From Xanthobacteraceae bacterium (GTDB taxonomy: Bacteria > Pseudomonadota > Alphaproteobacteria > Rhizobiales > Xanthobacteraceae), in assembly GCA_024508855.1 (NCBI GenBank), contig JANINJ010000107.1, positions 186,001 through 250,000 on the forward strand: a stretch of DNA of 64,000 nucleotides, given 5' to 3'. This document shows, one piece after another, positions 1-64,000 of this stretch. Under the pieces are notes generated by a model. It was not told the origin of the DNA, made no database searches, and saw only the letters and a program-made list of their open reading frames with translations. The stretch's first letter is position 1; every line of letters starts with the position of its first letter. The position numbers were made by a program, and so were the translations under genes.

Positions 1-1262
1 ACTTCGGGGAATTCACCGACCACTTCGGTCAACAAATCCGCTTTCGCCAGACGGGCTGCACGCTTCGCCTTCTCGACGAGCTTCTCTTTCTCCGCGCCTT
101 GCGCGGTTGGCACGACCAATGGCGCGATCTCGGCGGCGAGGCGTTCGATGCGCGCGATGCGCTCGGCCTGCGTGCCGAGCTTTTCGTGAAATACGATCTG
201 CTCGAACTTCGGCAGCCGGTCTTCCAGTTTCGTCTTCAGATCGGTGTCGTAGAAGAACTTCGCATCGCTCAGGCGCGCGCGGATGACGCGCTCGTTACCG
301 GCGACAATCGCCTTGCCGCCGTCAGAGGCTTCGATATTGGCGACGAGGATGAAACGGTTGGCGAGCTTGCCCGTCTTGGGATCGTTGACGACAAAGCACT
401 TCTGGTTGTTGCGGATGGTGGCGCGGATCACCTCGCCGGGTATCGACAGGAAGTCCTCGTCGAACGATCCCATCAGCACTACCGGCCATTCGACCAGCCC
501 CGACACTTCGTCAAGCAGCACCTGGTCCTCGACCAGTTCGTAGCCTTGCGCGAACGCCAATTCCTTGGCGTCGGCAAGAATGATGTCCTTGCGGCGCTGC
601 GAATCGAGCACGACCTTGGCGTCGAACAGTTTTGCCTCGTAATCCTCGAAGCGGCGCACGCTGAATTCGGCGGGCGCCATGAAACGATGACCGCGCGTCA
701 CCTGCCCGGCCTCGATGCCGGCGACATCGAATGCCACGACGTCCGGGTCTTCGGTTTCCATGCCGAAGGTGGCGATGATCGAATGCAGCGGCCGCACCCA
801 TTGCAGCGCGCCCGGCTTCGCGGAGCGTTCACCCCAGCGCATCGACTTCGGCCACGGGAAGGTGCGGACGATGACCGGCAGGATTTCCGCGATCACGTCG
901 ATCGCCGGGCGGCCGGTCTTCTCGATCAGCGCGATATAGAAGTCCCCTTTTTTCGGGTCTTTCTGGATCTTCGCCTCGTCGAGCGACTTCAGGCCGGTTG
1001 CTTTCAGGAAGCCCTGCACAGCGGCGTCGGGCGCGCCGACTTTCGGTCCCTTGCGCTCATCTTTCAAATCCGGCTGGCGCGCCGGAATGCCGTGCACGGT
1101 CAGCGCAAGGCGGCGCGGCGTCGCGAACGCCTTCGCACCCTCGTACACTAGTCCTTCGGCGACGAGCTTGTCGGTGACCATCTTGCGCAGATCATCCGCC
1201 GCCTTCGCTTGCATGCGCGCGGGAATTTCCTCGGAGAACAGTTCGAGCAGAAGATCGGGCAT
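1..1262 (-). CDS. glyS: Glycyl-tRNA synthetase beta subunit, N-terminal part (cut by window edge)
   Basis: The beta subunit of the heterotetrameric bacterial glycyl-tRNA synthetase works with GlyQ to charge tRNA-Gly in the cytoplasm. The minus-strand frame stays open from the ATG at 1262 to base 1, giving about 420 of the usual roughly 700 codons. The start [18 protein letters not shown] is the family's typical N-terminus, and later segments such as [17 protein letters not shown] and [10 protein letters not shown] fit the family. The remainder, including the C-terminal tRNA-binding part, lies outside the window. The start follows the glyQ stop by only three bases, so the two are co-transcribed and probably translationally coupled. 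Confidence 0.95.
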
Positions 1263-1265
1263 CGC

Positions 1266-2195
1266 TTACACTCCGCCCGCTTCGGTATGCACCCAGGCTT
1301 CGCCGCAGGCTTTCGCCAGTTCGCGGACGCGCAGGATGTAGCTCTGGCGCTCGGTGACGGAGATCACGCCGCGCGCGTCGAGCAGATTGAAGACGTGGCT
1401 GGCCTTGATGCACTGGTCATAGGCCGGCAGCGCCATCAGGTGGCGCTCCTTCTTATCGCTATCCCAACCGGCTTCGAGATATTTGCGGCAGGCACCTTCA
1501 GCCATCTTGAACTGCTCGAACAGCATCGCGGTGTCGGAATGCTCGAAATTGTGCCGCGAATATTCCTGCTCGGCCTGCAGGAACACGTCGCCATAGGTCA
1601 CCTTCTCGGCGCCCTCGCGGCCGTTGAAGTTGAGGTCGTAGACGCGGTCGACGCCCTGCACATACATTGCCAGCCGTTCGAGACCGTAGGTGAGTTCGCC
1701 GGCCACCGGCGCGCATTCGACGCCCGCGACCTGCTGGAAGTAAGTGAATTGCGACACTTCCATGCCGTCGCACCAGCACTCCCAGCCCAGTCCCCACGCG
1801 CCGAGCGTCGGGCTTTCCCAGTCGTCCTCGACAAAGCGGATGTCATGCAGCGCGGCGTCGACGCCGATCGCCGCGAGCGATTTCAGATAAAGGTCCTGGA
1901 TGTCCGGCGGCGACGGCTTCAGGATCACCTGAAACTGATAGTAATGCTGCAGCCGGTTCGGATTCTCGCCATAGCGGCCGTCCTTCGGCCGCCGCGACGG
2001 CTGCACATAGGCTGCATTCCAGCGCTTGGGGCCCAGCGCACGCAGCGTCGTCGCCGGATGAAAGGTGCCCGCGCCCACTTCCATGTCATAGGGCTGCAGG
2101 ATCACACAGCCGTAATCGGCCCAGTATCGCTGCAACGTCAGGATCAGTCCCTGAAACGAACGTTCGGGACGCATATGGGGAGGCAGAGAGTCCAT
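1266..2195 (-). CDS. glyQ: Glycyl-tRNA synthetase alpha subunit
   Basis: This is the catalytic class II aminoacyl-tRNA synthetase subunit that activates glycine and pairs with GlyS. The protein carries the family signature block [19 protein letters not shown], followed by the [23 protein letters not shown] stretch. I chose the ATG at 2195 ([14 protein letters not shown], 309 residues). An internal ATG at 2174 (MRPERSFQ) is also used as a start in relatives. A longer in-frame start at 2294 would add residues that do not resemble the family. It is the first gene of the glyQ-glyS operon, with a long upstream region. Confidence 0.95.
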
Positions 2196-2546
2196 CGTCA
2201 AATTTTCTGGATTCGCGGGAATGAGCAAGCGCGGCGGACCGTATCGGCGGCGGAACCGGGAATCAAGGCGAGGTTCACACTCGATATGTTCCAAATATCC
2301 GGAACAGGTTCATGGACGGCGACTGACGTGTCGCCATGAAGTCGCCCCATGTTGCAGTTTGTTAGGACCTTGAGGTCTATCGATGACCTCACGTCACACT
2401 CACCGGATATCCGATGGTGGGGCGTAACCTCCAAGCTTGCTCGCCGGTCGCAGGGGTGATGCCCCGCCCTGAAAACCGGCGAGAACGCTCGGTTTCCCCG
2501 ACAAGCCAAATTTCACCGAAAGCGTGCGACGAATCGTGCTGGCGGA
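2196..2546. other. Upstream region of glyQ with several inverted repeats
   Basis: This is about 350 bases without a convincing gene between glyQ and the small membrane protein gene. It holds a 7-bp-arm inverted repeat at 2371-2391 (TGAGGTC / GACCTCA, 7-base spacer) and a 10-bp perfect palindrome CGGATATCCG at 2404-2413. A larger foldable element lies at 2440-2483, with 9-bp outer arms (CTCGCCGGT / ACCGGCGAG) and inner CAGGG/CCCTG pairing. The region would form the glyQ promoter and leader. No known riboswitch could be assigned, and an open frame on the minus strand here (2198-2509) has no recognisable protein character. Confidence 0.4.
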
Positions 2547-2765
2547 TCAGCCCGGCCGATAGGCACCGGTGCGCGGATCGCGGCGCAAGGTCGGAATCTC
2601 CTGCGCGCGCGCGGTCTCGGATACGCGGGCCAGCCGCGCCTCTTCCAGTTCATGGTTAATGCGCTGCGCCGTTCGATACGCCCAGCGGACCACGGCAAGC
2701 CCACCCAGGGCACCTGCAAATGCAATCAGCGGCGGCATCGGTCGATCCTCTTGATTATCGGTCAT
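2547..2765 (-). CDS. Small conserved hypothetical protein with one membrane segment
   Basis: This 72-residue protein (MTDNQEDRPMPPLIAFAGAL...) has one hydrophobic stretch at about residues 12-24 (LIAFAGALGGLAVV). A charged, helical second half follows (INHELEEARLARVSETARAQ) and the end is RRDPRTGAYRPG. The pattern suggests a small single-pass membrane protein, but no function is known to me. I used the ATG at 2765 because upstream in-frame residues are arginine-rich and look non-coding. It sits alone between the S49 peptidase gene and the glyQ upstream region, on the same strand as both. Confidence 0.65.
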   Translation of the reverse strand: MTDNQEDRPMPPLIAFAGALGGLAVVRWAYRTAQRINHELEEARLARVSETARAQEIPTLRRDPRTGAYRPG

Positions 2766-2841
2766 GGCGCGCCCCCTGACCCTTAGTTTCGCGCACCCCG
2801 CCCGCCTTCGCAAGCGACCAAACGGCGCGGGAATATCATAC

Positions 2842-3720
2842 TTAAAGCCCGAATTTGGCCCAAATCGCCCGCTCCTCGAGCGAGGAAATCATGCCGTCCG
2901 GCAATCCGGATAACCCGTCGCGCAGCACAGAAGTTCCCGCGCCGGATTTACGGCCCAGCAAATTGGACAACAGACCCGTGGGCGGCGCGACCACCGGCGT
3001 CCTGACCTTGTCACCGTAGCGCGCTCGCAGGATCGTCCGCAGGTCGCCGATTCCGTCGGCAAGGCCGAGCGAGATCGATGTTTCACCGGCCCAGTATTCG
3101 CCGGAGAACAGGAAATCGTCGCTGCCCTTGAGCCGCGCGCCGCGGCTCTGCTTGACCAGTGCGATGAAGGTTGCGTGAATTTCACGCTGGATCGTCTTGA
3201 GACGCGCCACATCGTCGGGGTTTTCCGGCAGGAATGGATCAAGCGTCGCCTTGTGCTCGCCCGCCGTATAGAGCCGGCGTTCGACACCGATCTTCTTGAT
3301 CAATTCCTGGAAGCCGAACGAGCCGCCGACCACGCCGATCGATCCGAGGATCGACGACGGGTCGCAGAAGATTTCATCTCCCGCGCAGGCAATCATATAC
3401 CCGCCCGAGGCAGCAACATCTTCGACGAACACCAGTACCGGAAGTTTTTTCTCCGCGGCAAGTTGCCGGATGCGCAGATAGATCAGCCGCGATTGCACCG
3501 GCGAGCCGCCCGGCGAATTGATCACCACGGCAACGGCCTTGGCATTCTTCATCGCGAAAGCGCGTTCGAGAATTTTGGCAACGCCCGCGAGCGACATGCC
3601 GGGACGCAGTGGCGTGACCGCGCCGATCGTCCCGGACAATCGCACCACCGGAACCAGCGCTGCACCCCTGCGCCATCGTTGCGGCACAAGTTTCGCCAAG
3701 CTTTGCATCACATCCACCAT
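2842..3720 (-). CDS. S49 family serine peptidase (SppA/SohB-like)
   Basis: This 292-residue protein belongs to the S49 signal-peptide-peptidase family, which cleaves hydrophobic peptides with a serine-lysine dyad. The nucleophile region is VAASGGYMIACAGDEI (Ser about 105). The general base is the lysine in GEHKATLDPF (about 157). The oxyanion-region glycines are in INSPGGSPVQSRLIYLRIR. No N-terminal transmembrane segment or signal peptide is visible, and the length matches the short single-domain SppA/SohB type rather than the double-domain E. coli SppA. It is transcribed alone. Substrate is unknown. Confidence 0.85.
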   Translation of the reverse strand: MVDVMQSLAKLVPQRWRRGAALVPVVRLSGTIGAVTPLRPGMSLAGVAKILERAFAMKNAKAVAVVINSPGGSPVQSRLIYLRIRQLAAEKKLPVLVFVEDVAASGGYMIACAGDEIFCDPSSILGSIGVVGGSFGFQELIKKIGVERRLYTAGEHKATLDPFLPENPDDVARLKTIQREIHATFIALVKQSRGARLKGSDDFLFSGEYWAGETSISLGLADGIGDLRTILRARYGDKVRTPVVAPPTGLLSNLLGRKSGAGTSVLRDGLSGLPDGMISSLEERAIWAKFGL

Positions 3721-3854
3721 TCAAATCACCTTATTGCCCGACGCCCACTTTACCGAACATTCACCAAACCAGATCACGACAGTGTCAAGCGAACGTGTGG
3801 AACGCGAATTGCTTTCCAGCGATATACTGCAAACGACGTGCAGCGGAGAATGAC

Positions 3855-3953
3855 ATGAAAATCTATCTGCTGGTGGTGTTGATGGGCGCCCTGTGGACTG
3901 CGATTCGCATTACGTCGACGCAAAAGCACGATACCGAACCGCTTTCGCAATAG
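3855..3953 (+). CDS. Possible 32-residue single-span membrane microprotein
   Basis: ATG at 3855 starts a 32-codon frame encoding a hydrophobic N-terminal half (MKIYLLVVLMGALWTAIRI) and a polar tail (TSTQKHDTEPLSQ). A GGAGAA ribosome-binding sequence sits just upstream (from about 3845). The hydrophobic span followed by a short charged tail is the layout of many bacterial membrane microproteins. It lies between the S49 peptidase gene and the TrmN6-like gene. The call rests only on the ribosome-binding site and the composition; it could be a chance frame. Confidence 0.4.
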   Translation: MKIYLLVVLMGALWTAIRITSTQKHDTEPLSQ

Positions 3954-3975
3954 GCTGTCGTCGGGATTTTTCCCC

Positions 3976-4743
3976 TCACAACGTGGCGAGCGCAAGCAAT
4001 GCGTCGCCGGCGAGTATGGCTTGCGCCTGCCGATTGGGCACACCTGCCGCATCGTTGAGCATGACGCCTGCATGAATCTGCGTCGGCGCGCGGCCGCCTT
4101 TGACCGCGCGAGCCAGCACGCGGATGGCCGGCGCCGACGCCATGCCATGTACCGGCTGCAACGCGATGCTGCCGAAACCGCGGCCAAGCGCGGCGAGCAC
4201 CTCGGCGATCGCATCGGCTCGCCAGATCAGCGTCAGAACACCGCCGGGCTGCAGGATACGTCGTGCGGCGTGAATCCAGTCTTCCAGCGTGGTCGCCGTC
4301 GCTTCATGCGCGGCGCGGCGGGAGGCATTGGGCGATGCCTGCTGGCGAACCGCATCGTTGAATGGCGGATTCATCAGCACCGCGTCGACGCTGTCCGGAC
4401 CAAGACCGACGGACGCGAATGCTGAAGCGCCAGCAGTAATGTCCAGCGTCAGCACCTCGGCGGTGATCCCGTTCAATGTCGCATTGGTTGACGCGAGGGC
4501 AGCAAGCGAGGGATCGATCTCGACCATCACCAGGTCGATCACCGGGTCGCGTTGCGCCACTACCAGCCCCGCCGCCCCGACACCAGCGCCGAAATCGACC
4601 ACACGTTGACCGGCCCGCACCGACGTCGCCGCCGCCAGCAGCATCGCGTCATGTCCGGCGCGATGCCCCCTCATCGGCTGTCGCAACCGCAGCCGGCCGC
4701 CGAGGAATCCATCCTCGGTCAGGTGGTCAGCGGGGTCCGTCAT
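3976..4743 (-). CDS. TrmN6-like N6-adenine methyltransferase (YfiC/tRNA1(Val) type)
   Basis: This 255-residue Rossmann-fold methyltransferase resembles E. coli TrmN6, which methylates A37 of tRNA-Val. It has the SAM-binding motif VVDFGAGVGAAGL (about 48-60), an acidic ribose-binding residue in MVEIDPSL, and the N6-adenine catalytic motif NPPF (about 125-128, LMNPPFND). I chose the ATG at 4743 (MTDPADHLTEDGFLGG), since the longer upstream frame overlaps the DUF2007 gene. The two genes overlap by 17 bases and are presumably co-transcribed. The exact tRNA substrate is inferred from the family only. Confidence 0.8.
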   Translation of the reverse strand: MTDPADHLTEDGFLGGRLRLRQPMRGHRAGHDAMLLAAATSVRAGQRVVDFGAGVGAAGLVVAQRDPVIDLVMVEIDPSLAALASTNATLNGITAEVLTLDITAGASAFASVGLGPDSVDAVLMNPPFNDAVRQQASPNASRRAAHEATATTLEDWIHAARRILQPGGVLTLIWRADAIAEVLAALGRGFGSIALQPVHGMASAPAIRVLARAVKGGRAPTQIHAGVMLNDAAGVPNRQAQAILAGDALLALATL

Positions 4744-4963
4744 CGGGACGCAGTTCATGGGCAAGCCCGGCATCGGTGAGAAGCTGACGCGCGCGGCGAT
4801 TATCGTCCTCATGCACCAGAATCCGTCGCGGAATGATCCCCAGCGATCCTTCGACAATGCTCATGTTCTGATCGAGCACCAGATGGTGAATGTCGGCGCC
4901 ATCGAGCAACGCCCCGACCGCCGAGACCAGAACCGCATCGTTGGTTCGTACCAGTTCGCGCAC
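4727..4963 (-). CDS. DUF2007 domain protein (putative signal-transducing protein)
   Basis: This 78-residue protein has the DUF2007 pattern: ELVRTNDAVLVSAVGALLDG, then DIHHLVLDQNM and PRRILVHEDD. The start is the GTG at 4963, because AAGGAG lies six bases before it on the minus strand. An upstream ATG at 5041 would add 26 residues not typical for the family. The gene lies upstream of the TrmN6-like gene, overlaps it by 17 bases, and is divergent from the polyprenyl synthase gene. DUF2007 proteins have no established biochemical role. Confidence 0.8.
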   Translation of the reverse strand: MRELVRTNDAVLVSAVGALLDGADIHHLVLDQNMSIVEGSLGIIPRRILVHEDDNRRARQLLTDAGLAHELRPDDGPR

Positions 4964-5208
4964 CAGGATCTCCTTCTCGCCCCGTCGGCTGAGAGCTTTT
5001 ATACCGGACGTCAATGGGTTGTTGCTCTTGCCGCCTTCCACCGCACTTTCTATGCTCCCGGAGAGGCAACTGGATATAGCGCAAAGATCCCCTTCCGATT
5101 CCAGTGATATTTGCGCTAATTCGACGCGGCGGACCGAAGGAACCCCGAAAATCGGGAGTTCGGGTCCAACCGGTCAGATTTGATTGTTTTGCAGCTCGGA
5201 GAGATTGC

Positions 5209-6219
5209 GTGGCGGTAATTGTTCCTTTCGAGAGTCCTTCGAGCGCGTCGATCGATCAACTCGTCGAACTCGTTGCCGCCGACATGGAGCGGGTCAATGC
5301 CACCATCCTGTCCCGGACCGGGTCGGAAGTGACGATGATCCCCGAAGTCGCCAATCATCTGATCTCTTCCGGCGGCAAACGCTTGCGGCCGATGCTGACG
5401 CTGGCGATGGCCGGCCTCACCGGCTATTCGGGCGACGGCCACATCAAGCTCGCCGCCTCGGTCGAATTCATGCACACCGCGACGCTGCTGCACGACGACG
5501 TGGTCGACGAAAGCGAACTGCGCCGCGGCAAATTGTCCGCCCGCATGGTGTGGGGCAACGAGGCCAGCGTGCTGGTCGGCGATTTTCTGCTCGGCCAGGC
5601 GTTCCGCATGATGGTCGAGGTCGGATCGCTACGCGCGCTCGACATCCTGTCGTCGGCGGCCGCGACCATCGCCGAGGGCGAAGTGATGCAGCTCGCCGCC
5701 GCCAAGAACACCGCGACCACCGAGGACGAATACCTCGCCGTGATCCGCGGCAAGACCGCCGAGCTGTTCGCCGCCGCCTGCGAGGTCGGCCCGGTGATCG
5801 CCAACCGCCCGAAGGCCGAGGAAGCAGCCGCGGCGAGTTACGGCATGAATCTCGGCATCGCCTTCCAGTTGGTCGATGACGTGCTCGACTACGGCGGCAA
5901 GTCCGCCAAGCTCGGCAAAAATGTCGGCGACGATTTCCGCGAGGGCAAGATCACGCTGCCGGTAGTGCTGGCCTTCCGCCGCGGCAACGATGTCGAACGC
6001 GAATTCTGGGTACGTGCGCTGGAGCAAGGCGAGATCGGCGACGGCGATCTCGATCACGCCATCGGGCTGATGACCAAGCATCGCGCGCTCGAGGATACGC
6101 TGAGCCGCGCCCATCATTACGGCGCGATGGCGGTCGATGCACTGGCGCTGTTTCCGCCTTCGCCCATGAAGGCCGCGCTGGAACAGGTCGTCGCGTTCTG
6201 CCTCGCCCGCTCGCACTGA
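5209..6219 (+). CDS. Long-chain polyprenyl diphosphate synthase (ubiquinone side chain)
   Basis: This trans-prenyltransferase elongates farnesyl- or geranylgeranyl-diphosphate with IPP to make the isoprenoid tail of ubiquinone. Visible landmarks are GGKRLRPML (about 55-63), the first aspartate-rich motif DDVVD (96-100) and the second DDVLD (223-227). A small residue (Ala91) lies five positions before the first motif, consistent with long products. I chose the GTG at 5209 (336 residues) because GGAG is at 5198-5201. The in-frame extension from 5104 looks non-coding. Octaprenyl versus decaprenyl specificity cannot be read from the sequence; Q10 is usual in this group. Confidence 0.92.
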   Translation: MAVIVPFESPSSASIDQLVELVAADMERVNATILSRTGSEVTMIPEVANHLISSGGKRLRPMLTLAMAGLTGYSGDGHIKLAASVEFMHTATLLHDDVVDESELRRGKLSARMVWGNEASVLVGDFLLGQAFRMMVEVGSLRALDILSSAAATIAEGEVMQLAAAKNTATTEDEYLAVIRGKTAELFAAACEVGPVIANRPKAEEAAAASYGMNLGIAFQLVDDVLDYGGKSAKLGKNVGDDFREGKITLPVVLAFRRGNDVEREFWVRALEQGEIGDGDLDHAIGLMTKHRALEDTLSRAHHYGAMAVDALALFPPSPMKAALEQVVAFCLARSH

Positions 6220-6260
6220 AAAAACACCGACCGACACATTACGAAACGACATCGGCAGTA

Positions 6261-7130
6261 GTGGAAATGCCCGAATTCAAATCGTTGATCTATGACGTGC
6301 CTGAGGCCGGCATCGCGCGCATCACGCTCAACAAGCCGAACATGGCCAATGCGCAGGATACCGCGCTGCTCTACGAGTTGAACGATGCGTTCAATTACGC
6401 TGCGCATGACGACGACATCCGCGTCATCATTCTCGCGGCGAACGGCAAGCATTTCTCCGCCGGACATGACCTGTCGGAGACCGACGGCCACGGCGCGATG
6501 CGGACGCATGAGACGGTCGCGCCGGTGTGCGGCTTCGGCTGCGCCGGCGCCGAGGCGCAGATGGCGCGCGAAGAGGAAATCTATCTCGGCTTCTCCGATC
6601 GCTGGCGCAACATTCCGAAGCCGACCATCGCCGCCGTGCAGGGCAAGTGCATCGCCGGCGGACTGATGCTGGCGTGGCCGTGCGACATCATCATCGCCGC
6701 CGATGACGCCGCCTTCGCCGATCCGACCGTCAGCTTTGGCGTGTGCGGGCACGAATATTTCACCCATGTGTGGGAAGTCGGCATCCGCAAGGCCAAGGAG
6801 ATGCTCTTCACCTCCGATGAGATCAAGGCCGACGACGCGCTGCGGCTCGGCATGGTCAATCAGGTGGTGCCGCGCGCCGAATTGATGGACGCGACGCTGG
6901 CGATGGCGCGCAAGATCGCTGCGAAATCGCGCTTCGCGCTGAAGCTGACCAAACTCGCCGCCAACGGCGTGCAGGACGCGCAGGGGCGGCAGGTCGCGCT
7001 GCGCAACGCCTTCCACTTGCATCAGCTCGCGCACACGCACAACCTGAAGGTCTTCGACATGCTGCTCGACCCGAGCGGCTTGCCCGAAGCGACGCGCAAG
7101 GCGATGGCCGCGCGGTTGCAGGGCAAATAG
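6261..7130 (+). CDS. Enoyl-CoA hydratase/isomerase family protein, atypical active site
   Basis: This 289-residue crotonase-fold protein has the oxyanion loop NGKHFSAGHDL and the second block QGKCIAGGLMLAWPCDIIIAADDAAFADP. The two acid/base glutamates of classical enoyl-CoA hydratase are not where expected: the E of GGGCELA is replaced in AGGLMLA, and the second block reads FADPTVSFG. A reaction other than simple hydration is therefore possible. The start is the GTG at 6261 or the ATG at 6267, and neither has a strong ribosome-binding site. The gene follows the polyprenyl synthase by 41 bases on the same strand. Confidence 0.85.
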   Translation: MEMPEFKSLIYDVPEAGIARITLNKPNMANAQDTALLYELNDAFNYAAHDDDIRVIILAANGKHFSAGHDLSETDGHGAMRTHETVAPVCGFGCAGAEAQMAREEEIYLGFSDRWRNIPKPTIAAVQGKCIAGGLMLAWPCDIIIAADDAAFADPTVSFGVCGHEYFTHVWEVGIRKAKEMLFTSDEIKADDALRLGMVNQVVPRAELMDATLAMARKIAAKSRFALKLTKLAANGVQDAQGRQVALRNAFHLHQLAHTHNLKVFDMLLDPSGLPEATRKAMAARLQGK

Positions 7131-7211
7131 CGAAACGGCTCAGATCGCATCGCGACGACCGCGAGAGCGCGCCGATTTCATATACCTTCACCCCGCAAGC
7201 GGAGAGGAACA

Positions 7212-8315
7212 TTATCGCGACGGATGCAATCGCCCGATCAGTCTCAGAAGATCGGACTGCCGGTTGGTGTCGGTCTTGCCGAACACGCGCTTGAGATGCG
7301 ATCGCGCGGTTTCAACCGAAATGCCCATCAACTCGGCGGCAGCGGACAGCGGCAGTTCGCGTTCAAGATGGGCGACCAGCGCAGCCTCGGCCGGCGTCAG
7401 CCCGAACGCCTGGCGGATCACATCGACCGGCGCGCCCGCAGCCGGCACCCCGGTATCGGAAATCAGCAGGATCGATTTGGCGGGAGAAAAAACAGCACTC
7501 GCCATGCCTTTCAGGTGCACGCCATGCACGACCAGCGGCCGTTTCAGCGGACGGCGCACCACGACGGGCGACGGCACGTCGGATTCGTTGAGCCCCGGAC
7601 TACGGCCAAGCCTCGCAATCAGATTATCGAGCGCCGCGCTGTCGACAGGATGAACGCAGCGCAGCGCGCCATGCGACAGCTCCAGCCCGTCGCCGAACAG
7701 GGTTTCGGCCAAGGCGTTGTGGCGGATCGCGCGCCCGAAGCGATCGAGCAGAATGCTGGCGCAACCAAGCGATTGATAGGCGTCGAGCATGCCCACCGCA
7801 TTGGCGTAACCGAGGTTACGTGCCACCAATGCCGCACGGTTGAGATGCGCGCCGAAGCGAACGAAATCCGCCTGTTCACGCGGCGTCACAGGGCCATGCC
7901 TGTCGCCGCGCTCGATCACCATGGCCCACTCGTCGTCCACGCTGTTCACGCCGACGGCCGCCGACCAGTTGAAGCCGAACCTCCGGAGAAATTGGTAATA
8001 GTCGGAGGTTGCCAGTTCTTCCGGACTGGCAAAATCCTGATCGACGCTGATGCCTTTGCTGCGCATATACGGAATGCCGCGAATACGTTCGTCCCGCAGA
8101 TGCCATCCGTCGCGGAAATAGGCAGCGAGGCCTTCTTCCATCGATCGCGTATGTGGCGTTCCCGGCCCGCGCCCTCTGATTTGCAGCAGGACGACGCCGG
8201 TGGCGCCGGAATATTGCGAGACGGCCTCCATCGCATCATTCCACCGCGCCGGATCGATCGCGGCGTCGAGCAGCGACTGGGAAGCGTCGTCAAAGGAAAC
8301 GCGCGAGCGAGCCAT
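7212..8315 (-). CDS. LuxR-type helix-turn-helix transcriptional regulator
   Basis: This 367-residue protein ends with a LuxR-type DNA-binding domain: LTPAEAALVAHLERELPLSAAAELMGISVETARSHLKRVFGKT (about residues 305-350). The long N-terminal region has no motif I can name; it may be a PAS/GAF-like sensor (MARSRVSFDDASQSLLDAAIDPARW). The ATG at 8315 was preferred over a start at 8564, which would overlap ispE in an arginine-rich stretch. It lies 79 bases after ispE on the same strand and converges with the crotonase gene. The ligand and target genes are unknown. Confidence 0.85.
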   Translation of the reverse strand: MARSRVSFDDASQSLLDAAIDPARWNDAMEAVSQYSGATGVVLLQIRGRGPGTPHTRSMEEGLAAYFRDGWHLRDERIRGIPYMRSKGISVDQDFASPEELATSDYYQFLRRFGFNWSAAVGVNSVDDEWAMVIERGDRHGPVTPREQADFVRFGAHLNRAALVARNLGYANAVGMLDAYQSLGCASILLDRFGRAIRHNALAETLFGDGLELSHGALRCVHPVDSAALDNLIARLGRSPGLNESDVPSPVVVRRPLKRPLVVHGVHLKGMASAVFSPAKSILLISDTGVPAAGAPVDVIRQAFGLTPAEAALVAHLERELPLSAAAELMGISVETARSHLKRVFGKTDTNRQSDLLRLIGRLHPSR

Positions 8316-8394
8316 GGTTTTGCCGCCAGGAAAAACACCTGACGTGCAGGATTGGCAGTTTCCCGCCATGATTGCAACGCGAAACCGCTTTGGA

Positions 8395-9279
8395 CTAGCC
8401 GAGTGTGCCGGCGTGAATCCACCACTGCGGCTGTTGCGACTGAAGCTGTTGCGCGGCTTCGCGGGCGCTGCCGTCGTCGTCATAGATGGCGAAGCACGTT
8501 GCGCCGGAGCCGGACATCCGCGCCAGCCGCACGCCCTGCGTCTCGCGCAGAGCGGCAAGCACATCTCCGATCACCGGCTGCAATTTGATCGCCGGCGCCT
8601 CGAGGTCGTTGCGGCCCCGCTCCAGCGCCTTAAGCATGTCCCCGGCAGGAGCATCCGGCTTCGGCCATGCCAGTGAACGCACCACATCGGTGACGCCGAC
8701 GAGAATTTCGCCATGCTTGAGGTTGAGCGCCTTGAACACATCGACGGTCGCGACGGCGATCCGTGGATTGACCATTACGCAGGACAGCTTCGGAAAACTG
8801 AGCGGCGTCAGTTGCTCGCCGACCCCGGTCATCAGGCAGGACTGCGAAGCGAGACAGACCGGCACGTCGGCGCCGGTGAGCCGGGCCGCTTCGATCACAC
8901 GCGGATCGTCCAGCCCGATGCCGTTGAGCCGCGCCAGCAGCCGCAGTGCCGCGGCAGCGTCGGCCGAGCCGCCGCCAATTCCCGCCGCAACCGGCAACTG
9001 CTTGTCGAGCGTGAAGCGCCCGACCGTAAGACCCGGCACGCGTTCTGCGAGCAGGCGCGCCGCCTTGACGACGAGATTATCCTCCACCTCGCCGCATTCG
9101 GATGCGCGCGGTCCTGCCGTGGTCAGTGATAATTCGGGTCCCGGCTGCAGCGTCAGGCGGTCCGCGCAATCGGCGAACGCCACCAGGCTTGCCAGGTCGT
9201 GATAGCCATCAACGCGGCGCCCCAGCACCCGAAGCGTCAGGTTGACCTTCGCGCGCGCGTCTTCAAACAACTCGGACAT
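8395..9279 (-). CDS. ispE: 4-diphosphocytidyl-2-C-methyl-D-erythritol kinase
   Basis: IspE is the GHMP-family kinase that phosphorylates CDP-ME with ATP in the non-mevalonate isoprenoid pathway. The 294-residue length is typical. N-terminal ARAKVNLTLRVLGRRVDGYHD carries the substrate-binding lysine and histidine. The glycine-rich ATP loop is LPVAAGIGGGSADAAAALRLL (about 96-116), and the C-terminal block has the GHMP motif RMSGSGATCFAIYDD. It starts 18 bases after the TPR protein gene, so the two are likely co-transcribed. Its product pathway supplies the IPP used by the polyprenyl synthase nearby. Confidence 0.95.
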   Translation of the reverse strand: MSELFEDARAKVNLTLRVLGRRVDGYHDLASLVAFADCADRLTLQPGPELSLTTAGPRASECGEVEDNLVVKAARLLAERVPGLTVGRFTLDKQLPVAAGIGGGSADAAAALRLLARLNGIGLDDPRVIEAARLTGADVPVCLASQSCLMTGVGEQLTPLSFPKLSCVMVNPRIAVATVDVFKALNLKHGEILVGVTDVVRSLAWPKPDAPAGDMLKALERGRNDLEAPAIKLQPVIGDVLAALRETQGVRLARMSGSGATCFAIYDDDGSAREAAQQLQSQQPQWWIHAGTLG

Positions 9280-9297
9280 CGCCCCCAGCTACCCCGA

Positions 9298-11073
9298 TCA
9301 GCCGCCTTTGTCGTCGTCTTTTTTCTTGTCAGCCGAGGCCGCAGCCGGCGTCGCATCGGCCGGCAGGCCGTTTTCGATCTTGGCCTCGATCTTCGGCAGT
9401 TCTTCCGGATCCGGCTTCAGGTCGCGCGCATGCGCCCACTGGAACCGTGCCTCGAGCGTCCGGCCGACGCGCCAGTAAGCATCGCCAAGGTGATCGTTGA
9501 CCGTCGGGTCTTCCGGCTTCAGGTCGATGGCGCGCTCGAGGGTTTTCACCGCTTCCTCGTAGTTGCCGGTGCGGTAATAGGCCCAGCCGAGCGAATCGAC
9601 GATGTAGCCGTCATCCGGGCGCTGATCGACGGCGCGCTTGATCATCGTCATGGCTTCGTCGAGATGGATGCCGCGGTCGATCCAGGAATAGCCGAGATAG
9701 TTGAGCACATGCGGCTGCTCGGGCTTCAGTTCGAGCGCCTTCTTCATGTCCAGTTCGGCCTTGTCCCACTGCTTGGAGCGTTCCTCGCAGATGCCGCGGA
9801 AATAATAATACACCCAGGTGTTGCTTTCGGTGCCCGTGAGCTGGCCGATCGCATTGCTGTAGGTGCCGACGCAGTCAGCGAACTTCTTGCGGCCGCGCTC
9901 GATGTTGCCGAGCGCCATCATCGCTTCGATGTCTTTCGGGTCGTCCTGGGTCACCGACTTGAGGATCTTGATCGCCTCATCGCTGCGGTCGGCGGCGTCG
10001 AGATCGGTCGCCATCTGCACCTGCGCATTGCGATGAAGCGGCGAATTGGCCGGAACGCGCTCGTAGACCTTGATCGCCATCTGCGGCTTCTTGACCGATT
10101 CATACAGGTCGCCGAGCGACAGCAGTGCAAGGGCGTGATTGGGATTAAGATGCAGCGCGAGCTGCAGATAAACGAGTGCCAGATCCTCGCCACCGCGTCG
10201 CGTCAACGACGCGCCGATGCCGTACAGCGCTTCCGCGGCGCCGGCCTGCGGCGAATCTACCAGCGGCGGCAACTTCTTGCCGGCCTTGGTCTCGCGAATC
10301 CCTTCCTCGACCAGCGGGTGCCGCGACAGCTTCTTGTCGAACGCCTGATAGACGGCAAGCGCCGCCGCCGGATCCTTGCGCGACAGGAAGCGCGCGTAGG
10401 CGTCGCTCATCCGCAGCGCGGTTTCGTCCATCTTGTAGGCGCGCTCCAGCCGGATGCCTGCTTCCTTGTCGTTGCCGGCCAGCTGCATGATCAGGCCCGA
10501 ATGCAGATCCTTGAAGATCGGATACCATTCCGGACCGGTCAGCTTGTCGATGCTCGCGACCGCGCCCCGCGCATCGCCCGCACCATACTGCGCCCAGCCC
10601 GACAGCAGCACCGCCACCAGATCGGTGATCGGTCCACGCACCGACTGATTGATGTTGCGGCGGGCGGCGTCGTAGTGCTTCAGCTTGAGATCCTGCACGC
10701 CGAGCACCAGCCGGGCGACGCGATTCGACTTGTCGATCTTGATGACGCGGTTGGCGAGCTTGACCGCCTCGTCGATGTTGCCGTCGGCCAGCGACGAGAT
10801 GAAAGCACGGTCCAGCAGTTCGTTGTTCTTCGGGTCCTTGCTCAGCGCCGAGCGATAGAATTCCGCGGCAGATCCGGCATCGCGTTCGATGCTGGCGTGA
10901 CGCGCGGCGAGATAGCTGCCGGACACCGTCATCTCGCGAAGATCTTCACGCGTCGGAAACGCCTTCGATGACTCGGCGGGGCGATCCGGCGTCTGCGCGG
11001 CGACAGGTCCTTGCAGCGCCAGCGTGGCGACGGCGAGAGTGGCGATCGTCAGGGAATTCAAACGAGAAAGCAT
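9298..11073 (-). CDS. Exported tetratricopeptide repeat protein
   Basis: This 591-residue protein has a signal peptide (MLSRLNSLTIATLAVATLALQGPVAAQ, with likely cleavage after the Ala-Gln region) and many TPR units. Examples are LYESVKKPQMAIKVYERVP, ALELKPEQPHVLNYLGYSWI, DSLGWAYYRTGNYEEAVKTL and VNDHLGDAYWRVGRTLEARF. It ends in a short lysine/aspartate-rich tail. TPR arrays form protein-binding superhelices, so a periplasmic scaffold role is likely, but no partner can be named. I used the ATG at 11073, because the upstream extension to 11400 lacks signal character. It leads the ispE operon. Confidence 0.85.
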   Translation of the reverse strand: MLSRLNSLTIATLAVATLALQGPVAAQTPDRPAESSKAFPTREDLREMTVSGSYLAARHASIERDAGSAAEFYRSALSKDPKNNELLDRAFISSLADGNIDEAVKLANRVIKIDKSNRVARLVLGVQDLKLKHYDAARRNINQSVRGPITDLVAVLLSGWAQYGAGDARGAVASIDKLTGPEWYPIFKDLHSGLIMQLAGNDKEAGIRLERAYKMDETALRMSDAYARFLSRKDPAAALAVYQAFDKKLSRHPLVEEGIRETKAGKKLPPLVDSPQAGAAEALYGIGASLTRRGGEDLALVYLQLALHLNPNHALALLSLGDLYESVKKPQMAIKVYERVPANSPLHRNAQVQMATDLDAADRSDEAIKILKSVTQDDPKDIEAMMALGNIERGRKKFADCVGTYSNAIGQLTGTESNTWVYYYFRGICEERSKQWDKAELDMKKALELKPEQPHVLNYLGYSWIDRGIHLDEAMTMIKRAVDQRPDDGYIVDSLGWAYYRTGNYEEAVKTLERAIDLKPEDPTVNDHLGDAYWRVGRTLEARFQWAHARDLKPDPEELPKIEAKIENGLPADATPAAASADKKKDDDKGG

Positions 11074-11368
11074 CACGGTTCGCCTGGCTCCAGAATTGGC
11101 AGCTAGATTGCAAAATATCCGAAAGGCGCGGCATGCCGGCCGCATCGGGACATAAGACATCAAGACACGCGCATTAAGGCGGACAATGCAGTGTTTGGTG
11201 GTCAACCGCAAGCTGACGGTCAGCCCCATGGAATCCGGCTCTGACCGGACTCTTTCGTTCTCCCAACCGCCCATCCTCCGGCCTGAAGACGCTTTCAGTG
11301 TGGCGGGATCGTGACCGGCCGCACTAACGGAACCATCCCGCTCACGCGTTTGTGTCAGCGGGTCTTTA

Positions 11369-13030
11369 TTACATGGCTTCGTAGTTCGGACCGCCGCCAC
11401 CTTCCGGGGGGACCCAGGTGATGTTGCCGTTGGGGTCCTTCACGTCGCAGGTTTTGCAATGGACGCAATTCTGCGCGTTGATCTGGTAACGCACGCTCGA
11501 TCCGTCCTCTACCCACTCGTACACGCCGGCTGGGCAATAGCGATTCGACGGCCCGGCGAACACGTCGTGCTCTGACGACTTCTGCAAGGCCATATCGGCA
11601 ACCTTGAGATGTACCGGCTGGTCTTCCTCGTGATTGGTGTTCGACAGGAACACCGACGACAGCCGATCGAAGGTCAGCTTGCCGTCCGGCTTCACTGCGG
11701 GCTTGGGCTGATGCGTCTTGGCGGGATCGAGCGTCTTGCGGTCGGGCTTGGCATGCGATTGCGTGCCGAACAGCGAGAAGCCGAATAGCGTGTTCGTCCA
11801 CATGTCGACGCCGCCGAGCCCGACGCCGATGATGGTGCCGAATTTCGACCACAGCGGCTTGACGTTGCGCACGCGGAACAGATCCTTGCCGACCGCGGAA
11901 TCGCGCCAGGCATTCTCGTATTCGACCAGTTCGTCGTTGGCACGCTCGGCCGCCAGCGCGGCTGCGACGTGTTCGGCCGCCAGCATGCCGGTGCCCATCG
12001 CGTTATGTACGCCCTTGATGCGCGGCACGTTGACGAAGCCGGCCGCACAACCGATCAGCGCGCCGCCCGGGAAGGTCAGTCGCGGCACCGATTGATAGCC
12101 GCCCTCGGTGATGGCGCGCGCACCATAGGCGAGACGCTTGCCGCCTTCGAACACGCCGCGGATGGAAGGATGCGTCTTGAAACGCTGGAATTCGTCGAAC
12201 GGCGACAGATACGGATCGTCGTAGTTCAGATGCACGACAAAGCCGACCGCAACGCGATTGTCGTCGTAGTGATAGAGGAACGAGCCGCCACCGGTGGAAT
12301 TGCCGAGCGGCCAGCCGAACGAATGCTGGATCAAGCCCTTCTGGTGCTTGGCCGGATCGATCTGCCAGACTTCCTTCAGCCCGATGCCGAACTTCGGTGG
12401 CTCGCTGTTCTTGTCGAGCTGATATTTCGCGATGAGCTCCTTGGTCAGGCTGCCGCGCGCGCCTTCGGCGAACAGCGTGTACTTTCCGAGCAATTCCATC
12501 CCGCGCGTATAGGACGCCTTGTGCGAACCGTCCTTGGCGATGCCCATGTCGCCGGTGGCGATGCCGCGCACCTCGCCGTTCTCGCCGTAGATCACTTCCG
12601 CCGCGGCGAAGCCGGGATAGATTTCGACGCCGAGCGCCTCGGCCTTGGCGCCGAGCCAGCGGCACACCATGCCGAGCGAGCCGATGTAGCAATGGTGATT
12701 GTTCATCAGCGGCGGCATCAGGAAATTCGGCAGCCGGATCGCACCGCCCGCCGTCATCCAATAGAACCGGTCGTCCTTGACCTGGGTCTTGAGCGGGCAA
12801 TCGGGATCGTCACGCCAGTCGGGAACCAGCTTGTCGAGACCCGCCGGATCGATCACCGCACCCGAGAGAATATGCGCGCCGACTTCCGAACCCTTCTCCA
12901 CCACGACGATCGCGAGATCGGGATTGAGCTGCTTGAGACGGATCGCCGCACTGAGGCCCGACGGTCCGGCGCCGACGATCACGACATCGAATTCCATGGA
13001 CTCACGCGGCGGCAACTCTTCGGTGCTCAT
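11369..13030 (-). CDS. Electron transfer flavoprotein-ubiquinone oxidoreductase
   Basis: ETF-QO passes electrons from the electron transfer flavoprotein (fatty acid and amino acid oxidation) into the quinone pool at the inner membrane. The 553-residue protein begins with an FAD Rossmann motif (DVVIVGAGPSGLSAAIRL, about 14-31). It ends with a 4Fe-4S-binding region containing CPAGVYEW and CVHCKTCDVKDP. The middle block GCAAGFVNVPRIKGVHNAMGTGMLAAEH is characteristic of the family. It is transcribed alone, divergent from the uracil-DNA glycosylase gene across 128 bases. Confidence 0.95.
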   Translation of the reverse strand: MSTEELPPRESMEFDVVIVGAGPSGLSAAIRLKQLNPDLAIVVVEKGSEVGAHILSGAVIDPAGLDKLVPDWRDDPDCPLKTQVKDDRFYWMTAGGAIRLPNFLMPPLMNNHHCYIGSLGMVCRWLGAKAEALGVEIYPGFAAAEVIYGENGEVRGIATGDMGIAKDGSHKASYTRGMELLGKYTLFAEGARGSLTKELIAKYQLDKNSEPPKFGIGLKEVWQIDPAKHQKGLIQHSFGWPLGNSTGGGSFLYHYDDNRVAVGFVVHLNYDDPYLSPFDEFQRFKTHPSIRGVFEGGKRLAYGARAITEGGYQSVPRLTFPGGALIGCAAGFVNVPRIKGVHNAMGTGMLAAEHVAAALAAERANDELVEYENAWRDSAVGKDLFRVRNVKPLWSKFGTIIGVGLGGVDMWTNTLFGFSLFGTQSHAKPDRKTLDPAKTHQPKPAVKPDGKLTFDRLSSVFLSNTNHEEDQPVHLKVADMALQKSSEHDVFAGPSNRYCPAGVYEWVEDGSSVRYQINAQNCVHCKTCDVKDPNGNITWVPPEGGGGPNYEAM

Positions 13031-13158
13031 ATTCTGACCCCAGACAGACTAACAAGAATGCTTCTAACCGCCTTTGTTTCCGATTTTTCCCGGAAGAACA
13101 ACTACGGAAATGCAACCGAAGGCGTTTCGCCCGGGTCCGATCCGTCGTAAATTGCCGC

Positions 13159-13998
13159 ATGGCCTCCCCGCACCCGACCATCCCCGACCGACCGCCGACC
13201 GCCCGCGAATTGCTGGCGTTTTATCTCGAAGCCGGAGTGGATTGCGCGTTGCACGACGAACCGGTCAACCGGCTGTCGGAGCCGGAAGCGGCTGCTCCAC
13301 GGACGATGGATGCACCGGTCGAGCGCAAGCCGCTGGTGATGGAACAGAAGGCGGTTCCGCGCGGCACGCCGATACCGCCACCGGCTCCCGACATCGCCAT
13401 CGCATCGGCGCGCGAGGCGGCGCGAACCGCGCCCACGCTCGATGAACTGCGCACGCTGCTCGACAACTTCGATGGCTGCGCATTGAAGGCGACCGCGACG
13501 CGGCTGGTATTCGCCGACGGCAATCCGGAAGCGCGCGTGATGTTCGTCGGCGAAGCACCCGGCCGCGACGAAGACCTCACCGGCCTGCCGTTCGTCGGCC
13601 GTTCTGGCAAGCTGCTCGACCTGATGCTGCGCGCCATAGGCCTCGACCGCACCACCGCCTATATCGCCAACGTGATTCCGTGGCGGCCGCCCGGCAATCG
13701 CGATCCCTCGCCGCAGGAAACCCAGATCTGCCTGCCTTTCATCAAGCGGCAGATCGAACTGGTCGATCCCGACGTGCTGGTTTGCCTCGGCAAACCGTCG
13801 TCGCAGGCGGTGCTGGAATTGAAGGACGGCATCATGCGCTCGCGCGGGCGCTGGCACACCTACGACACCGGCACGCGCAGCATCCGCGCCATGGCGACCT
13901 TCCATCCCGCTTATCTGCTGCGACAGCCGATCTACAAACGGCTGGCATGGCAGGACTTGCGCTCCATTTCAAAAGCGCTGACGCAAACCCAAACATAA
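13159..13998 (+). CDS. Uracil-DNA glycosylase, family 4-like
   Basis: This 279-residue protein belongs to the family 4/5 type of uracil-DNA glycosylases, which remove uracil from DNA. Motif 1 is GEAPGRDED (131-139), followed by LPFVGRSGKLLDLML. The NVIPWRPPGNRDP segment is at about 171-183, and the C-terminal motif is ATFHPAYLLR. Family 4 enzymes hold a 4Fe-4S cluster with four cysteines. Here I find C107, C191 and C209, but the first cysteine of the expected N-terminal pair is absent (FDGC). The N-terminal 90 residues form a proline-rich linker-like extension. Confidence 0.85.
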   Translation: MASPHPTIPDRPPTARELLAFYLEAGVDCALHDEPVNRLSEPEAAAPRTMDAPVERKPLVMEQKAVPRGTPIPPPAPDIAIASAREAARTAPTLDELRTLLDNFDGCALKATATRLVFADGNPEARVMFVGEAPGRDEDLTGLPFVGRSGKLLDLMLRAIGLDRTTAYIANVIPWRPPGNRDPSPQETQICLPFIKRQIELVDPDVLVCLGKPSSQAVLELKDGIMRSRGRWHTYDTGTRSIRAMATFHPAYLLRQPIYKRLAWQDLRSISKALTQTQT

Positions 13999-14010
13999 TT
14001 GGGTTCGTAA

Positions 14011-15531
14011 CTACGGCGTCTTCGGCCGCACGATGGCCCAGCCGACCCGCAGCGGCGCGTAGCGGCCGTCAACCAGCCGGTCGAATGTCTTCGGCACTTC
14101 CGGCACCAGGCCGGGAAATTCCCTGGCAATGGCTGCAGGCGGCGTGCCGGCTGTATCTGCAGCACGCCACACCACGACGCCACCGGTTTCGTTGAATTGT
14201 TCAGGTCTCAGCCACGGCCCCAGCGCAGGCGGCGCGGCGAGCAACGGCTGCGGTCGCGACGCGCCAAGCGCGATCAATTCGGCAAGCCGTGCATCGCCTG
14301 CGACGGCGGGAAGCGGCCGATTGGTGCGGCGCTGAAAACTGTCGCCGAAAAAGCGCGCGACCGCATTCGCAGGCGTCGTCGTGGCGATCTCGGCACCGCC
14401 GAACCACGGCTGCAGCAACGTCATTCCTGCAATCGCCACCGCCGGCGCGACGATCACTGCCGCCCAGGCCGTGCGCAAGACGCGCTGCCGGCGCAAGTGA
14501 ATCAGATCGCCGCTGAACACGATCACCGCGAGGCCGGACAGCAACAGCGCGATGCCGGCTCCGCCGGCGACGTGATCGTAGCCGAATAGCGCGCCGATGA
14601 GACTTCCCAGCAGTGCCGGCGCCAATGCGAAAAACAATACGAACTGCCGCGCCAGATTCTGCACCGGCGGCCGGAACACGGTCGGCGACGTCTCGCGGTT
14701 GCGCAGGATCGTGCGATGCATCACCGACGAATTCAGAATGATCAGCAGCACGATCCCTGCCAGCGCAAATATCAGCCATCCCAGCAACCGGCCCCAACCG
14801 ATCACCAGCGCTTCTACATCGGCCATCTGCGGCCAATGCGGCAGCGCGATCGTGTCGGCACGCAATAGCCACACCAGATACGGGAGGACCAGCACGGCGA
14901 TCACCAGCAGCGCGAACATTGCATCAAACGACAGCAGCGTCCTGCGACCGCGCGCAGTGGCCAGCGCAAAGATTGCCAGCAGCAACAGCAGACCGCCCGC
15001 GGCATATGTCGTCAACAGCAGCAACCCGGCTTCGATCGACAATGCAAACCACGCGCTGCGGCTGCCCTGCCCGATCACCTGCCAGGCATGCAGCAGAACC
15101 AGCGCCCACAGCGGGCACGCCAGCACCAGTGGGCCGAACTCGACGCCGGGAAAGCTGAACGCGGTCACCGTCATCGTCAGCAACACCGCCAGCGCTGCGT
15201 GCGAATTACCGACGATGCGGCGCGCGAGCCCGTAGAGCGCCGCGAAGGTCACGACAAAGCAAAGCTGCGCCAGCAGATAGACACCGAAGATATGACCGCC
15301 CGCGAGCCGGAACGCGACATCGGCGAGCCAGAATGCCAGCGGCGGACCGAGATCGCTGCCGACCTGATATTGGTGACCATAAACCAGCACGGTGGCGAGA
15401 TCGCCGGGCGGGCTGCCATAGAACAGCATCGGCACCACGAGCCACAGCAGCGCCTGGATCAACACCACGATCCAGACCACGAGACGCGGCCGGGCGCGGA
15501 TCAACTCAACGATCAGGGATGTGAACCGCAT
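14011..15531 (-). CDS. GT-C type (family 39-like) integral membrane glycosyltransferase
   Basis: This 506-residue protein has about ten hydrophobic membrane segments (for example LVVWIVVLIQALLWLVVPMLF, ALAVLLTMTVTAFSFPG and LLLLTTYAAGGLLLLLAIF). A more polar C-terminal portion follows. The early periplasmic loop PPGDLATVLVYGHQYQVGSDLGPPLAFWLADVAF resembles the acidic loop of polyprenyl-phosphate-dependent GT-C enzymes such as ArnT and protein mannosyltransferases. Donor and acceptor cannot be inferred. It converges with the uracil-DNA glycosylase gene, with 12 bases between stops. Confidence 0.7.
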   Translation of the reverse strand: MRFTSLIVELIRARPRLVVWIVVLIQALLWLVVPMLFYGSPPGDLATVLVYGHQYQVGSDLGPPLAFWLADVAFRLAGGHIFGVYLLAQLCFVVTFAALYGLARRIVGNSHAALAVLLTMTVTAFSFPGVEFGPLVLACPLWALVLLHAWQVIGQGSRSAWFALSIEAGLLLLTTYAAGGLLLLLAIFALATARGRRTLLSFDAMFALLVIAVLVLPYLVWLLRADTIALPHWPQMADVEALVIGWGRLLGWLIFALAGIVLLIILNSSVMHRTILRNRETSPTVFRPPVQNLARQFVLFFALAPALLGSLIGALFGYDHVAGGAGIALLLSGLAVIVFSGDLIHLRRQRVLRTAWAAVIVAPAVAIAGMTLLQPWFGGAEIATTTPANAVARFFGDSFQRRTNRPLPAVAGDARLAELIALGASRPQPLLAAPPALGPWLRPEQFNETGGVVVWRAADTAGTPPAAIAREFPGLVPEVPKTFDRLVDGRYAPLRVGWAIVRPKTP

Positions 15532-15647
15532 GAACCGTCAGGGTCGCTTTCAAGGGCGTGATTCGTCCAGAGCCTGCTGCGAAGCCCAGGGGCCAACGCG
15601 TCACGCATCGATGTGATAGAGCCCGACGGCGATTGAGGCAACCGGCA

Positions 15648-15668
15648 GCGAAGCGCAATCCGCTTCGC
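15648..15668. terminator. Hairpin downstream of rnhB
   Basis: A perfect 8-bp stem (GCGAAGCG / CGCTTCGC) with a five-base loop lies ten bases past the rnhB stop. No T-run follows on either strand, so its strength as an intrinsic terminator is doubtful. Confidence 0.3.
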
Positions 15669-15678
15669 GCGTCCCACG

Positions 15679-16419
15679 TCAGCTTGCCGCGATCTCGGCG
15701 ATCACCTGCGTCTGTTCGACCGTGACCTCGACGGCCGTGGTCCCAGCCTGATGCTTCTGCCACGCGGCAGCGACGGGCGCGAACAGGCGGCGATGGTGCA
15801 CCGTGGGACCGAGCCGGTTCAGCGCATCGAGATGCTCCGGCACACCATAACCCTTGTGCTGCTCGAAACCGTAACCGGGATGATCTTGCGCCAGCCGGCA
15901 CATCAGCCGGTCGCGCGAGACCTTGGCGAGGATCGACGCCGCCGCGATCGATAGTACCAACCCGTCGCCACCGATCACAGCCTCGCAATCGCACGGCGTA
16001 TCGAGCTTATCGCGCCCGTCGACCAAGACATGCTTCGGCATTTCCGGTAACGCATGCACCGCGCGGGCCAGCGCCCAAAGGGAAGCGCGCAGGATATTGT
16101 CGCGCTCGATCCGCGCCGGTGACGCAAACGCCACCGCAAACTGCGACGTCGCACAGATCTCCTCGAATAGCGCCTCGCGTTTCTCGGGTGTCAGGCGCTT
16201 GGAATCGTCGAGGCCTTTTGGAATCCGTTTGGGATCGAGCACCACGGCGGCCGCGACCACCGGACCGGCCAGCGGTCCCCGACCGGCCTCATCGCAGCCG
16301 GCCACCGGCCAGACGCCACGCTTGAACAGCGCGCGCTCCCGCTTGAAGGACGGCGGCACAATGGCGGCAACGCCCTTCTTCGTCTTCTCCGCGCCCGGCT
16401 GTGGCTTTCCCCGAATCAT
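15679..16419 (-). CDS. rnhB: Ribonuclease HII
   Basis: RNase HII cuts the RNA strand of RNA-DNA hybrids and removes single misincorporated ribonucleotides. The 246-residue protein shows the catalytic D-E pair in [15 protein letters not shown] (43-44), further acidic ligands in VLVDGRDKL and the C-terminal [15 protein letters not shown] block. The [18 protein letters not shown] motif is diagnostic of type II. I used the ATG at 16419 ([12 protein letters not shown]), because an upstream start at 16554 adds residues unlike the family. The lysine/arginine-rich first 35 residues are an extension typical of rhizobial versions. Confidence 0.95.
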
Positions 16420-16487
16420 GGCGGGATGGTGCGAGACCAGACCTGTCAGCGCAACCGGGAACCGGACGTCATGCCCGTTATCCAGAC

Positions 16488-16943
16488 CTAGTCCGGCAAG
16501 TGAACCCGGCGGTCGTCCCCCACCTCTATCCCGGGAGCGACGACGACTTCCCACGGATGACCATCGGGATCGACAAAATACCCAGAATAGCCGCCGTAAT
16601 CGGTGCGATGTCCGGGTTTCAGCAGCACGGCACCCTTGGCCGCCGCAAACGCCAGCACCTCATCGACTTCCTGCTGCGAGCGGCAATTCCACGCCAGCGT
16701 CATGCCGCGAAATCCACCCGACCGCGGCTGATCCGGCAACGCGGCATCTTGCGCCAGTTTCGACCACGGATAGAGTGCCAGCACCGCGCCGCCGGTATCG
16801 AAGAAAGCCACCTCCTCACCGGTCGCGGACATCTTCCGCGCAAAACCCAGCGACGCGTAAAACGCGATGCTCCTGCGCATGTCGTCGACGCCAAGCGTCA
16901 CCACCGTGAGTCGCGCTACAGGCGCGGGCAATTCGTTCGCCAT
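16488..16943 (-). CDS. VOC (glyoxalase/bleomycin resistance) superfamily protein
   Basis: This 151-residue protein has two beta-alpha-beta-beta-beta units of the vicinal oxygen chelate fold: [21 protein letters not shown] near the N-terminus and [21 protein letters not shown] near the C-terminus. These proteins bind a divalent metal and act as lyases, dioxygenases or resistance proteins. The motifs do not settle which. The start codon lies ten bases after the stop of the upstream radical SAM gene, so the two are likely co-transcribed. Confidence 0.85.
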
Positions 16944-16952
16944 GCGATACCC

Positions 16953-18113
16953 CTAGAACAAACTCAACTGCTCGCCATTGCGCTTCGGCCGCGCAAAATG
17001 ATCGGTGGTCAGTTTCGAGCGCCGCTTGTTGAGACCGAGCTTCTCGCAGGCGATCTCGAAGCGGCGGCCGATCATCCAAGCCATTGGCCCGGTGCCCTTC
17101 ATGCGTGTGCCCCACTGCGAATCGTAATCGCGGCCGCCGCGCATCTCGCGGATCAGCGTGAAGACGTGACGATAGCGATCCGGGTAATTCGCCATCAGCC
17201 ATTCGCGGAACAGGTCGCGTACCTCGAGCGGCAGGCGCAGCAGCACGTAGCTCGCCTCCTTGACGCCGGCATGGGCGGCGGAATCGAGAATGCGTTCGAT
17301 CTCGGCATCGTTCAACGCCGGAATCACGGGCGCCACCATCACGGTGGTCGGAATGCCGGCCGCGGACAACTGCCGCAGCGCTTCCAGCCGTTTCGGCGGC
17401 GTCGACGCGCGCGGCTCCATGGTGCGAGCCAGTTTCGGATCGAGCGAGGTGACCGAGATCGCCACCTTAGCAAGATTGCGTTGCGCCATCCGCGACAGGA
17501 TGTCGATGTCCCGCGTCACCAGCGCCGACTTGGTGACGATGCCGACCGGGTGACCGACCCGCTCCAGCACCTCGAGAATGCCGCGCATGATTTTGTGCTC
17601 GCGCTCGATCGGCTGATACGGATCGGTGTTGGTGCCGATGGCGATCATCTTCGGCTCGTAGTCCGGCGAAGCCAGTTCCTTCTCCAGCAGCGCTGGCGCA
17701 TCGGGCTTGGCGAACAGTTTCGATTCGAAATCCAGCCCCGGCGACAGGCCGAGATAGGCGTGGGTCGGCCGCGCGAAGCAATAGACGCAGCCGTGCTCGC
17801 AGCCGCGATAGGGATTGATCGAACGGTCGAAACCGATGTCGGGCGAGTCGTTGCGAGTGATGACCTTGCGCGCGGTATCGAGCCCCACCGTGGTCTTGAA
17901 CGGCGGCAGTTCGTCGAGGCTCTGCCAGCCGTCGTCGAAGGTAACCCGCGCCTCGGCCTCGAAGCGGCCGCTCTCGTTGGATTGCGCGCCCCGGCCGCGC
18001 CGCCGCTCGCGGTCGATCGCGATGGCGATTTCGGAAAACGAGGGGGTCGCACCCACCGGCTCGGAGGGCGCCGTGACCGGCGGGTGCTTGAGGGCAGTGG
18101 AAGCCTTGCTCAT
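16953..18113 (-). CDS. PA0069-family radical SAM protein
   Basis: This 386-residue radical SAM protein has the cluster-binding motif CEHGCVYC (C-x3-C-x2-C) within NPYRGCEHGCVYCFARPTHAYLG. The following block KMIAIGTNTDPYQPIEREHKIMRGILEVLERVGHPVGI fits the PA0069/Rv2578c family, which is distantly related to spore photoproduct lyase. The reaction is not established. A GTTC-N7-GTTC type LexA-like box begins 24 bases upstream of the ATG, suggesting induction by DNA damage. The VOC gene follows ten bases downstream. Confidence 0.85.
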   Translation of the reverse strand: MSKASTALKHPPVTAPSEPVGATPSFSEIAIAIDRERRRGRGAQSNESGRFEAEARVTFDDGWQSLDELPPFKTTVGLDTARKVITRNDSPDIGFDRSINPYRGCEHGCVYCFARPTHAYLGLSPGLDFESKLFAKPDAPALLEKELASPDYEPKMIAIGTNTDPYQPIEREHKIMRGILEVLERVGHPVGIVTKSALVTRDIDILSRMAQRNLAKVAISVTSLDPKLARTMEPRASTPPKRLEALRQLSAAGIPTTVMVAPVIPALNDAEIERILDSAAHAGVKEASYVLLRLPLEVRDLFREWLMANYPDRYRHVFTLIREMRGGRDYDSQWGTRMKGTGPMAWMIGRRFEIACEKLGLNKRRSKLTTDHFARPKRNGEQLSLF

Positions 18114-18136
18114 GGCGCCAACATAACATCGAATAA

Positions 18137-18151
18137 GAACAAAACAAGAAC
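18137..18151 (-). promoter_or_regulatory. LexA-like (SOS) box upstream of the radical SAM gene
   Basis: Read on the minus strand this is GTTCTTGTTTTGTTC, an exact match to the alphaproteobacterial LexA pattern GTTC-N7-GTTC with the usual T-rich spacer. It is centred 31 bases upstream of the radical SAM start codon, a position where a repressor would block transcription. The match is seen directly; LexA binding is inferred. Confidence 0.65.
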
Positions 18152-18288
18152 ATTGGCGTGACGCATATGTGGAAAATTCTTAGCCGGCCGCTTCACTCTC
18201 CTGCCGCCAAAAGCAGCAATTCCGGCTGCTGCATCGCGGCAACCGGAATGGTAGAGATGCACCGTCAGTCTTTGGGAACTTCACTAGA

Positions 18289-18855
18289 ATGCTCAGCGTC
18301 ATCATCGCGACAGAGGGTGCCGAGCCGCCGGTGGTCGCAACCCTTGCCGCACTGGTGCCGGGCGCCGCCACCGGCGTGGTGCGGGAGGTGTTGCTGGTCG
18401 ACCGCGCAAAATCGAACACCATCACCCGCGTCGCCGACGTCGCGGGCTGCGATTTTCTCGCGCACGACGGATCGCGCGGCGCCATGCTGGCAGCCGGGGC
18501 TAGGCAGGCGCGCTCGCACTGGCTGATGTTCCTGCACGCCGGCACGGTGCCGGATGCAACCTGGACCGACGAAGTCGGGCAATTCATGCAGAACATCGAT
18601 CTGCACACGCAGCCCCGCGCCGCGATCTTCCGTTACGCGCGCTCGCCCTACGCCGCCACCGGGGTCCGCGCAGGTCTTTCGCATCTCATCCGGATGATGT
18701 CCGGCCCCTCGCCGGACCAGGGCCTCGTCATCGCACGCAGCCACTACGAAAAGCTCGGCGGGCATGACGAGAACGCACGCGATGCGGAGGCAAAGTTGTT
18801 ACGCAAACTTGGCCGCGCACGCCTCGTTCTGCATAGCCGGATTCTGGTGAGGTGA
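18289..18855 (+). CDS. Glycosyltransferase family 2-like protein
   Basis: This 188-residue protein starts with the GT-A nucleotide-binding strand LSVIIATEGAEP. It continues EVLLVDRAKSNT and the GARQARSHWLMFLHAGTVPD block, where a histidine-alanine pair sits in the position of the usual D-x-D. It is shorter than typical family 2 enzymes (about 230 or more) and lacks a membrane segment. The sugar donor and acceptor are unknown. It is divergent from the radical SAM gene and followed after 66 bases by the MarR-GNAT gene. Confidence 0.7.
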   Translation: MLSVIIATEGAEPPVVATLAALVPGAATGVVREVLLVDRAKSNTITRVADVAGCDFLAHDGSRGAMLAAGARQARSHWLMFLHAGTVPDATWTDEVGQFMQNIDLHTQPRAAIFRYARSPYAATGVRAGLSHLIRMMSGPSPDQGLVIARSHYEKLGGHDENARDAEAKLLRKLGRARLVLHSRILVR

Positions 18856-18866
18856 GGTATTGCATA

Positions 18867-18905
18867 TTATTTGATTCTGTCAAATAATTGTTTGACTGAG
18901 TCAAA
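18867..18905. promoter_or_regulatory. Twin palindromic operator of the MarR-GNAT gene
   Basis: There are two inverted repeats with the same core TTTGA-N5-TCAAA. The first spans 18867-18887 with 8-bp arms (TTATTTGA / TCAAATAA). The second spans 18891-18905 (TTTGACT-G-AGTCAAA). Their centres are 21 bp apart, about two helical turns, placing both on the same DNA face. The second ends 16 bases before the ATG at 18922. MarR-type regulators bind palindromes of this size next to their own genes, so autoregulation is the natural reading. Confidence 0.6.
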
Positions 18906-18921
18906 TATATGGATACGACCC

Positions 18922-19848
18922 ATGTCGCCTGAACTGGAAGGCCAGATCGCAGCGATCCGCGAATTCAACCGCTTCTACACACGCAAGCTCGGCATTATCG
19001 AACCCAAGCTTCTGCACAGCGCATGGTCGCTGCAGGAAGCCCGGCTTATTTATGAGATCGGGCAACGACAGACCTGCACCGCGACCGATCTGGTGCGCAC
19101 ACTCGGCCTCGATGCCGGATATGTCAGCCGGACCCTGCAGATGCTGCAGCGACGCCAGATCGTCTCGCGCAAGCCGCTGAAGACGGATCGGCGCGCGACC
19201 GAGATTTCCCTGACGGCAAAGGGCCGCGCGGCCTTCACTGAACTCGACGGCAGGTCGCGCGACGAAGTCGGGAAACTGCTCGACCTGCTCGATGAAGCGG
19301 ATCGCGCCGCGGTCGTTCAGGCGATGGCAAAAATCGAGCAGACGCTGGAGCCTTCACCGGAGCCGCCGCTCAGCTACCGGCTGCGCAATCACCGCCCCGG
19401 CGATATCGGCTGGGTCATCGCACGGCATGGCGCGGTGTATGTGCAGGAGTATGGCTGGGACAGCAGCTTCGAGGCGCTAGTGGCCGAGATCGGCGCTCAG
19501 TTTATCAGAAACTACGAACCTGCACGCGAAAGCTGCTGGATTGCCGAAGTAAATGGCGAGCCGGTCGGCAGCATCTTTCTCGTCAGGGGATCGGATAAGG
19601 TCGCAAAAATACGACTGCTGCTGGTCGAAAGCAAAGCGCGCGGCCTCGGTGTCGGACGCGCGCTTGTGGACGAATGTATCCGCTTTGCCCGTGAGGCTGG
19701 CTATTCATCGATCACACTATGGACGCAAAGCATCCTGCTCGCCGCGCGCGGCATCTATCAACGAGCCGGCTTTCGCCTGGTCAAAGAGGAAGACCATCAT
19801 AGTTTTGGCGTCGATCTCCTTGGCGAGACCTGGGAATTGATGCTGTGA
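18922..19848 (+). CDS. MarR-type regulator fused to a GNAT acetyltransferase
   Basis: This 308-residue protein joins two domains. Residues about 1-150 form a MarR winged helix: LLHSAWSLQEARLIYEIG, TATDLVRTLGLDAGYVSRTLQML and RKPLKTDRRATEISLTAKG (wing). Residues about 155-308 form a GNAT acetyltransferase with the acetyl-CoA loop VESKARGLGVGRALVDECI and the end FRLVKEEDHHSFGVDLLGETWELML. The ATG at 18922 follows the twin operator, and an upstream TTG at 18871 would place the operator inside the gene. The acetylated substrate is unknown. The stop overlaps the start of the next small gene. Confidence 0.85.
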   Translation: MSPELEGQIAAIREFNRFYTRKLGIIEPKLLHSAWSLQEARLIYEIGQRQTCTATDLVRTLGLDAGYVSRTLQMLQRRQIVSRKPLKTDRRATEISLTAKGRAAFTELDGRSRDEVGKLLDLLDEADRAAVVQAMAKIEQTLEPSPEPPLSYRLRNHRPGDIGWVIARHGAVYVQEYGWDSSFEALVAEIGAQFIRNYEPARESCWIAEVNGEPVGSIFLVRGSDKVAKIRLLLVESKARGLGVGRALVDECIRFAREAGYSSITLWTQSILLAARGIYQRAGFRLVKEEDHHSFGVDLLGETWELML

Positions 19849-19994
19849 CGACTCCGCGTCGCGATAGCACCCGCCATGTCACACCGGAATTGATCGAACT
19901 TCATAAAAGCAACGCACGGCAACTACGCGAGCAGGCAATGCGCGATACATGGCGCCTGCTGTGGAAGTGGCTTGTACGGCTCTTGCAGCGGTGA
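19845..19994 (+). CDS. Small basic protein, translationally coupled to MarR-GNAT
   Basis: A GTG start at 19845 overlaps the MarR-GNAT stop in the sequence GTGA and opens 49 codons ending at 19994. The product starts MTTPRRDSTRHVTPELIELH and ends RDTWRLLWKWLVRLLQR. It is strongly basic, with a predicted amphipathic C-terminal helix rich in Trp, Arg and Leu. The four-base overlap is typical of coupled genes. No homologue comes to mind. It ends 12 bases before the stop of the convergent moaB gene. Confidence 0.5.
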   Translation: MTTPRRDSTRHVTPELIELHKSNARQLREQAMRDTWRLLWKWLVRLLQR

Positions 19995-20006
19995 AGCTTG
20001 CAAGCG

Positions 20007-20570
20007 TCACGCCGTCGCACCTTTGGCCTTTGGCCGCCGCAAATGCTCGTCGAGCCGCGGCATGATCTCGACGAAATTGCAGGGCCGCGTACGGTAATCG
20101 AGCTGATGCGCGAGGATGCCGTCCCAGCCATCCTTGCAGGCGCCCGGCGAGCCCGGCAGACAGAAGATATAGGTCGCGCCGGTGACGCCGGCGGTGGCGC
20201 GGCTCTGGATCGTCGAGGCGCCGATCTTGGCATGGCTCAGCATGTGGAATGCGATGGAGAATCCATCCATCCGCTTTTCGAACAATGGCTCGATCGCTTC
20301 CGGCGTGACGTCGCGGCCGGTGAAGCCGGTACCACCCGTGGTGATGACGGCGTCGACGCCCGGATCGGCGATCCACTTGCGCACGATGGTACGGATCGCT
20401 TCGACATCGTCGGTGACGATCTCGCGTGCTGCGAGACGATGCCCGGCACTAGTAAGGCGATCGACCAGCGTGGTGCCGGACCTGTCATCATCGAGCGAGC
20501 GCGTATCCGAAATCGTCAGCACCGCGATGTTGAGCGGGATGAACTGTTTAGACTCGTCGATAGAGGACAT
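20007..20570 (-). CDS. moaB: Molybdenum cofactor biosynthesis protein B
   Basis: MoaB/MogA-type proteins act in adenylylation of molybdopterin before molybdenum insertion. The 187-residue protein has LNIAVLTISDTRSLDDDRSG near the N-terminus and the substrate loop VITTGGTGFTGRDVTPEAIEPL (about 75-96). The C-terminal block is GATYIFCLPGSPGACKDGW. These are the family's hallmark motifs. It is transcribed alone, and an intergenic repeat lies upstream of its start. Assignment to moaB rather than mogA follows the length and the ATYIFCLPGSP block. Confidence 0.93.
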   Translation of the reverse strand: MSSIDESKQFIPLNIAVLTISDTRSLDDDRSGTTLVDRLTSAGHRLAAREIVTDDVEAIRTIVRKWIADPGVDAVITTGGTGFTGRDVTPEAIEPLFEKRMDGFSIAFHMLSHAKIGASTIQSRATAGVTGATYIFCLPGSPGACKDGWDGILAHQLDYRTRPCNFVEIMPRLDEHLRRPKAKGATA

Positions 20571-20600
20571 GACTTAAACCCTCTCGCCTCGCCCGATGCC

Positions 20601-20712
20601 GTCATCTTGAGGTGCGCGCACTTTCGTGCGCGCCTCGAAGGATGCACAACAGGCGTTGACGCTCGTCATCTTTCGAGGCTCGCCGAAAATGGCTCGCACC
20701 TCAGGACGACGA
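20601..20712. repeat. Paired palindromic intergenic repeat
   Basis: Two GAGG/CCTC-type hairpins lie between moaB and the zinc peptidase gene. One contains GCGCGCAC-TTTC-GTGCGCGC at about 20612-20632. The other runs from CGTCATCTTTCGAGGCTCGC to CTCGCACCTCAGGACGACG. Elements with CCTCGAAGGATG or CACCTCAGGATGACG ends are a common intergenic repeat class in this bacterial group. The sequence differs from the CATGGCCGG repeats elsewhere in the window. Confidence 0.6.
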
Positions 20713-20725
20713 CCGTAGATCATCC

Positions 20726-21670
20726 TCACAAATTATCCGACCCGAACGTATTGCAGGCCTGCACCGTGCCCTGCTGATAGCCGGTCATGAACCAGCGTTT
20801 GCGTTGTGCCGCAGAGCCGTGCGTGAACGAGTCCGGCACCACGCGGCCAGTGGCCTGCTTCTGCAAGGTGTCGTCGCCGATCGCCGATGCCGTGGTCAGC
20901 GCCGCGTCGATATCGCCGGCTTCGAGGAAGCCTGGACGTTTCTTTTCTTCGCGATTGACCCAGACGCCGGAGAGGCAGTCCGCCTGCAGTTCGACCTTCA
21001 CCTGCAACGCATTGGCTTCGGCTTTGCTGCCGGCCTGCTGCTGCAGACGTGTCACGCGCGGCAAGATGCCGAGCAGGTTCTGGATGTGATGTCCGGCTTC
21101 ATGCGCGATGATGTAGGCGGCCGTGAATTTACAGGCGTTGCCCGAGCAGCCGTGGAAGCGCGTCTCGACCTGACGGAAGAACGAGGTGTCGAGAAATATC
21201 TGCTGGTCCGGCGGACAATAGAACGGCCCCATCGCCGCCTGAGCCATGCCGCAACGGCCGCCGTTGGTGGCGTTGCGGAACAACACAATGCGCGGGCCGT
21301 GATACTGCTGCCCTGCTTCCTTGAAAATCTCGCTCCAGCGATCGTCGATCTCGCCGAGCACACCGGAGATCATGTTGCCCATCTCGTCGCTCGGCGCGCC
21401 GCTCTTGGCGGGGCCGGAACGCCGGTCGGTCTGATAGCTGGGCGCCTGTTGCTGTCCGCCGGTGAGGATTTCGGCGCCGCCGATCAAAACACGCGGGTCG
21501 ATACCGAGCGCATAGCCGACGATGCCGAGCACGATGATGGTGCCGATACCGAGGCCACCGCCGCCCATCGGCAGTCCGAAACCACCGCCGCCGCCGCCAA
21601 ATCCGCCACCACCGTCGTCGTCGCGGCGGTCGTCGATATTGTCGCTGCGGCGGAAGTCATCATAACGCAT
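20726..21670 (-). CDS. YpfJ-type neutral zinc metallopeptidase
   Basis: This 314-residue protein belongs to the YpfJ/KPN_02809 family of neutral zinc peptidases. The first 40 residues are rich in Asp, Arg and Gly, followed by a membrane segment (GLGIGTIIVLGIVGYALG, about 39-56). The peptidase part has the zinc motif HEAGHH (190-195) within AAYIIAHEAGHHIQNLLGI. Other family blocks are GPFYCPPDQQIFLDTSFF and DCLSGVW. It is presumably an inner-membrane-anchored protease with its active domain outside. Substrate and role are not known. Confidence 0.88.
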   Translation of the reverse strand: MRYDDFRRSDNIDDRRDDDGGGGFGGGGGGFGLPMGGGGLGIGTIIVLGIVGYALGIDPRVLIGGAEILTGGQQQAPSYQTDRRSGPAKSGAPSDEMGNMISGVLGEIDDRWSEIFKEAGQQYHGPRIVLFRNATNGGRCGMAQAAMGPFYCPPDQQIFLDTSFFRQVETRFHGCSGNACKFTAAYIIAHEAGHHIQNLLGILPRVTRLQQQAGSKAEANALQVKVELQADCLSGVWVNREEKKRPGFLEAGDIDAALTTASAIGDDTLQKQATGRVVPDSFTHGSAAQRKRWFMTGYQQGTVQACNTFGSDNL

Positions 21671-21801
21671 GGTGAAAATCCTTCATTTCGGTAGGCGCTC
21701 GGCAAGCCGGCCATCGCACAACGCCGCACAGACGTAAAATTTCCAGGCGCTCTTTCAATAACCTGCCCGGCAAATATTGCCTAGTGCGAAGCACTCTGCG
21801 G

Positions 21802-21816
21802 TTAAGTCGATTTTTA
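21802..21816 (+). promoter_or_regulatory. CtrA-like box upstream of ccrM
   Basis: The sequence TTAA-GTCGATT-TTTA differs at one position from the CtrA consensus TTAA-N7-TTAA. It lies 82-96 bases before the ccrM start codon. CtrA activates ccrM late in the cell cycle in Caulobacter, so the location is meaningful, but the match is imperfect. Confidence 0.45.
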
Positions 21817-21878
21817 CTTTGCCACGTCAGTGTAGCGCCAGTCGGTTGTTTAGTCCCGCGTCGCCGACAGCGTCGCCT

Positions 21879-23034
<1,156 letters not shown>

Positions 23035-23052
23035 ACTGCTGCTTTCGCTATG

Positions 23053-23235
23053 CTAGCTCTGGTGCGGCCCGCGCATCTGCTTCATGGCGTCGGTGATCTG
23101 ACGCCAGTTTGCGGCGTCTTCGGCATTGCCTTCCTTTTCGAGGCTGGCCGCCTTCTGCGCAGCTTCCGCAATCGCGTCCGCACCGCGGGTCTGAAGCAGC
23201 TTCCGCGCGTAATCGTGGATTTCCATCGCTCGCAT
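23053..23235 (-). CDS. Small conserved hypothetical protein
   Basis: This 60-residue protein (MRAMEIHDYARKLLQTRGAD...) is predicted to be entirely helical, with alanine- and lysine-rich segments (AIAEAAQKAASLEKEGNAED) and the end WRQITDAMKQMRGPHQS. The start at 23235 is supported by an AGGGAGAA ribosome-binding site just upstream, and an alternative ATG lies three codons in. It is convergent with ccrM. No function can be assigned, although the layout looks like a small cytosolic helical protein conserved in this bacterial group. Confidence 0.7.
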   Translation of the reverse strand: MRAMEIHDYARKLLQTRGADAIAEAAQKAASLEKEGNAEDAANWRQITDAMKQMRGPHQS

Positions 23236-23506
23236 GTCGTTCTCCCTCTTCAGCCGGGCCGGAACACGGCGCAACCATCTCTGGCGACATAACCCGCGAC
23301 ATAGGGAACCGGTTTCACCGGAGCAGTGCACAATTGCTGGGCATGAAGCCGCAGCCGAGCCTGCGCAGCATCGCCGTCCGCCCGAAATGACCTGGAAGCG
23401 GGACCCGGCACCGGAATTCGCATGCCTCGAGTTCCCGCATCCGGTTATAACCGCCGCTCCCCGCCGCCGCGTCGTCGGCCTGTTTTCCGTTCTGCCGGAG
23501 TGTCCC

Positions 23507-24187
23507 ATGCTGAAATTCTATTTCAACGGCTCGCCCAACCCGACCAAGGTCGCGCTGTTCCTCGAAGAAGCTGGCCTCGCCTACGAGCCGATCGCCGTCG
23601 ACACCCGCACTGGCGACCAGTTCAAGCCGGACTATCTCGCGATCAATCCGAACGGCAAGGTGCCGGCGATCGTCGACGACGGTGCCGTCGTGTTCGACAG
23701 CAACGCCATCCTGCTCTACCTCGCCGAGAAGACCGGAAAATTCCTGCCCGCAAACACGCACCGGGGCGAACTGCTGTCATGGCTGATGTTCGTCGCCACC
23801 GGCGTCGGCCCGTTCTTCGGCCAGGCCGTGCACTTCAAGCACTTCGCGCCGGAGAAGGTCGACTACGCCCACAACCGCTATCAATACGAGGCGCAGCGCC
23901 ACGCCGGCATCCTCAACGACCGGCTGGCCGGACGGAAATACATGGTGGGCGACACCTACTCCATCGTCGACATGGACGTGTGGGGCTGGGCGCGGATGAT
24001 CCCGTTCGTCGCCGGCGAAGAGGCTTTTGCCAAATTGCCGAACCTCAAACGGCTGGTCGACGAGGTCAACGCCCGTCCGGCAGCGGCAAAAGCCATCGCA
24101 CTGAAGGACAACTTCAAGTTCAAGGCCGAGATGGACGACGCCGCGCGCGCCACCATGTTCAAGCATTTGGCGAACAAGGTGGCTTGA
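23507..24187 (+). CDS. Glutathione S-transferase family protein
   Basis: This 226-residue cytosolic protein has an N-terminal thioredoxin-like domain (MLKFYFNGSPNPTKVALFLEEAGLAYEPI) with the conserved cis-proline block NPNGKVPAIVDD. The glutathione-binding pair VFDSNAILLYLAE follows, and then a helical C-terminal domain with VGDTYSIVDMDVWGWA. The layout is that of YfcG/Ure2p-like transferases. The ATG at 23507 has GGAG seven bases before it; longer frames upstream look non-coding. The physiological substrate is unknown. Confidence 0.88.
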   Translation: MLKFYFNGSPNPTKVALFLEEAGLAYEPIAVDTRTGDQFKPDYLAINPNGKVPAIVDDGAVVFDSNAILLYLAEKTGKFLPANTHRGELLSWLMFVATGVGPFFGQAVHFKHFAPEKVDYAHNRYQYEAQRHAGILNDRLAGRKYMVGDTYSIVDMDVWGWARMIPFVAGEEAFAKLPNLKRLVDEVNARPAAAKAIALKDNFKFKAEMDDAARATMFKHLANKVA

Positions 24188-24206
24188 AGCATCCGCAACA
24201 TTTCCT

Positions 24207-24237
24207 CGTCATGTCCGGGTTTTTCCCGGGCATGACG
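24207..24237. repeat. CATGGCCGG-type palindromic repeat, short copy (possible terminator)
   Basis: Two 13-base arms CGTCATGTCCGGG and CCCGGGCATGACG, with one G-T pair, flank a TTTTT loop 19 bases after the glutathione transferase stop. It belongs to the window-wide CGTCATG...CATGACG repeat class and could also stop transcription between the convergent genes. Confidence 0.6.
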
Positions 24238-24261
24238 GAATAATAGACCGACGTCGCGTCA

Positions 24262-25473
24262 TTACCTCTGCGAAACGTCGATCACCTCACCGAAACGCTC
24301 ATAGCGTTCGCCGTTGAAACGGATCATCTGCAGCTGCTCGACTGGAAAGTAATCGGTCGCGCTGGTGTTGATGGCGATGCCGGGCAGCAGCAGTCCGTGT
24401 GACAGATTTTGCAGGCTCGCGGCCTGCTTCATCACGTTGTCGCGTGACAGGTCGTCGCCGCATCGCCTCAGAATCTCGACCAGCAGCTCGGACACCACGT
24501 AGCTGTAGACCGTCAGCGAATCCTTGCGGTCACCCTCGACGTAGTACGCATCCAGAAACGCATTCCACGCCTTGAACGCCGGATCGTCTTTCCACGCCTC
24601 ATCGTTGGCATCCTTGAGATAGGCGCTGGAGATGATGTGCTTGCAGTTCTCGAATCCCGCAGGCCTGAGTACCGCGCCGACCGAATTGGCGCTGTTGCAG
24701 AGATAGTGATCCGGGCTCCAGCCCAGTTCGGCAATCTTGCGGATGGTCTGCGCGGCGAATTTCGGCGTCGACATGCTGACGACGACATCGCAGCCGGCGG
24801 CGTGTAGCGTCACCACCTGGCTGTCCACCACCGGATCGGTGGTCTCGTAGGATCGCTGCGCCACGATCATCGCAGCACGGTCACCGAGACCGTCGAGCAG
24901 TCCTTTCAGCACGTCGCGGCCGAAGTCGTCGTTCTGATAAAGCACGCCGATTTTCGCCTTCGGCCGCGACGCCACGATGTGCCGGGCGAAGGCGCGGCCC
25001 TCGCTCTGGTAGCTCGGGATGAATCCCATGGTCCACGGAAAGTGCACCGGGTCGCCGAACTTGGTCGCGCCCGAAGCCACGAACAGTTGCGGCACGTGTT
25101 TCGCGTTCATGTATTTCATGACCGCGGAATTGGTCGGTGCGCCAAGCGAACCGAATACCAGGAGCACATCGTCGTTCTCCACTAGACGCCGCGTCTGCTC
25201 CACCGCCTTCGGCGGACTGTAGGCGTCATCATAGCTGAGATACGTGACCTTGCGGCCGTTGATGCCGCCGCGATCGTTGATCATCCGGAAGTACGCGGCC
25301 GGCAGCTTGCCGAGCACACTGTAGGCACTCGCGGGGCCGCTATAGGCGTTGGTGTTGCCGATGCGGATCTCGTTCGCAGGCGCCGCCGACACTCGCTTCG
25401 ACAACAAGGCGGCGACTGAAGCCGCGCCGGCAAGCACGGCGCGGCGGGTCGGACGGAATGGGAAATCCGGCAT
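24262..25473 (-). CDS. Branched-chain amino acid-type ABC transporter substrate-binding protein
   Basis: This 403-residue periplasmic binding protein of the Leu/Ile/Val type starts with a Tat-like signal (RPTRRAVLAGAASVAALLSKRVSA). The mature part opens EIRIGNTNAYSGPASAYSVLG and continues MINDRGGINGRKVTYLSYDDAYSPPKAVEQTRRLVE and VGAVLRPAGFENCKHIISSAYLK. All are typical of this binding-protein class. No permease or ATPase gene is adjacent, so it must work with components encoded elsewhere. It lies 17 bases after the upstream glutathione transferase gene and is probably co-transcribed with it. Confidence 0.88.
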   Translation of the reverse strand: MPDFPFRPTRRAVLAGAASVAALLSKRVSAAPANEIRIGNTNAYSGPASAYSVLGKLPAAYFRMINDRGGINGRKVTYLSYDDAYSPPKAVEQTRRLVENDDVLLVFGSLGAPTNSAVMKYMNAKHVPQLFVASGATKFGDPVHFPWTMGFIPSYQSEGRAFARHIVASRPKAKIGVLYQNDDFGRDVLKGLLDGLGDRAAMIVAQRSYETTDPVVDSQVVTLHAAGCDVVVSMSTPKFAAQTIRKIAELGWSPDHYLCNSANSVGAVLRPAGFENCKHIISSAYLKDANDEAWKDDPAFKAWNAFLDAYYVEGDRKDSLTVYSYVVSELLVEILRRCGDDLSRDNVMKQAASLQNLSHGLLLPGIAINTSATDYFPVEQLQMIRFNGERYERFGEVIDVSQR

Positions 25474-25490
25474 GATGGACCTTGCGATCG

Positions 25491-26114
25491 TCAGCGGCTT
25501 GTTTCTTCGGCGATCGCCTTGCGCACGCTGGCGCGCTCCGCCATCCGCTCAAAGTGATCCCTGATCCTGGGGAAATCCGCCGGATTGACGCTGTCGCCTT
25601 CCATCCATTGCACGAGCGTGAACAGATACGGATCGCAGATCGTGTAACGCTCACCCATCACCCACGGTCCACGCAGCATGTTCTGTTCGATCATCCGATA
25701 GCAGGCACCCATCGATTTCGGCACCATGCGTTGCATGTCGACAAACGAGGTTTCCTCGCTGGCCCAGCGATAGCCACGCATGCGATGGGCATGGGCAATG
25801 TGCACCGTGGAGCACAGATAGCTGTTGAACGCCTGCACCTCGGCGAACGCGAACGGATCGTCGAGCGGGGCAAGTTGCGCGGCGGGAAAGCTCTGCGCGA
25901 TGAAGGCCAGCATCGCCGGCGTCTCGGTCAGGATGCCACGATCCGTCACCAGCGACGGCACCCGCCCCTTGGGGTTAATCGCCAGATACTCCGGGCTGTT
26001 CTGCTCGTTGGTCTTGAAACTGATGCGCACTGCCTCGAACGCCGCGCCCGCATCTTCCAACGCAATGTGAGAGGCCAGCGCGCACGTGCCGGGGGTGTAG
26101 TACAATTTGAGCAT
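25491..26114 (-). CDS. Glutathione S-transferase family protein
   Basis: This 207-residue protein starts MLKLYYTPGTCALASHIALEDAGAAFEAVRI, the beta/theta-class bacterial pattern with Cys in TPGTCALASH. The cis-proline block is NPKGRVPSLVTDRGILTETPAMLAFIA, and the helical C-terminal domain contains ERYTICDPYLFTLVQWM. I used the ATG at 26114; an upstream frame reaching 26192 is not family-like. It precedes the substrate-binding protein gene by 17 bases, suggesting a shared transcript, perhaps for uptake and detoxification of one compound. That link is inference from position. Confidence 0.88.
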   Translation of the reverse strand: MLKLYYTPGTCALASHIALEDAGAAFEAVRISFKTNEQNSPEYLAINPKGRVPSLVTDRGILTETPAMLAFIAQSFPAAQLAPLDDPFAFAEVQAFNSYLCSTVHIAHAHRMRGYRWASEETSFVDMQRMVPKSMGACYRMIEQNMLRGPWVMGERYTICDPYLFTLVQWMEGDSVNPADFPRIRDHFERMAERASVRKAIAEETSR

Positions 26115-26260
26115 GTCGAATTCCGGGGACCAATCAGGGATAGCCGCAGGAACGCGGCGGTTGCAGTCGTCGTACGCTCCCGCCCGTTGCACGACAAGCC
26201 TTTCCGATTGCCCGGACCGGCGTCTTCATGCCATGACGCGACGGCAATCCGGAGGGTGAC

Positions 26261-27550
26261 ATGACGGTACTTATCGCAGGCGGCGGCATCGGCGGACTGA
26301 CGCTGGCACTGAGCCTGCATCAGATCGGCATCCCGTGCCGCGTGTTCGAGAGCGTCGCCGAGTTGAAGCCGCTAGGCGTCGGCATCAACGTGCTGCCGCA
26401 CGCGGTGCGCGAGTTGATCGAGCTCGGTCTGCTCGACAAGCTGGATTCCATCGGCGTGCGCACCAAGGAACTGGCGTTCTTCTCCAAATACGGCAAGCCG
26501 ATCTGGAGCGAACCGCGTGGGCTGGAAGCAGGTTACAAGTGGCCGCAGTTCTCGGTGCATCGCGGCCAGTTGCAGCAGATCCTGCTCGACACCGCCATCG
26601 AACGGCTCGGCGCCGACAATGTGCTGACCAGCCACCATCTCACCGACTGGAGCGAGACGCCGGAAGGCATCACGGCCTCCTTCATCGACAAGGCCACCGG
26701 CAACAGCGCGGGCAGCTACGACGGCACCTTGCTGATCGCCGCGGACGGCATCCATTCCGCGATCCGCGAGAAGCTGTATCCGAAGGAAGGGCCGCCATTG
26801 TGGAACGGCCGCATCCTGTGGCGCGGCATCACCGAGGCCGATGCGTTCCTCTCCGGCCGCACCATGATCATGGCCGGGCATGAGATCCTGAAATTCGTCT
26901 GCTATCCGATTTCGAAAGAGCCGAACGCACGCGGCAAGCACCAGATCAACTGGGTTGCCGAACGCCACATGCCGCCGACCTATCAGTGGCGTCGCGAGGA
27001 TTACAATCGCACGGCGAAGCTCGACGAATTCCTGCCGTGGTTCGAGAACTGGACCTTCGACTGGCTCGACGTGCCGGGACTGATCCGCAACTGTCCCCAT
27101 GCCTACGAGTATCCACTGGTCGATCGCGATCCGCTGGATCGCTGGACCTTCGGCCGCGTCACGCTGATGGGCGACGCCGCACATCCGATGTATCCGATCG
27201 GCTCCAACGGCGCGTCGCAGGCGATCCTCGATGCGCGGGTGCTGACGCGCGAGATCGTGGCGCATGGCGAAGTGCCCACAGCGCTGGAAGCCTATGAGGC
27301 CGAGCGACGGCCCGCGACCACCGAACTGGTGAAGCTCAACCGCCGCAACGGCCCTGAGCAGGTCATGCAACTGGTCGAGGAACGCGCACCGCAAGGCTTC
27401 AATGTCGTCACCGACGTGCTGTCGCAGCAGGAACTGGAAGACATCGCCGCCAACTACAAACGCGTCGCCGGTTTCCAGGTCGAAGCGCTCAACGCCAAGC
27501 CGCCAATCGTCAGCGCGCCGCCAATCTCGCAGATTTCCAGCGCGGGCTGA
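26261..27550 (+). CDS. FAD-dependent aromatic-ring-type monooxygenase
   Basis: This 429-residue flavoprotein belongs to the class A flavin monooxygenase/salicylate hydroxylase-like group. The N-terminal FAD motif is VLIAGGGIGGLTLALSL (4-20), followed by the ribose-binding E of VFESVAELKPLGVGINV. The second FAD motif is VTLMGDAAHPMYPIGSNGASQAILDA (about 303-328). The conserved block LLIAADGIHSAIREKLYP contains the DG motif. NAD(P)H is presumably the reductant. The substrate cannot be named. It is divergent from the glutathione transferase gene and convergent with mutY, with three bases between stops. Confidence 0.85.
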   Translation: MTVLIAGGGIGGLTLALSLHQIGIPCRVFESVAELKPLGVGINVLPHAVRELIELGLLDKLDSIGVRTKELAFFSKYGKPIWSEPRGLEAGYKWPQFSVHRGQLQQILLDTAIERLGADNVLTSHHLTDWSETPEGITASFIDKATGNSAGSYDGTLLIAADGIHSAIREKLYPKEGPPLWNGRILWRGITEADAFLSGRTMIMAGHEILKFVCYPISKEPNARGKHQINWVAERHMPPTYQWRREDYNRTAKLDEFLPWFENWTFDWLDVPGLIRNCPHAYEYPLVDRDPLDRWTFGRVTLMGDAAHPMYPIGSNGASQAILDARVLTREIVAHGEVPTALEAYEAERRPATTELVKLNRRNGPEQVMQLVEERAPQGFNVVTDVLSQQELEDIAANYKRVAGFQVEALNAKPPIVSAPPISQISSAG

Positions 27551-27553
27551 TCG

Positions 27554-28645
27554 TCACTCCCCCAACCCGTGCGCTATGACCTTGCGCATCACGTTGGGCA
27601 GCGCCTCATCCTTCAATGTCGCGATCGGCACCCATCGCATGCCTTCCGGAGCGCGGGTGCGCGCGGGTACGCGCGCCGTGTAGACAACCAGTTCGAGCGG
27701 AAAATGCGTGAACACATGCGTCACCACGCCGGCTTTGCGGTGCCAGCGCGCAATGCCTTTCAAGGCTGGCGCTTGCGCCAGCGCGTCGGCATCCTCGTGT
27801 TTCGCCAGCCACTCCGAATTCGGCACTTCGGTCATGCCGCCGAGCAGGCCCTTGCTTTCGCGCGTGCGCACCAGCAGTTCGTCGTTACGTGTGACCACGA
27901 AGGCCGCGCCACGGCGTAGCGTCCCGGCCTTCTTCGGCGCCTTGCGTGGAAAGGTTTCCTGATCGCCGCGTGCACGCGCTGCGCAATCGTCATTGATCGG
28001 GCACAACGAACAGGCCGGTTTCTTCGGCGTGCAGATCGTCGATCCTAGGTCCATCAGTGCCTGTGCGCTGTCACCGGCACGCGCGGGGCCGAGTAACGTT
28101 GCGGCGAGTTGCTGAATGCGCGGCTTGGCCTGCGGCGGCGCCTCTTCGACCGCGAACAATCGCGACACCACGCGCTCGATATTGCCGTCCACCGGCATGG
28201 TGCGGCGATTGAATGCGATCGCCGCGATGGCAGCCGCAGTATACGGCCCGATGCCCGGCAGTTTCCGCAATCCCTCTTCGGTATCGGGAAAGATGCCGCC
28301 ATGATCGCGCAGCACAGCGACCGCGCAGGCGTGCAGGTTACGTGCGCGCGAATAATAGCCGAGCCCGGCCCACATCCTCAGGACATCGTCGAGCGACGCT
28401 TGCCCCATTGCGTCGACGCTCGGCCACCGCGCCACGAATTTCTCGAAGTAAGGCGCCACCCATTTAACGCCGGTCTGCTGCAGCATGATTTCCGACAACC
28501 ACACCCGATACGGATCGGAGCGCTCACCGGGAAGCGCCCGCCACGGCAGACGGCGGCGATGGCGGTCGTACCACGCGAGCAACAACGCAGGGCGGTCCTG
28601 CTCCTGGACTTTCTTTCGTCGCACCGCCGGGCCTGCTAGGGTCAT
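27554..28645 (-). CDS. mutY: A/G-specific adenine DNA glycosylase MutY
   Basis: MutY removes adenine mispaired with 8-oxoguanine. The protein (363 residues from the ATG at 28645) has the catalytic Glu in VWLSEIMLQQTGVKWV. The helix-hairpin-helix plus aspartate block is LPGIGPYTAAAIAAIAFNR then PVDGNIERVVSRLF. The 4Fe-4S cysteines are in CTPKKPACSLCPINDDC (C-x6-C-x2-C-x5-C). A Nudix-like C-terminal domain (FVVTRNDELLVRTRESKGLLGGMTEVP) recognises the damaged guanine. A further ATG at 28666 would leave only six bases to the divergent dciA start. Confidence 0.95.
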   Translation of the reverse strand: MTLAGPAVRRKKVQEQDRPALLLAWYDRHRRRLPWRALPGERSDPYRVWLSEIMLQQTGVKWVAPYFEKFVARWPSVDAMGQASLDDVLRMWAGLGYYSRARNLHACAVAVLRDHGGIFPDTEEGLRKLPGIGPYTAAAIAAIAFNRRTMPVDGNIERVVSRLFAVEEAPPQAKPRIQQLAATLLGPARAGDSAQALMDLGSTICTPKKPACSLCPINDDCAARARGDQETFPRKAPKKAGTLRRGAAFVVTRNDELLVRTRESKGLLGGMTEVPNSEWLAKHEDADALAQAPALKGIARWHRKAGVVTHVFTHFPLELVVYTARVPARTRAPEGMRWVPIATLKDEALPNVMRKVIAHGLGE

Positions 28646-28672
28646 GCCTGTATCTACGCAAAGCATCTCGTC

Positions 28673-29152
28673 ATGTCCAAGCCCGGCCCGATCTCCGCCA
28701 AACCGTTATCCACGCTGCTCGGCGGCGTGTTTTCCGATGCCTTTGCGAAACAGGGCTTTGCGGCGCGCGAACTGGTGACGCGATGGGCCGAGATCGTCGG
28801 CCCCCATATCGCCGCCAGCACCGAACCGCTCAAGATTCAATGGCCGCGCCCAGTCGAAGGCCAGCCGCAGGAACCGGCGACGTTGATCCTGCGCGTCGAA
28901 GGGCCGATGGCGCTGGAAATCCAGCACACTTCCGACGTGATCCTGCAACGGGTCAATCGCTTCCTCGGCTGGAACGCGGTGGGCAAGCTGGCGCTACGGC
29001 AGGCGCCCCTGTCGCGCCGCGCCGCGCGAAAGCCGCCGTCGAAGCCCGACGCTGCAATCGTCGCCCAGGTGGAAGCGACGCTGACCTCCATCGAGGATGA
29101 TGAACTGCGGGCAGCGCTGGCGCGACTTGGCGCATCCATCAAGCGAAATTGA
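28673..29152 (+). CDS. dciA: DciA-type (DUF721) replicative helicase loader
   Basis: This 159-residue DUF721 protein resembles DciA, the helicase operator of bacteria that lack DnaC/DnaI. The first 100 residues form the conserved domain (FAARELVTRWAEIVGPHIAASTEPLKI, ATLILRVEGPMALEIQHTSDVILQRVNRFLG). A basic linker RRAARKPPSK follows, then an acidic tail. It opens a plus-strand run with the DsbA-like and SMC genes and is divergent from mutY. The mutY / DUF721 / thioredoxin / smc order recurs in alphaproteobacteria, which supports the call. Confidence 0.85.
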   Translation: MSKPGPISAKPLSTLLGGVFSDAFAKQGFAARELVTRWAEIVGPHIAASTEPLKIQWPRPVEGQPQEPATLILRVEGPMALEIQHTSDVILQRVNRFLGWNAVGKLALRQAPLSRRAARKPPSKPDAAIVAQVEATLTSIEDDELRAALARLGASIKRN

Positions 29153-29261
29153 CGCTTCGTGTCCGGCTTGCCTCCGGGCGCGCCATTGCCACAATCATGG
29201 TTTCAAGCTAGCCAGTGCTACCTTTTCGGGCGTGTTCCGACGCCAATCCGGGAGAATTCCG

Positions 29262-29921
29262 TTGAACCTTACGCGCCGCGCCTTCACCGCCGCCCTGTCC
29301 CTGACCGGATTTGCCGCCCTCGCCGGGCTGTCGCCCTGGCGCTTCGTCGGTGAGGCGATGGCGCAGAGCCAGGTTGCTGCCGATCTCGTCAAACCACAGT
29401 CGCTGCCCGACATGGCGCTCGGCCCGAAGGATGCCGCCGTCACCATCGTCGAATACGCGTCGATGACCTGCCCACACTGCGCGGCGTTCAACGATCAGGT
29501 GTTCCCGAAGCTCAAGGCGGCCTACATCGACACCAACAAGATCCGCTACGTGTTCCGCGAATTCCCGCTCGACATCAAGGCTGCCGCCGGCTCGATGCTG
29601 GCGCGCTGCATCGCCAAAGACGATCCGGTGAAGTTCTTCGCCGCCATCGACACCCTGTTCCGGCAACAGGAGAACTGGTTCAACAAGACCAGCGAGCAGT
29701 TGACCCTGATCGGCAAGCAGGCCGGCCTGAGCGAGAAGGACGTCGATGCCTGCTTGAAAGACCAGAGCCTGCTCGACAAGATCGCCGCCGACCAGAAGTT
29801 CGCCAACGAGAAGCTGAAGGTCAATTCGACGCCCACCTTCTTCATCAACGGCGAGATGATCAAGGGCGAGACCTCATTCGAGGAATTCGACAAGCGAATC
29901 AAGGCGCTGCTGAAGACCTGA
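29262..29921 (+). CDS. Exported DsbA-like thiol-disulfide oxidoreductase
   Basis: This 219-residue protein has a Tat-like signal (MNLTRRAFTAALSLTGFAAL, with cleavage probably after AMAQ) and a DsbA/thioredoxin fold. The active site is CPHC (70-73) in VEYASMTCPHCAAF. The cis-proline is in NSTPTFFING, and an inserted helical domain lies between. It should oxidise cysteines of exported proteins in the periplasm. The start is the TTG at 29262, because GGGAG is at 29250-29254; the frame continues upstream without family character. It follows dciA by 109 bases. Confidence 0.88.
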   Translation: MNLTRRAFTAALSLTGFAALAGLSPWRFVGEAMAQSQVAADLVKPQSLPDMALGPKDAAVTIVEYASMTCPHCAAFNDQVFPKLKAAYIDTNKIRYVFREFPLDIKAAAGSMLARCIAKDDPVKFFAAIDTLFRQQENWFNKTSEQLTLIGKQAGLSEKDVDACLKDQSLLDKIAADQKFANEKLKVNSTPTFFINGEMIKGETSFEEFDKRIKALLKT

Positions 29922-30233
29922 GGCGCTGCGTTCCACGCATCGTGGCCGGCTCGTCCCGGCCATGACGAACGGAAAACCCGTTCCTCGGCTTTCGCAGGGT
30001 TTACCGGCCGACCTGATGACGGGAACTTTTGCCGTGCCGCCATGCAAGCGGCGCGATGTTCTGCTTAAGTCCCGCAAAAGCCATTGGAAAAGCCAGTCTG
30101 CGCGGTTGCCCTGATGCGCGGGCCTCGCCATTGTCCAGCCTCGCGAGATACGCGACTCAGGGCTGCCGACAATACTACATATGGTATTGTGACAACGGGC
30201 TGATTCGCGTCTTGCCAACAGGGCATGCCATTC
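29922..30233. other. Intergenic region between the DsbA-like gene and smc
   Basis: These 312 bases hold one short copy of the CATGGCCGG-type repeat (29941-29967) and a separate inverted repeat at 30169-30190 (ACAATAC / GTATTGT, spacer TACATATG). The rest shows no gene-like frame. The second palindrome lies about 45-65 bases before the smc start and could be a control site, but no known regulator matches it. Confidence 0.4.
29941..29967. repeat. CATGGCCGG-type palindromic repeat, short copy
   Basis: The arms CGTGGCCGG and CCGGCCATGACG flank a short loop (CTCGTC) 20 bases after the DsbA-like gene stop. The element matches the half-elements seen at 33743, 35407 and 48616. It is probably one half of the paired form. 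Confidence 0.55.
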
Positions 30234-33200
30234 ATGAAACTTACGCGCCTTCGCCTGCACGGATTTAAATCTTTCGTCGAGCCGACCGACTTCCTGATCG
30301 AGCCGGGCCTTACCGGCGTGGTCGGACCGAACGGCTGCGGCAAATCCAATCTGGTCGAAGCGCTGCGTTGGGCGATGGGCGAGACCTCGTACAAGTCGCT
30401 GCGCGCCACCGACATGGACGCGGTGATCTTCGCCGGCTCCGGCAGTCGCCCTGCGCGTAACCACGCCGAAGTGGTGATGACCATCGACAACGCCGATCGC
30501 ACCGCACCTGCCGCGGTGAACGATCAGGAAATCCTGGAAATCTCGCGCCGCATCGAGCGCGAAGCCGGCTCGGTCTATCGCATCAACGGCCGAGACGTGC
30601 GCGCCCGCGACGTGCAGATTCTGTTCGCCGACGCTGCCACCGGTGCACGTTCCCCCGCGCTGGTCCACCAGGGCAAGATCGGCGAAATCATTCAGGCCAA
30701 ACCCGAACAGCGCCGCCGAGTACTGGAAGACGCTGCCGGCGTCGCCGGGCTGCATGCGCGTCGTCACGAAGCCGAACTGCGCCTGAAGGCTGCCGAAACC
30801 AACCTCACGCGCGTCGAAGACGTCATCGGCCAACTCGCCAGCCAGGTCGAAGGCCTGAAGAAGCAGGCGCGTCAGGCGATCCGTTTCCGCGAAGTCGCCG
30901 CGAAAGTGCGAAAGGCCGAAGCCACACTGTTTCATCTGCGCTGGCTGCAGGCCCATGCCGACGTCAACGACGCCGGCCAGACCCATGACCTCAGCGTTCG
31001 CGAAATGGCCGAGCGCACCCAGCAGCAGGCCGAAGCCGCGCGCATCCAGGCGATCCGCGCATCGGAGTTGCCGGCCCTGCGCGAGGCCGAAGCCCGTGCC
31101 GCCGCCGGCCTGCAGCGCCTCAGCAATGCACGCGATGCGCTGGACCAGGAAGAGCAGCGCGCCAAGGACCGCGTCACCGAACTCGATCGCCGGCTGACGC
31201 AATTCTCTGCCGACATCGAGCGCGAGCAACAACAGAACGTCGACGCCGACGCGGCGCTGGCGCGCCTCGAAACCGAAGACGTCGAACTGAAGGAAGAGAT
31301 CAGGTCGCGCGTCGAGCAGCGCAGCGGCGTCGACGAGCGCGTGTCGGAAGCCGAGGCCACCCTCGCCGCCGCCGAGCGCACGTTCGCGGAATTGACCACC
31401 GCGCTGGCCGACCTCACCGCGCGGCGCAAGCAGTTCGAAGCCAATGTCCGTACCCATCGCGAGCGCGTGGCGCGACTCGACCAGGAGATCGCAACCGTCA
31501 ACGCCGACATCGACCAGCTGGCCGCGCAGACCAGCGGCTTCGGCGATCTCGACGTACTGGCCGGTGCGATGGAAACCGCGCAGCAAATTCTCGCGCAATC
31601 GGAAACCGAGGTGCAGACCGCCGAAGCCACTCAAGTCGTGGCGCGACAGACGCTGGAAGCCAGCCGCGGGCCGGTCGCCGAAGCCGACAAGCGCGTGCAG
31701 CGGCTGGAAACCGAAGCGCGGACGCTGTCGAAGATTCTCAACGGCGAAACCAAGAACCTGTGGCCGCCGATCATCGACGGCATCACCGTCACCAAAGGCT
31801 ACGAGAAGGCGATCGGCGCGGTGCTCGGCGACGATCTCGATGCGCCAGTCGATCCCTCGGCACCGATGCGGTGGATCGATACCGGCGTTCTCGAAGGCGA
31901 TCCGGCGCTGCCGGACGGCATCGAGCCGCTGGCCGCACATGTGCAGGCGCCGCCGGAACTGGCACGCCGCCTCAAGCAGATCGGCGTTGTCGGCAAGGAG
32001 CGCGGCGCCGAACTGGTGTCGCAGCTCAAGACCGGCCAGCGGCTGGTGTCGCTGGAAGGCGACGTCTGGCGTTGGGACGGCTTCGTCACCGCCGCGCATG
32101 CACCGACCGGTGCGGCCCGACGCCTCGCCGAGCGCGCACGCCTCGTCGATATCGAAGCCGAACTGGAGCACGCCCGCGTTGAGGCCGCCGTCAACCGCGA
32201 GGCACTGGAAAATGCCGACGCCGAAGTGAAAGCCGCGGCCGCTGCGGAAGCCGCCACCCGCGAAGCGCTGCGCAATGCGCGGCGCGAAGTCGATATGGCG
32301 CGCGAGCGCCATGCCAATGCCGAACGCGAGATCAATCGCCATGCCGCGCGCCGCTCGGCGTTGAGCGAAGCGCAATCGCGCCTTGCCGCCGACCGTACCG
32401 AGGCCGACGCCGCGCATGAAAGCGCTAACTCGGCACTGATGGAATTGCCACCGAGCGACGAGACCGAAGCTCGACTCGCCTCCGTGCGTGGCGAGATCGA
32501 AGGCCATCGCCGTATCGCTGCGCAGGTCCGCGCCGAGGCGCAGGCGCTGGCGCGCGAGGCCGAATTGGCCGACCGCCGGCTGCAGGCGATCATCTCCGAG
32601 CGCAACCAGTGGCAGACCCGCAGGGAAGGCGCGGCGTCACAGATCGCCACCATCGAGGCACGTATCACCGAAGTGACGGCGGAGCGCGCCGAACTCGAAA
32701 ACGCACCGCAACTGTTCGCCGAAAAGCGCAGCGCGCTGATCAGCGAGATCGAGCACGCCGAAAAAGACCGCCGCGACGCCGCCGATGCACTCGCGGCTGC
32801 CGAAGCCGCGATGGCCGAGACCGACCGCGTCGCCAAGCTCACGCTCGAAGCGCTGTCCGCTGCACGCGAAGCCACCGCCCGCGCCGAGGAACGCATGGAA
32901 GGCGCAAAGCGTCGGCTGGAGGATATCGAGCGCGAAATCCGCGACATGCTCGAAGTCGAGCCCGACCGCGTCGCCGGACTGGCCGAGATCAATCCCGGTG
33001 ATGAGTTGCCGCCGCTCGGCGAGACCGAAACTGAGCTGGAAAAGCTGCGCCGCGACCGCGAGCGGCTCGGCGCGGTCAACCTGCGCGCCGAAGAGGAGCT
33101 GCGCGAGGTCGACGCCCAGCATACGTCGCTCGCCACCGAACGCGACGACCTGGTGGAAGCCATCAAGAAACTACGCACCGGTATCCAGAGCCTCAACCGC

Positions 33201-33698
33201 GAGGCGCGCGAACGGCTGCTGACCTCGTTCGAAGTGGTGAACAATCACTTCAAGCGGCTGTTCACGCATCTGTTCGGCGGCGGAGAGGCTTCGCTGCACC
33301 TGATCGAGAGCGACGATCCGCTGGAAGCCGGACTCGAGATCATCGCCAAGCCGCCGGGCAAGAAGCCACAGTCGCTATCGCTGCTTTCGGGTGGCGAGCA
33401 GGCGCTGACCGCCATGGCGCTGATCTTCGCGGTGTTCCTCACCAACCCGTCGCCGATCTGCGTGCTGGACGAAGTCGACGCGCCGCTCGACGATCACAAC
33501 GTCGAACGGTTCTGCAACCTGCTGCACGAGATGACCGGCTCGACCGAGACACGATTCATCATCATCACGCACAATCCGATCACCATGGCTCGCATGAACC
33601 GGCTGTTCGGCGTCACCATGGCCGAACGCGGCGTGTCGCAACTGATGTCGGTCGATCTCGAAGACGCGGTGAAAATCCTCGACCAGAACGTGGCGTGA
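30234..33698 (+). CDS. smc: Chromosome segregation protein SMC
   Basis: SMC proteins form condensin-like dimers that compact and segregate the chromosome. The 1154-residue protein has the Walker A motif in VVGPNGCGKSNLVEALRWAMGE (about 29-50) and two long coiled-coil arms. A hinge lies in the middle (KNLWPPIIDGITVTKGYEKAIGAVLGDDLDAPVDPS). The C-terminal half has the ABC signature LLSGGEQALTAMAL and Walker B CVLDEVDAPLDDHNVERF. I start at the ATG at 30234 (MKLTRLRLHGFKSF), the usual SMC N-terminus; the ATG at 30225 adds three residues. Confidence 0.97.
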   Translation: MKLTRLRLHGFKSFVEPTDFLIEPGLTGVVGPNGCGKSNLVEALRWAMGETSYKSLRATDMDAVIFAGSGSRPARNHAEVVMTIDNADRTAPAAVNDQEILEISRRIEREAGSVYRINGRDVRARDVQILFADAATGARSPALVHQGKIGEIIQAKPEQRRRVLEDAAGVAGLHARRHEAELRLKAAETNLTRVEDVIGQLASQVEGLKKQARQAIRFREVAAKVRKAEATLFHLRWLQAHADVNDAGQTHDLSVREMAERTQQQAEAARIQAIRASELPALREAEARAAAGLQRLSNARDALDQEEQRAKDRVTELDRRLTQFSADIEREQQQNVDADAALARLETEDVELKEEIRSRVEQRSGVDERVSEAEATLAAAERTFAELTTALADLTARRKQFEANVRTHRERVARLDQEIATVNADIDQLAAQTSGFGDLDVLAGAMETAQQILAQSETEVQTAEATQVVARQTLEASRGPVAEADKRVQRLETEARTLSKILNGETKNLWPPIIDGITVTKGYEKAIGAVLGDDLDAPVDPSAPMRWIDTGVLEGDPALPDGIEPLAAHVQAPPELARRLKQIGVVGKERGAELVSQLKTGQRLVSLEGDVWRWDGFVTAAHAPTGAARRLAERARLVDIEAELEHARVEAAVNREALENADAEVKAAAAAEAATREALRNARREVDMARERHANAEREINRHAARRSALSEAQSRLAADRTEADAAHESANSALMELPPSDETEARLASVRGEIEGHRRIAAQVRAEAQALAREAELADRRLQAIISERNQWQTRREGAASQIATIEARITEVTAERAELENAPQLFAEKRSALISEIEHAEKDRRDAADALAAAEAAMAETDRVAKLTLEALSAAREATARAEERMEGAKRRLEDIEREIRDMLEVEPDRVAGLAEINPGDELPPLGETETELEKLRRDRERLGAVNLRAEEELREVDAQHTSLATERDDLVEAIKKLRTGIQSLNREARERLLTSFEVVNNHFKRLFTHLFGGGEASLHLIESDDPLEAGLEIIAKPPGKKPQSLSLLSGGEQALTAMALIFAVFLTNPSPICVLDEVDAPLDDHNVERFCNLLHEMTGSTETRFIIITHNPITMARMNRLFGVTMAERGVSQLMSVDLEDAVKILDQNVA

Positions 33699-33742
33699 TC
33701 GCTCTTTTTGAGAGCGCCATCCTGAGCCTTAAATTATCAAGT

Positions 33743-33831
33743 CGTCATGGCCGGGCTCGTCCCGGCCATCCACGTTTTGCTTGCTGCGATACCATAAGGC
33801 GTGGATGGTCGGAATAGATCCGGCCATGACG
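33743..33831. repeat. CATGGCCGG-type palindromic repeat, paired copy
   Basis: There are two hairpins. The first joins CGTCATGGCCGGG and CCCGGCCATCCACG (33743-33774). The second joins CGTGGATGGTCGG and CCGGCCATGACG (33800-33831). The outer ends (CGTCATGGCC / GGCCATGACG) and the inner ends (CATCCACG / CGTGGATG) also pair with each other, so the whole element can fold into one long stem or two hairpins. Confidence 0.7.
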
Positions 33832-33917
33832 ATCGGAGAAGATTGTTCCTGAGCCTCATGGATTTCCGGTTAAGCTCTCAGAGTAACCTGTCTGTCGCAT
33901 AAGCGGGTGTTACATTC

Positions 33918-34907
33918 ATGATCGCGCCCGAGCTTCCCGCCGCCATAAAAGTCGCGCTCGAACACAAGGCGCATGGCCTGTCGCGCAACGACGCTGCTAC
34001 GCGCGCCGCGACGATGTCACGCACCTATCGCGATGGCGGCAACTCCAGCGCGATCCGTAGCGAGGCCGACGCACTGGCCTATGCACTGGCGCGAATGCCC
34101 GCGACGTACGCCGCCGTGGCCGCGAGCCTCAATGCGCTGAACGAGGTACGCCCCGATTTCGCCCCGCAAAGCCTGCTCGATGCCGGCGCCGGGCCCGGCA
34201 CCGCGACATGGGCCGCAACGCAAGCCTATGCTTCGTTGCGAACTCTGACGCTGCTGGATGCGAATGCGGCGCTGAGAACCCTCGCGCTGGAATTCGCCAC
34301 AGCGAACGACCGCACGGCGCACATGCATTACGAAGCCGCTGACGTCCGCAGCAAGTTGGTGGACATGCCGTCCGCCGATCTCGTTCTCGCCAGCTACATG
34401 ATCGGCGAGCTGGATGCTCCTGCGCGAGCGGCATTGGCCGACACGCTGTGGCGCAAGACGCAGGACACGCTGCTGGTGGTCGAGCCCGGCACGCCAGCCG
34501 GCTACGAGCGCATCATTGCGTTGCGTACGCAATTGATCGCCTGCGGTGCGCAGGTCATCGCGCCGTGCCCGCACGACAATGCCTGCCCGCTGATCGAACC
34601 GGACTGGTGCCACTTTACGCAACGCCTCGCCCGCTCGCGCGCGCATAAACACCTCAAGGGTGCCGAACTTCCGTTCGAGGATGAGAAGTTCAGCTACGTC
34701 GCCTTGTCGCGCATCCCGGTCCCGCAGCGTCCTGCGCGCGTGCTGGCGCAGCCAGAAATGTCGAAAGTCGCGATCCGGGCAAAGCTCTGTACCGCGAGGG
34801 GACTGGAAATCGCCACCGCGGCGCGCCGCGACAAGGCGGCCTACGCACGCTTCCGCAGGCTGGACTGGGGCGACGCCATTTTCGATGCGCCCGAGGCGCG
34901 AGAATAA
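33918..34907 (+). CDS. Rsm22/METTL17-type ribosomal small-subunit assembly methyltransferase
   Basis: This 329-residue protein resembles mitochondrial Rsm22/METTL17, a methyltransferase-fold factor for small ribosomal subunit assembly. The SAM-fold motif is SLLDAGAGPGTATWAA, followed by LVLASYMIGEL and LLVVEPGTPAGYERI. The family-specific iron-sulfur motif appears as VIAPCPHDNACPLIEPDWCHFTQRLAR, which carries the cysteines CPH, ACP and WCHF. Mitochondrial relatives bind a 4Fe-4S cluster there. Activity as a true methyltransferase is uncertain even for the eukaryotic proteins. A small GGTTA/TAACC hairpin (33868-33888) lies upstream. Confidence 0.85.
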   Translation: MIAPELPAAIKVALEHKAHGLSRNDAATRAATMSRTYRDGGNSSAIRSEADALAYALARMPATYAAVAASLNALNEVRPDFAPQSLLDAGAGPGTATWAATQAYASLRTLTLLDANAALRTLALEFATANDRTAHMHYEAADVRSKLVDMPSADLVLASYMIGELDAPARAALADTLWRKTQDTLLVVEPGTPAGYERIIALRTQLIACGAQVIAPCPHDNACPLIEPDWCHFTQRLARSRAHKHLKGAELPFEDEKFSYVALSRIPVPQRPARVLAQPEMSKVAIRAKLCTARGLEIATAARRDKAAYARFRRLDWGDAIFDAPEARE

Positions 34908-34994
34908 ACTTTGACGGAATAATTCCGCCGTGCCGGCGTTTGTATCGGTGACGCGTTCGCGTCCTCGACCAACGCAATCACGATTGGAGTTGCA

Positions 34995-35375
34995 ATGTCC
35001 CGGATATTCGCCGCAGCAGCGGCTTTGACTTTGATCCTCACCTCGACCGGCGCGTTCGCCGAAATGGCGAAAGTCGGCGATACGTCGAAGGGCAAGGCCT
35101 TCGTCGATTCCAAAGGCATGACGCTTTACACCTTCGACAAGGACAGCGGCGGCAAATCGGCCTGTAACGGCCCCTGCGCCACCAACTGGCCTCCGCTGAT
35201 GGTAGCCGATGGCGAGAAGGCCGGCGTCGACATGACGGTGGTGACCCGCGACGACGGCAAGAAGATGTGGGCCTACAAGGGCAAGCCGCTCTACACCTTC
35301 GTCAAGGACACCAAGGCGGGCGACGCCAACGGCGACGGCTTCCTCAACGGCGCATGGCATATCGCCAAGCCGTGA
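34995..35375 (+). CDS. Secreted-repeat (COG4315) exported protein
   Basis: This 126-residue protein has a clear signal peptide (MSRIFAAAAALTLILTSTGAFA) and two copies of the secreted repeat, each ending LYTFxKD (MTLYTFDKDSGGKSACNGPCATNWPPL and KPLYTFVKDTKAGDANGDG). The Cys pair in ACNGPCATNWPP is a family hallmark and may form a disulfide. Function of the family is unknown; members are often annotated as lipoproteins, but no lipobox is seen here. A GGAG ribosome-binding site precedes the ATG. Confidence 0.88.
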   Translation: MSRIFAAAAALTLILTSTGAFAEMAKVGDTSKGKAFVDSKGMTLYTFDKDSGGKSACNGPCATNWPPLMVADGEKAGVDMTVVTRDDGKKMWAYKGKPLYTFVKDTKAGDANGDGFLNGAWHIAKP

Positions 35376-35406
35376 GGTGTGAGATATCGCGATGTGAAAC
35401 CTTATA

Positions 35407-35440
35407 CCCGTCATGGCCGGATTATTCCGGCCATGACGGG
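35407..35440. repeat. CATGGCCGG-type palindromic repeat, perfect 14-bp arms
   Basis: CCCGTCATGGCCGG and CCGGCCATGACGGG are exact reverse complements around ATTATT. The hairpin lies 31 bases after the secreted-repeat protein stop. It is a half-element of the paired repeats seen elsewhere, and it is the most symmetric copy in the window. Confidence 0.65.
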
Positions 35441-35589
35441 GACCACCGCGACGTTGACCGATCCAAGCCATTTGAACGCATCGCGCTCCTGGAACGACCA
35501 AGAGAAGCCGCTTCCCCGCGGCCCCTGCCGCATGACGGGAATTTCGTCTACGGTAGGCGCCTTCGTCGTCTCATCAGGAGCTTCTCCCC

Positions 35590-36150
35590 ATGTCGACCGG
35601 CTGGATCGTTCTCGGCGTCATCGTCGTCCTCGTTCTCTTCGCCTTTGCCGCCTATAACCGCCTCGTCGCGCTGAGCCAGCGCGTCAACCAGGCATTCGCC
35701 GACATCGACGTGCAGCTCAAGCAGCGTCATGACCTGATCCCGAACCTGATCGAGACCGTGAAGGGCTATGCCCAGCATGAACGCGGCACGCTGGACGACG
35801 TGGTGAAGGCTCGCAACGCCGCGATGTCGGCACAGGGCCCCGCACAGGTGTCCGCCGCTGAAAACCAGTTGAGCGGCGCGCTCGGCCGGCTGATCGCGTT
35901 GTCCGAGGCCTATCCCGACCTCAAGGCCAACACCAATTTCCAGCAATTGCAGACCGAACTGTCGGATATCGAAAACAAGATCGCCGCCAGCCGCCGCTTC
36001 TTCAACAACGCGGTTCAGGAATACAACACCGGCATCCAGCAGATGCCGGCCGCGCTGTTCGCCGGCACGTTCGGCTTCACCAAGAAGGATTTCTTCGATC
36101 TCGGCGAAAGCCGCGGCCAGCTCGAGCAAGCGCCGACGGTGAAATTCTAG
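35590..36150 (+). CDS. lemA: LemA family membrane protein
   Basis: This 186-residue protein has one N-terminal membrane segment (GWIVLGVIVVLVLFAFAAYNRL, about 4-25) and the LemA domain: ALSQRVNQAFADIDVQLKQRHDLIPNLIETVKGYAQHE, ALGRLIALSEAYPDLKANTNFQQLQTELSDIENKIAASRRFFN. The rest is predicted to be a long helical bundle. The ribosome-binding site AGGAG is just upstream. LemA proteins are widespread and of unknown function; a paired M48 peptidase as here (30 bases downstream) recurs in many genomes and suggests an envelope quality-control role. Confidence 0.92.
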   Translation: MSTGWIVLGVIVVLVLFAFAAYNRLVALSQRVNQAFADIDVQLKQRHDLIPNLIETVKGYAQHERGTLDDVVKARNAAMSAQGPAQVSAAENQLSGALGRLIALSEAYPDLKANTNFQQLQTELSDIENKIAASRRFFNNAVQEYNTGIQQMPAALFAGTFGFTKKDFFDLGESRGQLEQAPTVKF

Positions 36151-36180
36151 CCCCGCGCGACTCCGGCGGATTTCCGCATC

Positions 36181-37320
36181 ATGGCAGCCTACGGCCTCTA
36201 CACGCACATCGCATCGAACAAGTTTCGCTCGATGCTGCTGCTCGCCGGGCTGTTCGTGCTGATCTACGTGCTGGTATTCGCCGGCGCGCTGGTCGCGGAA
36301 GTGATGAGCGACAGCCGCCGCACGGTGAATTTCTATCTCGCCGCAGCCACGCACGATCTGATCAAGGCACTTCCGATCGCGACCATTGCTTCGGCGCTGT
36401 GGATCGTCATTGCGTACTTCTTTCATCAGAAGATGATCGACGCCCTCACCGGCGGCCATGACGTGACCCGGCAGGAGCAGCCGCGGCTTTACAATCTGCT
36501 GGAAAACCTCTGTATCTCGCGCGGCATCCCGATGCCGAAACTGAAGATCATGGAGAGCGACGCGCTCAACGCCTTCGCCACCGGCCTGAACCAGCGGCAG
36601 TATTCCGTCACTGTCACCTCGGGTCTCCTCAACGCGCTGAACGACCAGGAGATGGAGGCCGTTCTCGGCCACGAACTGACGCATATCCGCAATGGCGACG
36701 TGCAGTTGATGGTGGTCGCCGTCATCATCGCGGGCGTCATCGGCTTCGTCGGCGAGATGGTGTTTCGCATCTTCTTCAACGGCGGATTCCGCTTCGGCGG
36801 CGGCCGTTCGTCTTCTTCGGACAGCGACCGCAGGGGCGGTGGCGGCGGCGCGATCTTTGCCATCCTGATCGCCGCGGCGCTGGTGGCATTGGCATGGGTG
36901 TTGTCGCAGGTCGTGCGTCTCGCACTATCGCGCTCGCGCGAATACCTTGCCGATGCGGGTTCGGTGGAATTGACCAAGAATCCCGATGCGATGATTTCGG
37001 CGCTGCGCAAGATCGAAAATCGCGGCGAACTGCCTGGCGCTACGTCCGCTGTCATGGAAATGTGCATCGACAATCCGCGCGAAGGCTTTGCCGATCTGTT
37101 CGCAACCCATCCGTCGGTGGATTCCCGCGTGCAGGCGCTGGTGAAATTCGCCGGCGGTCACGATCCGGGACCGATCGCGCTGCCTTCCGACATCGCAGAA
37201 TCCGGCGATCAAGACCAGCCGCCGCTGCCGCCCGGGCCATGGAGCGATCCCGCGCCGGCGCCCAATAGCGCGCCACCCGGCCCGTGGAGCACCCCACCGG
37301 GCCCGATCCGCCATTCCTGA
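36181..37320 (+). CDS. M48 family membrane metalloprotease (HtpX-like)
   Basis: This 379-residue protein has four predicted membrane segments (near 17-40, 60-78, 178-198 and 222-242). The zinc-binding HELTH (164-168) lies in VLGHELTHIRNGDVQL. The third zinc ligand region is SREYLADAGSVELTKNPDAMISALRKIE, and ATHPSVDSRVQALVKF closes the domain. The C-terminal 60 residues are proline-rich. HtpX-like proteases degrade damaged membrane proteins. It follows lemA by 30 bases, forming an evident two-gene unit. Confidence 0.9.
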   Translation: MAAYGLYTHIASNKFRSMLLLAGLFVLIYVLVFAGALVAEVMSDSRRTVNFYLAAATHDLIKALPIATIASALWIVIAYFFHQKMIDALTGGHDVTRQEQPRLYNLLENLCISRGIPMPKLKIMESDALNAFATGLNQRQYSVTVTSGLLNALNDQEMEAVLGHELTHIRNGDVQLMVVAVIIAGVIGFVGEMVFRIFFNGGFRFGGGRSSSSDSDRRGGGGGAIFAILIAAALVALAWVLSQVVRLALSRSREYLADAGSVELTKNPDAMISALRKIENRGELPGATSAVMEMCIDNPREGFADLFATHPSVDSRVQALVKFAGGHDPGPIALPSDIAESGDQDQPPLPPGPWSDPAPAPNSAPPGPWSTPPGPIRHS

Positions 37321-37569
37321 CGATCCGCGGCGTGTGACAAATTCGCGAATGCATTAACGACCTTGGCAGGAATTAACCTTGCCGGCCGCACGAGAGAATT
37401 GAATTATCCCTTGTTTCTGCCATCTTCGCGCCCGAAGCATCAAACGGGACATTCGGATCGTGCGGGCCCCGCCGGCGCGATGGGCATCATGGGGCAGCCT
37501 TCTCACTCGAGGAGCGCGACTTTTCCGAAGAAGTGACGGCTCCATCATCAACGGGCGCAAGGGAATTTC

Positions 37570-38367
37570 ATGGCGAAACCAGCAGTGATTGTCGTGGGTG
37601 CGGACAAGGGCGGCGTCGGCAAGACCACCGTATCGCGAACCGTGCTTGATTATTTCAACGCCAACAACGTGCCGACCCGGGCCTTCGACACCGAGTCCCC
37701 GCGCGGCACGCTGAAACGCTTTCATCCCGATATCACCGAGATCGTCGACATGACGGCAACCGCCGATCAGATGAAGATCTTCGATACGCTGAACAACGAC
37801 GTGCCCTCGGTCACCGTGATCGACGTGCGCGCCGGCCTGCTCTCGCCCGCGCTGGCTTCGCTGCGCGATATCGGCTTCCTCGATGCTGCCAAGTCCGGCC
37901 AGATCACATTCGCCGTCTTTCACATCCTCGGCCCCTCGATCGCTTCGCTCGACGAGATCGCCGAGACCGCGAGTTTCATGGACGGCGCGAAATACTTCCT
38001 GGTGAAGAACTTCATCAACAACACCAGCTTCTTCGAGTGGGACCAGGCGACCTACAATTCCTATTTCCACCGTATCAAGGGCGCGACGGAGCTCACCATT
38101 CCCAAGCTCAACGAAATGGCGTTCGAGCAGGTCGAAGTCTCGTCGGTGCCGTTCCTCAAGTTCGTCGCCAACAAGGGCCCGAAGGACGAGAACGCCAACT
38201 ATTCCTTCGTGCTGCGCGGCTATGTGCGCCACTGGCTCGCCAATGTCTGGAGCGAATTCGACCGCATCAAGCTGACCGACATCGTCGGCAAGGAAAAGGA
38301 CAAGGATAAAGACAAGGACAAGTCCGGCGGGGACAAGGCGGCCGCGCGCTCGGGCGGCGAAAAATAG
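37570..38367 (+). CDS. ParA/MinD-type P-loop ATPase of unknown role
   Basis: This 265-residue protein has the deviant Walker A motif DKGGVGKTTVSRT (signature lysine plus GKTT, about 12-24). A long linker follows, then an acidic strand in SVTVIDVRAGLLSPALASL and an unusual strand pattern (DGAKYFLVKNFINNTSFFEWD) instead of the plasmid-ParA motifs. The C-terminal tail is lysine/aspartate-rich (KEKDKDKDKDKSGGDK). Dimerising ATPases of this family position or tether cellular cargo. The ribosome-binding site AAGGGAA is close to the ATG. It pairs with the second P-loop gene 55 bases downstream. No partner is identified. Confidence 0.8.
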   Translation: MAKPAVIVVGADKGGVGKTTVSRTVLDYFNANNVPTRAFDTESPRGTLKRFHPDITEIVDMTATADQMKIFDTLNNDVPSVTVIDVRAGLLSPALASLRDIGFLDAAKSGQITFAVFHILGPSIASLDEIAETASFMDGAKYFLVKNFINNTSFFEWDQATYNSYFHRIKGATELTIPKLNEMAFEQVEVSSVPFLKFVANKGPKDENANYSFVLRGYVRHWLANVWSEFDRIKLTDIVGKEKDKDKDKDKSGGDKAAARSGGEK

Positions 38368-38422
38368 CCGCAGGCCTCAAGATTTGGCTGGATCGCGCGC
38401 TGGTTTTCTCTGAAATAGCGCC

Positions 38423-39091
38423 ATGCGCCGTACGCCCGTCTATATCATCTGCTCGCCCCGACCGCTGGTCGGGAAGACGCTGATCGCACGGCTGTTGTGC
38501 GAATTTTTGCTGCTGCAGCGCGGTAGCGTCGTCGGCTTCGACGTCAATCTGAAAGAACCGTCGCTGCTGGATTTCCTGCCCCGCGTCACCGAGACCGCAG
38601 AAGTCGAGGACACCTTCGGCAAGATGCAGTTGATGGATCGCCTGATCCTCAACGACGGCATTGCCAAGGTGATCGATCTCGGCTTTCACGCCTTCGACGA
38701 ATTCTTCACCATGATTGGAGAGATCGGCTTCTTCAAGGAAGCTGCCCGCCGTGGCGTGGCGCCGACGGTGCTGTTTGTCGCCGACAACGACCGCGCCTCG
38801 GGGCGCAGCTATGCCATGCTGCGTTCGCGCGTGCCGGAGCGATCTTTCATCGTCATCGACAACGAATTCGTGCTGCGCGGCGAGCTTCCCGATGCATTCA
38901 GCCACGGCCGGCTCTTGAACATCGCGGCGCTGCCGGTATTCCTGAAAACCTATATCGACCGCGTCGGCTTCTCGTTCACCGGCTATCTGCGGCAGGAGCG
39001 CGACTCATCCACCGAACTGCATCAGTGGATCCGCGATAACTATTTCAGCTTTCGCGAGCTCGAATTGGGCCTGCTGCTGCACGGCGGGTGA
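38423..39091 (+). CDS. Second P-loop protein of unknown function
   Basis: This 222-residue protein has an N-terminal P-loop without the ParA signature lysine (YIICSPRPLVGKTLIARLLCEF, about 7-28). The fold continues GSVVGFDVNLKEPSLLDFLPR and VAPTVLFVADNDRASGRSYAML and ends in a helical segment. It resembles a nucleotide-binding relative of its upstream neighbour but lacks recognised motifs for MinD, SRP or kinases. The gap to the upstream gene is 55 bases, so co-expression is likely, and the two may act as a heteromeric pair. The end is convergent with apt. Confidence 0.65.
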   Translation: MRRTPVYIICSPRPLVGKTLIARLLCEFLLLQRGSVVGFDVNLKEPSLLDFLPRVTETAEVEDTFGKMQLMDRLILNDGIAKVIDLGFHAFDEFFTMIGEIGFFKEAARRGVAPTVLFVADNDRASGRSYAMLRSRVPERSFIVIDNEFVLRGELPDAFSHGRLLNIAALPVFLKTYIDRVGFSFTGYLRQERDSSTELHQWIRDNYFSFRELELGLLLHGG

Positions 39092-39104
39092 AGCATTCCG
39101 CTTC

Positions 39105-39644
39105 TCAATGCCCCTCGAAGGTCACCAGCGTCCGCACCGGCACGTCCATGGCGCGCAGCTTGTCCGCGCCGCCGAGGTCGGGAAGATCGATGATGAAACA
39201 GGCCGCGCACACCTCCGCGCCGATCTGACGCAGCAACTTCACCGCGCCCTCCGCGGTGCCTCCGGTGGCGATCAGGTCGTCGACCAGGATGACGCGCTCG
39301 CCCGGCTTGATGGCGTCGGCGTGCATTTCCATCTCGTCGAGACCGTATTCAAGAGAGTAAGCGATCCGCACCGTGGTGTGTGGCAGCTTGCCTTTCTTGC
39401 GGATCGGCACGAAACCGGCGGAGAGCTGATGAGCCACGGCACCGCCGAGGATGAACCCGCGCGCCTCGATGCCGGCGACCTGGTCGATCTTCGAACCGGC
39501 CCACGGATGCACCAGTTGATCCACGGCTCGGCGAAACGCGCGCGCATCGCCAAGCAACGTGGTGATGTCGCGAAACAGGATTCCGGGCTTCGGATAATCC
39601 GGAATGGTGCGAATGGCGGCCTTCAGATCGTCATCGAGGGTCAT
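39105..39644 (-). CDS. apt: Adenine phosphoribosyltransferase
   Basis: Apt converts adenine and PRPP to AMP in purine salvage. The 179-residue protein has the family's [21 protein letters not shown] segment near the N-terminus and the [14 protein letters not shown] block. The PRPP-binding loop is [23 protein letters not shown] (about 115-138). Its length and motifs are standard. It is convergent with the P-loop pair; a REP-type palindrome lies between it and trpE(G) and ends at 39717. Confidence 0.95.
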
Positions 39645-39666
39645 CGAGCTTCTTTCAAATCACTAT

Positions 39667-39717
39667 CGTCATCATTCCGGGATGCGCGTTCTTCACGCAC
39701 AGGCCCCGGAATGACGG
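39667..39717. repeat. CGTCAT/ATGACG palindromic repeat with nested hairpin
   Basis: The outer arms CGTCATCATTCCGGG and CCCGGAATGACGGG pair, and an inner GCGT-TCTTC-ACGC hairpin lies between them. It sits between apt and trpE(G). The core CATTCCGGG differs from the CATGGCCGG copies, so it is a variant of the same family. Confidence 0.55.
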
Positions 39718-39727
39718 GTTATTTACC

Positions 39728-41890
39728 TTATGCAACATCCTGTCCCAATCGAAAGGCATTCTCCACGATCCGCAGGCCGACCTCGTCGCCCAACGACATC
39801 AGCGATTCGGGATGGAATTGCACGCCGCCGACCGGCAGCTTGGTGTGCTCGAGCGCCATCGGAACGCCGTCCTCGGTCGCCGCGGTGACGGTGAGCACAT
39901 CGGGCATGCTGTCGCGCTCGACGAACAGTGAGTGGTAGCGGCCGATGACGATCTCATTGGGCAAATTCTTCATCAAGGTGCCGCCGCGCACCTGCACGCG
40001 CGAAGGCCGTCCATGTGCCGGCTGCGTGAGCTGGCCCAATGTGCCGCCGAAATATTCGCCGATTGCCTGCACGCCGAGGCAGACGCCGAAGATCGGCAGC
40101 TTCTTCTTCAATGCGAGGTCGATGGTTTTCGAGATGCCGAAATCTTCCGGCCGCCCCGGTCCCGGCGACAGCACCAGCAGGTCGTAGCTGCCCTGCCCCA
40201 GCATCGTGAGCGCATGATTATGCCGGGTAACGCTGACCTGCGCACCGACTTGCCGGAAATAATCCGCCAGCATGTGCACAAAGCTGTCGTCGTGATCGAT
40301 CAGCAGCACGCGCTTGCCGGAGCCGGTGGCATCCGGCGCCACCGCCGACAGGGGCTTCGGCGGATCGCCGCGCAGCGCCTGAAACAGCGCTGCCGCCTTG
40401 GTCTGGCACTCGCGATCTTCCGCTGCCGGATCGCTGTCGAACAGGCAGGTCGCGCCGACGCGCACTTCGGCCAAGCCATCCTTCATGCGGATGGTGCGGA
40501 TGGTGAGGCCGGTGTTGATCGAGCCGTCGAAGCCGACGACGCCGAACGCGCCGGCATACCAGCGCCGCGACGAGCGCTCGTTGTCCTCGACGAACTGCAT
40601 CGCCCATTTCTTCGGCGCGCCGGTCACCGTCACCGCCCACGCATGGGTGAGGAACGCATCGAGGGCGTCGAAACCGGGGCGCAGCATGCCCTCGACGTGA
40701 TCGACGGTATGAAACAGTTTCGAATAGGTCTCGATCTGCCGCCGCGCCAGAACCTTGATCGTGCCCGGCACGCAGATGCGCGCCTTGTCGTTGCGGTCGA
40801 CATCGGTGCACATATTGAGTTCGAATTCGTCTTTCTGCGAATTCAAAAGTTCGCGAATCTGCTCGGCGTCGCCGATGGCGTCCGCGCCGCGCGCGATGGT
40901 GCCGGAGATCGGACAGGTCTCGATGCGACGGCCATCGGACCGTACGAACATTTCCGGCGAGGCCGACACGAGGAATTCGCTATCGCCGAGATTGACGAGG
41001 CCGCCATAGGGCGACGGATTGATACGGCACAGCCGCTGGAACACTTCGGCGGGCGAACGCTCGCAGCGTTCGCCGAACAATTGACCCGGCACCGCCTCGA
41101 ACAGGTCGCCGCGCGCGAACGCCGCGCGCGCCGTCTCCACCGTGGCCTGATATTCGCCCGGCGCGTGATCGGCGAATCCCGGCTTGCCGGTGTGCGTATA
41201 AACGCTGTCGGGCGTGGCATTCGGCAGGCCCTTGGTCGATTTGCCATCGAAAGCGAAATCGTAACTCAGCGTCACGCCGCGCCCGGTGGCACGGTCGTAG
41301 GCCAAGAGCCGATCCGGAATATAGAGCACGATATCGCGCTGGTCGGCCTCGCGCGCGCGCTTCATCACCAGGTCTTCCATCTGGAACACCAGGTCGTAGG
41401 CAAACGCGCCATAGAGCCCGAGCAACGGATCGGCCTGCGAGGCCAGCACCGCAACGATGGCGCGGACCAGCGACATCGCGCTGGCACGGCGGGTGCGCTG
41501 ATCCTCGTCTACCGGCGCTTCGCCGCGGATGATGTTTCCGGCGAGGCGCGTTGCCGAGGTCTCGGTGATTTCAAACGCGGCATCGCGCAAGTTGGCGGCA
41601 AGGAATGCGATCAGCACCTCGCCGCGCGGGTTGAGCGCGCGCAGCGCGAACTGCGTCCCCGCCGTCTCCAGCACCAGCGGCGGATCGGCGAAGCCCATGT
41701 CGAAGCTCTCGTAGCGCCCCGGCACCGTGGTGCCGGACGAGAGCACGACGCCCCGGCGACGGTCGAGCAGCTCGATCAATTCGTCGAGTGCCGTGCCGCC
41801 GGTGAAACGCAGCGCCGTGCGCGACACTTCGAGCCCACCGGCGGTGCGGTAGGTCTCCTGTTCGGGAAGTGAGAAAACGGTCCTGTTCAT
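39728..41890 (-). CDS. trpE(G): Fused anthranilate synthase TrpE-TrpG
   Basis: The 720-residue enzyme joins the chorismate-using subunit (about 1-510) and the glutamine amidotransferase subunit (about 530-720) of anthranilate synthase, the first step of tryptophan synthesis. The TrpE part shows SPYGGLVNLGDSEFLVSASPEMFVR and CPISGTIARGADAIGDAEQIRELL. The amidotransferase has PGPGRPEDFG, the nucleophile Cys604 in FGVCLGVQAIGEYFGG and the His/Glu pair in VQFHPESLMSLG. An AAGAGGA site precedes the ATG. The fused form and the trpL leader upstream are typical of rhizobia. Confidence 0.96.
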   Translation of the reverse strand: MNRTVFSLPEQETYRTAGGLEVSRTALRFTGGTALDELIELLDRRRGVVLSSGTTVPGRYESFDMGFADPPLVLETAGTQFALRALNPRGEVLIAFLAANLRDAAFEITETSATRLAGNIIRGEAPVDEDQRTRRASAMSLVRAIVAVLASQADPLLGLYGAFAYDLVFQMEDLVMKRAREADQRDIVLYIPDRLLAYDRATGRGVTLSYDFAFDGKSTKGLPNATPDSVYTHTGKPGFADHAPGEYQATVETARAAFARGDLFEAVPGQLFGERCERSPAEVFQRLCRINPSPYGGLVNLGDSEFLVSASPEMFVRSDGRRIETCPISGTIARGADAIGDAEQIRELLNSQKDEFELNMCTDVDRNDKARICVPGTIKVLARRQIETYSKLFHTVDHVEGMLRPGFDALDAFLTHAWAVTVTGAPKKWAMQFVEDNERSSRRWYAGAFGVVGFDGSINTGLTIRTIRMKDGLAEVRVGATCLFDSDPAAEDRECQTKAAALFQALRGDPPKPLSAVAPDATGSGKRVLLIDHDDSFVHMLADYFRQVGAQVSVTRHNHALTMLGQGSYDLLVLSPGPGRPEDFGISKTIDLALKKKLPIFGVCLGVQAIGEYFGGTLGQLTQPAHGRPSRVQVRGGTLMKNLPNEIVIGRYHSLFVERDSMPDVLTVTAATEDGVPMALEHTKLPVGGVQFHPESLMSLGDEVGLRIVENAFRLGQDVA

Positions 41891-41950
41891 ACGGTCCTCT
41901 TACGAAACTTGCCGGAGGAGCGCCACACAGGAGGAACGAGCCGGATCATG

Positions 41951-42036
41951 AGCAAAGGCCGCCGCGCTGCGAGGCGACCTTGACGATTGGGAAAAACGAA
42001 ATCGCACCGGCCACCTTTCAGAAGGTGCGCCACCAC
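41951..42036 (-). promoter_or_regulatory. Putative trp attenuator downstream of the leader peptide
   Basis: On the minus strand the leader RNA after the trpL Trp codons can fold in exclusive ways. One hairpin is CACCTT-CTGA-AAGGTG (42012-42027), enclosing the trpL stop. An alternative pairs CGCACC with GGTGCG (42024-42029 with 42003-42008), ahead of a T5 tract at 41992-41996. A further G-U containing hairpin GGTCGCC/GGCGGCC (41957-41979) is followed by TTTGCT. Competing stems near a Trp-rich leader are the signature of attenuation; which stem terminates is not settled. Confidence 0.6.
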
Positions 42037-42065
42037 AGACGGGTCGTTGCGGAAACGGTGCTCAT
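42018..42065 (-). CDS. trpL: trpL leader peptide with tandem tryptophan codons
   Basis: This short frame encodes 15 residues, MSTVSATTRLWWRTF, with two consecutive TGG codons at 42030-42035 close to the stop. It lies about 130 bases upstream of trpE(G) on the same strand. When charged tRNA-Trp is scarce, ribosomes would stall at these codons and change the fold of the following RNA so that trpE(G) is expressed. Rhizobial trpL leaders have this layout, and some act in trans as small RNAs. No strong ribosome-binding site is visible. Confidence 0.8.
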   Translation of the reverse strand: MSTVSATTRLWWRTF

Positions 42066-42316
42066 GGCCGGCAAGACACCACGGCGCAGGGACGGCGTCA
42101 AGGGACGCCGCAGGCGAAAATGGGCTCCGGCCGTCCTCCCGTGACGCGGATACACTCGATGGTGCGCCCATTGCGACGCGACCGGGAACAAAATCCTCTG
42201 CCCGGCACTTGGCCCGGTTTGACGGGCATCATCCCGATCCGTTCGACATTTCCGGCTTCAAGCATCGTGGGGCTCACATCCATAATTTCGACACCGAAGA
42301 TACCGAGCAGGACGAT

Positions 42317-42910
42317 TTGCACGGCGGCCGGTCGCCCTGGTTCGCGGACATCGGCTATCTCATTCCGCCCGTCACCGAGGATTTCCGCTGCGACATACTG
42401 ATCGTCGGCGCCGGCATCACCGGCTCGCTGATGGCCGAGCATCTGACCCGGCGGGGACATCAGGTTGTCGTCATCGATCGCGAGATGCCGGGCGGCGGCA
42501 GCACCATGGCCAGCACCGCCATGCTGCTGTGGGAGATCGACCGTCCGTTGCGCGAACTGGTCGGGCTTTACGGCTTCGAGCGCGCCGTGCGCGGGTATCG
42601 CGCCAGCCTTGACGCCGTGCGTGGCCTGAAATCGCTGGTCGCGCAACTCGGATTGCCGTGCCAGATGCGCAATAGGCCGTCGCTGTATCTTGCCGGCGGC
42701 AACAGCGACGCCAGCCTGCGCGACGAACATGCGCTGCGTCATCGCGCTGGCTTACCGGGCGATTTCCTCGACCACCAGGCGCTGCTCCGGACGTTCGAGA
42801 TTGCGCGGGCAGGCGCCATCCTGTCGGCTGGCTCCGCGGATGCCGATCCGGTGCAGCGCCTGGTGGTCGAGGATTTCGCGCTGGACCGCGACGGAACGTC
42901 GGGCAAATGA
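42317..42910 (+). pseudogene. Truncated FAD-dependent oxidoreductase (DadA-like N-terminal half)
   Basis: From a TTG at 42317 the frame encodes 197 residues: SPWFADIGYLIPPV, then the FAD Rossmann motif DILIVGAGITGSLMAEHL and the block DREMPGGGSTMASTAMLLWEID. These are normal for full-length glycine/D-amino-acid oxidase-type proteins of about 400 residues. After SAGSADADPVQ, where substrate-domain sequence should follow, only RLVVEDFALDRDGTSGK remains before the stop. The gene therefore lacks its C-terminal half, probably by deletion. The GNAT stop lies ten bases on. The start is uncertain, and a frame continues upstream over trpL. Confidence 0.55.
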
Positions 42911-42919
42911 AGGGAGCGC

Positions 42920-43387
42920 TCAGGCGTCGCGCGCGAACACGGTCATGGCGAGGACGCCAACGCCCTCTTCCACCACACGCCAGCCGAGTTCTTCATATAG
43001 CGAACGCCGCGCCGGACGCGCCGTGAGATAAACGCACGGCACACCGGTTGAGAGCGCGTGATCGGCCGCATGGGAAATCAGCACGCGACCGATCCGCTGC
43101 GAACGGAATTGCGGCTCGACCCAGACCGCGGCAACCCACGGCGTGTATTGCGGGCGCTCGTCGAGATCGGACACGATCACCGACGCGGTGCCGGCGAACA
43201 TCTCGCCCGCATGGGCGACGAAAGCACGCGGCAAAGGTTGACCTTTGAGATTTTCCTGCATCCGCCCGACGATATAGGCCAGCGGCACGCCATGCGGCTC
43301 CCACCACGCACGCCAGATGCGGTCGGCGATGCGATCGAAGAATTCCGGACGATCCGTCAGGTTCGAGATGGTGATAGCTTCGGCCAT
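42920..43387 (-). CDS. GNAT family N-acetyltransferase
   Basis: This 155-residue acetyltransferase has the GNAT fold: AYIVGRMQENLKGQPLPRAFVAHAG and AAVWVEPQFRSQRIGRVLISHAADHA (acetyl-CoA-binding loop QRIGR). The end, VYLTARPARRSLYEELGWRVVEEGV, places the conserved LYEELGW at the usual distance. The acceptor is unknown. I used the ATG at 43387 (MAEAITISNL); the in-frame ATG at 43417 adds a ten-residue piece without similarity. It faces the truncated oxidoreductase gene tail to tail. Confidence 0.85.
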   Translation of the reverse strand: MAEAITISNLTDRPEFFDRIADRIWRAWWEPHGVPLAYIVGRMQENLKGQPLPRAFVAHAGEMFAGTASVIVSDLDERPQYTPWVAAVWVEPQFRSQRIGRVLISHAADHALSTGVPCVYLTARPARRSLYEELGWRVVEEGVGVLAMTVFARDA

Positions 43388-43556
43388 TGGTTCCGCAATA
43401 CGGCAACGGCCGGTCACCGGTCAATCAGCCTCTGACATTTGCGTGTCAGGCGATCCGCGCTAGAGTCCTGCGATCCGGCGTTTTGTTTCGAGGCGTTATC
43501 TTCGCGCGAACCGGTATCCGCATCGCGCGAGCACGCTACAGCACAGGGAGAATACG

Positions 43557-44054
43557 ATGGCGTTCAAGGTTGTGAGCGATAGCTTCAAGGACGGCGACTA
43601 CCTCGGCAAGGACCATATCCTGTCCGCCGATTTCGGATTTGGCTGCGCCGGCGGCAATCAATCACCTCACCTGCGCTGGAGCGGCGTGCCGGAAGGCACC
43701 AAGAGCTTCGCAGTCACCTGCTTCGATCCGGATGCGCCGACCGGCAGCGGCTTCTGGCACTGGGTGGTCGTAAACATCCCGGCCTCGGTCACCGAACTGG
43801 CCCTCGACGCCGGCAATCCGAAGAGCGGCAAGCTGCCGAAGGGCGCGCTGCAGACCCGGACCGATTTCGGCGCTGCCGGTTATGGCGGTCCCTGCCCGCC
43901 GGAGGGTGACCATCCACACCGCTATTTCTTCACCGTTCACGCCGTCGGCGGCGACATCAATGCCAATGCCGACACTTCGGCCGCCGTGGTCGGCTTCCAG
44001 CTCCACTTCAACACGCTGGCCAAGTCGGCGGTGATGGGGCTGTTCAAGCGCTGA
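43557..44054 (+). CDS. YbhB/YbcL-type PEBP (Raf kinase inhibitor-like) protein
   Basis: This 165-residue protein belongs to the bacterial phosphatidylethanolamine-binding protein family. It has the ligand-site motifs SPHLRWSGVPEGTKSFAVTCFDPDAPTGSGFWHWVVVNIP (including DPDAP) and YGGPCPPEGDHPHRYFFTVHAVG (GPCPP-HRYFFTVHA). Bacterial members have no agreed role; ligand or kinase-inhibitory functions are by analogy. A strong hairpin terminator follows within about 25 bases. Confidence 0.92.
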   Translation: MAFKVVSDSFKDGDYLGKDHILSADFGFGCAGGNQSPHLRWSGVPEGTKSFAVTCFDPDAPTGSGFWHWVVVNIPASVTELALDAGNPKSGKLPKGALQTRTDFGAAGYGGPCPPEGDHPHRYFFTVHAVGGDINANADTSAAVVGFQLHFNTLAKSAVMGLFKR

Positions 44055-44076
44055 GCCAAAGGCCGACGCTCCAAGC

Positions 44077-44104
44077 AAAAAGGCTCCCGTGAGGGAGCCT
44101 TTTT
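44077..44104. terminator. Strong bidirectional intrinsic terminator
   Basis: AAAAAGGCTCCC and GGGAGCCTTTTT form a perfect 12-bp stem around GTGA. A T-run follows on the plus strand, and the mirrored A-run gives a T-run on the minus strand. It ends both the PEBP gene and the convergent cytochrome bc1 transcript. Confidence 0.9.
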
Positions 44105-44134
44105 CAATTCAGGAAGGTATAGGTCGAGCCGACC

Positions 44135-46204
44135 TCAGTGCGCGTTAGCCCAGACCTTCTTCTTGGTGAAGTACAGGAGGCCGGCGAAGATGATCAGGAA
44201 GATCATCACCTGCATGCCGAGCCGCTTGCGCGCCTCCAGATGCGGCTCCGCAGCCCACATCAGGAACGTGGTGACGTCGTGCGCATACTGCGCCACCGTG
44301 GTCGGCGAACCGTCGTCATACGTCACCTGGCCGTCGGACAGCGGCTTCGGCATCTTGATGGCGTGGCCGGGGAAGTACTTGTTGTAGTACGAGCCTTCCG
44401 GAATGGTGACACCGGCCGGCGGCTTATCCTCGAAGCCCTGCAGGATCGCATCGATGTAATTCGGGCCCTGCTCCTGGAATTGAGTGATGAAATCGAAGAT
44501 CACCTGCGGCACGCCGCGATCGTAGGACCGCGCCTTGGCAATCAGCGACAGGTCCGGCGGCAGTGCACCGCCGTTGGACGCACGCGCAGCTTGCTCGTTG
44601 GGGAACGGAGCCGGGAATTTGTCGGCGACGCGGCCCGGACGCTCGAACATATCGCCGGCATCGTTGGGACCGTCCTGCACCTTGTACTCCGCGGCAACGG
44701 CCGCAGCCTGCGCCGGCGAGAAGCCGGGACCGCCGGGATCGGCCAGGTTGCGGAAGTGAACCAGGTTCATCGAGTGACAGGTCGAGCAGACTTCCTTGTA
44801 GACCTTGTAGCCACGCTGCAGCGCGCCACGGTCGAACTTGCCGAACGGACCCGCGAACGACCACGACAGTGACGGCGGCACGTCGCTATGATCGGCCGCC
44901 TTGGCGTCACGGACGCCAACCACGAACAGCGAACTGACTGCGACCAGCGCAACGATGGCAGACGCCACCGTGGAACGGCCCTTCGACTTCGCCAGCACGT
45001 CATCGGCGATCGAGTTCGGCACGGTGCGCGGGGTCTCGATGCGGCTCAGGATCGGCAGCACGATCAGGAAGTAGGCGAAGTAGCAGAAGGTCAGGATACG
45101 ACCTGCAACCACATAAGCCCCTTCCGGCGGCTTGCCGCCGAGCCAGCCGAGCAGGACGCAGACCACCACGAAGATCCAGAAGAACTGCTTGGCGAGCGGA
45201 CGATAGCGCGACGAGCGGGTCTTGGCGCTGTCGAGCCACGGCAGGAATGCCAGCACAAGGATGGCGCTGAACATCGCGATGACGCCGCCGAGCTTGCTCG
45301 GGATCGAGCGCAGGATGGCGTAGAACGGCAGGTAATACCATTCCGGCACGATGTGCGCCGGGGTGACGCCCGGGTTGGCCTGGATGTAGTTGTCCGCGTC
45401 GCCGAGGAAGTTCGGCATGTAGAAGATGAACCAGGCGAAGAAGATCAGGAAGCAGGCCATGCCGAACGCGTCCTTGACGGTCGCGTAGGGCGTAAACGGC
45501 ACGGTATCCTTTTCGGTCTTCGGCTCGACGCCGGCCGGGTTATTCTGGCCCGCGACGTGCAGCGCCCAGATGTGCAGCACGACAACGCCGGCAATCACGA
45601 ACGGCAGCAGATAATGCAGCGAGAAGAAGCGGTTCAGCGTCGGGTTACCGACCGAGTAGCCACCCCACAGCAGCGTCACGATGCTCTCGCCGACATAGGG
45701 AATGGCCGAGAACAGGTTGGTGATGACGGTGGCGCCCCAGAAGCTCATCTGGCCCCACGGCAGCACGTAGCCCATGAAGCCGGTGGCCATCATCAGCAGG
45801 TAGATGATGACGCCCAGAATCCAGAGCACTTCGCGCGGCGCCTTGTATGACCCGTAGTAGAGACCGCGGAACATGTGGACATAGACCGCGATGAAGAACA
45901 TCGATGCGCCGGCGGCGTGCATGTTGCGCAGCAGCCAGCCGTAGTTGACGTCGCGAACGATGCCTTCGACCGAGTTGAAGGCGAGATCGACGTGCGGCGT
46001 GTAATGCATCGCCAGGATCACGCCGGTGATGATCTGCACCGCCAGCATCATCGAGAGGATGGCGCCGAACGTCCACCAATAGTTGAGGTTACGCGGCGTC
46101 GGATAGGCCACGAACGAGGAATGGATGAGGCCCCCGATCGGGAGGCGCGTTTCCAGCCATTTCATAAAGCCGTTTTGTGGCTGGTAGGTCGAGGGTCCGC
46201 TCAT
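44135..46204 (-). CDS. fbcH: Fused cytochrome b / cytochrome c1 (FbcH)
   Basis: This 689-residue polyprotein carries cytochrome b (about 1-410, eight membrane segments, heme histidines in [20 protein letters not shown] and [20 protein letters not shown]) and cytochrome c1 (from about 430). An internal signal sequence ([25 protein letters not shown]) lies between. The c1 heme site is CSTCH (473-477), and a C-terminal membrane anchor follows ([16 protein letters not shown]). In Bradyrhizobium the polyprotein is cleaved after insertion to give separate subunits of the bc1 complex. Start 46204 follows an AGGA sequence. Confidence 0.96.
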
Positions 46205-46279
46205 TGATGCGATCCTAGGAATTATGCGGCAACACTGTTGAAGGAAAGTCTCGGAGAGAAAGCACTTTCGAGGTCAGCG

Positions 46280-46807
46280 TCAGCCAATCTGAATTTTGGT
46301 GTCGGAAGCGAACTTGTAGGGAGGCACGGCCAGGTTCAACGGCGCGGGGCCGCGCCGGATGCGCCCCGACGAATCGTACTGCGATCCGTGGCAGGGGCAG
46401 AAGAAGCCGTCATAATCGCCTTCATGGGCGATCGGAATGCAGCCGAGGTGGGTGCAGATGCCGATCACGACCAGCCAGTTGTCATGGCCTTCCTTGACGC
46501 GGGACTGGTCGGTCTGCGGATCGGGCAGGCTGGCGACCGGAACGGATCGCGCCTCGTCGATCTGCTTCTTGGTGCGGTTCATGATGTAGATCGGCTTGCC
46601 GCGCCAGAACACCTTGATGTCCTGTCCTTCGGCGATCGGGGTCAGGTCGACCTCGATCGGTGCGCCGGCTGCAATCGTCGACGCATCAGGATTCATTTGC
46701 GAGATCAGCGGCCAGGCGACGGCTGCTGCACCAACCGCTGCGGCGGCTCCCGTTGCTACAAAGAGGAAATCACGGCGAGTCCCACCCGCCGAAGACGCTG
46801 TCGTCAC
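46280..46807 (-). CDS. fbcF: Rieske iron-sulfur protein of the cytochrome bc1 complex
   Basis: The Rieske protein passes electrons from quinol to cytochrome c1. The 175-residue protein has a twin-arginine, membrane-anchoring N-terminus ([25 protein letters not shown], about 10-34) and the 2Fe-2S ligands CTHLGC (118-123) and CPCHGS (137-142). The GTG at 46807 gives the family start MTTASSAGG; the frame continues far upstream through non-coding sequence. It precedes fbcH by 75 bases in the fbcFH operon and is divergent from trmL. Confidence 0.95.
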
Positions 46808-47083
46808 GATCCCAAACCCTTTCTCTTCCGCACCCGGCGAAACCACCCCGAAGGCGCTCCAGCGGGCGGCCCGGGAAGGCTGCCGGCGCCCGCGACCCCC
46901 GCGGCGGCAGAAAGACCGTTTATCCCGCCCAATCGGGCAGAACAGACAGTCCAGAATCGTTCTATTGGCACCCTTGCCGATGGAGCGCAAGCCCGCTATC
47001 GGCTGAGCCGCGTGCAATGCACGAAAACCGCCGAAACCGGCGAATTTTTTCAACCGATTCAGGACCGCAGGGACTGCTGCCCG

Positions 47084-47554
47084 ATGCAACTCGCGCTTTA
47101 CCAGCCGGACATTCCGCAGAACACCGGAACGATTCTGCGGTTCTGCGCCTGCCTGGGTGTCGCAGCCCATATCATCGAGCCCGCCGGCTTCCCGGTCTCG
47201 GACCGTCATTTCCGCCGTTCGGGAATGGATTACCTCGATCAGGTAAGCATCACCCGGCACGATTCCTGGAGCCACTTCGAGGGGTGGCGGGCCGAAATCG
47301 GTGCGCGGCTGCTGTTGCTGACGACCAAGGGCAGCCAAAGCTACCTTGATCATCGCTACGAGGCCTCCGACATCCTCCTGTTGGGACGGGAATCCGCCGG
47401 CGTCCCCGAAGAAGTCGCCGCCGCCGCGGACGCGCGGCTTGTGATACCTATCCGGCCGGGCCTGCGCTCGCTCAACGTGGCCGTGGCCGCCGCGATGGCC
47501 ACCGGCGAAGCATTGCGGCAGACCCGTTCGGATGTTCAGGAGGCAATCGAGTGA
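47084..47554 (+). CDS. trmL: tRNA (cytidine/uridine-34-2'-O)-methyltransferase TrmL
   Basis: This 156-residue SPOUT-type methyltransferase adds a 2'-O-methyl group to the wobble nucleotide of leucine tRNAs. The motifs are [19 protein letters not shown] (1-20), [34 protein letters not shown] (SAM site) and [19 protein letters not shown] (trefoil knot). The start is the ATG at 47084. The stop overlaps the GTG start of queE in GTGA, so expression of the two is coupled. Confidence 0.93.
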
Positions 47555-48180
47555 GTTACGCGGTCAAGGAAATCTTCCTGACATTGCAGGGCGAAGGCGC
47601 CCATGCCGGCCGCGTCGCGGTATTCTGCCGGTTCGCCGGCTGCAACCTGTGGACCGGCCGTGAAGAAGATCGCGCCGATGCCGTCTGCCGGTTTTGCGAC
47701 ACCGATTTCGTCGGCATGGACGGAACCCTCGGCGGACGATACGCCTCCGCCGATGACCTCGCCGACACCATCGCGGCGCAGTGGGCTGGCGCCGGCGACC
47801 GTTATGTGGTTTTGACCGGCGGAGAGCCGCTGCTGCAGGTCGACGCGGCGCTGATCGCGGCGCTGCATGCGCGTGGCTTCACCATCGCGATCGAGACCAA
47901 CGGCACGGTGGACCCGCCCGACGGCATCGACTGGATCTGCGTCAGCCCGAAAGCCGGCACGACTTTGCGGATTCGCAAAGGACATGAGCTCAAACTGGTG
48001 TATCCGCAGGTTGAAAACACGCCGGAGCAGTTCGCCGGCCTCGACTTCGAGCGGTTCTCGCTGCAGCCGATGGACGGTCCGGAGGTTGCGGACAACACGG
48101 TTCGCGCCATCGACTACTGCCTGCATCATCCGCAATGGCGGCTGAGCGTGCAGACCCACAAGTCGCTTGGGATAAGATAA
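47551..48180 (+). CDS. queE: 7-carboxy-7-deazaguanine synthase QueE
   Basis: QueE is a radical SAM enzyme that forms 7-carboxy-7-deazaguanine in the route to queuosine. The 209-residue protein has its cluster cysteines in [19 protein letters not shown] and the following RFC, that is C-x14-C-x2-C. This is the long-loop variant known from Burkholderia multivorans QueE rather than the usual C-x3-C-x2-C. Other family blocks are [17 protein letters not shown] near the start and [11 protein letters not shown] (SAM-binding). It starts at a GTG overlapping the trmL stop and precedes queD by 16 bases. Confidence 0.94.
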
Positions 48181-48196
48181 GACTGGAATTGTATCG

Positions 48197-48562
48197 ATGT
48201 GGGAATTGACCAAAGGGTTCCGCTTCGAGGCCGCGCATGCGCTGCCCGGAACGACGCTGGGCGAAGCCAGCCAGGAAATCCACGGCCATTCGTTTCGCGC
48301 CGAGGTGACGGTCCGCGGCACGCCCGATCCTGCCACCGGCATGGTGCTCGATCTCGGGCTGCTGGACCGGGCGCTGGCCGACATGCAGAAAACCCTGGAC
48401 CACAAATTCCTCAACAACATCGCTGCGCTTGGCGCACCGACGCTGGAAAATCTCACACGCTTCATCTGGGACCGCGTGCAGCATGCCGGCAAAGTAACCC
48501 GCGTCAGCGTGCATCGCGACAGTTGCAACGAGTCCTGCACCTACTTCGGCCCGCAAACTTGA
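48197..48562 (+). CDS. queD: 6-carboxytetrahydropterin synthase QueD
   Basis: QueD makes the substrate of QueE from dihydroneopterin triphosphate. The 121-residue protein carries the zinc and active-site residues in FEAAHALPG, IHGHSFRAEVTV and TLDHKFLNN (His-x-His pair HGH). The catalytic block RVSVHRDSCNESCTYFG closes the chain. It follows queE by 16 bases; the trmL-queE-queD run supplies tRNA modification functions as a unit. Confidence 0.95.
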   Translation: MWELTKGFRFEAAHALPGTTLGEASQEIHGHSFRAEVTVRGTPDPATGMVLDLGLLDRALADMQKTLDHKFLNNIAALGAPTLENLTRFIWDRVQHAGKVTRVSVHRDSCNESCTYFGPQT

Positions 48563-48615
48563 AAGCCATCATCCGAGCGCCTGCTGGAAATGTAATTCGC
48601 TCGATCAAGCAAAGT

Positions 48616-48706
48616 CGTCATGCCCGGCCTTGTGCCGGGTATCCACGTCCTTTCTGGGATTCCGCAAGACAAGGCGTGGATGGCCGGGACCAGCCCGGCC
48701 ATGACC
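48616..48706. repeat. CATGGCCGG-type palindromic repeat, paired copy
   Basis: The left hairpin runs from CGTCATGCCCGGC to GCCGGGTATCCACG (48616-48647). The right one runs from CGTGGATGGCCGGG to CCCGGCCATGACC (48675-48706). The inner ends ATCCACG and CGTGGAT pair with each other, as do the outer ends. It lies between queD and hemF. Confidence 0.7.
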
Positions 48707-48767
48707 GAAATCGGCGTCTTTCTAGCTGAGAATGACGCCCATAAACAAAAGCTCCCAGGAGTCGTGC

Positions 48768-49655
48768 ATGGACGCTTCCCTCAACGATCAACGCAAGAAC
48801 CTCACCCGCACTTGGTTCGAGAGTCTGCGCGACCAGATCTGCGCGGCATTCGAGAAGTTGGAGGACGATGCGCCCGTCTCGCTCTATCCCGGCGAGGCCG
48901 CACGTTTCGTCCGCACGCCATGGGATCGCACCGATCACACGGGCAAGCCGGGCGGCGGCGGCGTGATGTCGATGATGCACGGCCGGCTGTTCGAAAAGGT
49001 CGGCGTCCATTGCTCCACGGTGCACGGTGAATTCGCGCCGGAATTCCGCGCGCAGATTCCGGGCGCGACCGACGACCCGCGCTTCTGGGCGTCGGGCATT
49101 TCGCTGATCGCGCATATGCGCAATCCCAACGTTCCCGCCGTGCACATGAACACGCGTTTCGTCATCACCACCCGGTCGTGGTTCGGCGGCGGCGCCGATC
49201 TGACCCCGGTGCTCGACCGTCGCCGCACCCAGGACGATGCCGACACGGTGGCGTTTCACGATGCGATGAAAGCCGCCTGTGACGCGCACGCCAAGATCGC
49301 GCCCTATGACAAATACAAGACCTGGTGCGACGAGTATTTCTACCTGCCGCACCGCAAGGAGGCTCGCGGCATCGGCGGCATCTTCTACGACTGGCACGAC
49401 AGTGGCGACTGGGACGCCGACCTTGCCTTCACGCAGGATGTCGGACGCGCCTTCCTGAAAATCTATCCCGATCTCGTCCGTCGCAACTTCAACGCACCAT
49501 GGACTCCGGCCGACCGCGAGGAGCAACTGGTGCGGCGCGGACGCTACGTCGAATTCAATCTGCTGTACGACCGTGGCACCATCTTCGGGTTGAAGACCGG
49601 CGGCAACGTCGCCTCGATCCTGTCGTCGATGCCGCCCGAGGTGAAATGGCCGTGA
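48768..49655 (+). CDS. hemF: Oxygen-dependent coproporphyrinogen III oxidase
   Basis: HemF makes protoporphyrinogen IX from coproporphyrinogen III using oxygen, in heme synthesis. The 295-residue protein contains [43 protein letters not shown] and the signature [22 protein letters not shown] (about 195-216). The end [22 protein letters not shown] is also typical. I chose the ATG at 48768, because AGGAG sits just before it; another ATG at 48732 adds twelve residues. It is transcribed alone. Confidence 0.95.
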
Positions 49656-49716
49656 TCGGCCTGTCATGACCCATCGCTAGACTGTTCCTCGTGCCAATCC
49701 AACGAGGAACACGAAC

Positions 49717-49983
49717 ATGGATATCAAACCGGGAGATGTCGTCATCTTGAAATCGGGCGGCCAGCCGCTCACCGTCGCAGAAGTCAACGGCGATTCCGTT
49801 GCCTGCTTGTGGCTGGGCGAGGAAGGCGATCTGTTTCGCGAAACGCTTCCCCGCGCCGTCCTCGATGTCGTCGAAATCGACACCTCCGACGAGGGCGAAG
49901 ATGAGGACGACAACGAACATGAGCACGAAGACGACGAGGATGAAGAAGACGGCGAAGCCGTTGAGAAATCCAAGGTCGCCTGA
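49717..49983 (+). CDS. DUF2158 (YodC-like) protein with acidic tail
   Basis: This 88-residue protein starts with a DUF2158 domain (MDIKPGDVVILKSGGQPLTVAEV). A central W-rich strand (VACLWLGEEGDLFRETLPRAVLDVVEI) follows. The last 35 residues are almost entirely Asp/Glu with His (DEGEDEDDNEHEHEDDEDEE), which could bind metal or basic proteins. The family has no known function. An ACGAGGAAC ribosome-binding sequence precedes the ATG. It lies 61 bases after hemF and is convergent with cca. Confidence 0.8.
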   Translation: MDIKPGDVVILKSGGQPLTVAEVNGDSVACLWLGEEGDLFRETLPRAVLDVVEIDTSDEGEDEDDNEHEHEDDEDEEDGEAVEKSKVA

Positions 49984-50025
49984 TCCTTCGGATCATCCCG
50001 CCGCAAGATGAGATTCAATGTCAGC

Positions 50026-50055
50026 GATGCCGTCGGATGATTTTCCGGCGGCATC
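50026..50055. terminator. Hairpin between convergent genes (possible terminator)
   Basis: GATGCCGTCGGA and TCCGGCGGCATC pair over 12 bp, with one G-T pair, around TGATTT. It lies 42 bases after the DUF2158 stop and 19 bases before the cca stop. There is no long T-run, so it may slow or stop transcription from either side. Confidence 0.4.
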
Positions 50056-50074
50056 AGATCATGGGCGATACATT

Positions 50075-51331
50075 TTAGAGCCGGTGATCGTGCGCGAACC
50101 GCGCCGCGGTCTGGTTGGCGATCGTGGTCAGCACATCGTCTTCGAGCGGAAAGCCCGCCGCGAGCCAGACGTCTTCGGCCAGCGACAGCACGTGGCCCAG
50201 CGCCGGACCTTCGGCAAAGCCGCGCGCGATGAAATCGGCGGCCTTGAGCGGAAACTCCGGCGCGCGCCAGCGATCCGGCAGGCCGATCAGGTTCTGCCAG
50301 TAGTTATCCCCGGCGCCCTGCCCCGATCGCGCCCATGCCAGCATCACCCGGTCGCGGAACCGGACCTCGCCAAGCCGGTAAAGCCGGCGCTGCGACGTGA
50401 TTTCATCCATGCCGGCGAGCCGCCACCAGCGATGCCCCATGGAATCCAGCGTCCGGGTTTCCGCATTGGTTAGTCGCAAGCGCGCCGAAAGCCGTCTTGC
50501 ATCTTCAGTGACGGCGACCGCTAGGGCACCGAGCCGCAGCATCGGATCGGGTTTCAGCCCGCGCGCACGTTCGATATCGATCATCGCCGCAAGCGCGCGC
50601 TGATAGGTGACGCCGCCGAGGATCGGCAGCAGCAGACCGCCATCGCCCATGGCCTCGATGGCCGCACGCGCGCCGTCCGCGACCAGCAGCTTCAGCATTT
50701 CCATCCGCACCCGTTCGGCCGAGAGCGCCGACAATCCCTCGCGTCCACGAATGCAGGCGAGATAACCGGCGCGATCGAGATCACCCGCACCATAGGCCGC
50801 GTGAAACCGGAAGAAGCGCAGGATGCGCAGATAATCCTCGGCGATCCGCCGGTTGGGATCGCCGATGAAACGCACCCGCCGCGCGGCGATGTCGGCGAGG
50901 CCTCCGACATGATCGTGCACCAGTCCCTCGGCATCGACCGACAGTGCATTGATCGTGAAATCGCGGCGTTGCGCGTCGGCTTTCCAATCGCGTCCGAACG
51001 CGACTTTCGCCTTGCGGCCGAAGGTTTCGACGTCCTCGCGCAGCGTGGTGACTTCGAACGGCTGGCCATCGACGATCAGCGTCACCGTGCCATGTTCGAG
51101 TCCGGTGGGCACATTCTTGATGCCGGCCGCCCTGGCGCGGCGAACCACCTCCTCGGGTAGCGCCGTGGTCGCGATATCGATGTCGCTGATCGGTATATCG
51201 AAAAGCGCATTGCGCACTGCGCCGCCGACGACGCGCGCTTCCTCGCCGTCGCCATTGAGCAGAGCGAGCACGCGCGCGGTCGCGCCCGACGTCAACCATG
51301 AGGCACCGCGAAGCGACGCCGCTTCATTCAT
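50075..51331 (-). CDS. cca: CCA tRNA nucleotidyltransferase
   Basis: This class II nucleotidyltransferase adds or repairs the CCA end of tRNAs. The 418-residue protein has the nucleotidyltransferase motif VVGGAVRNALFDIPISDIDIATTA with the catalytic D-x-D. It continues with RRDFTINALSVDAEG (motif B region), the neck block AEDYLRILRFFRFHAAYG and helical body and tail segments. The start overlaps the DUF6111 stop by four bases (ATGA), so it is the last gene of the four-gene operon. Confidence 0.95.
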   Translation of the reverse strand: MNEAASLRGASWLTSGATARVLALLNGDGEEARVVGGAVRNALFDIPISDIDIATTALPEEVVRRARAAGIKNVPTGLEHGTVTLIVDGQPFEVTTLREDVETFGRKAKVAFGRDWKADAQRRDFTINALSVDAEGLVHDHVGGLADIAARRVRFIGDPNRRIAEDYLRILRFFRFHAAYGAGDLDRAGYLACIRGREGLSALSAERVRMEMLKLLVADGARAAIEAMGDGGLLLPILGGVTYQRALAAMIDIERARGLKPDPMLRLGALAVAVTEDARRLSARLRLTNAETRTLDSMGHRWWRLAGMDEITSQRRLYRLGEVRFRDRVMLAWARSGQGAGDNYWQNLIGLPDRWRAPEFPLKAADFIARGFAEGPALGHVLSLAEDVWLAAGFPLEDDVLTTIANQTAARFAHDHRL

Positions 51332-51591
51332 CTATCGACTCCAGGCACCAGCCGGCCATTCTCGATATGCGCCGGCGTGTAAGTGGACTTCGGCGGCGCA
51401 CCGGAGAAGTGCGCCAGCAACAACAGGCTGATGATGGTCAGGAGCAGCGCCCCGATTGCCAGCTTGATGACGACATGCGTCGGCCACGACGATTGATTGA
51501 ACACTCCGTTGCGGCTTGCCAGCAGGAAGCCGGCATAGATCACAAAAGGGATCAGGAAGATTCCGACTTCGGTCAGCACCGGACGGATCAT
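51328..51591 (-). CDS. DUF6111 family small membrane protein
   Basis: This 87-residue protein has two membrane segments (EVGIFLIPFVIYAGFLLASRN, about 8-28, and VVIKLAIGALLLTIISLLLLAHF, about 40-62) joined by a short loop with FNQSSWP. The end is PPKSTYTPAHIENGRLVPGVDR. It overlaps its neighbours by four bases on each side. The domain name DUF6111 is all that is known; position between a CoA/Nudix hydrolase and cca gives no clear function. Confidence 0.8.
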   Translation of the reverse strand: MIRPVLTEVGIFLIPFVIYAGFLLASRNGVFNQSSWPTHVVIKLAIGALLLTIISLLLLAHFSGAPPKSTYTPAHIENGRLVPGVDR

Positions 51592-52265
51592 GGCAGATAA
51601 ATCCGCTCGTACAGCACGCGCAGGATACCCGCCGTCGCGCCCCAGATGTAACGCTCGGCAAACGGCATCGCGTAATAGGACCGCTCCATGCCGCGGAATT
51701 CCTTGCTGTGTACCTGATGATTTTCCGGGTTCATCAGAAACGCCAGCGGCACCTCGAAGGCGTCGTCGACCTCGGCTGCGTTGATGCGCAGATCGAAGCC
51801 CGGCTTGACGCGCGCCAGCGTCGGCAGAATGCGGAAGCCGAGCCCGGTCGCATACAGATCGAGATAGCCGATCGGTTCGACGAATTTGCGATCGAGACCG
51901 ACCTCTTCTTCCGCTTCGCGCAGCGCCGCATCGAGCGGCGAGTGATCGGTCGCATCGATCTTGCCGCCGGGAAATGAAATCTGTCCGGCGTGGCTGCTGA
52001 GATTTGGCGAACGCTGCGTCAGCAACACGGTCGGCTGGTCGCGCTCGACCACCGGGATCAACACCGCGGCAGGACGCACCGGCTGCTCCTCGGCAATGAT
52101 CCGCAGCATGCGGTCGGTGCCCTGGTCGCCGCTCGGCGGGATGATATTGGGATCGGTCAGTCCAGGCGGAACGTCGAAATTCAGGCGCTCGTGCGCCCGG
52201 CCGAAAAATTCGCCCGGACCGAGCTTCCTCACGGCGGGCTGCGCCGCCAGCATCGGCTCGGTCAA
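51588..52265 (-). CDS. CoA pyrophosphatase-type Nudix hydrolase
   Basis: This 225-residue Nudix protein has the CoA pyrophosphatase (NudL-like) layout: PAAVLIPVVERDQPTVLLTQRSPNLSSHAGQISFPGGKIDATDHSPLDAALREAEEEVGL. The block HAGQISFPGGK distinguishes the coenzyme A group, and REAEEEVGL holds the metal ligands. It would cut CoA or related nucleotides to phosphopantetheine and 3',5'-ADP. It overlaps both neighbours (DUF1285 upstream, DUF6111 downstream) by four bases, so the operon is tightly coupled. Confidence 0.9.
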   Translation of the reverse strand: MTEPMLAAQPAVRKLGPGEFFGRAHERLNFDVPPGLTDPNIIPPSGDQGTDRMLRIIAEEQPVRPAAVLIPVVERDQPTVLLTQRSPNLSSHAGQISFPGGKIDATDHSPLDAALREAEEEVGLDRKFVEPIGYLDLYATGLGFRILPTLARVKPGFDLRINAAEVDDAFEVPLAFLMNPENHQVHSKEFRGMERSYYAMPFAERYIWGATAGILRVLYERIYLP

Positions 52266-52873
52266 AGTGCTCCCCTTACCTGCTCTGCGTCCGCCATGGC
52301 GAAGAACTCACCACCGGACACAACCCCAAACATCGGGTTGCCATCGACCACCTGCTCCTCACCCATGTCAACCAGATCGTAGTAAAGAGCGCGCGTCACC
52401 TTGGCCCAGAGGTCCGCGCGGACGTGCAGATAGGGCGTCAATCCGCCATCGGCGGCCGCTTCGAAACGCAACCGATGCGCGGCATCGCACGGCACCCAGT
52501 CGTCGACATTGGTGCGAAAGCGCAGCAACCGGCCATTGTCCTGCTGCTCCTTGAGCATTTCCACCGCAAGAAACGGCGCATCCTCGACCTGGATGCCGAC
52601 CTTCTCGACCGGCGTCACCAGAAAGTGCTTGCCGTTCTCCCGCTTGAGGATCGTCGAGAACAGCCGGACCAGCGCCGGCCGCCCGATCGGCGTGCCTTGA
52701 TAAAACCACGTACCGTCCCGCGCTATTCGCATATCGAGGTCGCCGCAGAACGGCGGATTCCACAGATGCACCGGCGGCAAGCCCTTGCCGGTCTTCGCAG
52801 CGGTGGCAGCGTCGCGCGCGGCGGTGGTGAGCCCGTCGAGACTACGTTCCGCTGTCTGCCCTTGCTTCGCCAT
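52262..52873 (-). CDS. DUF1285 domain protein
   Basis: This 203-residue protein has the DUF1285 domain from about residue 30: PPVHLWNPPFCGDLDMRIARDGTWFYQGTPIGRPALVRLFSTILKREN. The remainder is KHFLVTPVEKVGIQVEDAPFLAVEMLKE and RLRFEAAADGGLTPYLHVRADLWAKVTRALYYDLVDMG. The fold is a small beta-rich domain of unknown function. It is the first gene of the operon DUF1285-Nudix-DUF6111-cca and starts 235 bases from the divergent moxR operon. No promoter motif was recognised. Confidence 0.85.
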   Translation of the reverse strand: MAKQGQTAERSLDGLTTAARDAATAAKTGKGLPPVHLWNPPFCGDLDMRIARDGTWFYQGTPIGRPALVRLFSTILKRENGKHFLVTPVEKVGIQVEDAPFLAVEMLKEQQDNGRLLRFRTNVDDWVPCDAAHRLRFEAAADGGLTPYLHVRADLWAKVTRALYYDLVDMGEEQVVDGNPMFGVVSGGEFFAMADAEQVRGAL

Positions 52874-53031
52874 GGTTTGCCCTGACTTTGTCCAGTTCGG
52901 TCTGGCACGATACGTGCCGTTCCGGGAATGGTTCCTTAACGGCAGATCGCCGCATCGTGATGCCGTCCGGCACCTTCAACCCCGATAATATGGGGATAGA
53001 TGATTTGAGCGAATACGTAGCGTTCGCTTAA

Positions 53032-53061
53032 GTCTACCATGAGGCATGGTCTACCATGAGG
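53032..53061. repeat. Tandem 13-bp direct repeat upstream of moxR
   Basis: GTCTACCATGAGG occurs at 53032-53044 and again at 53049-53061, with CATG between. The first copy's end also forms an inverted repeat ACCATG-AGG-CATGGT. It lies about 50-80 bases before the moxR ATG and could be a repeated regulator site or a slippage product. Confidence 0.6.
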
Positions 53062-53108
53062 TTTATGGCATGACGACGCATCGAGCGGCGTTTGGCAAGG
53101 AGTGACGG

Positions 53109-54113
53109 ATGGCTGGCGCAGACAGTGTCGAGAAACTTGAAGACGTGATCGTCCGGTCCGCCGAGCAACTCGCCGGCAACATCCGGGCGGCAAAGGAAGC
53201 GATCTCGACCGTCATCTTCGGTCAGGAGCGCGTGGTCGAGAACACGCTCGTCACCATTCTGTCCGGTGGCCACGCGTTGCTAATCGGCGTACCGGGCCTT
53301 GCCAAGACCAAGCTCGTCGAAACGCTCGGCGTCACGCTCGGCCTCGATGCCAAGCGCATCCAGTTCACGCCGGACCTGATGCCGTCCGATATCCTCGGCG
53401 CCGAAGTGCTCGACGAAAGCGGCACCGGCCGCCGTTCGTTCCGCTTCATCGCCGGTCCGGTGTTCGCGCAATTGCTGATGGCCGATGAGATCAACCGCGC
53501 CAGTCCGCGCACGCAGTCCGCGTTGCTGCAGGCGATGCAGGAGCAGCACATCACGGTTGCAGGCGCGCGTCACGATCTGCCGAAGCCGTTCCATGTGCTC
53601 GCGACCCAAAACCCGTTGGAGCAGGAAGGCACCTATCCGCTGCCGGAAGCGCAGCTCGATCGCTTCCTGATGGAGATCGATGTCGATTATCCGGATCGCG
53701 ATGCGGAGCGGCGCATCCTGTTCGAAACCACCGGTGCGGAGGAGACCGCCGCCAAAGCCGCAATGTCGGTCGAGGACTTGATCGCCGCGCAGCGTCTGGT
53801 GCGCCGACTGCCGGTCGGCGATTCCGTGGTCGAAGCCATTCTCTCGCTGGTGCGGTCCGCGCGTCCGGGGCCGGAAAGCGGTGAGACCGGCTCGTTGATC
53901 GCATGGGGGCCGGGTCCGCGCGCCAGTCAGGCACTCATGCTCGCGGTGCGCGCGCGTGCGCTGCTCGATGGTCGACTTGCGCCGTCTATCGACGACGTAC
54001 TCGATCTGGCCGAACCGGTTCTCAAGCACCGCATGGCGCTCACCTTCTCGGCGCGCGCCGAAGGCAAGACCATTTCCGATGTCATTCGGCAACTGAAGAC
54101 ACGGATCGGCTGA
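53109..54113 (+). CDS. moxR: MoxR family AAA+ ATPase
   Basis: This 334-residue AAA+ protein has the Walker A motif in LLIGVPGLAKTKLVETLG (about 57-74). The conserved loop is FTPDLMPSDILGAEVLDES, Walker B is QLLMADEINRASPRTQSALLQAMQE (about 121-145), and sensor 1 is LATQNPLEQEGTYPLPEAQLDRF. MoxR ATPases act with von Willebrand A-type partners as chaperones or metal-insertion factors. AAGGAG is six bases before the ATG. The next gene's start overlaps the stop by one base (TGATG). It is the first gene of a four-gene operon. Confidence 0.93.
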   Translation: MAGADSVEKLEDVIVRSAEQLAGNIRAAKEAISTVIFGQERVVENTLVTILSGGHALLIGVPGLAKTKLVETLGVTLGLDAKRIQFTPDLMPSDILGAEVLDESGTGRRSFRFIAGPVFAQLLMADEINRASPRTQSALLQAMQEQHITVAGARHDLPKPFHVLATQNPLEQEGTYPLPEAQLDRFLMEIDVDYPDRDAERRILFETTGAEETAAKAAMSVEDLIAAQRLVRRLPVGDSVVEAILSLVRSARPGPESGETGSLIAWGPGPRASQALMLAVRARALLDGRLAPSIDDVLDLAEPVLKHRMALTFSARAEGKTISDVIRQLKTRIG

Positions 54114-55051
54114 TGGCAGCAGCCGCGCCGCATGACAGCCTCGAGATCGTCGCAGTCCGACGCGCCGACGGCGAAAGCCGAACGCTTGCCGCGTCGCTGC
54201 CGCGTCTCGTGCTCGAAGCACGGCGCATCGCCGCCAATGTGATCCACGGTCTGCATGGCCGCCGTCGCGCCGGTGCCGGCGAAAGTTTCTGGCAGTATCG
54301 CCGCTTTGTCTCGGGCGAGCCGGCGCAGAACGTCGACTGGCGACGCTCGGCGCGCGACGATCATCTCTACGTGCGCGAACAGGAATGGGAAGCCGCGCAC
54401 ACCGTGTGGCTGTGGCCGGACCGCTCGCCGTCGATGGCGTTCGCCTCCAAGGGCGTGCGCGACAGCAAGCTCGAACGCGCGATGATCGTCACGTTTGCGC
54501 TTGCCGAATTGCTGGTCGCAGGCGGCGAGCGCGTCGGTGTGCCCGGCCTGATGATCCCCACCGCCAGCCGCAGCGTCATCGACAAGATGGCGCAGGCAAT
54601 GCTGCACGACACTGCGGCGCGCGCCAGCCTGCCGCCGTCGTTCGTGCCGACATCGCTGTCGGAGATCGTGGTGCTGTCGGACTTCTGGTCGCCGATCGCC
54701 GAGATCAAATCGATGCTGGCAGGCCTATCCTCATCCGGCGCGCATGGAACGCTGGTGCAGGTGGTCGATCCTGCCGAGGAGACCTTTCCTTATTCCGGCC
54801 GCATCGAATTCGTCGAGCCTGAGGGCGGCGGCGTCATCACCGCGGGCCGCGCGGAAAGATGGGCGGAGGACTATGTCGCGCGCGTCGCCGCGCATCGGGA
54901 AGAAATCCGCCTCGAGGCCGGCAGGCTGGACTGGCTGTTCTCGACGCACACCACCAGCCGCTCGGCCGCCGAGCTGTTGCTGTATCTGCATAGCGGCATG
55001 ATGGTGAGCAAAGGCGCCGGGCCGACGGTGAAAGCGGGGCGCATCGCATGA
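54113..55051 (+). CDS. DUF58 protein with MIDAS-like motif
   Basis: This 312-residue protein has the DUF58 signature RRAGAGESFWQYRRFVSGEPAQNVDWRRSARDDHLYVREQEWE (about 45-85). It is followed by a von Willebrand A-like domain with D-x-S-x-S at 103-107 (WPDRSPSMAF). DUF58 proteins are the usual partners of MoxR. I used the ATG at 54113, which overlaps the moxR stop; a longer frame starting at 53903 would run far into moxR. No membrane segment is seen. Its own stop overlaps the next start (ATGA). Confidence 0.88.
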   Translation: MAAAAPHDSLEIVAVRRADGESRTLAASLPRLVLEARRIAANVIHGLHGRRRAGAGESFWQYRRFVSGEPAQNVDWRRSARDDHLYVREQEWEAAHTVWLWPDRSPSMAFASKGVRDSKLERAMIVTFALAELLVAGGERVGVPGLMIPTASRSVIDKMAQAMLHDTAARASLPPSFVPTSLSEIVVLSDFWSPIAEIKSMLAGLSSSGAHGTLVQVVDPAEETFPYSGRIEFVEPEGGGVITAGRAERWAEDYVARVAAHREEIRLEAGRLDWLFSTHTTSRSAAELLLYLHSGMMVSKGAGPTVKAGRIA

Positions 55052-57864
55052 TGGGGCTGCCGCTCTCCTTTACCGAACCGTTGCTGCTGACGGGATTGAT
55101 TGCGCTGCCGGTGCTGTGGTGGATGCTGCGCGTGATGCCGCCGCGTCCGCGCCGCATCGATTTTCCGCCGACCCGACTGCTGTTCGACATCGCACCGAAG
55201 GAGGAAACCCCGTCGCGCACGCCGTGGTGGCTGACCGCGCTGCGCCTGCTGGCCGCCGCGCTTGTCATCATCGCCGCCGCCGGACCGACCTGGAATCCGC
55301 AGACCGGCGCGTCGCGCAGCAGCACGCCGCTGGTGATCCTGCTCGATGACGGCTGGAGTTCGGCATCGAGCTGGGACGCCCGCCTCAAGGCCGCCGATGA
55401 ACTGATCGCCAGTGCCGACAGCGACCGCCGCGGCGTCGCCATCGTGCCGCTGTCCGAACCGACGCGCGACATCACGCTGGCACCGGCTGGCACCGCCCGC
55501 GTGACGCTGCGGCAACTGTCGCCGAAACCATATGCCGTCGAACGCGTCGAGACCCTTCCCGCCATCGCGCGCTTCCTCAAGGCCACCGGCGACTGCGAAC
55601 TGGTATGGCTGTCCGATGGCATCGACACCGGCCGCGCACCGGAATTCGTCGAAGGCCTCGGCAAGACGGTCGAGAATCGTCCCTTGACCATTTTCGAAGG
55701 CGGCACGCCCCCGGCCCACGCGCTCGCCGCCGCCGAAAACGCGGCCGCGAAGATGACGGTGAAAGTGCTGCGCGCCAATGCGGGCGGCATCGACGCCGGC
55801 ATCGTGCGTGCGCTGGATCAGAAGAACTCGCCGATCGGCGAAGCCCATTTCAGTTTCGGGCCGCAGGACCGCGAGACCGAAGCCGCCTTCGATCTGCCGG
55901 TCGAGTTGCGCAACGATATCGCGCGGCTTGAAATCGCCGGCGAACGCTCGGCCGGCGCCGTGCAATTGCTGGACAAGCGCTGGCGCCGACGCGCCGTCGG
56001 CATCGCCAGCGGATCGACCACCGACACCGCGCAGCCGCTGCTGGCATCGACGTTCTATCTCACCCGCGCGCTGGCGCCGTTTGCCGATGTCCGGCTTGGC
56101 GACCGTGCCGCGCCCGCTGTGGCGATCGCGCAGTTCCTCGATCAGAAGCTGCCGATGATCGTGCTCGCCGACGTCGGTGGGCTGTCGCCGGAATTGCGCG
56201 AACGGCTCGATGCCTGGATTGCGCAAGGCGGCGTACTAGTGCGGTTTGCCGGTCCGCGCCTGGCGCAGGCCGACGACGATCTGGTGCCGGTGAAACTGCG
56301 GCGCGGCGGCCGCAGCCTTGGCGGCAGCCTGACGTGGGAGAAGCCGCAACATCTCGCTTCCTTCGCAGCGGACGGTCCGTTCGCGGGACTGGAAGTGCCG
56401 CAGGATGTCACCGTGTCGCGGCAGGTGCTCGCCGAACCCGACGCAACGCTGGCGCATCGGAGCTGGGCATCGCTGGTCGATGGCACGCCGCTGGTCACCG
56501 GTGAGCGTCGCGGCAAAGGCGTGGTCACGCTGTTCCATGTCAGCGCCGACATGCGCTGGTCCGATCTGCCGATGTCCGGCAGCTTCGTCGAAATGTTGCG
56601 GCGGCTGGTCGATATGTCGGGCTACACCTCGACGCCCGGCGCCGGCCCCGCGGCGGAGGCCAAGGCCGAGACGGTCGCACCGCTGCGAACGCTGGATGGT
56701 TTTGGCGCATTCGGACCACCACCCTCGACGGCCAAGCCGTTGCCTGCGAGCTTCCGCGATCGCGCGACCATCGATCATCCGCCCGGATTTTATGGACCGG
56801 CCGATGGCCCGCTGGCGGTCAATACGCTCGCGGCAGCCGATCGCATCGCGCCGATCGATTCATCGAGCCTGCGCGCACGCCACGCCACCTACACCAACGC
56901 CGAGCCGAGCGATCTGCGCGGCATCCTGTTGTCGTCCGCACTGTTCCTGTTCCTGATCGACGCGATCATCGTCGCCATGCTCGGCGGCGGCATCGCCGCG
57001 CTGTTGCGGCGACGCACGGCCACGACGGCTGCGTTGGCGATCGCACTGGCGCTGGCGGTGGTCACGCTCGTGCCGTCGCAGAGTCGTGCCGACAGCGCCG
57101 CCGACGATTTTGCGGTGAAGGCCGTATCGCAAACGCGGCTGGCCTATGTGGTCACCGGCAACGCCGACGTCGACACCATCGTCAAGGCCGGCATGCAGAG
57201 CCTGACCCTCTTCCTCGCCCAACGCACCGCGCTCGAAGCCGGCGATCCGGTCGGCGTGGATCCGGCGCATGACGAACTCGCGTTCTTCCCGCTGATCTAC
57301 TGGCCGATCATTCCCGGCGCGCCGAAGCCGTCGCAGGACGCCTTGAACAAGATCGACGCCTACATGAAACAAGGCGGCACAGTGCTGTTCGATACCCGCG
57401 ACGCCATCGAGGCGCCATCGGGAGCCGGCGGCGAAGCGCAGACGCCCGGCATGCAGACGCTGCGCGAGACGCTGGCCTCGCTGGACATTCCCGAACTCGA
57501 ACCGGTGCCGCCCGAGCACGTGTTGACCAAGACATTCTATCTACTGCGCGACTTCCCCGGCCGCTTCAACACCGGCCAGACCTGGGTCGAGGCACTGCCG
57601 CGCGAGGAAAGCGACGATGCAGCGGCGCGTCCCGCGCGCGGCGGCGACGGCGTGTCGCCGATCATCATCACCTCTAACGATCTTGCCGGCGCATGGGCGT
57701 TGCGGCCGGACGGCCAGCCGATGCTGCCGCTCACTCCGGGCGAAGCGCGGCAGCGCGAATTCGCCTTCCGCGCCGGCGTGAACATCGTCATGTACACGCT
57801 GACCGGCAACTACAAGGCCGATCAGGTGCACGCGCCGGCGCTGATCGAACGGCTCGGGCAGTAG
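55048..57864 (+). CDS. BatA/DUF4159 membrane protein with MIDAS-like motif
   Basis: This 938-residue protein begins with two membrane segments (LLLTGLIALPVLWWML at 12-27, LRLLAAALVIIAAAGP at 66-81) and a BatA-like N-terminal region. In this region D100-x-G102-x-S104 (LLDDGWSS) looks like a divergent MIDAS. A glutamine amidotransferase-like region (MIVLADVGGLSPELRERLDAWIAQGGVLVRFAGPRL) follows. Two further membrane segments lie around 628-690. The C-terminal DUF4159 domain (AYVVTGNADVDTIVKAGMQSLTLF...FFPLIYWPI) is probably periplasmic. It is the third gene of the MoxR operon. Confidence 0.85.
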   Translation: MMGLPLSFTEPLLLTGLIALPVLWWMLRVMPPRPRRIDFPPTRLLFDIAPKEETPSRTPWWLTALRLLAAALVIIAAAGPTWNPQTGASRSSTPLVILLDDGWSSASSWDARLKAADELIASADSDRRGVAIVPLSEPTRDITLAPAGTARVTLRQLSPKPYAVERVETLPAIARFLKATGDCELVWLSDGIDTGRAPEFVEGLGKTVENRPLTIFEGGTPPAHALAAAENAAAKMTVKVLRANAGGIDAGIVRALDQKNSPIGEAHFSFGPQDRETEAAFDLPVELRNDIARLEIAGERSAGAVQLLDKRWRRRAVGIASGSTTDTAQPLLASTFYLTRALAPFADVRLGDRAAPAVAIAQFLDQKLPMIVLADVGGLSPELRERLDAWIAQGGVLVRFAGPRLAQADDDLVPVKLRRGGRSLGGSLTWEKPQHLASFAADGPFAGLEVPQDVTVSRQVLAEPDATLAHRSWASLVDGTPLVTGERRGKGVVTLFHVSADMRWSDLPMSGSFVEMLRRLVDMSGYTSTPGAGPAAEAKAETVAPLRTLDGFGAFGPPPSTAKPLPASFRDRATIDHPPGFYGPADGPLAVNTLAAADRIAPIDSSSLRARHATYTNAEPSDLRGILLSSALFLFLIDAIIVAMLGGGIAALLRRRTATTAALAIALALAVVTLVPSQSRADSAADDFAVKAVSQTRLAYVVTGNADVDTIVKAGMQSLTLFLAQRTALEAGDPVGVDPAHDELAFFPLIYWPIIPGAPKPSQDALNKIDAYMKQGGTVLFDTRDAIEAPSGAGGEAQTPGMQTLRETLASLDIPELEPVPPEHVLTKTFYLLRDFPGRFNTGQTWVEALPREESDDAAARPARGGDGVSPIIITSNDLAGAWALRPDGQPMLPLTPGEARQREFAFRAGVNIVMYTLTGNYKADQVHAPALIERLGQ

Positions 57865-57873
57865 GATCGCGGC

Positions 57874-59937
57874 ATGCAGTACGGTATCGCGTTCACTCCC
57901 CTCGTCCCGACCCTCGTTTTGTGGGTCGCGCTGGCCGCTATCGCCGTGATCGCGGTGCTGCTGCTGGTCGGCCGTGCGCGCGGCGCGGCGGTGCGCGTGG
58001 CCGCGCTGGCGCTGATCCTGCTGGCGCTGGCCAATCCTTCCTTCACCAGCGAGGAGCGCGAACCGCTGTCGTCGGTTGCGGCTGTCGTCGTCGACAAGAG
58101 TCCGAGCCAGAACTTCGGCGACCGCAGCCGGGAGACCGATCAGGCCCGCGAGGAGTTGGTCAACCGGCTGAAGCAGATCAAGGGACTTGAGGTGCGCGTC
58201 GTCGATGCCGGACAGGCCGACGGCGAGACCGACGGCACCAAACTGTTCGGTGCGCTGTCGTCGGCGCTGTCGGACGTGCCAACCGATCGGGTCGCCGGTG
58301 CGTTTCTGATCACCGATGGCCGCGTGCACGATATCCCGCCGAACGTCGCGGCGCTCGGCTTCACGGCGCCGGTCCATGCGCTCGTCACCGGACGCGCCGA
58401 CGAACGCGATCGCCGCATCGCCATCACCGCCGCGCCGCGCTTCGGCATCGTCGGCCAGAAGCAGACCATCACCTATCGGCTGGAAGATCAGGGCGTCAGC
58501 GGCGAACGCGCGCGCGTCGTCGTGCGGCGCGACGGCGACGTGCTCAACGAGCGCACCGTGCTCAGCGGGCAGACCGTCAGCGTCGATGTCGACATCAAGC
58601 ACGCCGGGCCAAATATCGTCGAGATCGAGGCCTCGCCGCTCGAGAACGAACTGACGCCGGTGAACAACCGTGCCGTAGTCGTGATCGACGGCGTGCGCGA
58701 CAAGCTGCGCGTGCTGCTGGTGTCCGGCGAACCGCATTCCGGCGAGCGCACCTGGCGCAACCTGCTGAAGTCCGACGCCAGCGTCGACTTGGTGCACTTC
58801 ACCATCCTGCGTCCACCGGAGAAGCAGGACGGCACGCCGATCAACGAACTGTCGCTGATCGCGTTTCCGACCCGCGAACTGTTCCAGCAGAAGATCAACG
58901 AATTCCAGTTGATCATCTTCGACCGCTACGCCCGGCAAGGCGTGCTGCCGATCGCCTATTTCGACAATATCGCGCGCTATATCCGCGGCGGCGGCGCCAT
59001 GCTGGTGTCGGCCGGCCCCGACTACGCCTCGAACACCAGCATCTGGCGCACGCCGCTGGATTCGGTGCTGCCGGCCGAGCCTGCCGGCGTCACCGAGAAG
59101 CCGTACCTCGCGCATCTCAGCGAGATCGGCAAACGCCATCCGGTGACGCGCGGCCTGGAGGGCTCCGCCACCGAGCCGCCGCACTGGAGCCGTTTCTTCC
59201 GCACCGTCGATACCCGCAACGTCACCGTGCCGCCGCTGATGACCGGCGCGGACGGCAAGCCGTTGCTGCTGCTGTCGCGCTATGGCGAAGGCCGTGTCGC
59301 CATGCTGCTGTCGGATCACATCTGGCTATGGGCGCGCGGCTATGAAGGCGGCGGACCGCATCTTGATCTACTGCGACGGATTTCGCACTGGCTGATGAAG
59401 GAGCCGGAGCTCGACGAGGAAGCGCTGCGGCTTCAGGTCAAAGGCAAGGAGCTGACGGTTCAGCGCCAGACCATGGCGGATACGGTGACGCCGGTCACCG
59501 TCACCTCGCCGTCCGGCGCGACGCGTGAACTCACGCTGAGCGCCGGCGAGCCCGGTCTCTGGACTGCGACCACCGACGCCAACGAACTTGGCCTGTGGCA
59601 GGCGACCGACGGCAAGCTGAAGGCGCTGATCAATGTCGGCCCGACCAACCCGAAGGAATTCTCCGAGGTCACCTCCACCGTCGATACCTTGAAGCCATTG
59701 TCGCAGGCGACCGGCGGCGATGCGCGCCGCATCGTCAGCGGATCGAGTATCGATCTGCCCCGCATCGTTCCGGTGCATTCGTCGAGCGTATATCGCGGCG
59801 ACGGCTGGCTCGGCGTACGGATGCGTGATGCGAGCGTCGTGCGCGGCGTCGGCGTACTGCCGATGTTTGCGGGCCTGATCGGGCTGCTGCTGTTGCTCGG
59901 CGCATTCGCCGCGACCTGGCTGCGCGAAGGCCGCTGA
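57874..59937 (+). CDS. Membrane protein with MIDAS-like and amidotransferase-like regions
   Basis: This 687-residue protein has two N-terminal membrane segments (LWVALAAIAVIAVLLLVGRA and AALALILLALANPSF). A von Willebrand A-like region with D74-K-S76-P-S78 (VVVDKSPSQNF) follows. The middle region includes a gatase-like block (KLRVLLVSGEPHSGERTWRNLLKS...YIRGGGAMLVSAGPDYAS). A C-terminal membrane segment is at about 662-683 (MFAGLIGLLLLLGAFAATW). It ends the MoxR operon (nine bases after the DUF4159 stop). The exact family is not clear to me. Confidence 0.75.
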   Translation: MQYGIAFTPLVPTLVLWVALAAIAVIAVLLLVGRARGAAVRVAALALILLALANPSFTSEEREPLSSVAAVVVDKSPSQNFGDRSRETDQAREELVNRLKQIKGLEVRVVDAGQADGETDGTKLFGALSSALSDVPTDRVAGAFLITDGRVHDIPPNVAALGFTAPVHALVTGRADERDRRIAITAAPRFGIVGQKQTITYRLEDQGVSGERARVVVRRDGDVLNERTVLSGQTVSVDVDIKHAGPNIVEIEASPLENELTPVNNRAVVVIDGVRDKLRVLLVSGEPHSGERTWRNLLKSDASVDLVHFTILRPPEKQDGTPINELSLIAFPTRELFQQKINEFQLIIFDRYARQGVLPIAYFDNIARYIRGGGAMLVSAGPDYASNTSIWRTPLDSVLPAEPAGVTEKPYLAHLSEIGKRHPVTRGLEGSATEPPHWSRFFRTVDTRNVTVPPLMTGADGKPLLLLSRYGEGRVAMLLSDHIWLWARGYEGGGPHLDLLRRISHWLMKEPELDEEALRLQVKGKELTVQRQTMADTVTPVTVTSPSGATRELTLSAGEPGLWTATTDANELGLWQATDGKLKALINVGPTNPKEFSEVTSTVDTLKPLSQATGGDARRIVSGSSIDLPRIVPVHSSSVYRGDGWLGVRMRDASVVRGVGVLPMFAGLIGLLLLLGAFAATWLREGR

Positions 59938-60042
59938 TCGTCACGTCATATTATCGCGCTACGGTGTGCATGCGGCCGCGCTTGCACGTCGGAAAATCCG
60001 GCCGCGCCATGAAACGCGGTTGACAACGATGGCCCTTCGCTG

Positions 60043-60063
60043 CGATGTTATATTATAACATCG
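60043..60063. promoter_or_regulatory. Zur-like palindrome upstream of the DUF2946/TonB receptor genes
   Basis: The 21-base element has 10-bp perfect arms, CGATGTTATA and TATAACATCG, around a central T. The core ATGTTATANTATAACAT equals the central part of the gammaproteobacterial Zur consensus. A TTGACA hexamer (60020-60025) lies 17 bases before it, so the palindrome would cover the -10 region of a promoter for the downstream genes. Zinc-dependent repression is inferred. Confidence 0.6.
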
Positions 60064-60109
60064 GACAGCAGGGGACGATTTGCCGCTCCGATGTGGGGTG
60101 CATGTCGCA

Positions 60110-60520
60110 ATGAAGTGGTTCCGATCGAGGGCAAAGCACGGAGCGAGGCTGGCGCTGTTCGCGCTCGCCGTGCAGTTCGTGCTGTCGTTCGGACATTTTC
60201 ATTGGGACGCGGCGGAAGCCGCACCGGCGATCGCACCGATTGCCGGGCAGTCCACCGCCGTCCACCCTTCGGACGGCCCCGCGACTGTCCCGACGGTGCG
60301 CACCGATCCGGCGTCGCATCAGAAACCGGACCGGCATCCAGCCGACACCTGCGCGATCTGCGTGGCGATGGCGATGGCCGGGTCGGCGATGTTCGCCGAA
60401 CCGCCGCTGCTGATGCTGCCGCAGGCGTATCATTTTCTCTATCTGACGACCGACGCGGAATTCTCCCACCTCGGCAACGAGCGCGTCGTCTTCCAGCCAC
60501 GCGCCCCTCCCGCTTCCTGA
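60110..60520 (+). CDS. DUF2946 family small exported protein
   Basis: This 136-residue protein has an N-terminal signal-like segment (KHGARLALFALAVQFVLSFGHFHWDAAEA) with a His pair (GHFHWD). A central Cys pair is in HPADTCAICVAMAMAGSAM, and a hydrophobic stretch (MAMAGSAMFAEPPLLMLPQAY) could anchor it in the membrane. DUF2946 members commonly sit next to TonB receptors and metal genes. The start is the ATG at 60110; a TTG at 60080 is possible. The TonB receptor gene follows after 157 bases. Confidence 0.75.
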   Translation: MKWFRSRAKHGARLALFALAVQFVLSFGHFHWDAAEAAPAIAPIAGQSTAVHPSDGPATVPTVRTDPASHQKPDRHPADTCAICVAMAMAGSAMFAEPPLLMLPQAYHFLYLTTDAEFSHLGNERVVFQPRAPPAS

Positions 60521-60677
60521 CATCGACCATTTGATGGTCCCGCCGCTCGCCGCGCCGTTCGCGCACGAAGTCGCGGGATGACTTCGCAATCAATCCGTCG
60601 ACTTCACGCGGTCTACGCAATCTCATCGCCGATTCCGTTCGTTGAGATGCCCGGCCGTATCAGGAATCAGAACAACA

Positions 60678-62942
60678 ATGTCACCTCTGGCTAAACGTGC
60701 GCCTTTCATGTCCGGCGCCGCCACGCTGCTGCTGTCGGGCCTCGGCAGCATCGCAATCCCTCATCATGCGGCCGCGCAGACGGCGGCCGCAGGTACCACG
60801 ACCTTGCCCGAGATCGTGGTGCGGGCACCACGCGCACCTCATGGCTCCAGGCGGCCCAGGACACGGGTCGTGACCGAGAATCGCCGGCAGGAGCCGAACG
60901 TTCCCCAACCCACTGCAGCCGAAGCACTCGCGGGTAAGACCGAAGCGCTCGATCAGGCGCGACAGAACATCGTCGCACCGCTCGGCACGATCCCCTACCA
61001 ACTGAGCCATCAGGCGATCCAGTCGCTGCCGCAGGGGACCGATGCGTCGCTCGACAAGGTTCTGCTGCAGGCGCCGGGAGTGACCCAGGATTCCGCGGCG
61101 AGCGGCGATCTCCATGTGCGCAACGAGCACGCGAACCTGCAATATCGTATCAACGGAATCATGATGCCGGACGGCGTCGGCGGCTTCGGCCAGATTTTCG
61201 ATACCGCGCTGGTCGGAAACATGTCGCTGATCACCGGCGCGTTGCCGGCGCAGTATGGTCTGCGCACCGCCGGCGTGATCGATATCCAGACCCGGACCGA
61301 TGCCTTCAACAACAGCGGCAGCGTCAGCGTCTATGGCGGCAGCAACGGAACGATCACGCCCAGTTTCAACTATGGCGGCACGATCGGGCAGACCCAGTAT
61401 TTCGTCAGCGGGCGCTATTTCGGCAGCGATCTCGGCCTCGAGAACCCGACTCCGTCACGCAACGCCATTCACGACCGGACGCAGCAGGACAAGGGCTTCG
61501 TCTATCTGTCGACGCTGGTCGACGAGAATACCCGCCTGTCCTTCATCGGCGGCACGTCGACCAGCCGCTACCAGATTCCGAACAATCCCGGCCAGACGCC
61601 GGCCTTCACCGCCTTCGGCGTCTCGGATTTCAATTCGGCGCTGCTGAATGAAAACCAGGTCGAGCAGAATCATTTCGGCGTTCTTGCCCTGCAAAAGTCG
61701 ATCAATGGATTCGATCTGCAGCTTTCCGCGTTCACTCGCTACAGCAGCGTCCACTTCATGCCGGACACGATCGGCGATCTGGTGTTCAACGGGGTGGCTT
61801 CGGATGTCTATCGGCGCAGCGTTGCGCAGGGAATCCAGGCCGACGGGTCTTATAAGCTGAACGATGCGCACACGTTGCGCGCTGGTTTCTCGGTCACCGG
61901 CGAACAGGCCTATGTCAACAATTCCTCGATCGTTCTGCCGATCGATAGCAACGGCGATCCCTACGATGCGCCGTTCGGCATCACCGATACGAGCTCGAAA
62001 CTGGGATGGCTGTTCAGCACCTACATTCAGGACGAATGGAAGATCACCAACCAGTTGACGCTGAATACGGGCCTGCGTTTCGATCAGATGGATCAATATG
62101 TCAGCGCCAACCAGCTCAGCCCGCGCGTCAGCCTGACCTACAAGCCGTTCGAGAACACCACTTTCCACGCCGGCTATGCGCGAAACTTCACGCCGCCGTC
62201 ACTGGTGCTCGCCGCCCCCACCAATCTGGCGCTGGTACAGGGCACCACGCAGCAACCTGCCGTCAACACCAACAGCCCGGTATTGCCGGAGCGATCCAAC
62301 GTGTTCGATGTCGGCGTCGAACAGAAGGTCTTTCCCGGCTTCACGGTCGGCATCGACGCCTACTACAAGACCGCGCGCGACCTGCTCGATGACGGACAAT
62401 TCGGCGCTGCCTATGTGCTGACGGCGTTCAACTACGACAAGGGCGAAAATGTCGGCGTCGAGCTGAAGTCGTCCTACACCAACGGAAACTTCCGCGCCTA
62501 CGGCAACATCGCCTGGGGGCACCAGATCGGGACCAACATCGTATCGAACCAGTATCTGTTCGATCCCGATGAACTGGCCTACATCGCCAACCATTACATC
62601 TACACCGATCACAGCCAGTTCTGGACCGCGTCGGCCGGCGCTTCCTATCGCTGGCGCGACACGACGTTCACCGGGTCGATGATCTATGGCAGCGGGTTGC
62701 GCGCGGACGGAGTCGATGGCGTTCCGAACGGCGGCCATGTTCCGGCCTACACGCAGTTCAACGTCGGCATCGCCCACGATTTCTACATCGTCGATGCAAA
62801 GCGCCCGACCACCCTGCGGTTCGACGTCGTCAACCTGTTCGACTCGGTCTATCAGATCCGGGACGGCTCAGGCATCGGCGTGTTCGCGCCGCAGTACGGG
62901 CAACGCCGCGGCTTCTATGTCGGGCTTTCGCAGAAGCTGTAG
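60678..62942 (+). CDS. TonB-dependent outer membrane receptor
   Basis: This 754-residue protein has a signal peptide (MSPLAKRAPFMSGAATLLLS, cleavage probably after HHAAAQ). A plug domain follows (SLDKVLLQAPGVTQDSAASGDLHVRNEHANLQYRINGIMMPDGV, about 120-165), and then the 22-strand barrel (TGALPAQYGLRTAGVIDIQTR onward). It ends ...RRGFYVGLSQKL, with a non-aromatic last residue. The substrate is not readable from motifs. The Zur-like palindrome and DUF2946 neighbour suggest zinc (or another metal or metallophore). I used the ATG at 60678; an ATG at 60642 adds twelve residues. Confidence 0.9.
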   Translation: MSPLAKRAPFMSGAATLLLSGLGSIAIPHHAAAQTAAAGTTTLPEIVVRAPRAPHGSRRPRTRVVTENRRQEPNVPQPTAAEALAGKTEALDQARQNIVAPLGTIPYQLSHQAIQSLPQGTDASLDKVLLQAPGVTQDSAASGDLHVRNEHANLQYRINGIMMPDGVGGFGQIFDTALVGNMSLITGALPAQYGLRTAGVIDIQTRTDAFNNSGSVSVYGGSNGTITPSFNYGGTIGQTQYFVSGRYFGSDLGLENPTPSRNAIHDRTQQDKGFVYLSTLVDENTRLSFIGGTSTSRYQIPNNPGQTPAFTAFGVSDFNSALLNENQVEQNHFGVLALQKSINGFDLQLSAFTRYSSVHFMPDTIGDLVFNGVASDVYRRSVAQGIQADGSYKLNDAHTLRAGFSVTGEQAYVNNSSIVLPIDSNGDPYDAPFGITDTSSKLGWLFSTYIQDEWKITNQLTLNTGLRFDQMDQYVSANQLSPRVSLTYKPFENTTFHAGYARNFTPPSLVLAAPTNLALVQGTTQQPAVNTNSPVLPERSNVFDVGVEQKVFPGFTVGIDAYYKTARDLLDDGQFGAAYVLTAFNYDKGENVGVELKSSYTNGNFRAYGNIAWGHQIGTNIVSNQYLFDPDELAYIANHYIYTDHSQFWTASAGASYRWRDTTFTGSMIYGSGLRADGVDGVPNGGHVPAYTQFNVGIAHDFYIVDAKRPTTLRFDVVNLFDSVYQIRDGSGIGVFAPQYGQRRGFYVGLSQKL

Positions 62943-63009
62943 TGCCTGACCCGGTTGTCACGCTCGCCGGCGGCGGGCGTGCAATCGCGGATATTTGCTC
63001 CGATCGTAG

Positions 63010-63528
63010 TCAGACGGTGCGCGCAAAATTCCAGTCCGGGCGAATCGGCCCGGACACATTCTCGAACGCGCCCTCGGCCAATTCCGCGACCAGCAGCCGG
63101 CGATGATCGACGGGACCGGGCATATCGGTCCGGCCTTTCGGAATCATCTTGAAGCCGACGCGGCTGTAATAGGCCTCGTCACCGACCAGCACGACCAGAG
63201 TATGGCCCTTGGCCTTGGCATCCGTCAGCGCGCGGTCGAGCAGCGCGCGGCCGACGCCGCGGCTGCGAAACGGCGGCTCCACCGTCAGCGGCCCCAGCAG
63301 CAGCGCCGGCGTATCGCCGATGCAGATCGGCAGTTGCCGCACCGAACCGACCAGCAGCGTACCGATGCGCGCCGTGAACGACAGGTCCAGCCGGTGGTCG
63401 ACGTGCTCGCGCAGCCGATACGCGCTCAACACGAAGCGGCCCGGCCCGAACGTGCGCTCGTGGAGGCGCTCGATCACCTGTGCGTCGTTGGCCGTTTCCG
63501 GGAGGATGGTGAGAGAAAGGTCGGTCAT
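63010..63528 (-). CDS. GNAT family N-acetyltransferase (YhbS-like)
   Basis: This 172-residue protein has the GNAT acetyl-CoA site LGPLTVEPPFRSRGVGRALLDRALTDAKAKGHTLVVLVGDEAYYSRVGF (about 85-130). It lacks a recognisable substrate-specific region. The length and the YYSRVGF ending of the fold match the YhbS/predicted N-acetyltransferase group. The ATG at 63528 was chosen over an in-frame extension that runs into the Nudix gene region. It is convergent with the TonB receptor gene. Confidence 0.85.
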   Translation of the reverse strand: MTDLSLTILPETANDAQVIERLHERTFGPGRFVLSAYRLREHVDHRLDLSFTARIGTLLVGSVRQLPICIGDTPALLLGPLTVEPPFRSRGVGRALLDRALTDAKAKGHTLVVLVGDEAYYSRVGFKMIPKGRTDMPGPVDHRRLLVAELAEGAFENVSGPIRPDWNFARTV

Positions 63529-63652
63529 GCTGGTGCGCGGGATAGCATTTGCCGGCAGCGTGGTCCATCGCCGGATGACCGGAATTATGCACTGGCCGCC
63601 GGCGATTTGCGGACATTCCAAACGCAAAAATGCACCCGCTTTTGCTCGCGCA

Positions 63653-64000
63653 TCAACTCCATAGCGGGATCGGCGGCCTGCCCTCCAGCACTTCCGCGAT
63701 GCGCAGCCGGGTGCCGGCCGTCGTGTCCGGCGGCAGGGCGTCGGGGGCGAAGAAACCGCAGTCAATGATCTCGCGATTCCGTTCCGGCATGCGGTCCTGG
63801 CTGAACTGGCGAATGACGTAAACCGCCACATGGTCGCGGCGCGACACATGACGATTGAAGAAGATGCCGTGCAGTTCTGCCGGCCCCTCCAGTTCAATCC
63901 GCCCCTCCTCGATCAATTCCCGGCGCAGCGAATCCTCGACCGTCTCGCCGACCTCGACCCCGCCGCCCGGCAAGTGCCATCCCGACACGTAGCTGTGCTT
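63653..64000 (-). CDS. Nudix hydrolase, N-terminus cut by window edge
   Basis: This frame is open to the right edge of the window, so its start is outside. The visible 115 codons contain a complete Nudix box, GGGVEVGETVEDSLRRELIEEGRIEL (G-x5-E-x7-REL-x-EE-x-G). Downstream strands follow (HGIFFNRHVSRRDHVAVYVIRQFS, IIDCGFFAPDALPPDT). The preceding residues KHSYVSGWHLP show that the frame extends further upstream. These enzymes hydrolyse nucleoside diphosphates linked to another moiety; the substrate is unknown. Confidence 0.85.
   Translation of the reverse strand, partial: KHSYVSGWHLPGGGVEVGETVEDSLRRELIEEGRIELEGPAELHGIFFNRHVSRRDHVAVYVIRQFSQDRMPERNREIIDCGFFAPDALPPDTTAGTRLRIAEVLEGRPPIPLWS

Follow-up and report, generated by a model that had tools for sequence, protein, structure and literature searches.

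How is a TonB-dependent receptor gene controlled when it lies behind both a perfect palindrome and a small DUF2946 reading frame, and to which metal does the arrangement respond? The locus lies in a stretch of 64,000 nt, referred to throughout as the window. The first-pass annotation had read it as a zinc-starvation uptake unit under Zur, on the grounds of a 21-base palindrome ahead of a DUF2946 protein and a TonB receptor, with a TTGACA hexamer 17 bases before the palindrome. On inspection the palindrome is exact, the hexamer stands where it was placed, and the second gene does encode a TonB-dependent receptor (E 6e-31). The features on which the following argument draws are collected in Table 1.

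Table 1. Features of the receptor locus, with positions in the window and the basis for each assignment
Feature	Position	Strand	Basis
TTGACA, likely -35 element	60020..60025	+	Sequence; spacing recurring in family loci
Predicted Zur operator, perfect 21-base palindrome CGATGTTATATTATAACATCG	60043..60063	.	Sequence; same motif at zinc genes; congeners
CruR-type uORF (DUF2946), 136 aa, proposed arrest peptide	60110..60520	+	Pfam; CruR hallmarks (PMC9426467)
GHFH codons, H-x-H motif	60191..60202	+	H-x-H before CXXC in 130/131 listed family loci
CAIC codons, proposed metal-sensing CXXC	60350..60361	+	Alignment with relatives
C-over-G stretch at ORF end, possible Rho loading region	60436..60565	+	C minus G
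RAPP codons, proposed arrest motif, two residues from stop	60500..60511	+	R[AG]PP there in 131/131 listed loci
Leader gap between uORF and receptor gene, 157 nt, without detected intrinsic terminator	60521..60677	+	Sequence; terminator scan
TonB-dependent receptor, not ZnuD by sequence	60678..62942	+	Domain match; no ZnuD match

The 17-base core of the palindrome (60045-60061) is the sole site with up to three mismatches in the window, and no match at this threshold was found in 100 shuffles. The DUF2946 ORF begins 46 bases downstream of the palindrome. A consensus scan found no full sigma-70 promoter at the locus. Of the 117 box-bearing loci listed for the family (see below), 97 have an exact TTGACA that begins 23-26 nt ahead of the box's TGTTAT, and the operator thus sits where the -10 element and the transcription start would be expected, a repressor-like position. 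The palindrome fits both the GTTA-N5-TAAC motif reported for Zur of proteobacteria (PMC4176598) and the 7-1-7 palindrome reported for rhizobial Zur (PMC7029138), and is very probably a Zur site.

Does the same motif mark zinc genes elsewhere in the genome? Its 5.16 Mb contain a single copy of the exact core, and sequences with up to three mismatches occur at seven places, two of them overlapping. GTTA-N5-TAAC is found six times, at five separate places, one being an overlapping pair. Since a reversed control pattern is commoner genome-wide (44 versus 6), the argument for Zur rests on the position of the sites and not on their number. The GTTAT-N3-ATAAC form is present at three of the five places, namely the window locus, a ZigA-type gene scoring above the NCBIfam ZigA threshold (617 versus 600 bits), and a znuCBA-type operon consisting of a small His-rich ORF, an ABC ATPase, an ABC-3 permease and ZnuA. 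The positional argument covers these three and leaves out the other two exact places (C74 and C88). A search for the palindrome at zinc genes of the same genome thus found it ahead of both znuCBA and the ZigA-type gene.

The genome holds three Fur-family genes, one of which is Irr. The C18 protein has Zur as its best NCBIfam match (123.7 bits, under that family's cut-off of 167), and its nearest solved structures are 7dh7, a Fur-family regulator, and the Zur structure 4mtd; by sequence, we regard this gene as Zur-like. The presence of two other Fur-family genes allows a different reading, in which Irr or Fur would bind the palindrome, making this an iron operon; many TonB receptors are indeed iron-regulated. 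Against this, the motif is common to znuCBA and the ZigA-type gene, and in congeners it heads ZnuD-type receptors. With the motif at zinc genes we judged iron control of the operon unlikely, and consider the iron reading as a whole very improbable.

If the palindrome is a Zur operator, what is the function of the reading frame between it and the receptor? DUF2946 proteins had been described in the first-pass annotation as lacking an assigned function, a statement that is outdated. In Bordetella pertussis the DUF2946 gene cruR (bp2923), first in a copper-regulated receptor operon, is a published regulatory uORF (PMC9426467). According to that report the copper response depends on its CXXC and expression on its RAPP, the two lying about 45 residues apart; in the presence of copper, Rho terminates transcription ahead of the next gene, which lies 162 nt further on (PMC9426467). 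Both RAPP and RGPP are reported to promote arrest of the ribosome in a range of contexts (PMC12992588).

The window ORF barely passes the Pfam DUF2946 cut-off (25.7 versus 23.7 bits) and yet shares the CruR layout point by point: a DUF2946 ORF in first place, a CXXC, about 45 residues, a RAPP near the C-terminus, a C-over-G region, and a TonB receptor gene next, behind a similarly long gap (157 nt, compared with 162 in Bordetella). It ends in CAIC, 46 residues, RAPPAS and the stop codon; neither this ending nor the 46-residue spacing from CAIC to RAPP had been remarked on in the first-pass annotation. At the uORF end, C minus G amounts to 0.23 in three windows of 78 nt; its mean over the box-bearing loci is 0.17-0.21. 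The differences from CruR are the Zur operator at the promoter, the HxH in place of extra cysteines, and the distance of RAPP from the end, which is two residues in the window and three in CruR. On sequence, then, the window uORF carries the hallmarks of CruR, which is copper-responsive and thought to stall its own ribosome. The copper response and the presumed arrest are features of CruR; by analogy, we infer arrest and Rho action for the window uORF too.

The median dN/dS of the uORF protein is 0.32 over 28 genus pairs, indicating that the protein is under selection. An AlphaFold2 model is poor (mean pLDDT 65, pTM 0.26); it contains an N-terminal hydrophobic helix at low confidence, and its quality is too low for a metal site to be visible. 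In another reading, the DUF2946 protein would be an exported zinc-binding accessory of the uptake system acting in trans, in line with the earlier suggestion of an accessory metal handler: the N-terminus looks signal-like, His and Cys residues are present and the protein is selected. What argues against an accessory is the arrest-peptide-like pattern of constraint, for in all 131 listed family uORFs the position of R[AG]PP is fixed, as, to within one residue, is the CXXC-RxPP spacing, while the HxH-CXXC distance varies. In addition, the Bordetella relative is reported not to be replaceable in trans (PMC9426467). We therefore find a trans-acting accessory improbable and, given the CruR hallmarks of the window protein, read it by sequence as a cis-acting regulator.

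Two other systems help to place such a regulator. In Caulobacter crescentus znuK, znuL and znuM are Zur-repressed TonB receptors, and the operator is very similar (znuK, GATGTTATATCATAACAAT); unlike in the window, no arrest-peptide uORF is apparent between operator and receptor in the available part of that account (PMC4176598). The same account has two DUF2946 genes expressed at a lower level in a zur mutant, one of them being the first gene of an operon for zinc efflux that is described as Zur-activated (PMC4176598). CutF of Rhodobacter capsulatus, likewise an exported peptide of the DUF2946 family, exerts metal control on the next gene in cis; it differs in that copper raises translation of a copper oxidase via a stem-loop, and in having a CXXXC motif and a proline-rich end (PMC9973294). 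Its authors argue that copper is not sensed by every relative, and propose nickel and cobalt where His motifs alone are present (PMC9973294).

The receptor gene is taken by eye to start at ATG 60678 and ends with the stop codon at 62940-62942. The leader between it and the uORF yielded no intrinsic terminator in a terminator scan. The RNA fold of the leader is only mildly stronger than that of shuffles (z -1.94; 5 of 200 shuffles did as well or better), and leader folding was left out of the evidence.

The complete arrangement recurs in the genus. In all eight congeners covered, a Zur-like box is followed by a DUF2946 ORF (CAIC, 46 residues, RAPPAS end) and then by a receptor. In seven of them the receptor belongs to one ZnuD-type group (76-100% to two same-genus references); the one compared with the PDB, that of congener G001, has ZnuD (PDB 4rdr) as its best PDB match (E 4e-40) and ZnuD as its best NCBIfam family, below the cut-off. 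Among the eight, only the window genome has another receptor type in this slot. An identification of the window receptor itself with ZnuD was ruled out, ZnuD being missing from its NCBIfam and PDB matches; it belongs to another TonB receptor family.

Family-wide, a profile of the HxH-type DUF2946 protein (A1) has matches in 170 of 291 genomes. We compared 131 loci (30 plus 100 fetched, and G007 of the genus), which come from the top of the match list and are biased towards the query; one place each of G191, G145 and G166, and all after G101, fall outside this set. The controls were 49 loci, comprising 29 ordinary DUF2946 loci and 20 more that were fetched. The best site had no mismatch in 35 of the 131 listed loci, one in 61, two in 15, three in six and at least four in 14. 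Because it was taken from 300-900 nt before the uORF stop, three-mismatch sites also arise by chance, and one of the six (L218) is probably such a site. A box with up to three mismatches is present at 117/131 listed family loci versus 6/49 controls, and with up to two mismatches at 111/131 versus 0/49. For comparison, the downstream DNA of 160 loci contained four sites with up to two mismatches in 388,015 bases. R[AG]PP is separated from the stop by exactly two residues in 131/131 listed uORFs (the search pattern for RAPP-type motifs being R.[PA]P), the CXXC-RxPP spacing is 46 in 127 and 47 in four, and the HxH-CXXC distance ranges from 10 to 65.

Behind the 117 box-bearing listed uORFs lie 95 ZnuD-type, 20 window-type and two unclassified receptors. 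No receptor of either type was found behind the 29 first controls, where 25 are nearest another reference receptor (six at >45%) and four are unclassified. The 14 box-less listed uORFs are followed by 12 window-type receptors, one ZnuD-type receptor and one gene that is ExbB-like by eye. Five of these (L186, L188, L194, L195 and L199) stand directly behind a ZnuD-type receptor gene (70.8-72.4%) as second units of a tandem, and the exact motif lies just ahead of the first unit in G145, G152, G166 and G180; it was not found there in G186. A further box-less uORF follows a ZigA-type gene (L172, 69%), another has a degenerate box (L192) and a third has a ZigA-like fragment upstream (L208). The remaining six (L146, L187, L201, L205, L210 and L214) are without explanation. 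By eye, L187 and L205 share a different palindrome.

Among the named relatives of the window receptor at 63-72%, L040 and L043 have a box and L039 lies behind a ZnuD-type gene; at L041 and L042 neither a box nor an upstream ZnuD-type gene was found. Among nine distant relatives (L044-L052, 45-49%), seven have a site with up to three mismatches shortly upstream, some of them weak, against a background of 0.048 three-mismatch sites per 600 nt. With boxes ahead of relatives, including these seven of nine, the window-type receptor family probably serves zinc or a zinc complex too. On the sequence side the Zur reading of the palindrome is well supported by the motif at znuCBA and the ZigA-type gene, by the Zur-like gene and by all eight congeners; some receptor relatives have no box of their own (L039, L041 and L042). 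The palindrome is retained at orthologous loci in the eight congeners and in 117 of the 131 listed family loci, but not at L041 and L042. In a FastTree tree of 160 DUF2946 proteins a single branch (SH-like 96) separates off the 29 controls, and the box label has to change six times, but with few columns, meeting long branches and the HxH columns left in it is a hint only. Overall, the layout of Zur box, CruR-type uORF and receptor, with its two putative locks, is well supported by these comparisons of sequence.

Zn(II) is commonly bound by CXXC together with HxH, and Cys-rich ligand sets are well suited to Cu(I). Likely ligands were compared between the HxH-type and ordinary DUF2946 proteins. 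HxH occurs within the 95 residues before CXXC, a stretch that may extend upstream of the start codon, in 130/131 listed family rows versus 2/29 controls, in which it lies elsewhere in the protein. When the 29 controls were aligned to 129 GHxH rows, a set picked by a pattern that itself contains HxH, 76% of controls had a Cys between the two His positions, 97% a Cys in an IC[HS] motif and 76% a Cys right after CXXC. All three are missing from the consensus of the GHxH rows, although 36% of the box-bearing rows have a further Cys. Before CXXC, the box-bearing GHxH rows average 0.43 Cys and 5.33 His, the controls 2.38 Cys and 2.69 His. The gain of HxH and the loss of copper-type cysteines from the consensus favour zinc as the sensed metal, and suggest that the Zur-linked ORFs are a Cys2His2, zinc-sensing variant in which a copper-type metal site has become one of zinc type.

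The two locks could also be combined with a uORF that senses copper. This would make an AND gate, on only if zinc and copper are both low, and would bar copper or copper-loaded ligands from entry via a zinc receptor. The only tested family member with the CXXC-RAPP layout is reported as copper-specific, zinc having little effect, and swapping the semiconserved extra Cys of the Bordetella peptide was harmless (PMC9426467). CXXC and its spacing are unaltered in the window and the family, and CXXC alone may still sense copper. Nevertheless, the copper-type extra Cys has been lost from the consensus and H-x-H gained alongside Zur boxes and ZnuD-type receptors, and the 29 first controls have neither a ZnuD- nor a window-type receptor. 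We lean slightly towards zinc as the metal sensed by the uORF, and regard copper, and with it the AND gate, as rather unlikely.

If the peptide senses zinc, might HxH uORFs accompany zinc genes where the Zur box is lacking? In another alphaproteobacterial family (f6) an HxH DUF2946 protein was matched in 78/96 genomes. In each of the 30 loci closest to the query HxH is present, and CXXC and R[AG]PP stand 45-47 residues apart; no box with up to two mismatches was found in these 30. The next gene encodes a window-type receptor in 17 (39-47%) and a ZnuD-type receptor in seven (36-39%); the others are three porin-like proteins, two RND outer-membrane components and one other. One of the two RND pumps is of the CusA/CzcA type and may serve zinc or copper; HxH uORFs at the head of RND efflux operons count against the zinc-uptake reading. 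One f6 protein reached 12.1 bits for DUF2946, below the cut-off of 23.7. A class-wide search with a second HxH profile (A2) gave matches in 16/387 genomes, two of them in the window's family. Beyond the family, an ORF was obtained at 14 of 15 A2 loci, and by eye HxH lies near the signal end in only three of these (L227, L228 and L231). In L227 and L228, from further families, the HxH uORF is accompanied by a porin-like protein and a ZnuA-like protein, and L227 also has a site with one mismatch. Since the f6 loci and L227/L228 have HxH uORFs with zinc-type genes, the link between HxH uORF and zinc uptake gene is, as judged from sequence, independent of the Zur box.

These results are consistent with a model, which we consider probable, whereby the operon takes up a metal, most likely zinc, across the outer membrane under two locks. 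In the first, zinc-loaded Zur would occupy the palindrome over the promoter and block initiation. In the second, once the operon is transcribed, the first ORF would be translated as a CruR-type peptide. With metal absent, the ribosome would stall at RAPP, keeping Rho from the C-rich leader, and transcription would continue into the receptor gene. Binding of metal to the CXXC of the nascent chain, perhaps together with HxH, would release the stall, and transcription would end ahead of the receptor gene. Zur binding and the identity of the sensed metal are, like the arrest, deduced here from the site, the ligands and the known relatives. The broader proposition, that the HxH branch of DUF2946 consists of zinc-sensing arrest peptides akin to copper-sensing CruR, whose nascent chains bear a Cys2His2-like site, and forms a second, translation-coupled zinc lock beneath Zur that is box-less in another lineage, is one on which we are evenly divided.

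Accounts of how zinc uptake is controlled usually place the control at transcription initiation, with Zur as the regulator. We found no report of a Zur-controlled CruR-type uORF in the literature searched, the scope of which excluded most subscription papers and bioRxiv preprints, and the authors of the CruR study point out that zinc and copper both lack a known riboswitch (PMC9426467). At the loci described here, which span a large family, outer-membrane receptor genes are preceded by a predicted Zur operator combined with a CruR-type uORF, and the likely ligands change consistently. A peptide that senses zinc would provide a zinc switch acting after initiation; with one that senses copper, a single receptor would be gated by two metals. 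Should the zinc-sensing branch be real, metal specificity would have changed naturally within a single family of arrest peptides. The findings also suggest that many 'DUF2946 proteins' are cis-acting regulators rather than metal handlers.

Besides the DUF2946 ORF of the window, the same genome carries a second one on contig C74, with another TonB receptor standing downstream. This ORF is of the Cys type, in which extra cysteines take the place of H-x-H, and the Zur box (the predicted Zur operator) is absent at its locus. It is likely a copper-type paralogue. Also in this genome, the small His-rich ORF at the head of the znu operon contains a hydrophobic stretch and gave no match in a Pfam search.

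Features at the compared loci (L-numbers)
Feature	Locus	Coordinates	Strand	Remarks
Second DUF2946 ORF	L015 / L096 (C74)			Cys-type; CLIC, RGPP
Small His-rich ORF	L094 (C75)	4339-4602	-	Between Zur box and znuC-like gene
Porin-like protein	L294	2382-3815	+	Directly after HxH DUF2946 ORF
Porin-like protein	L296	673-2193	-	Directly after HxH DUF2946 ORF
Second-family HxH ORF	L262	1501-1920	-	Pfam DUF2946 12.1 bits (cut-off 23.7)

Neither porin-like protein had a Pfam or NCBIfam match, and at L294 the porin-like gene is followed in turn by a ZnuA-like gene. By eye, an ExbB-like gene, not a receptor, was seen downstream of the HxH DUF2946 ORF at L201. Two HxH loci without a Zur box, L187 and L205, appeared on inspection to have in common a different palindrome, approximately TGCGACAC-N-GCGTCGCA, upstream of the ORF. 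At L208, where a ZigA-like fragment lies upstream of the DUF2946 ORF, the box was either lost or never present.

Finally, since HxH ORFs of the second alphaproteobacterial family can score under the Pfam DUF2946 cut-off, as at L262, surveys based on Pfam may overlook them.
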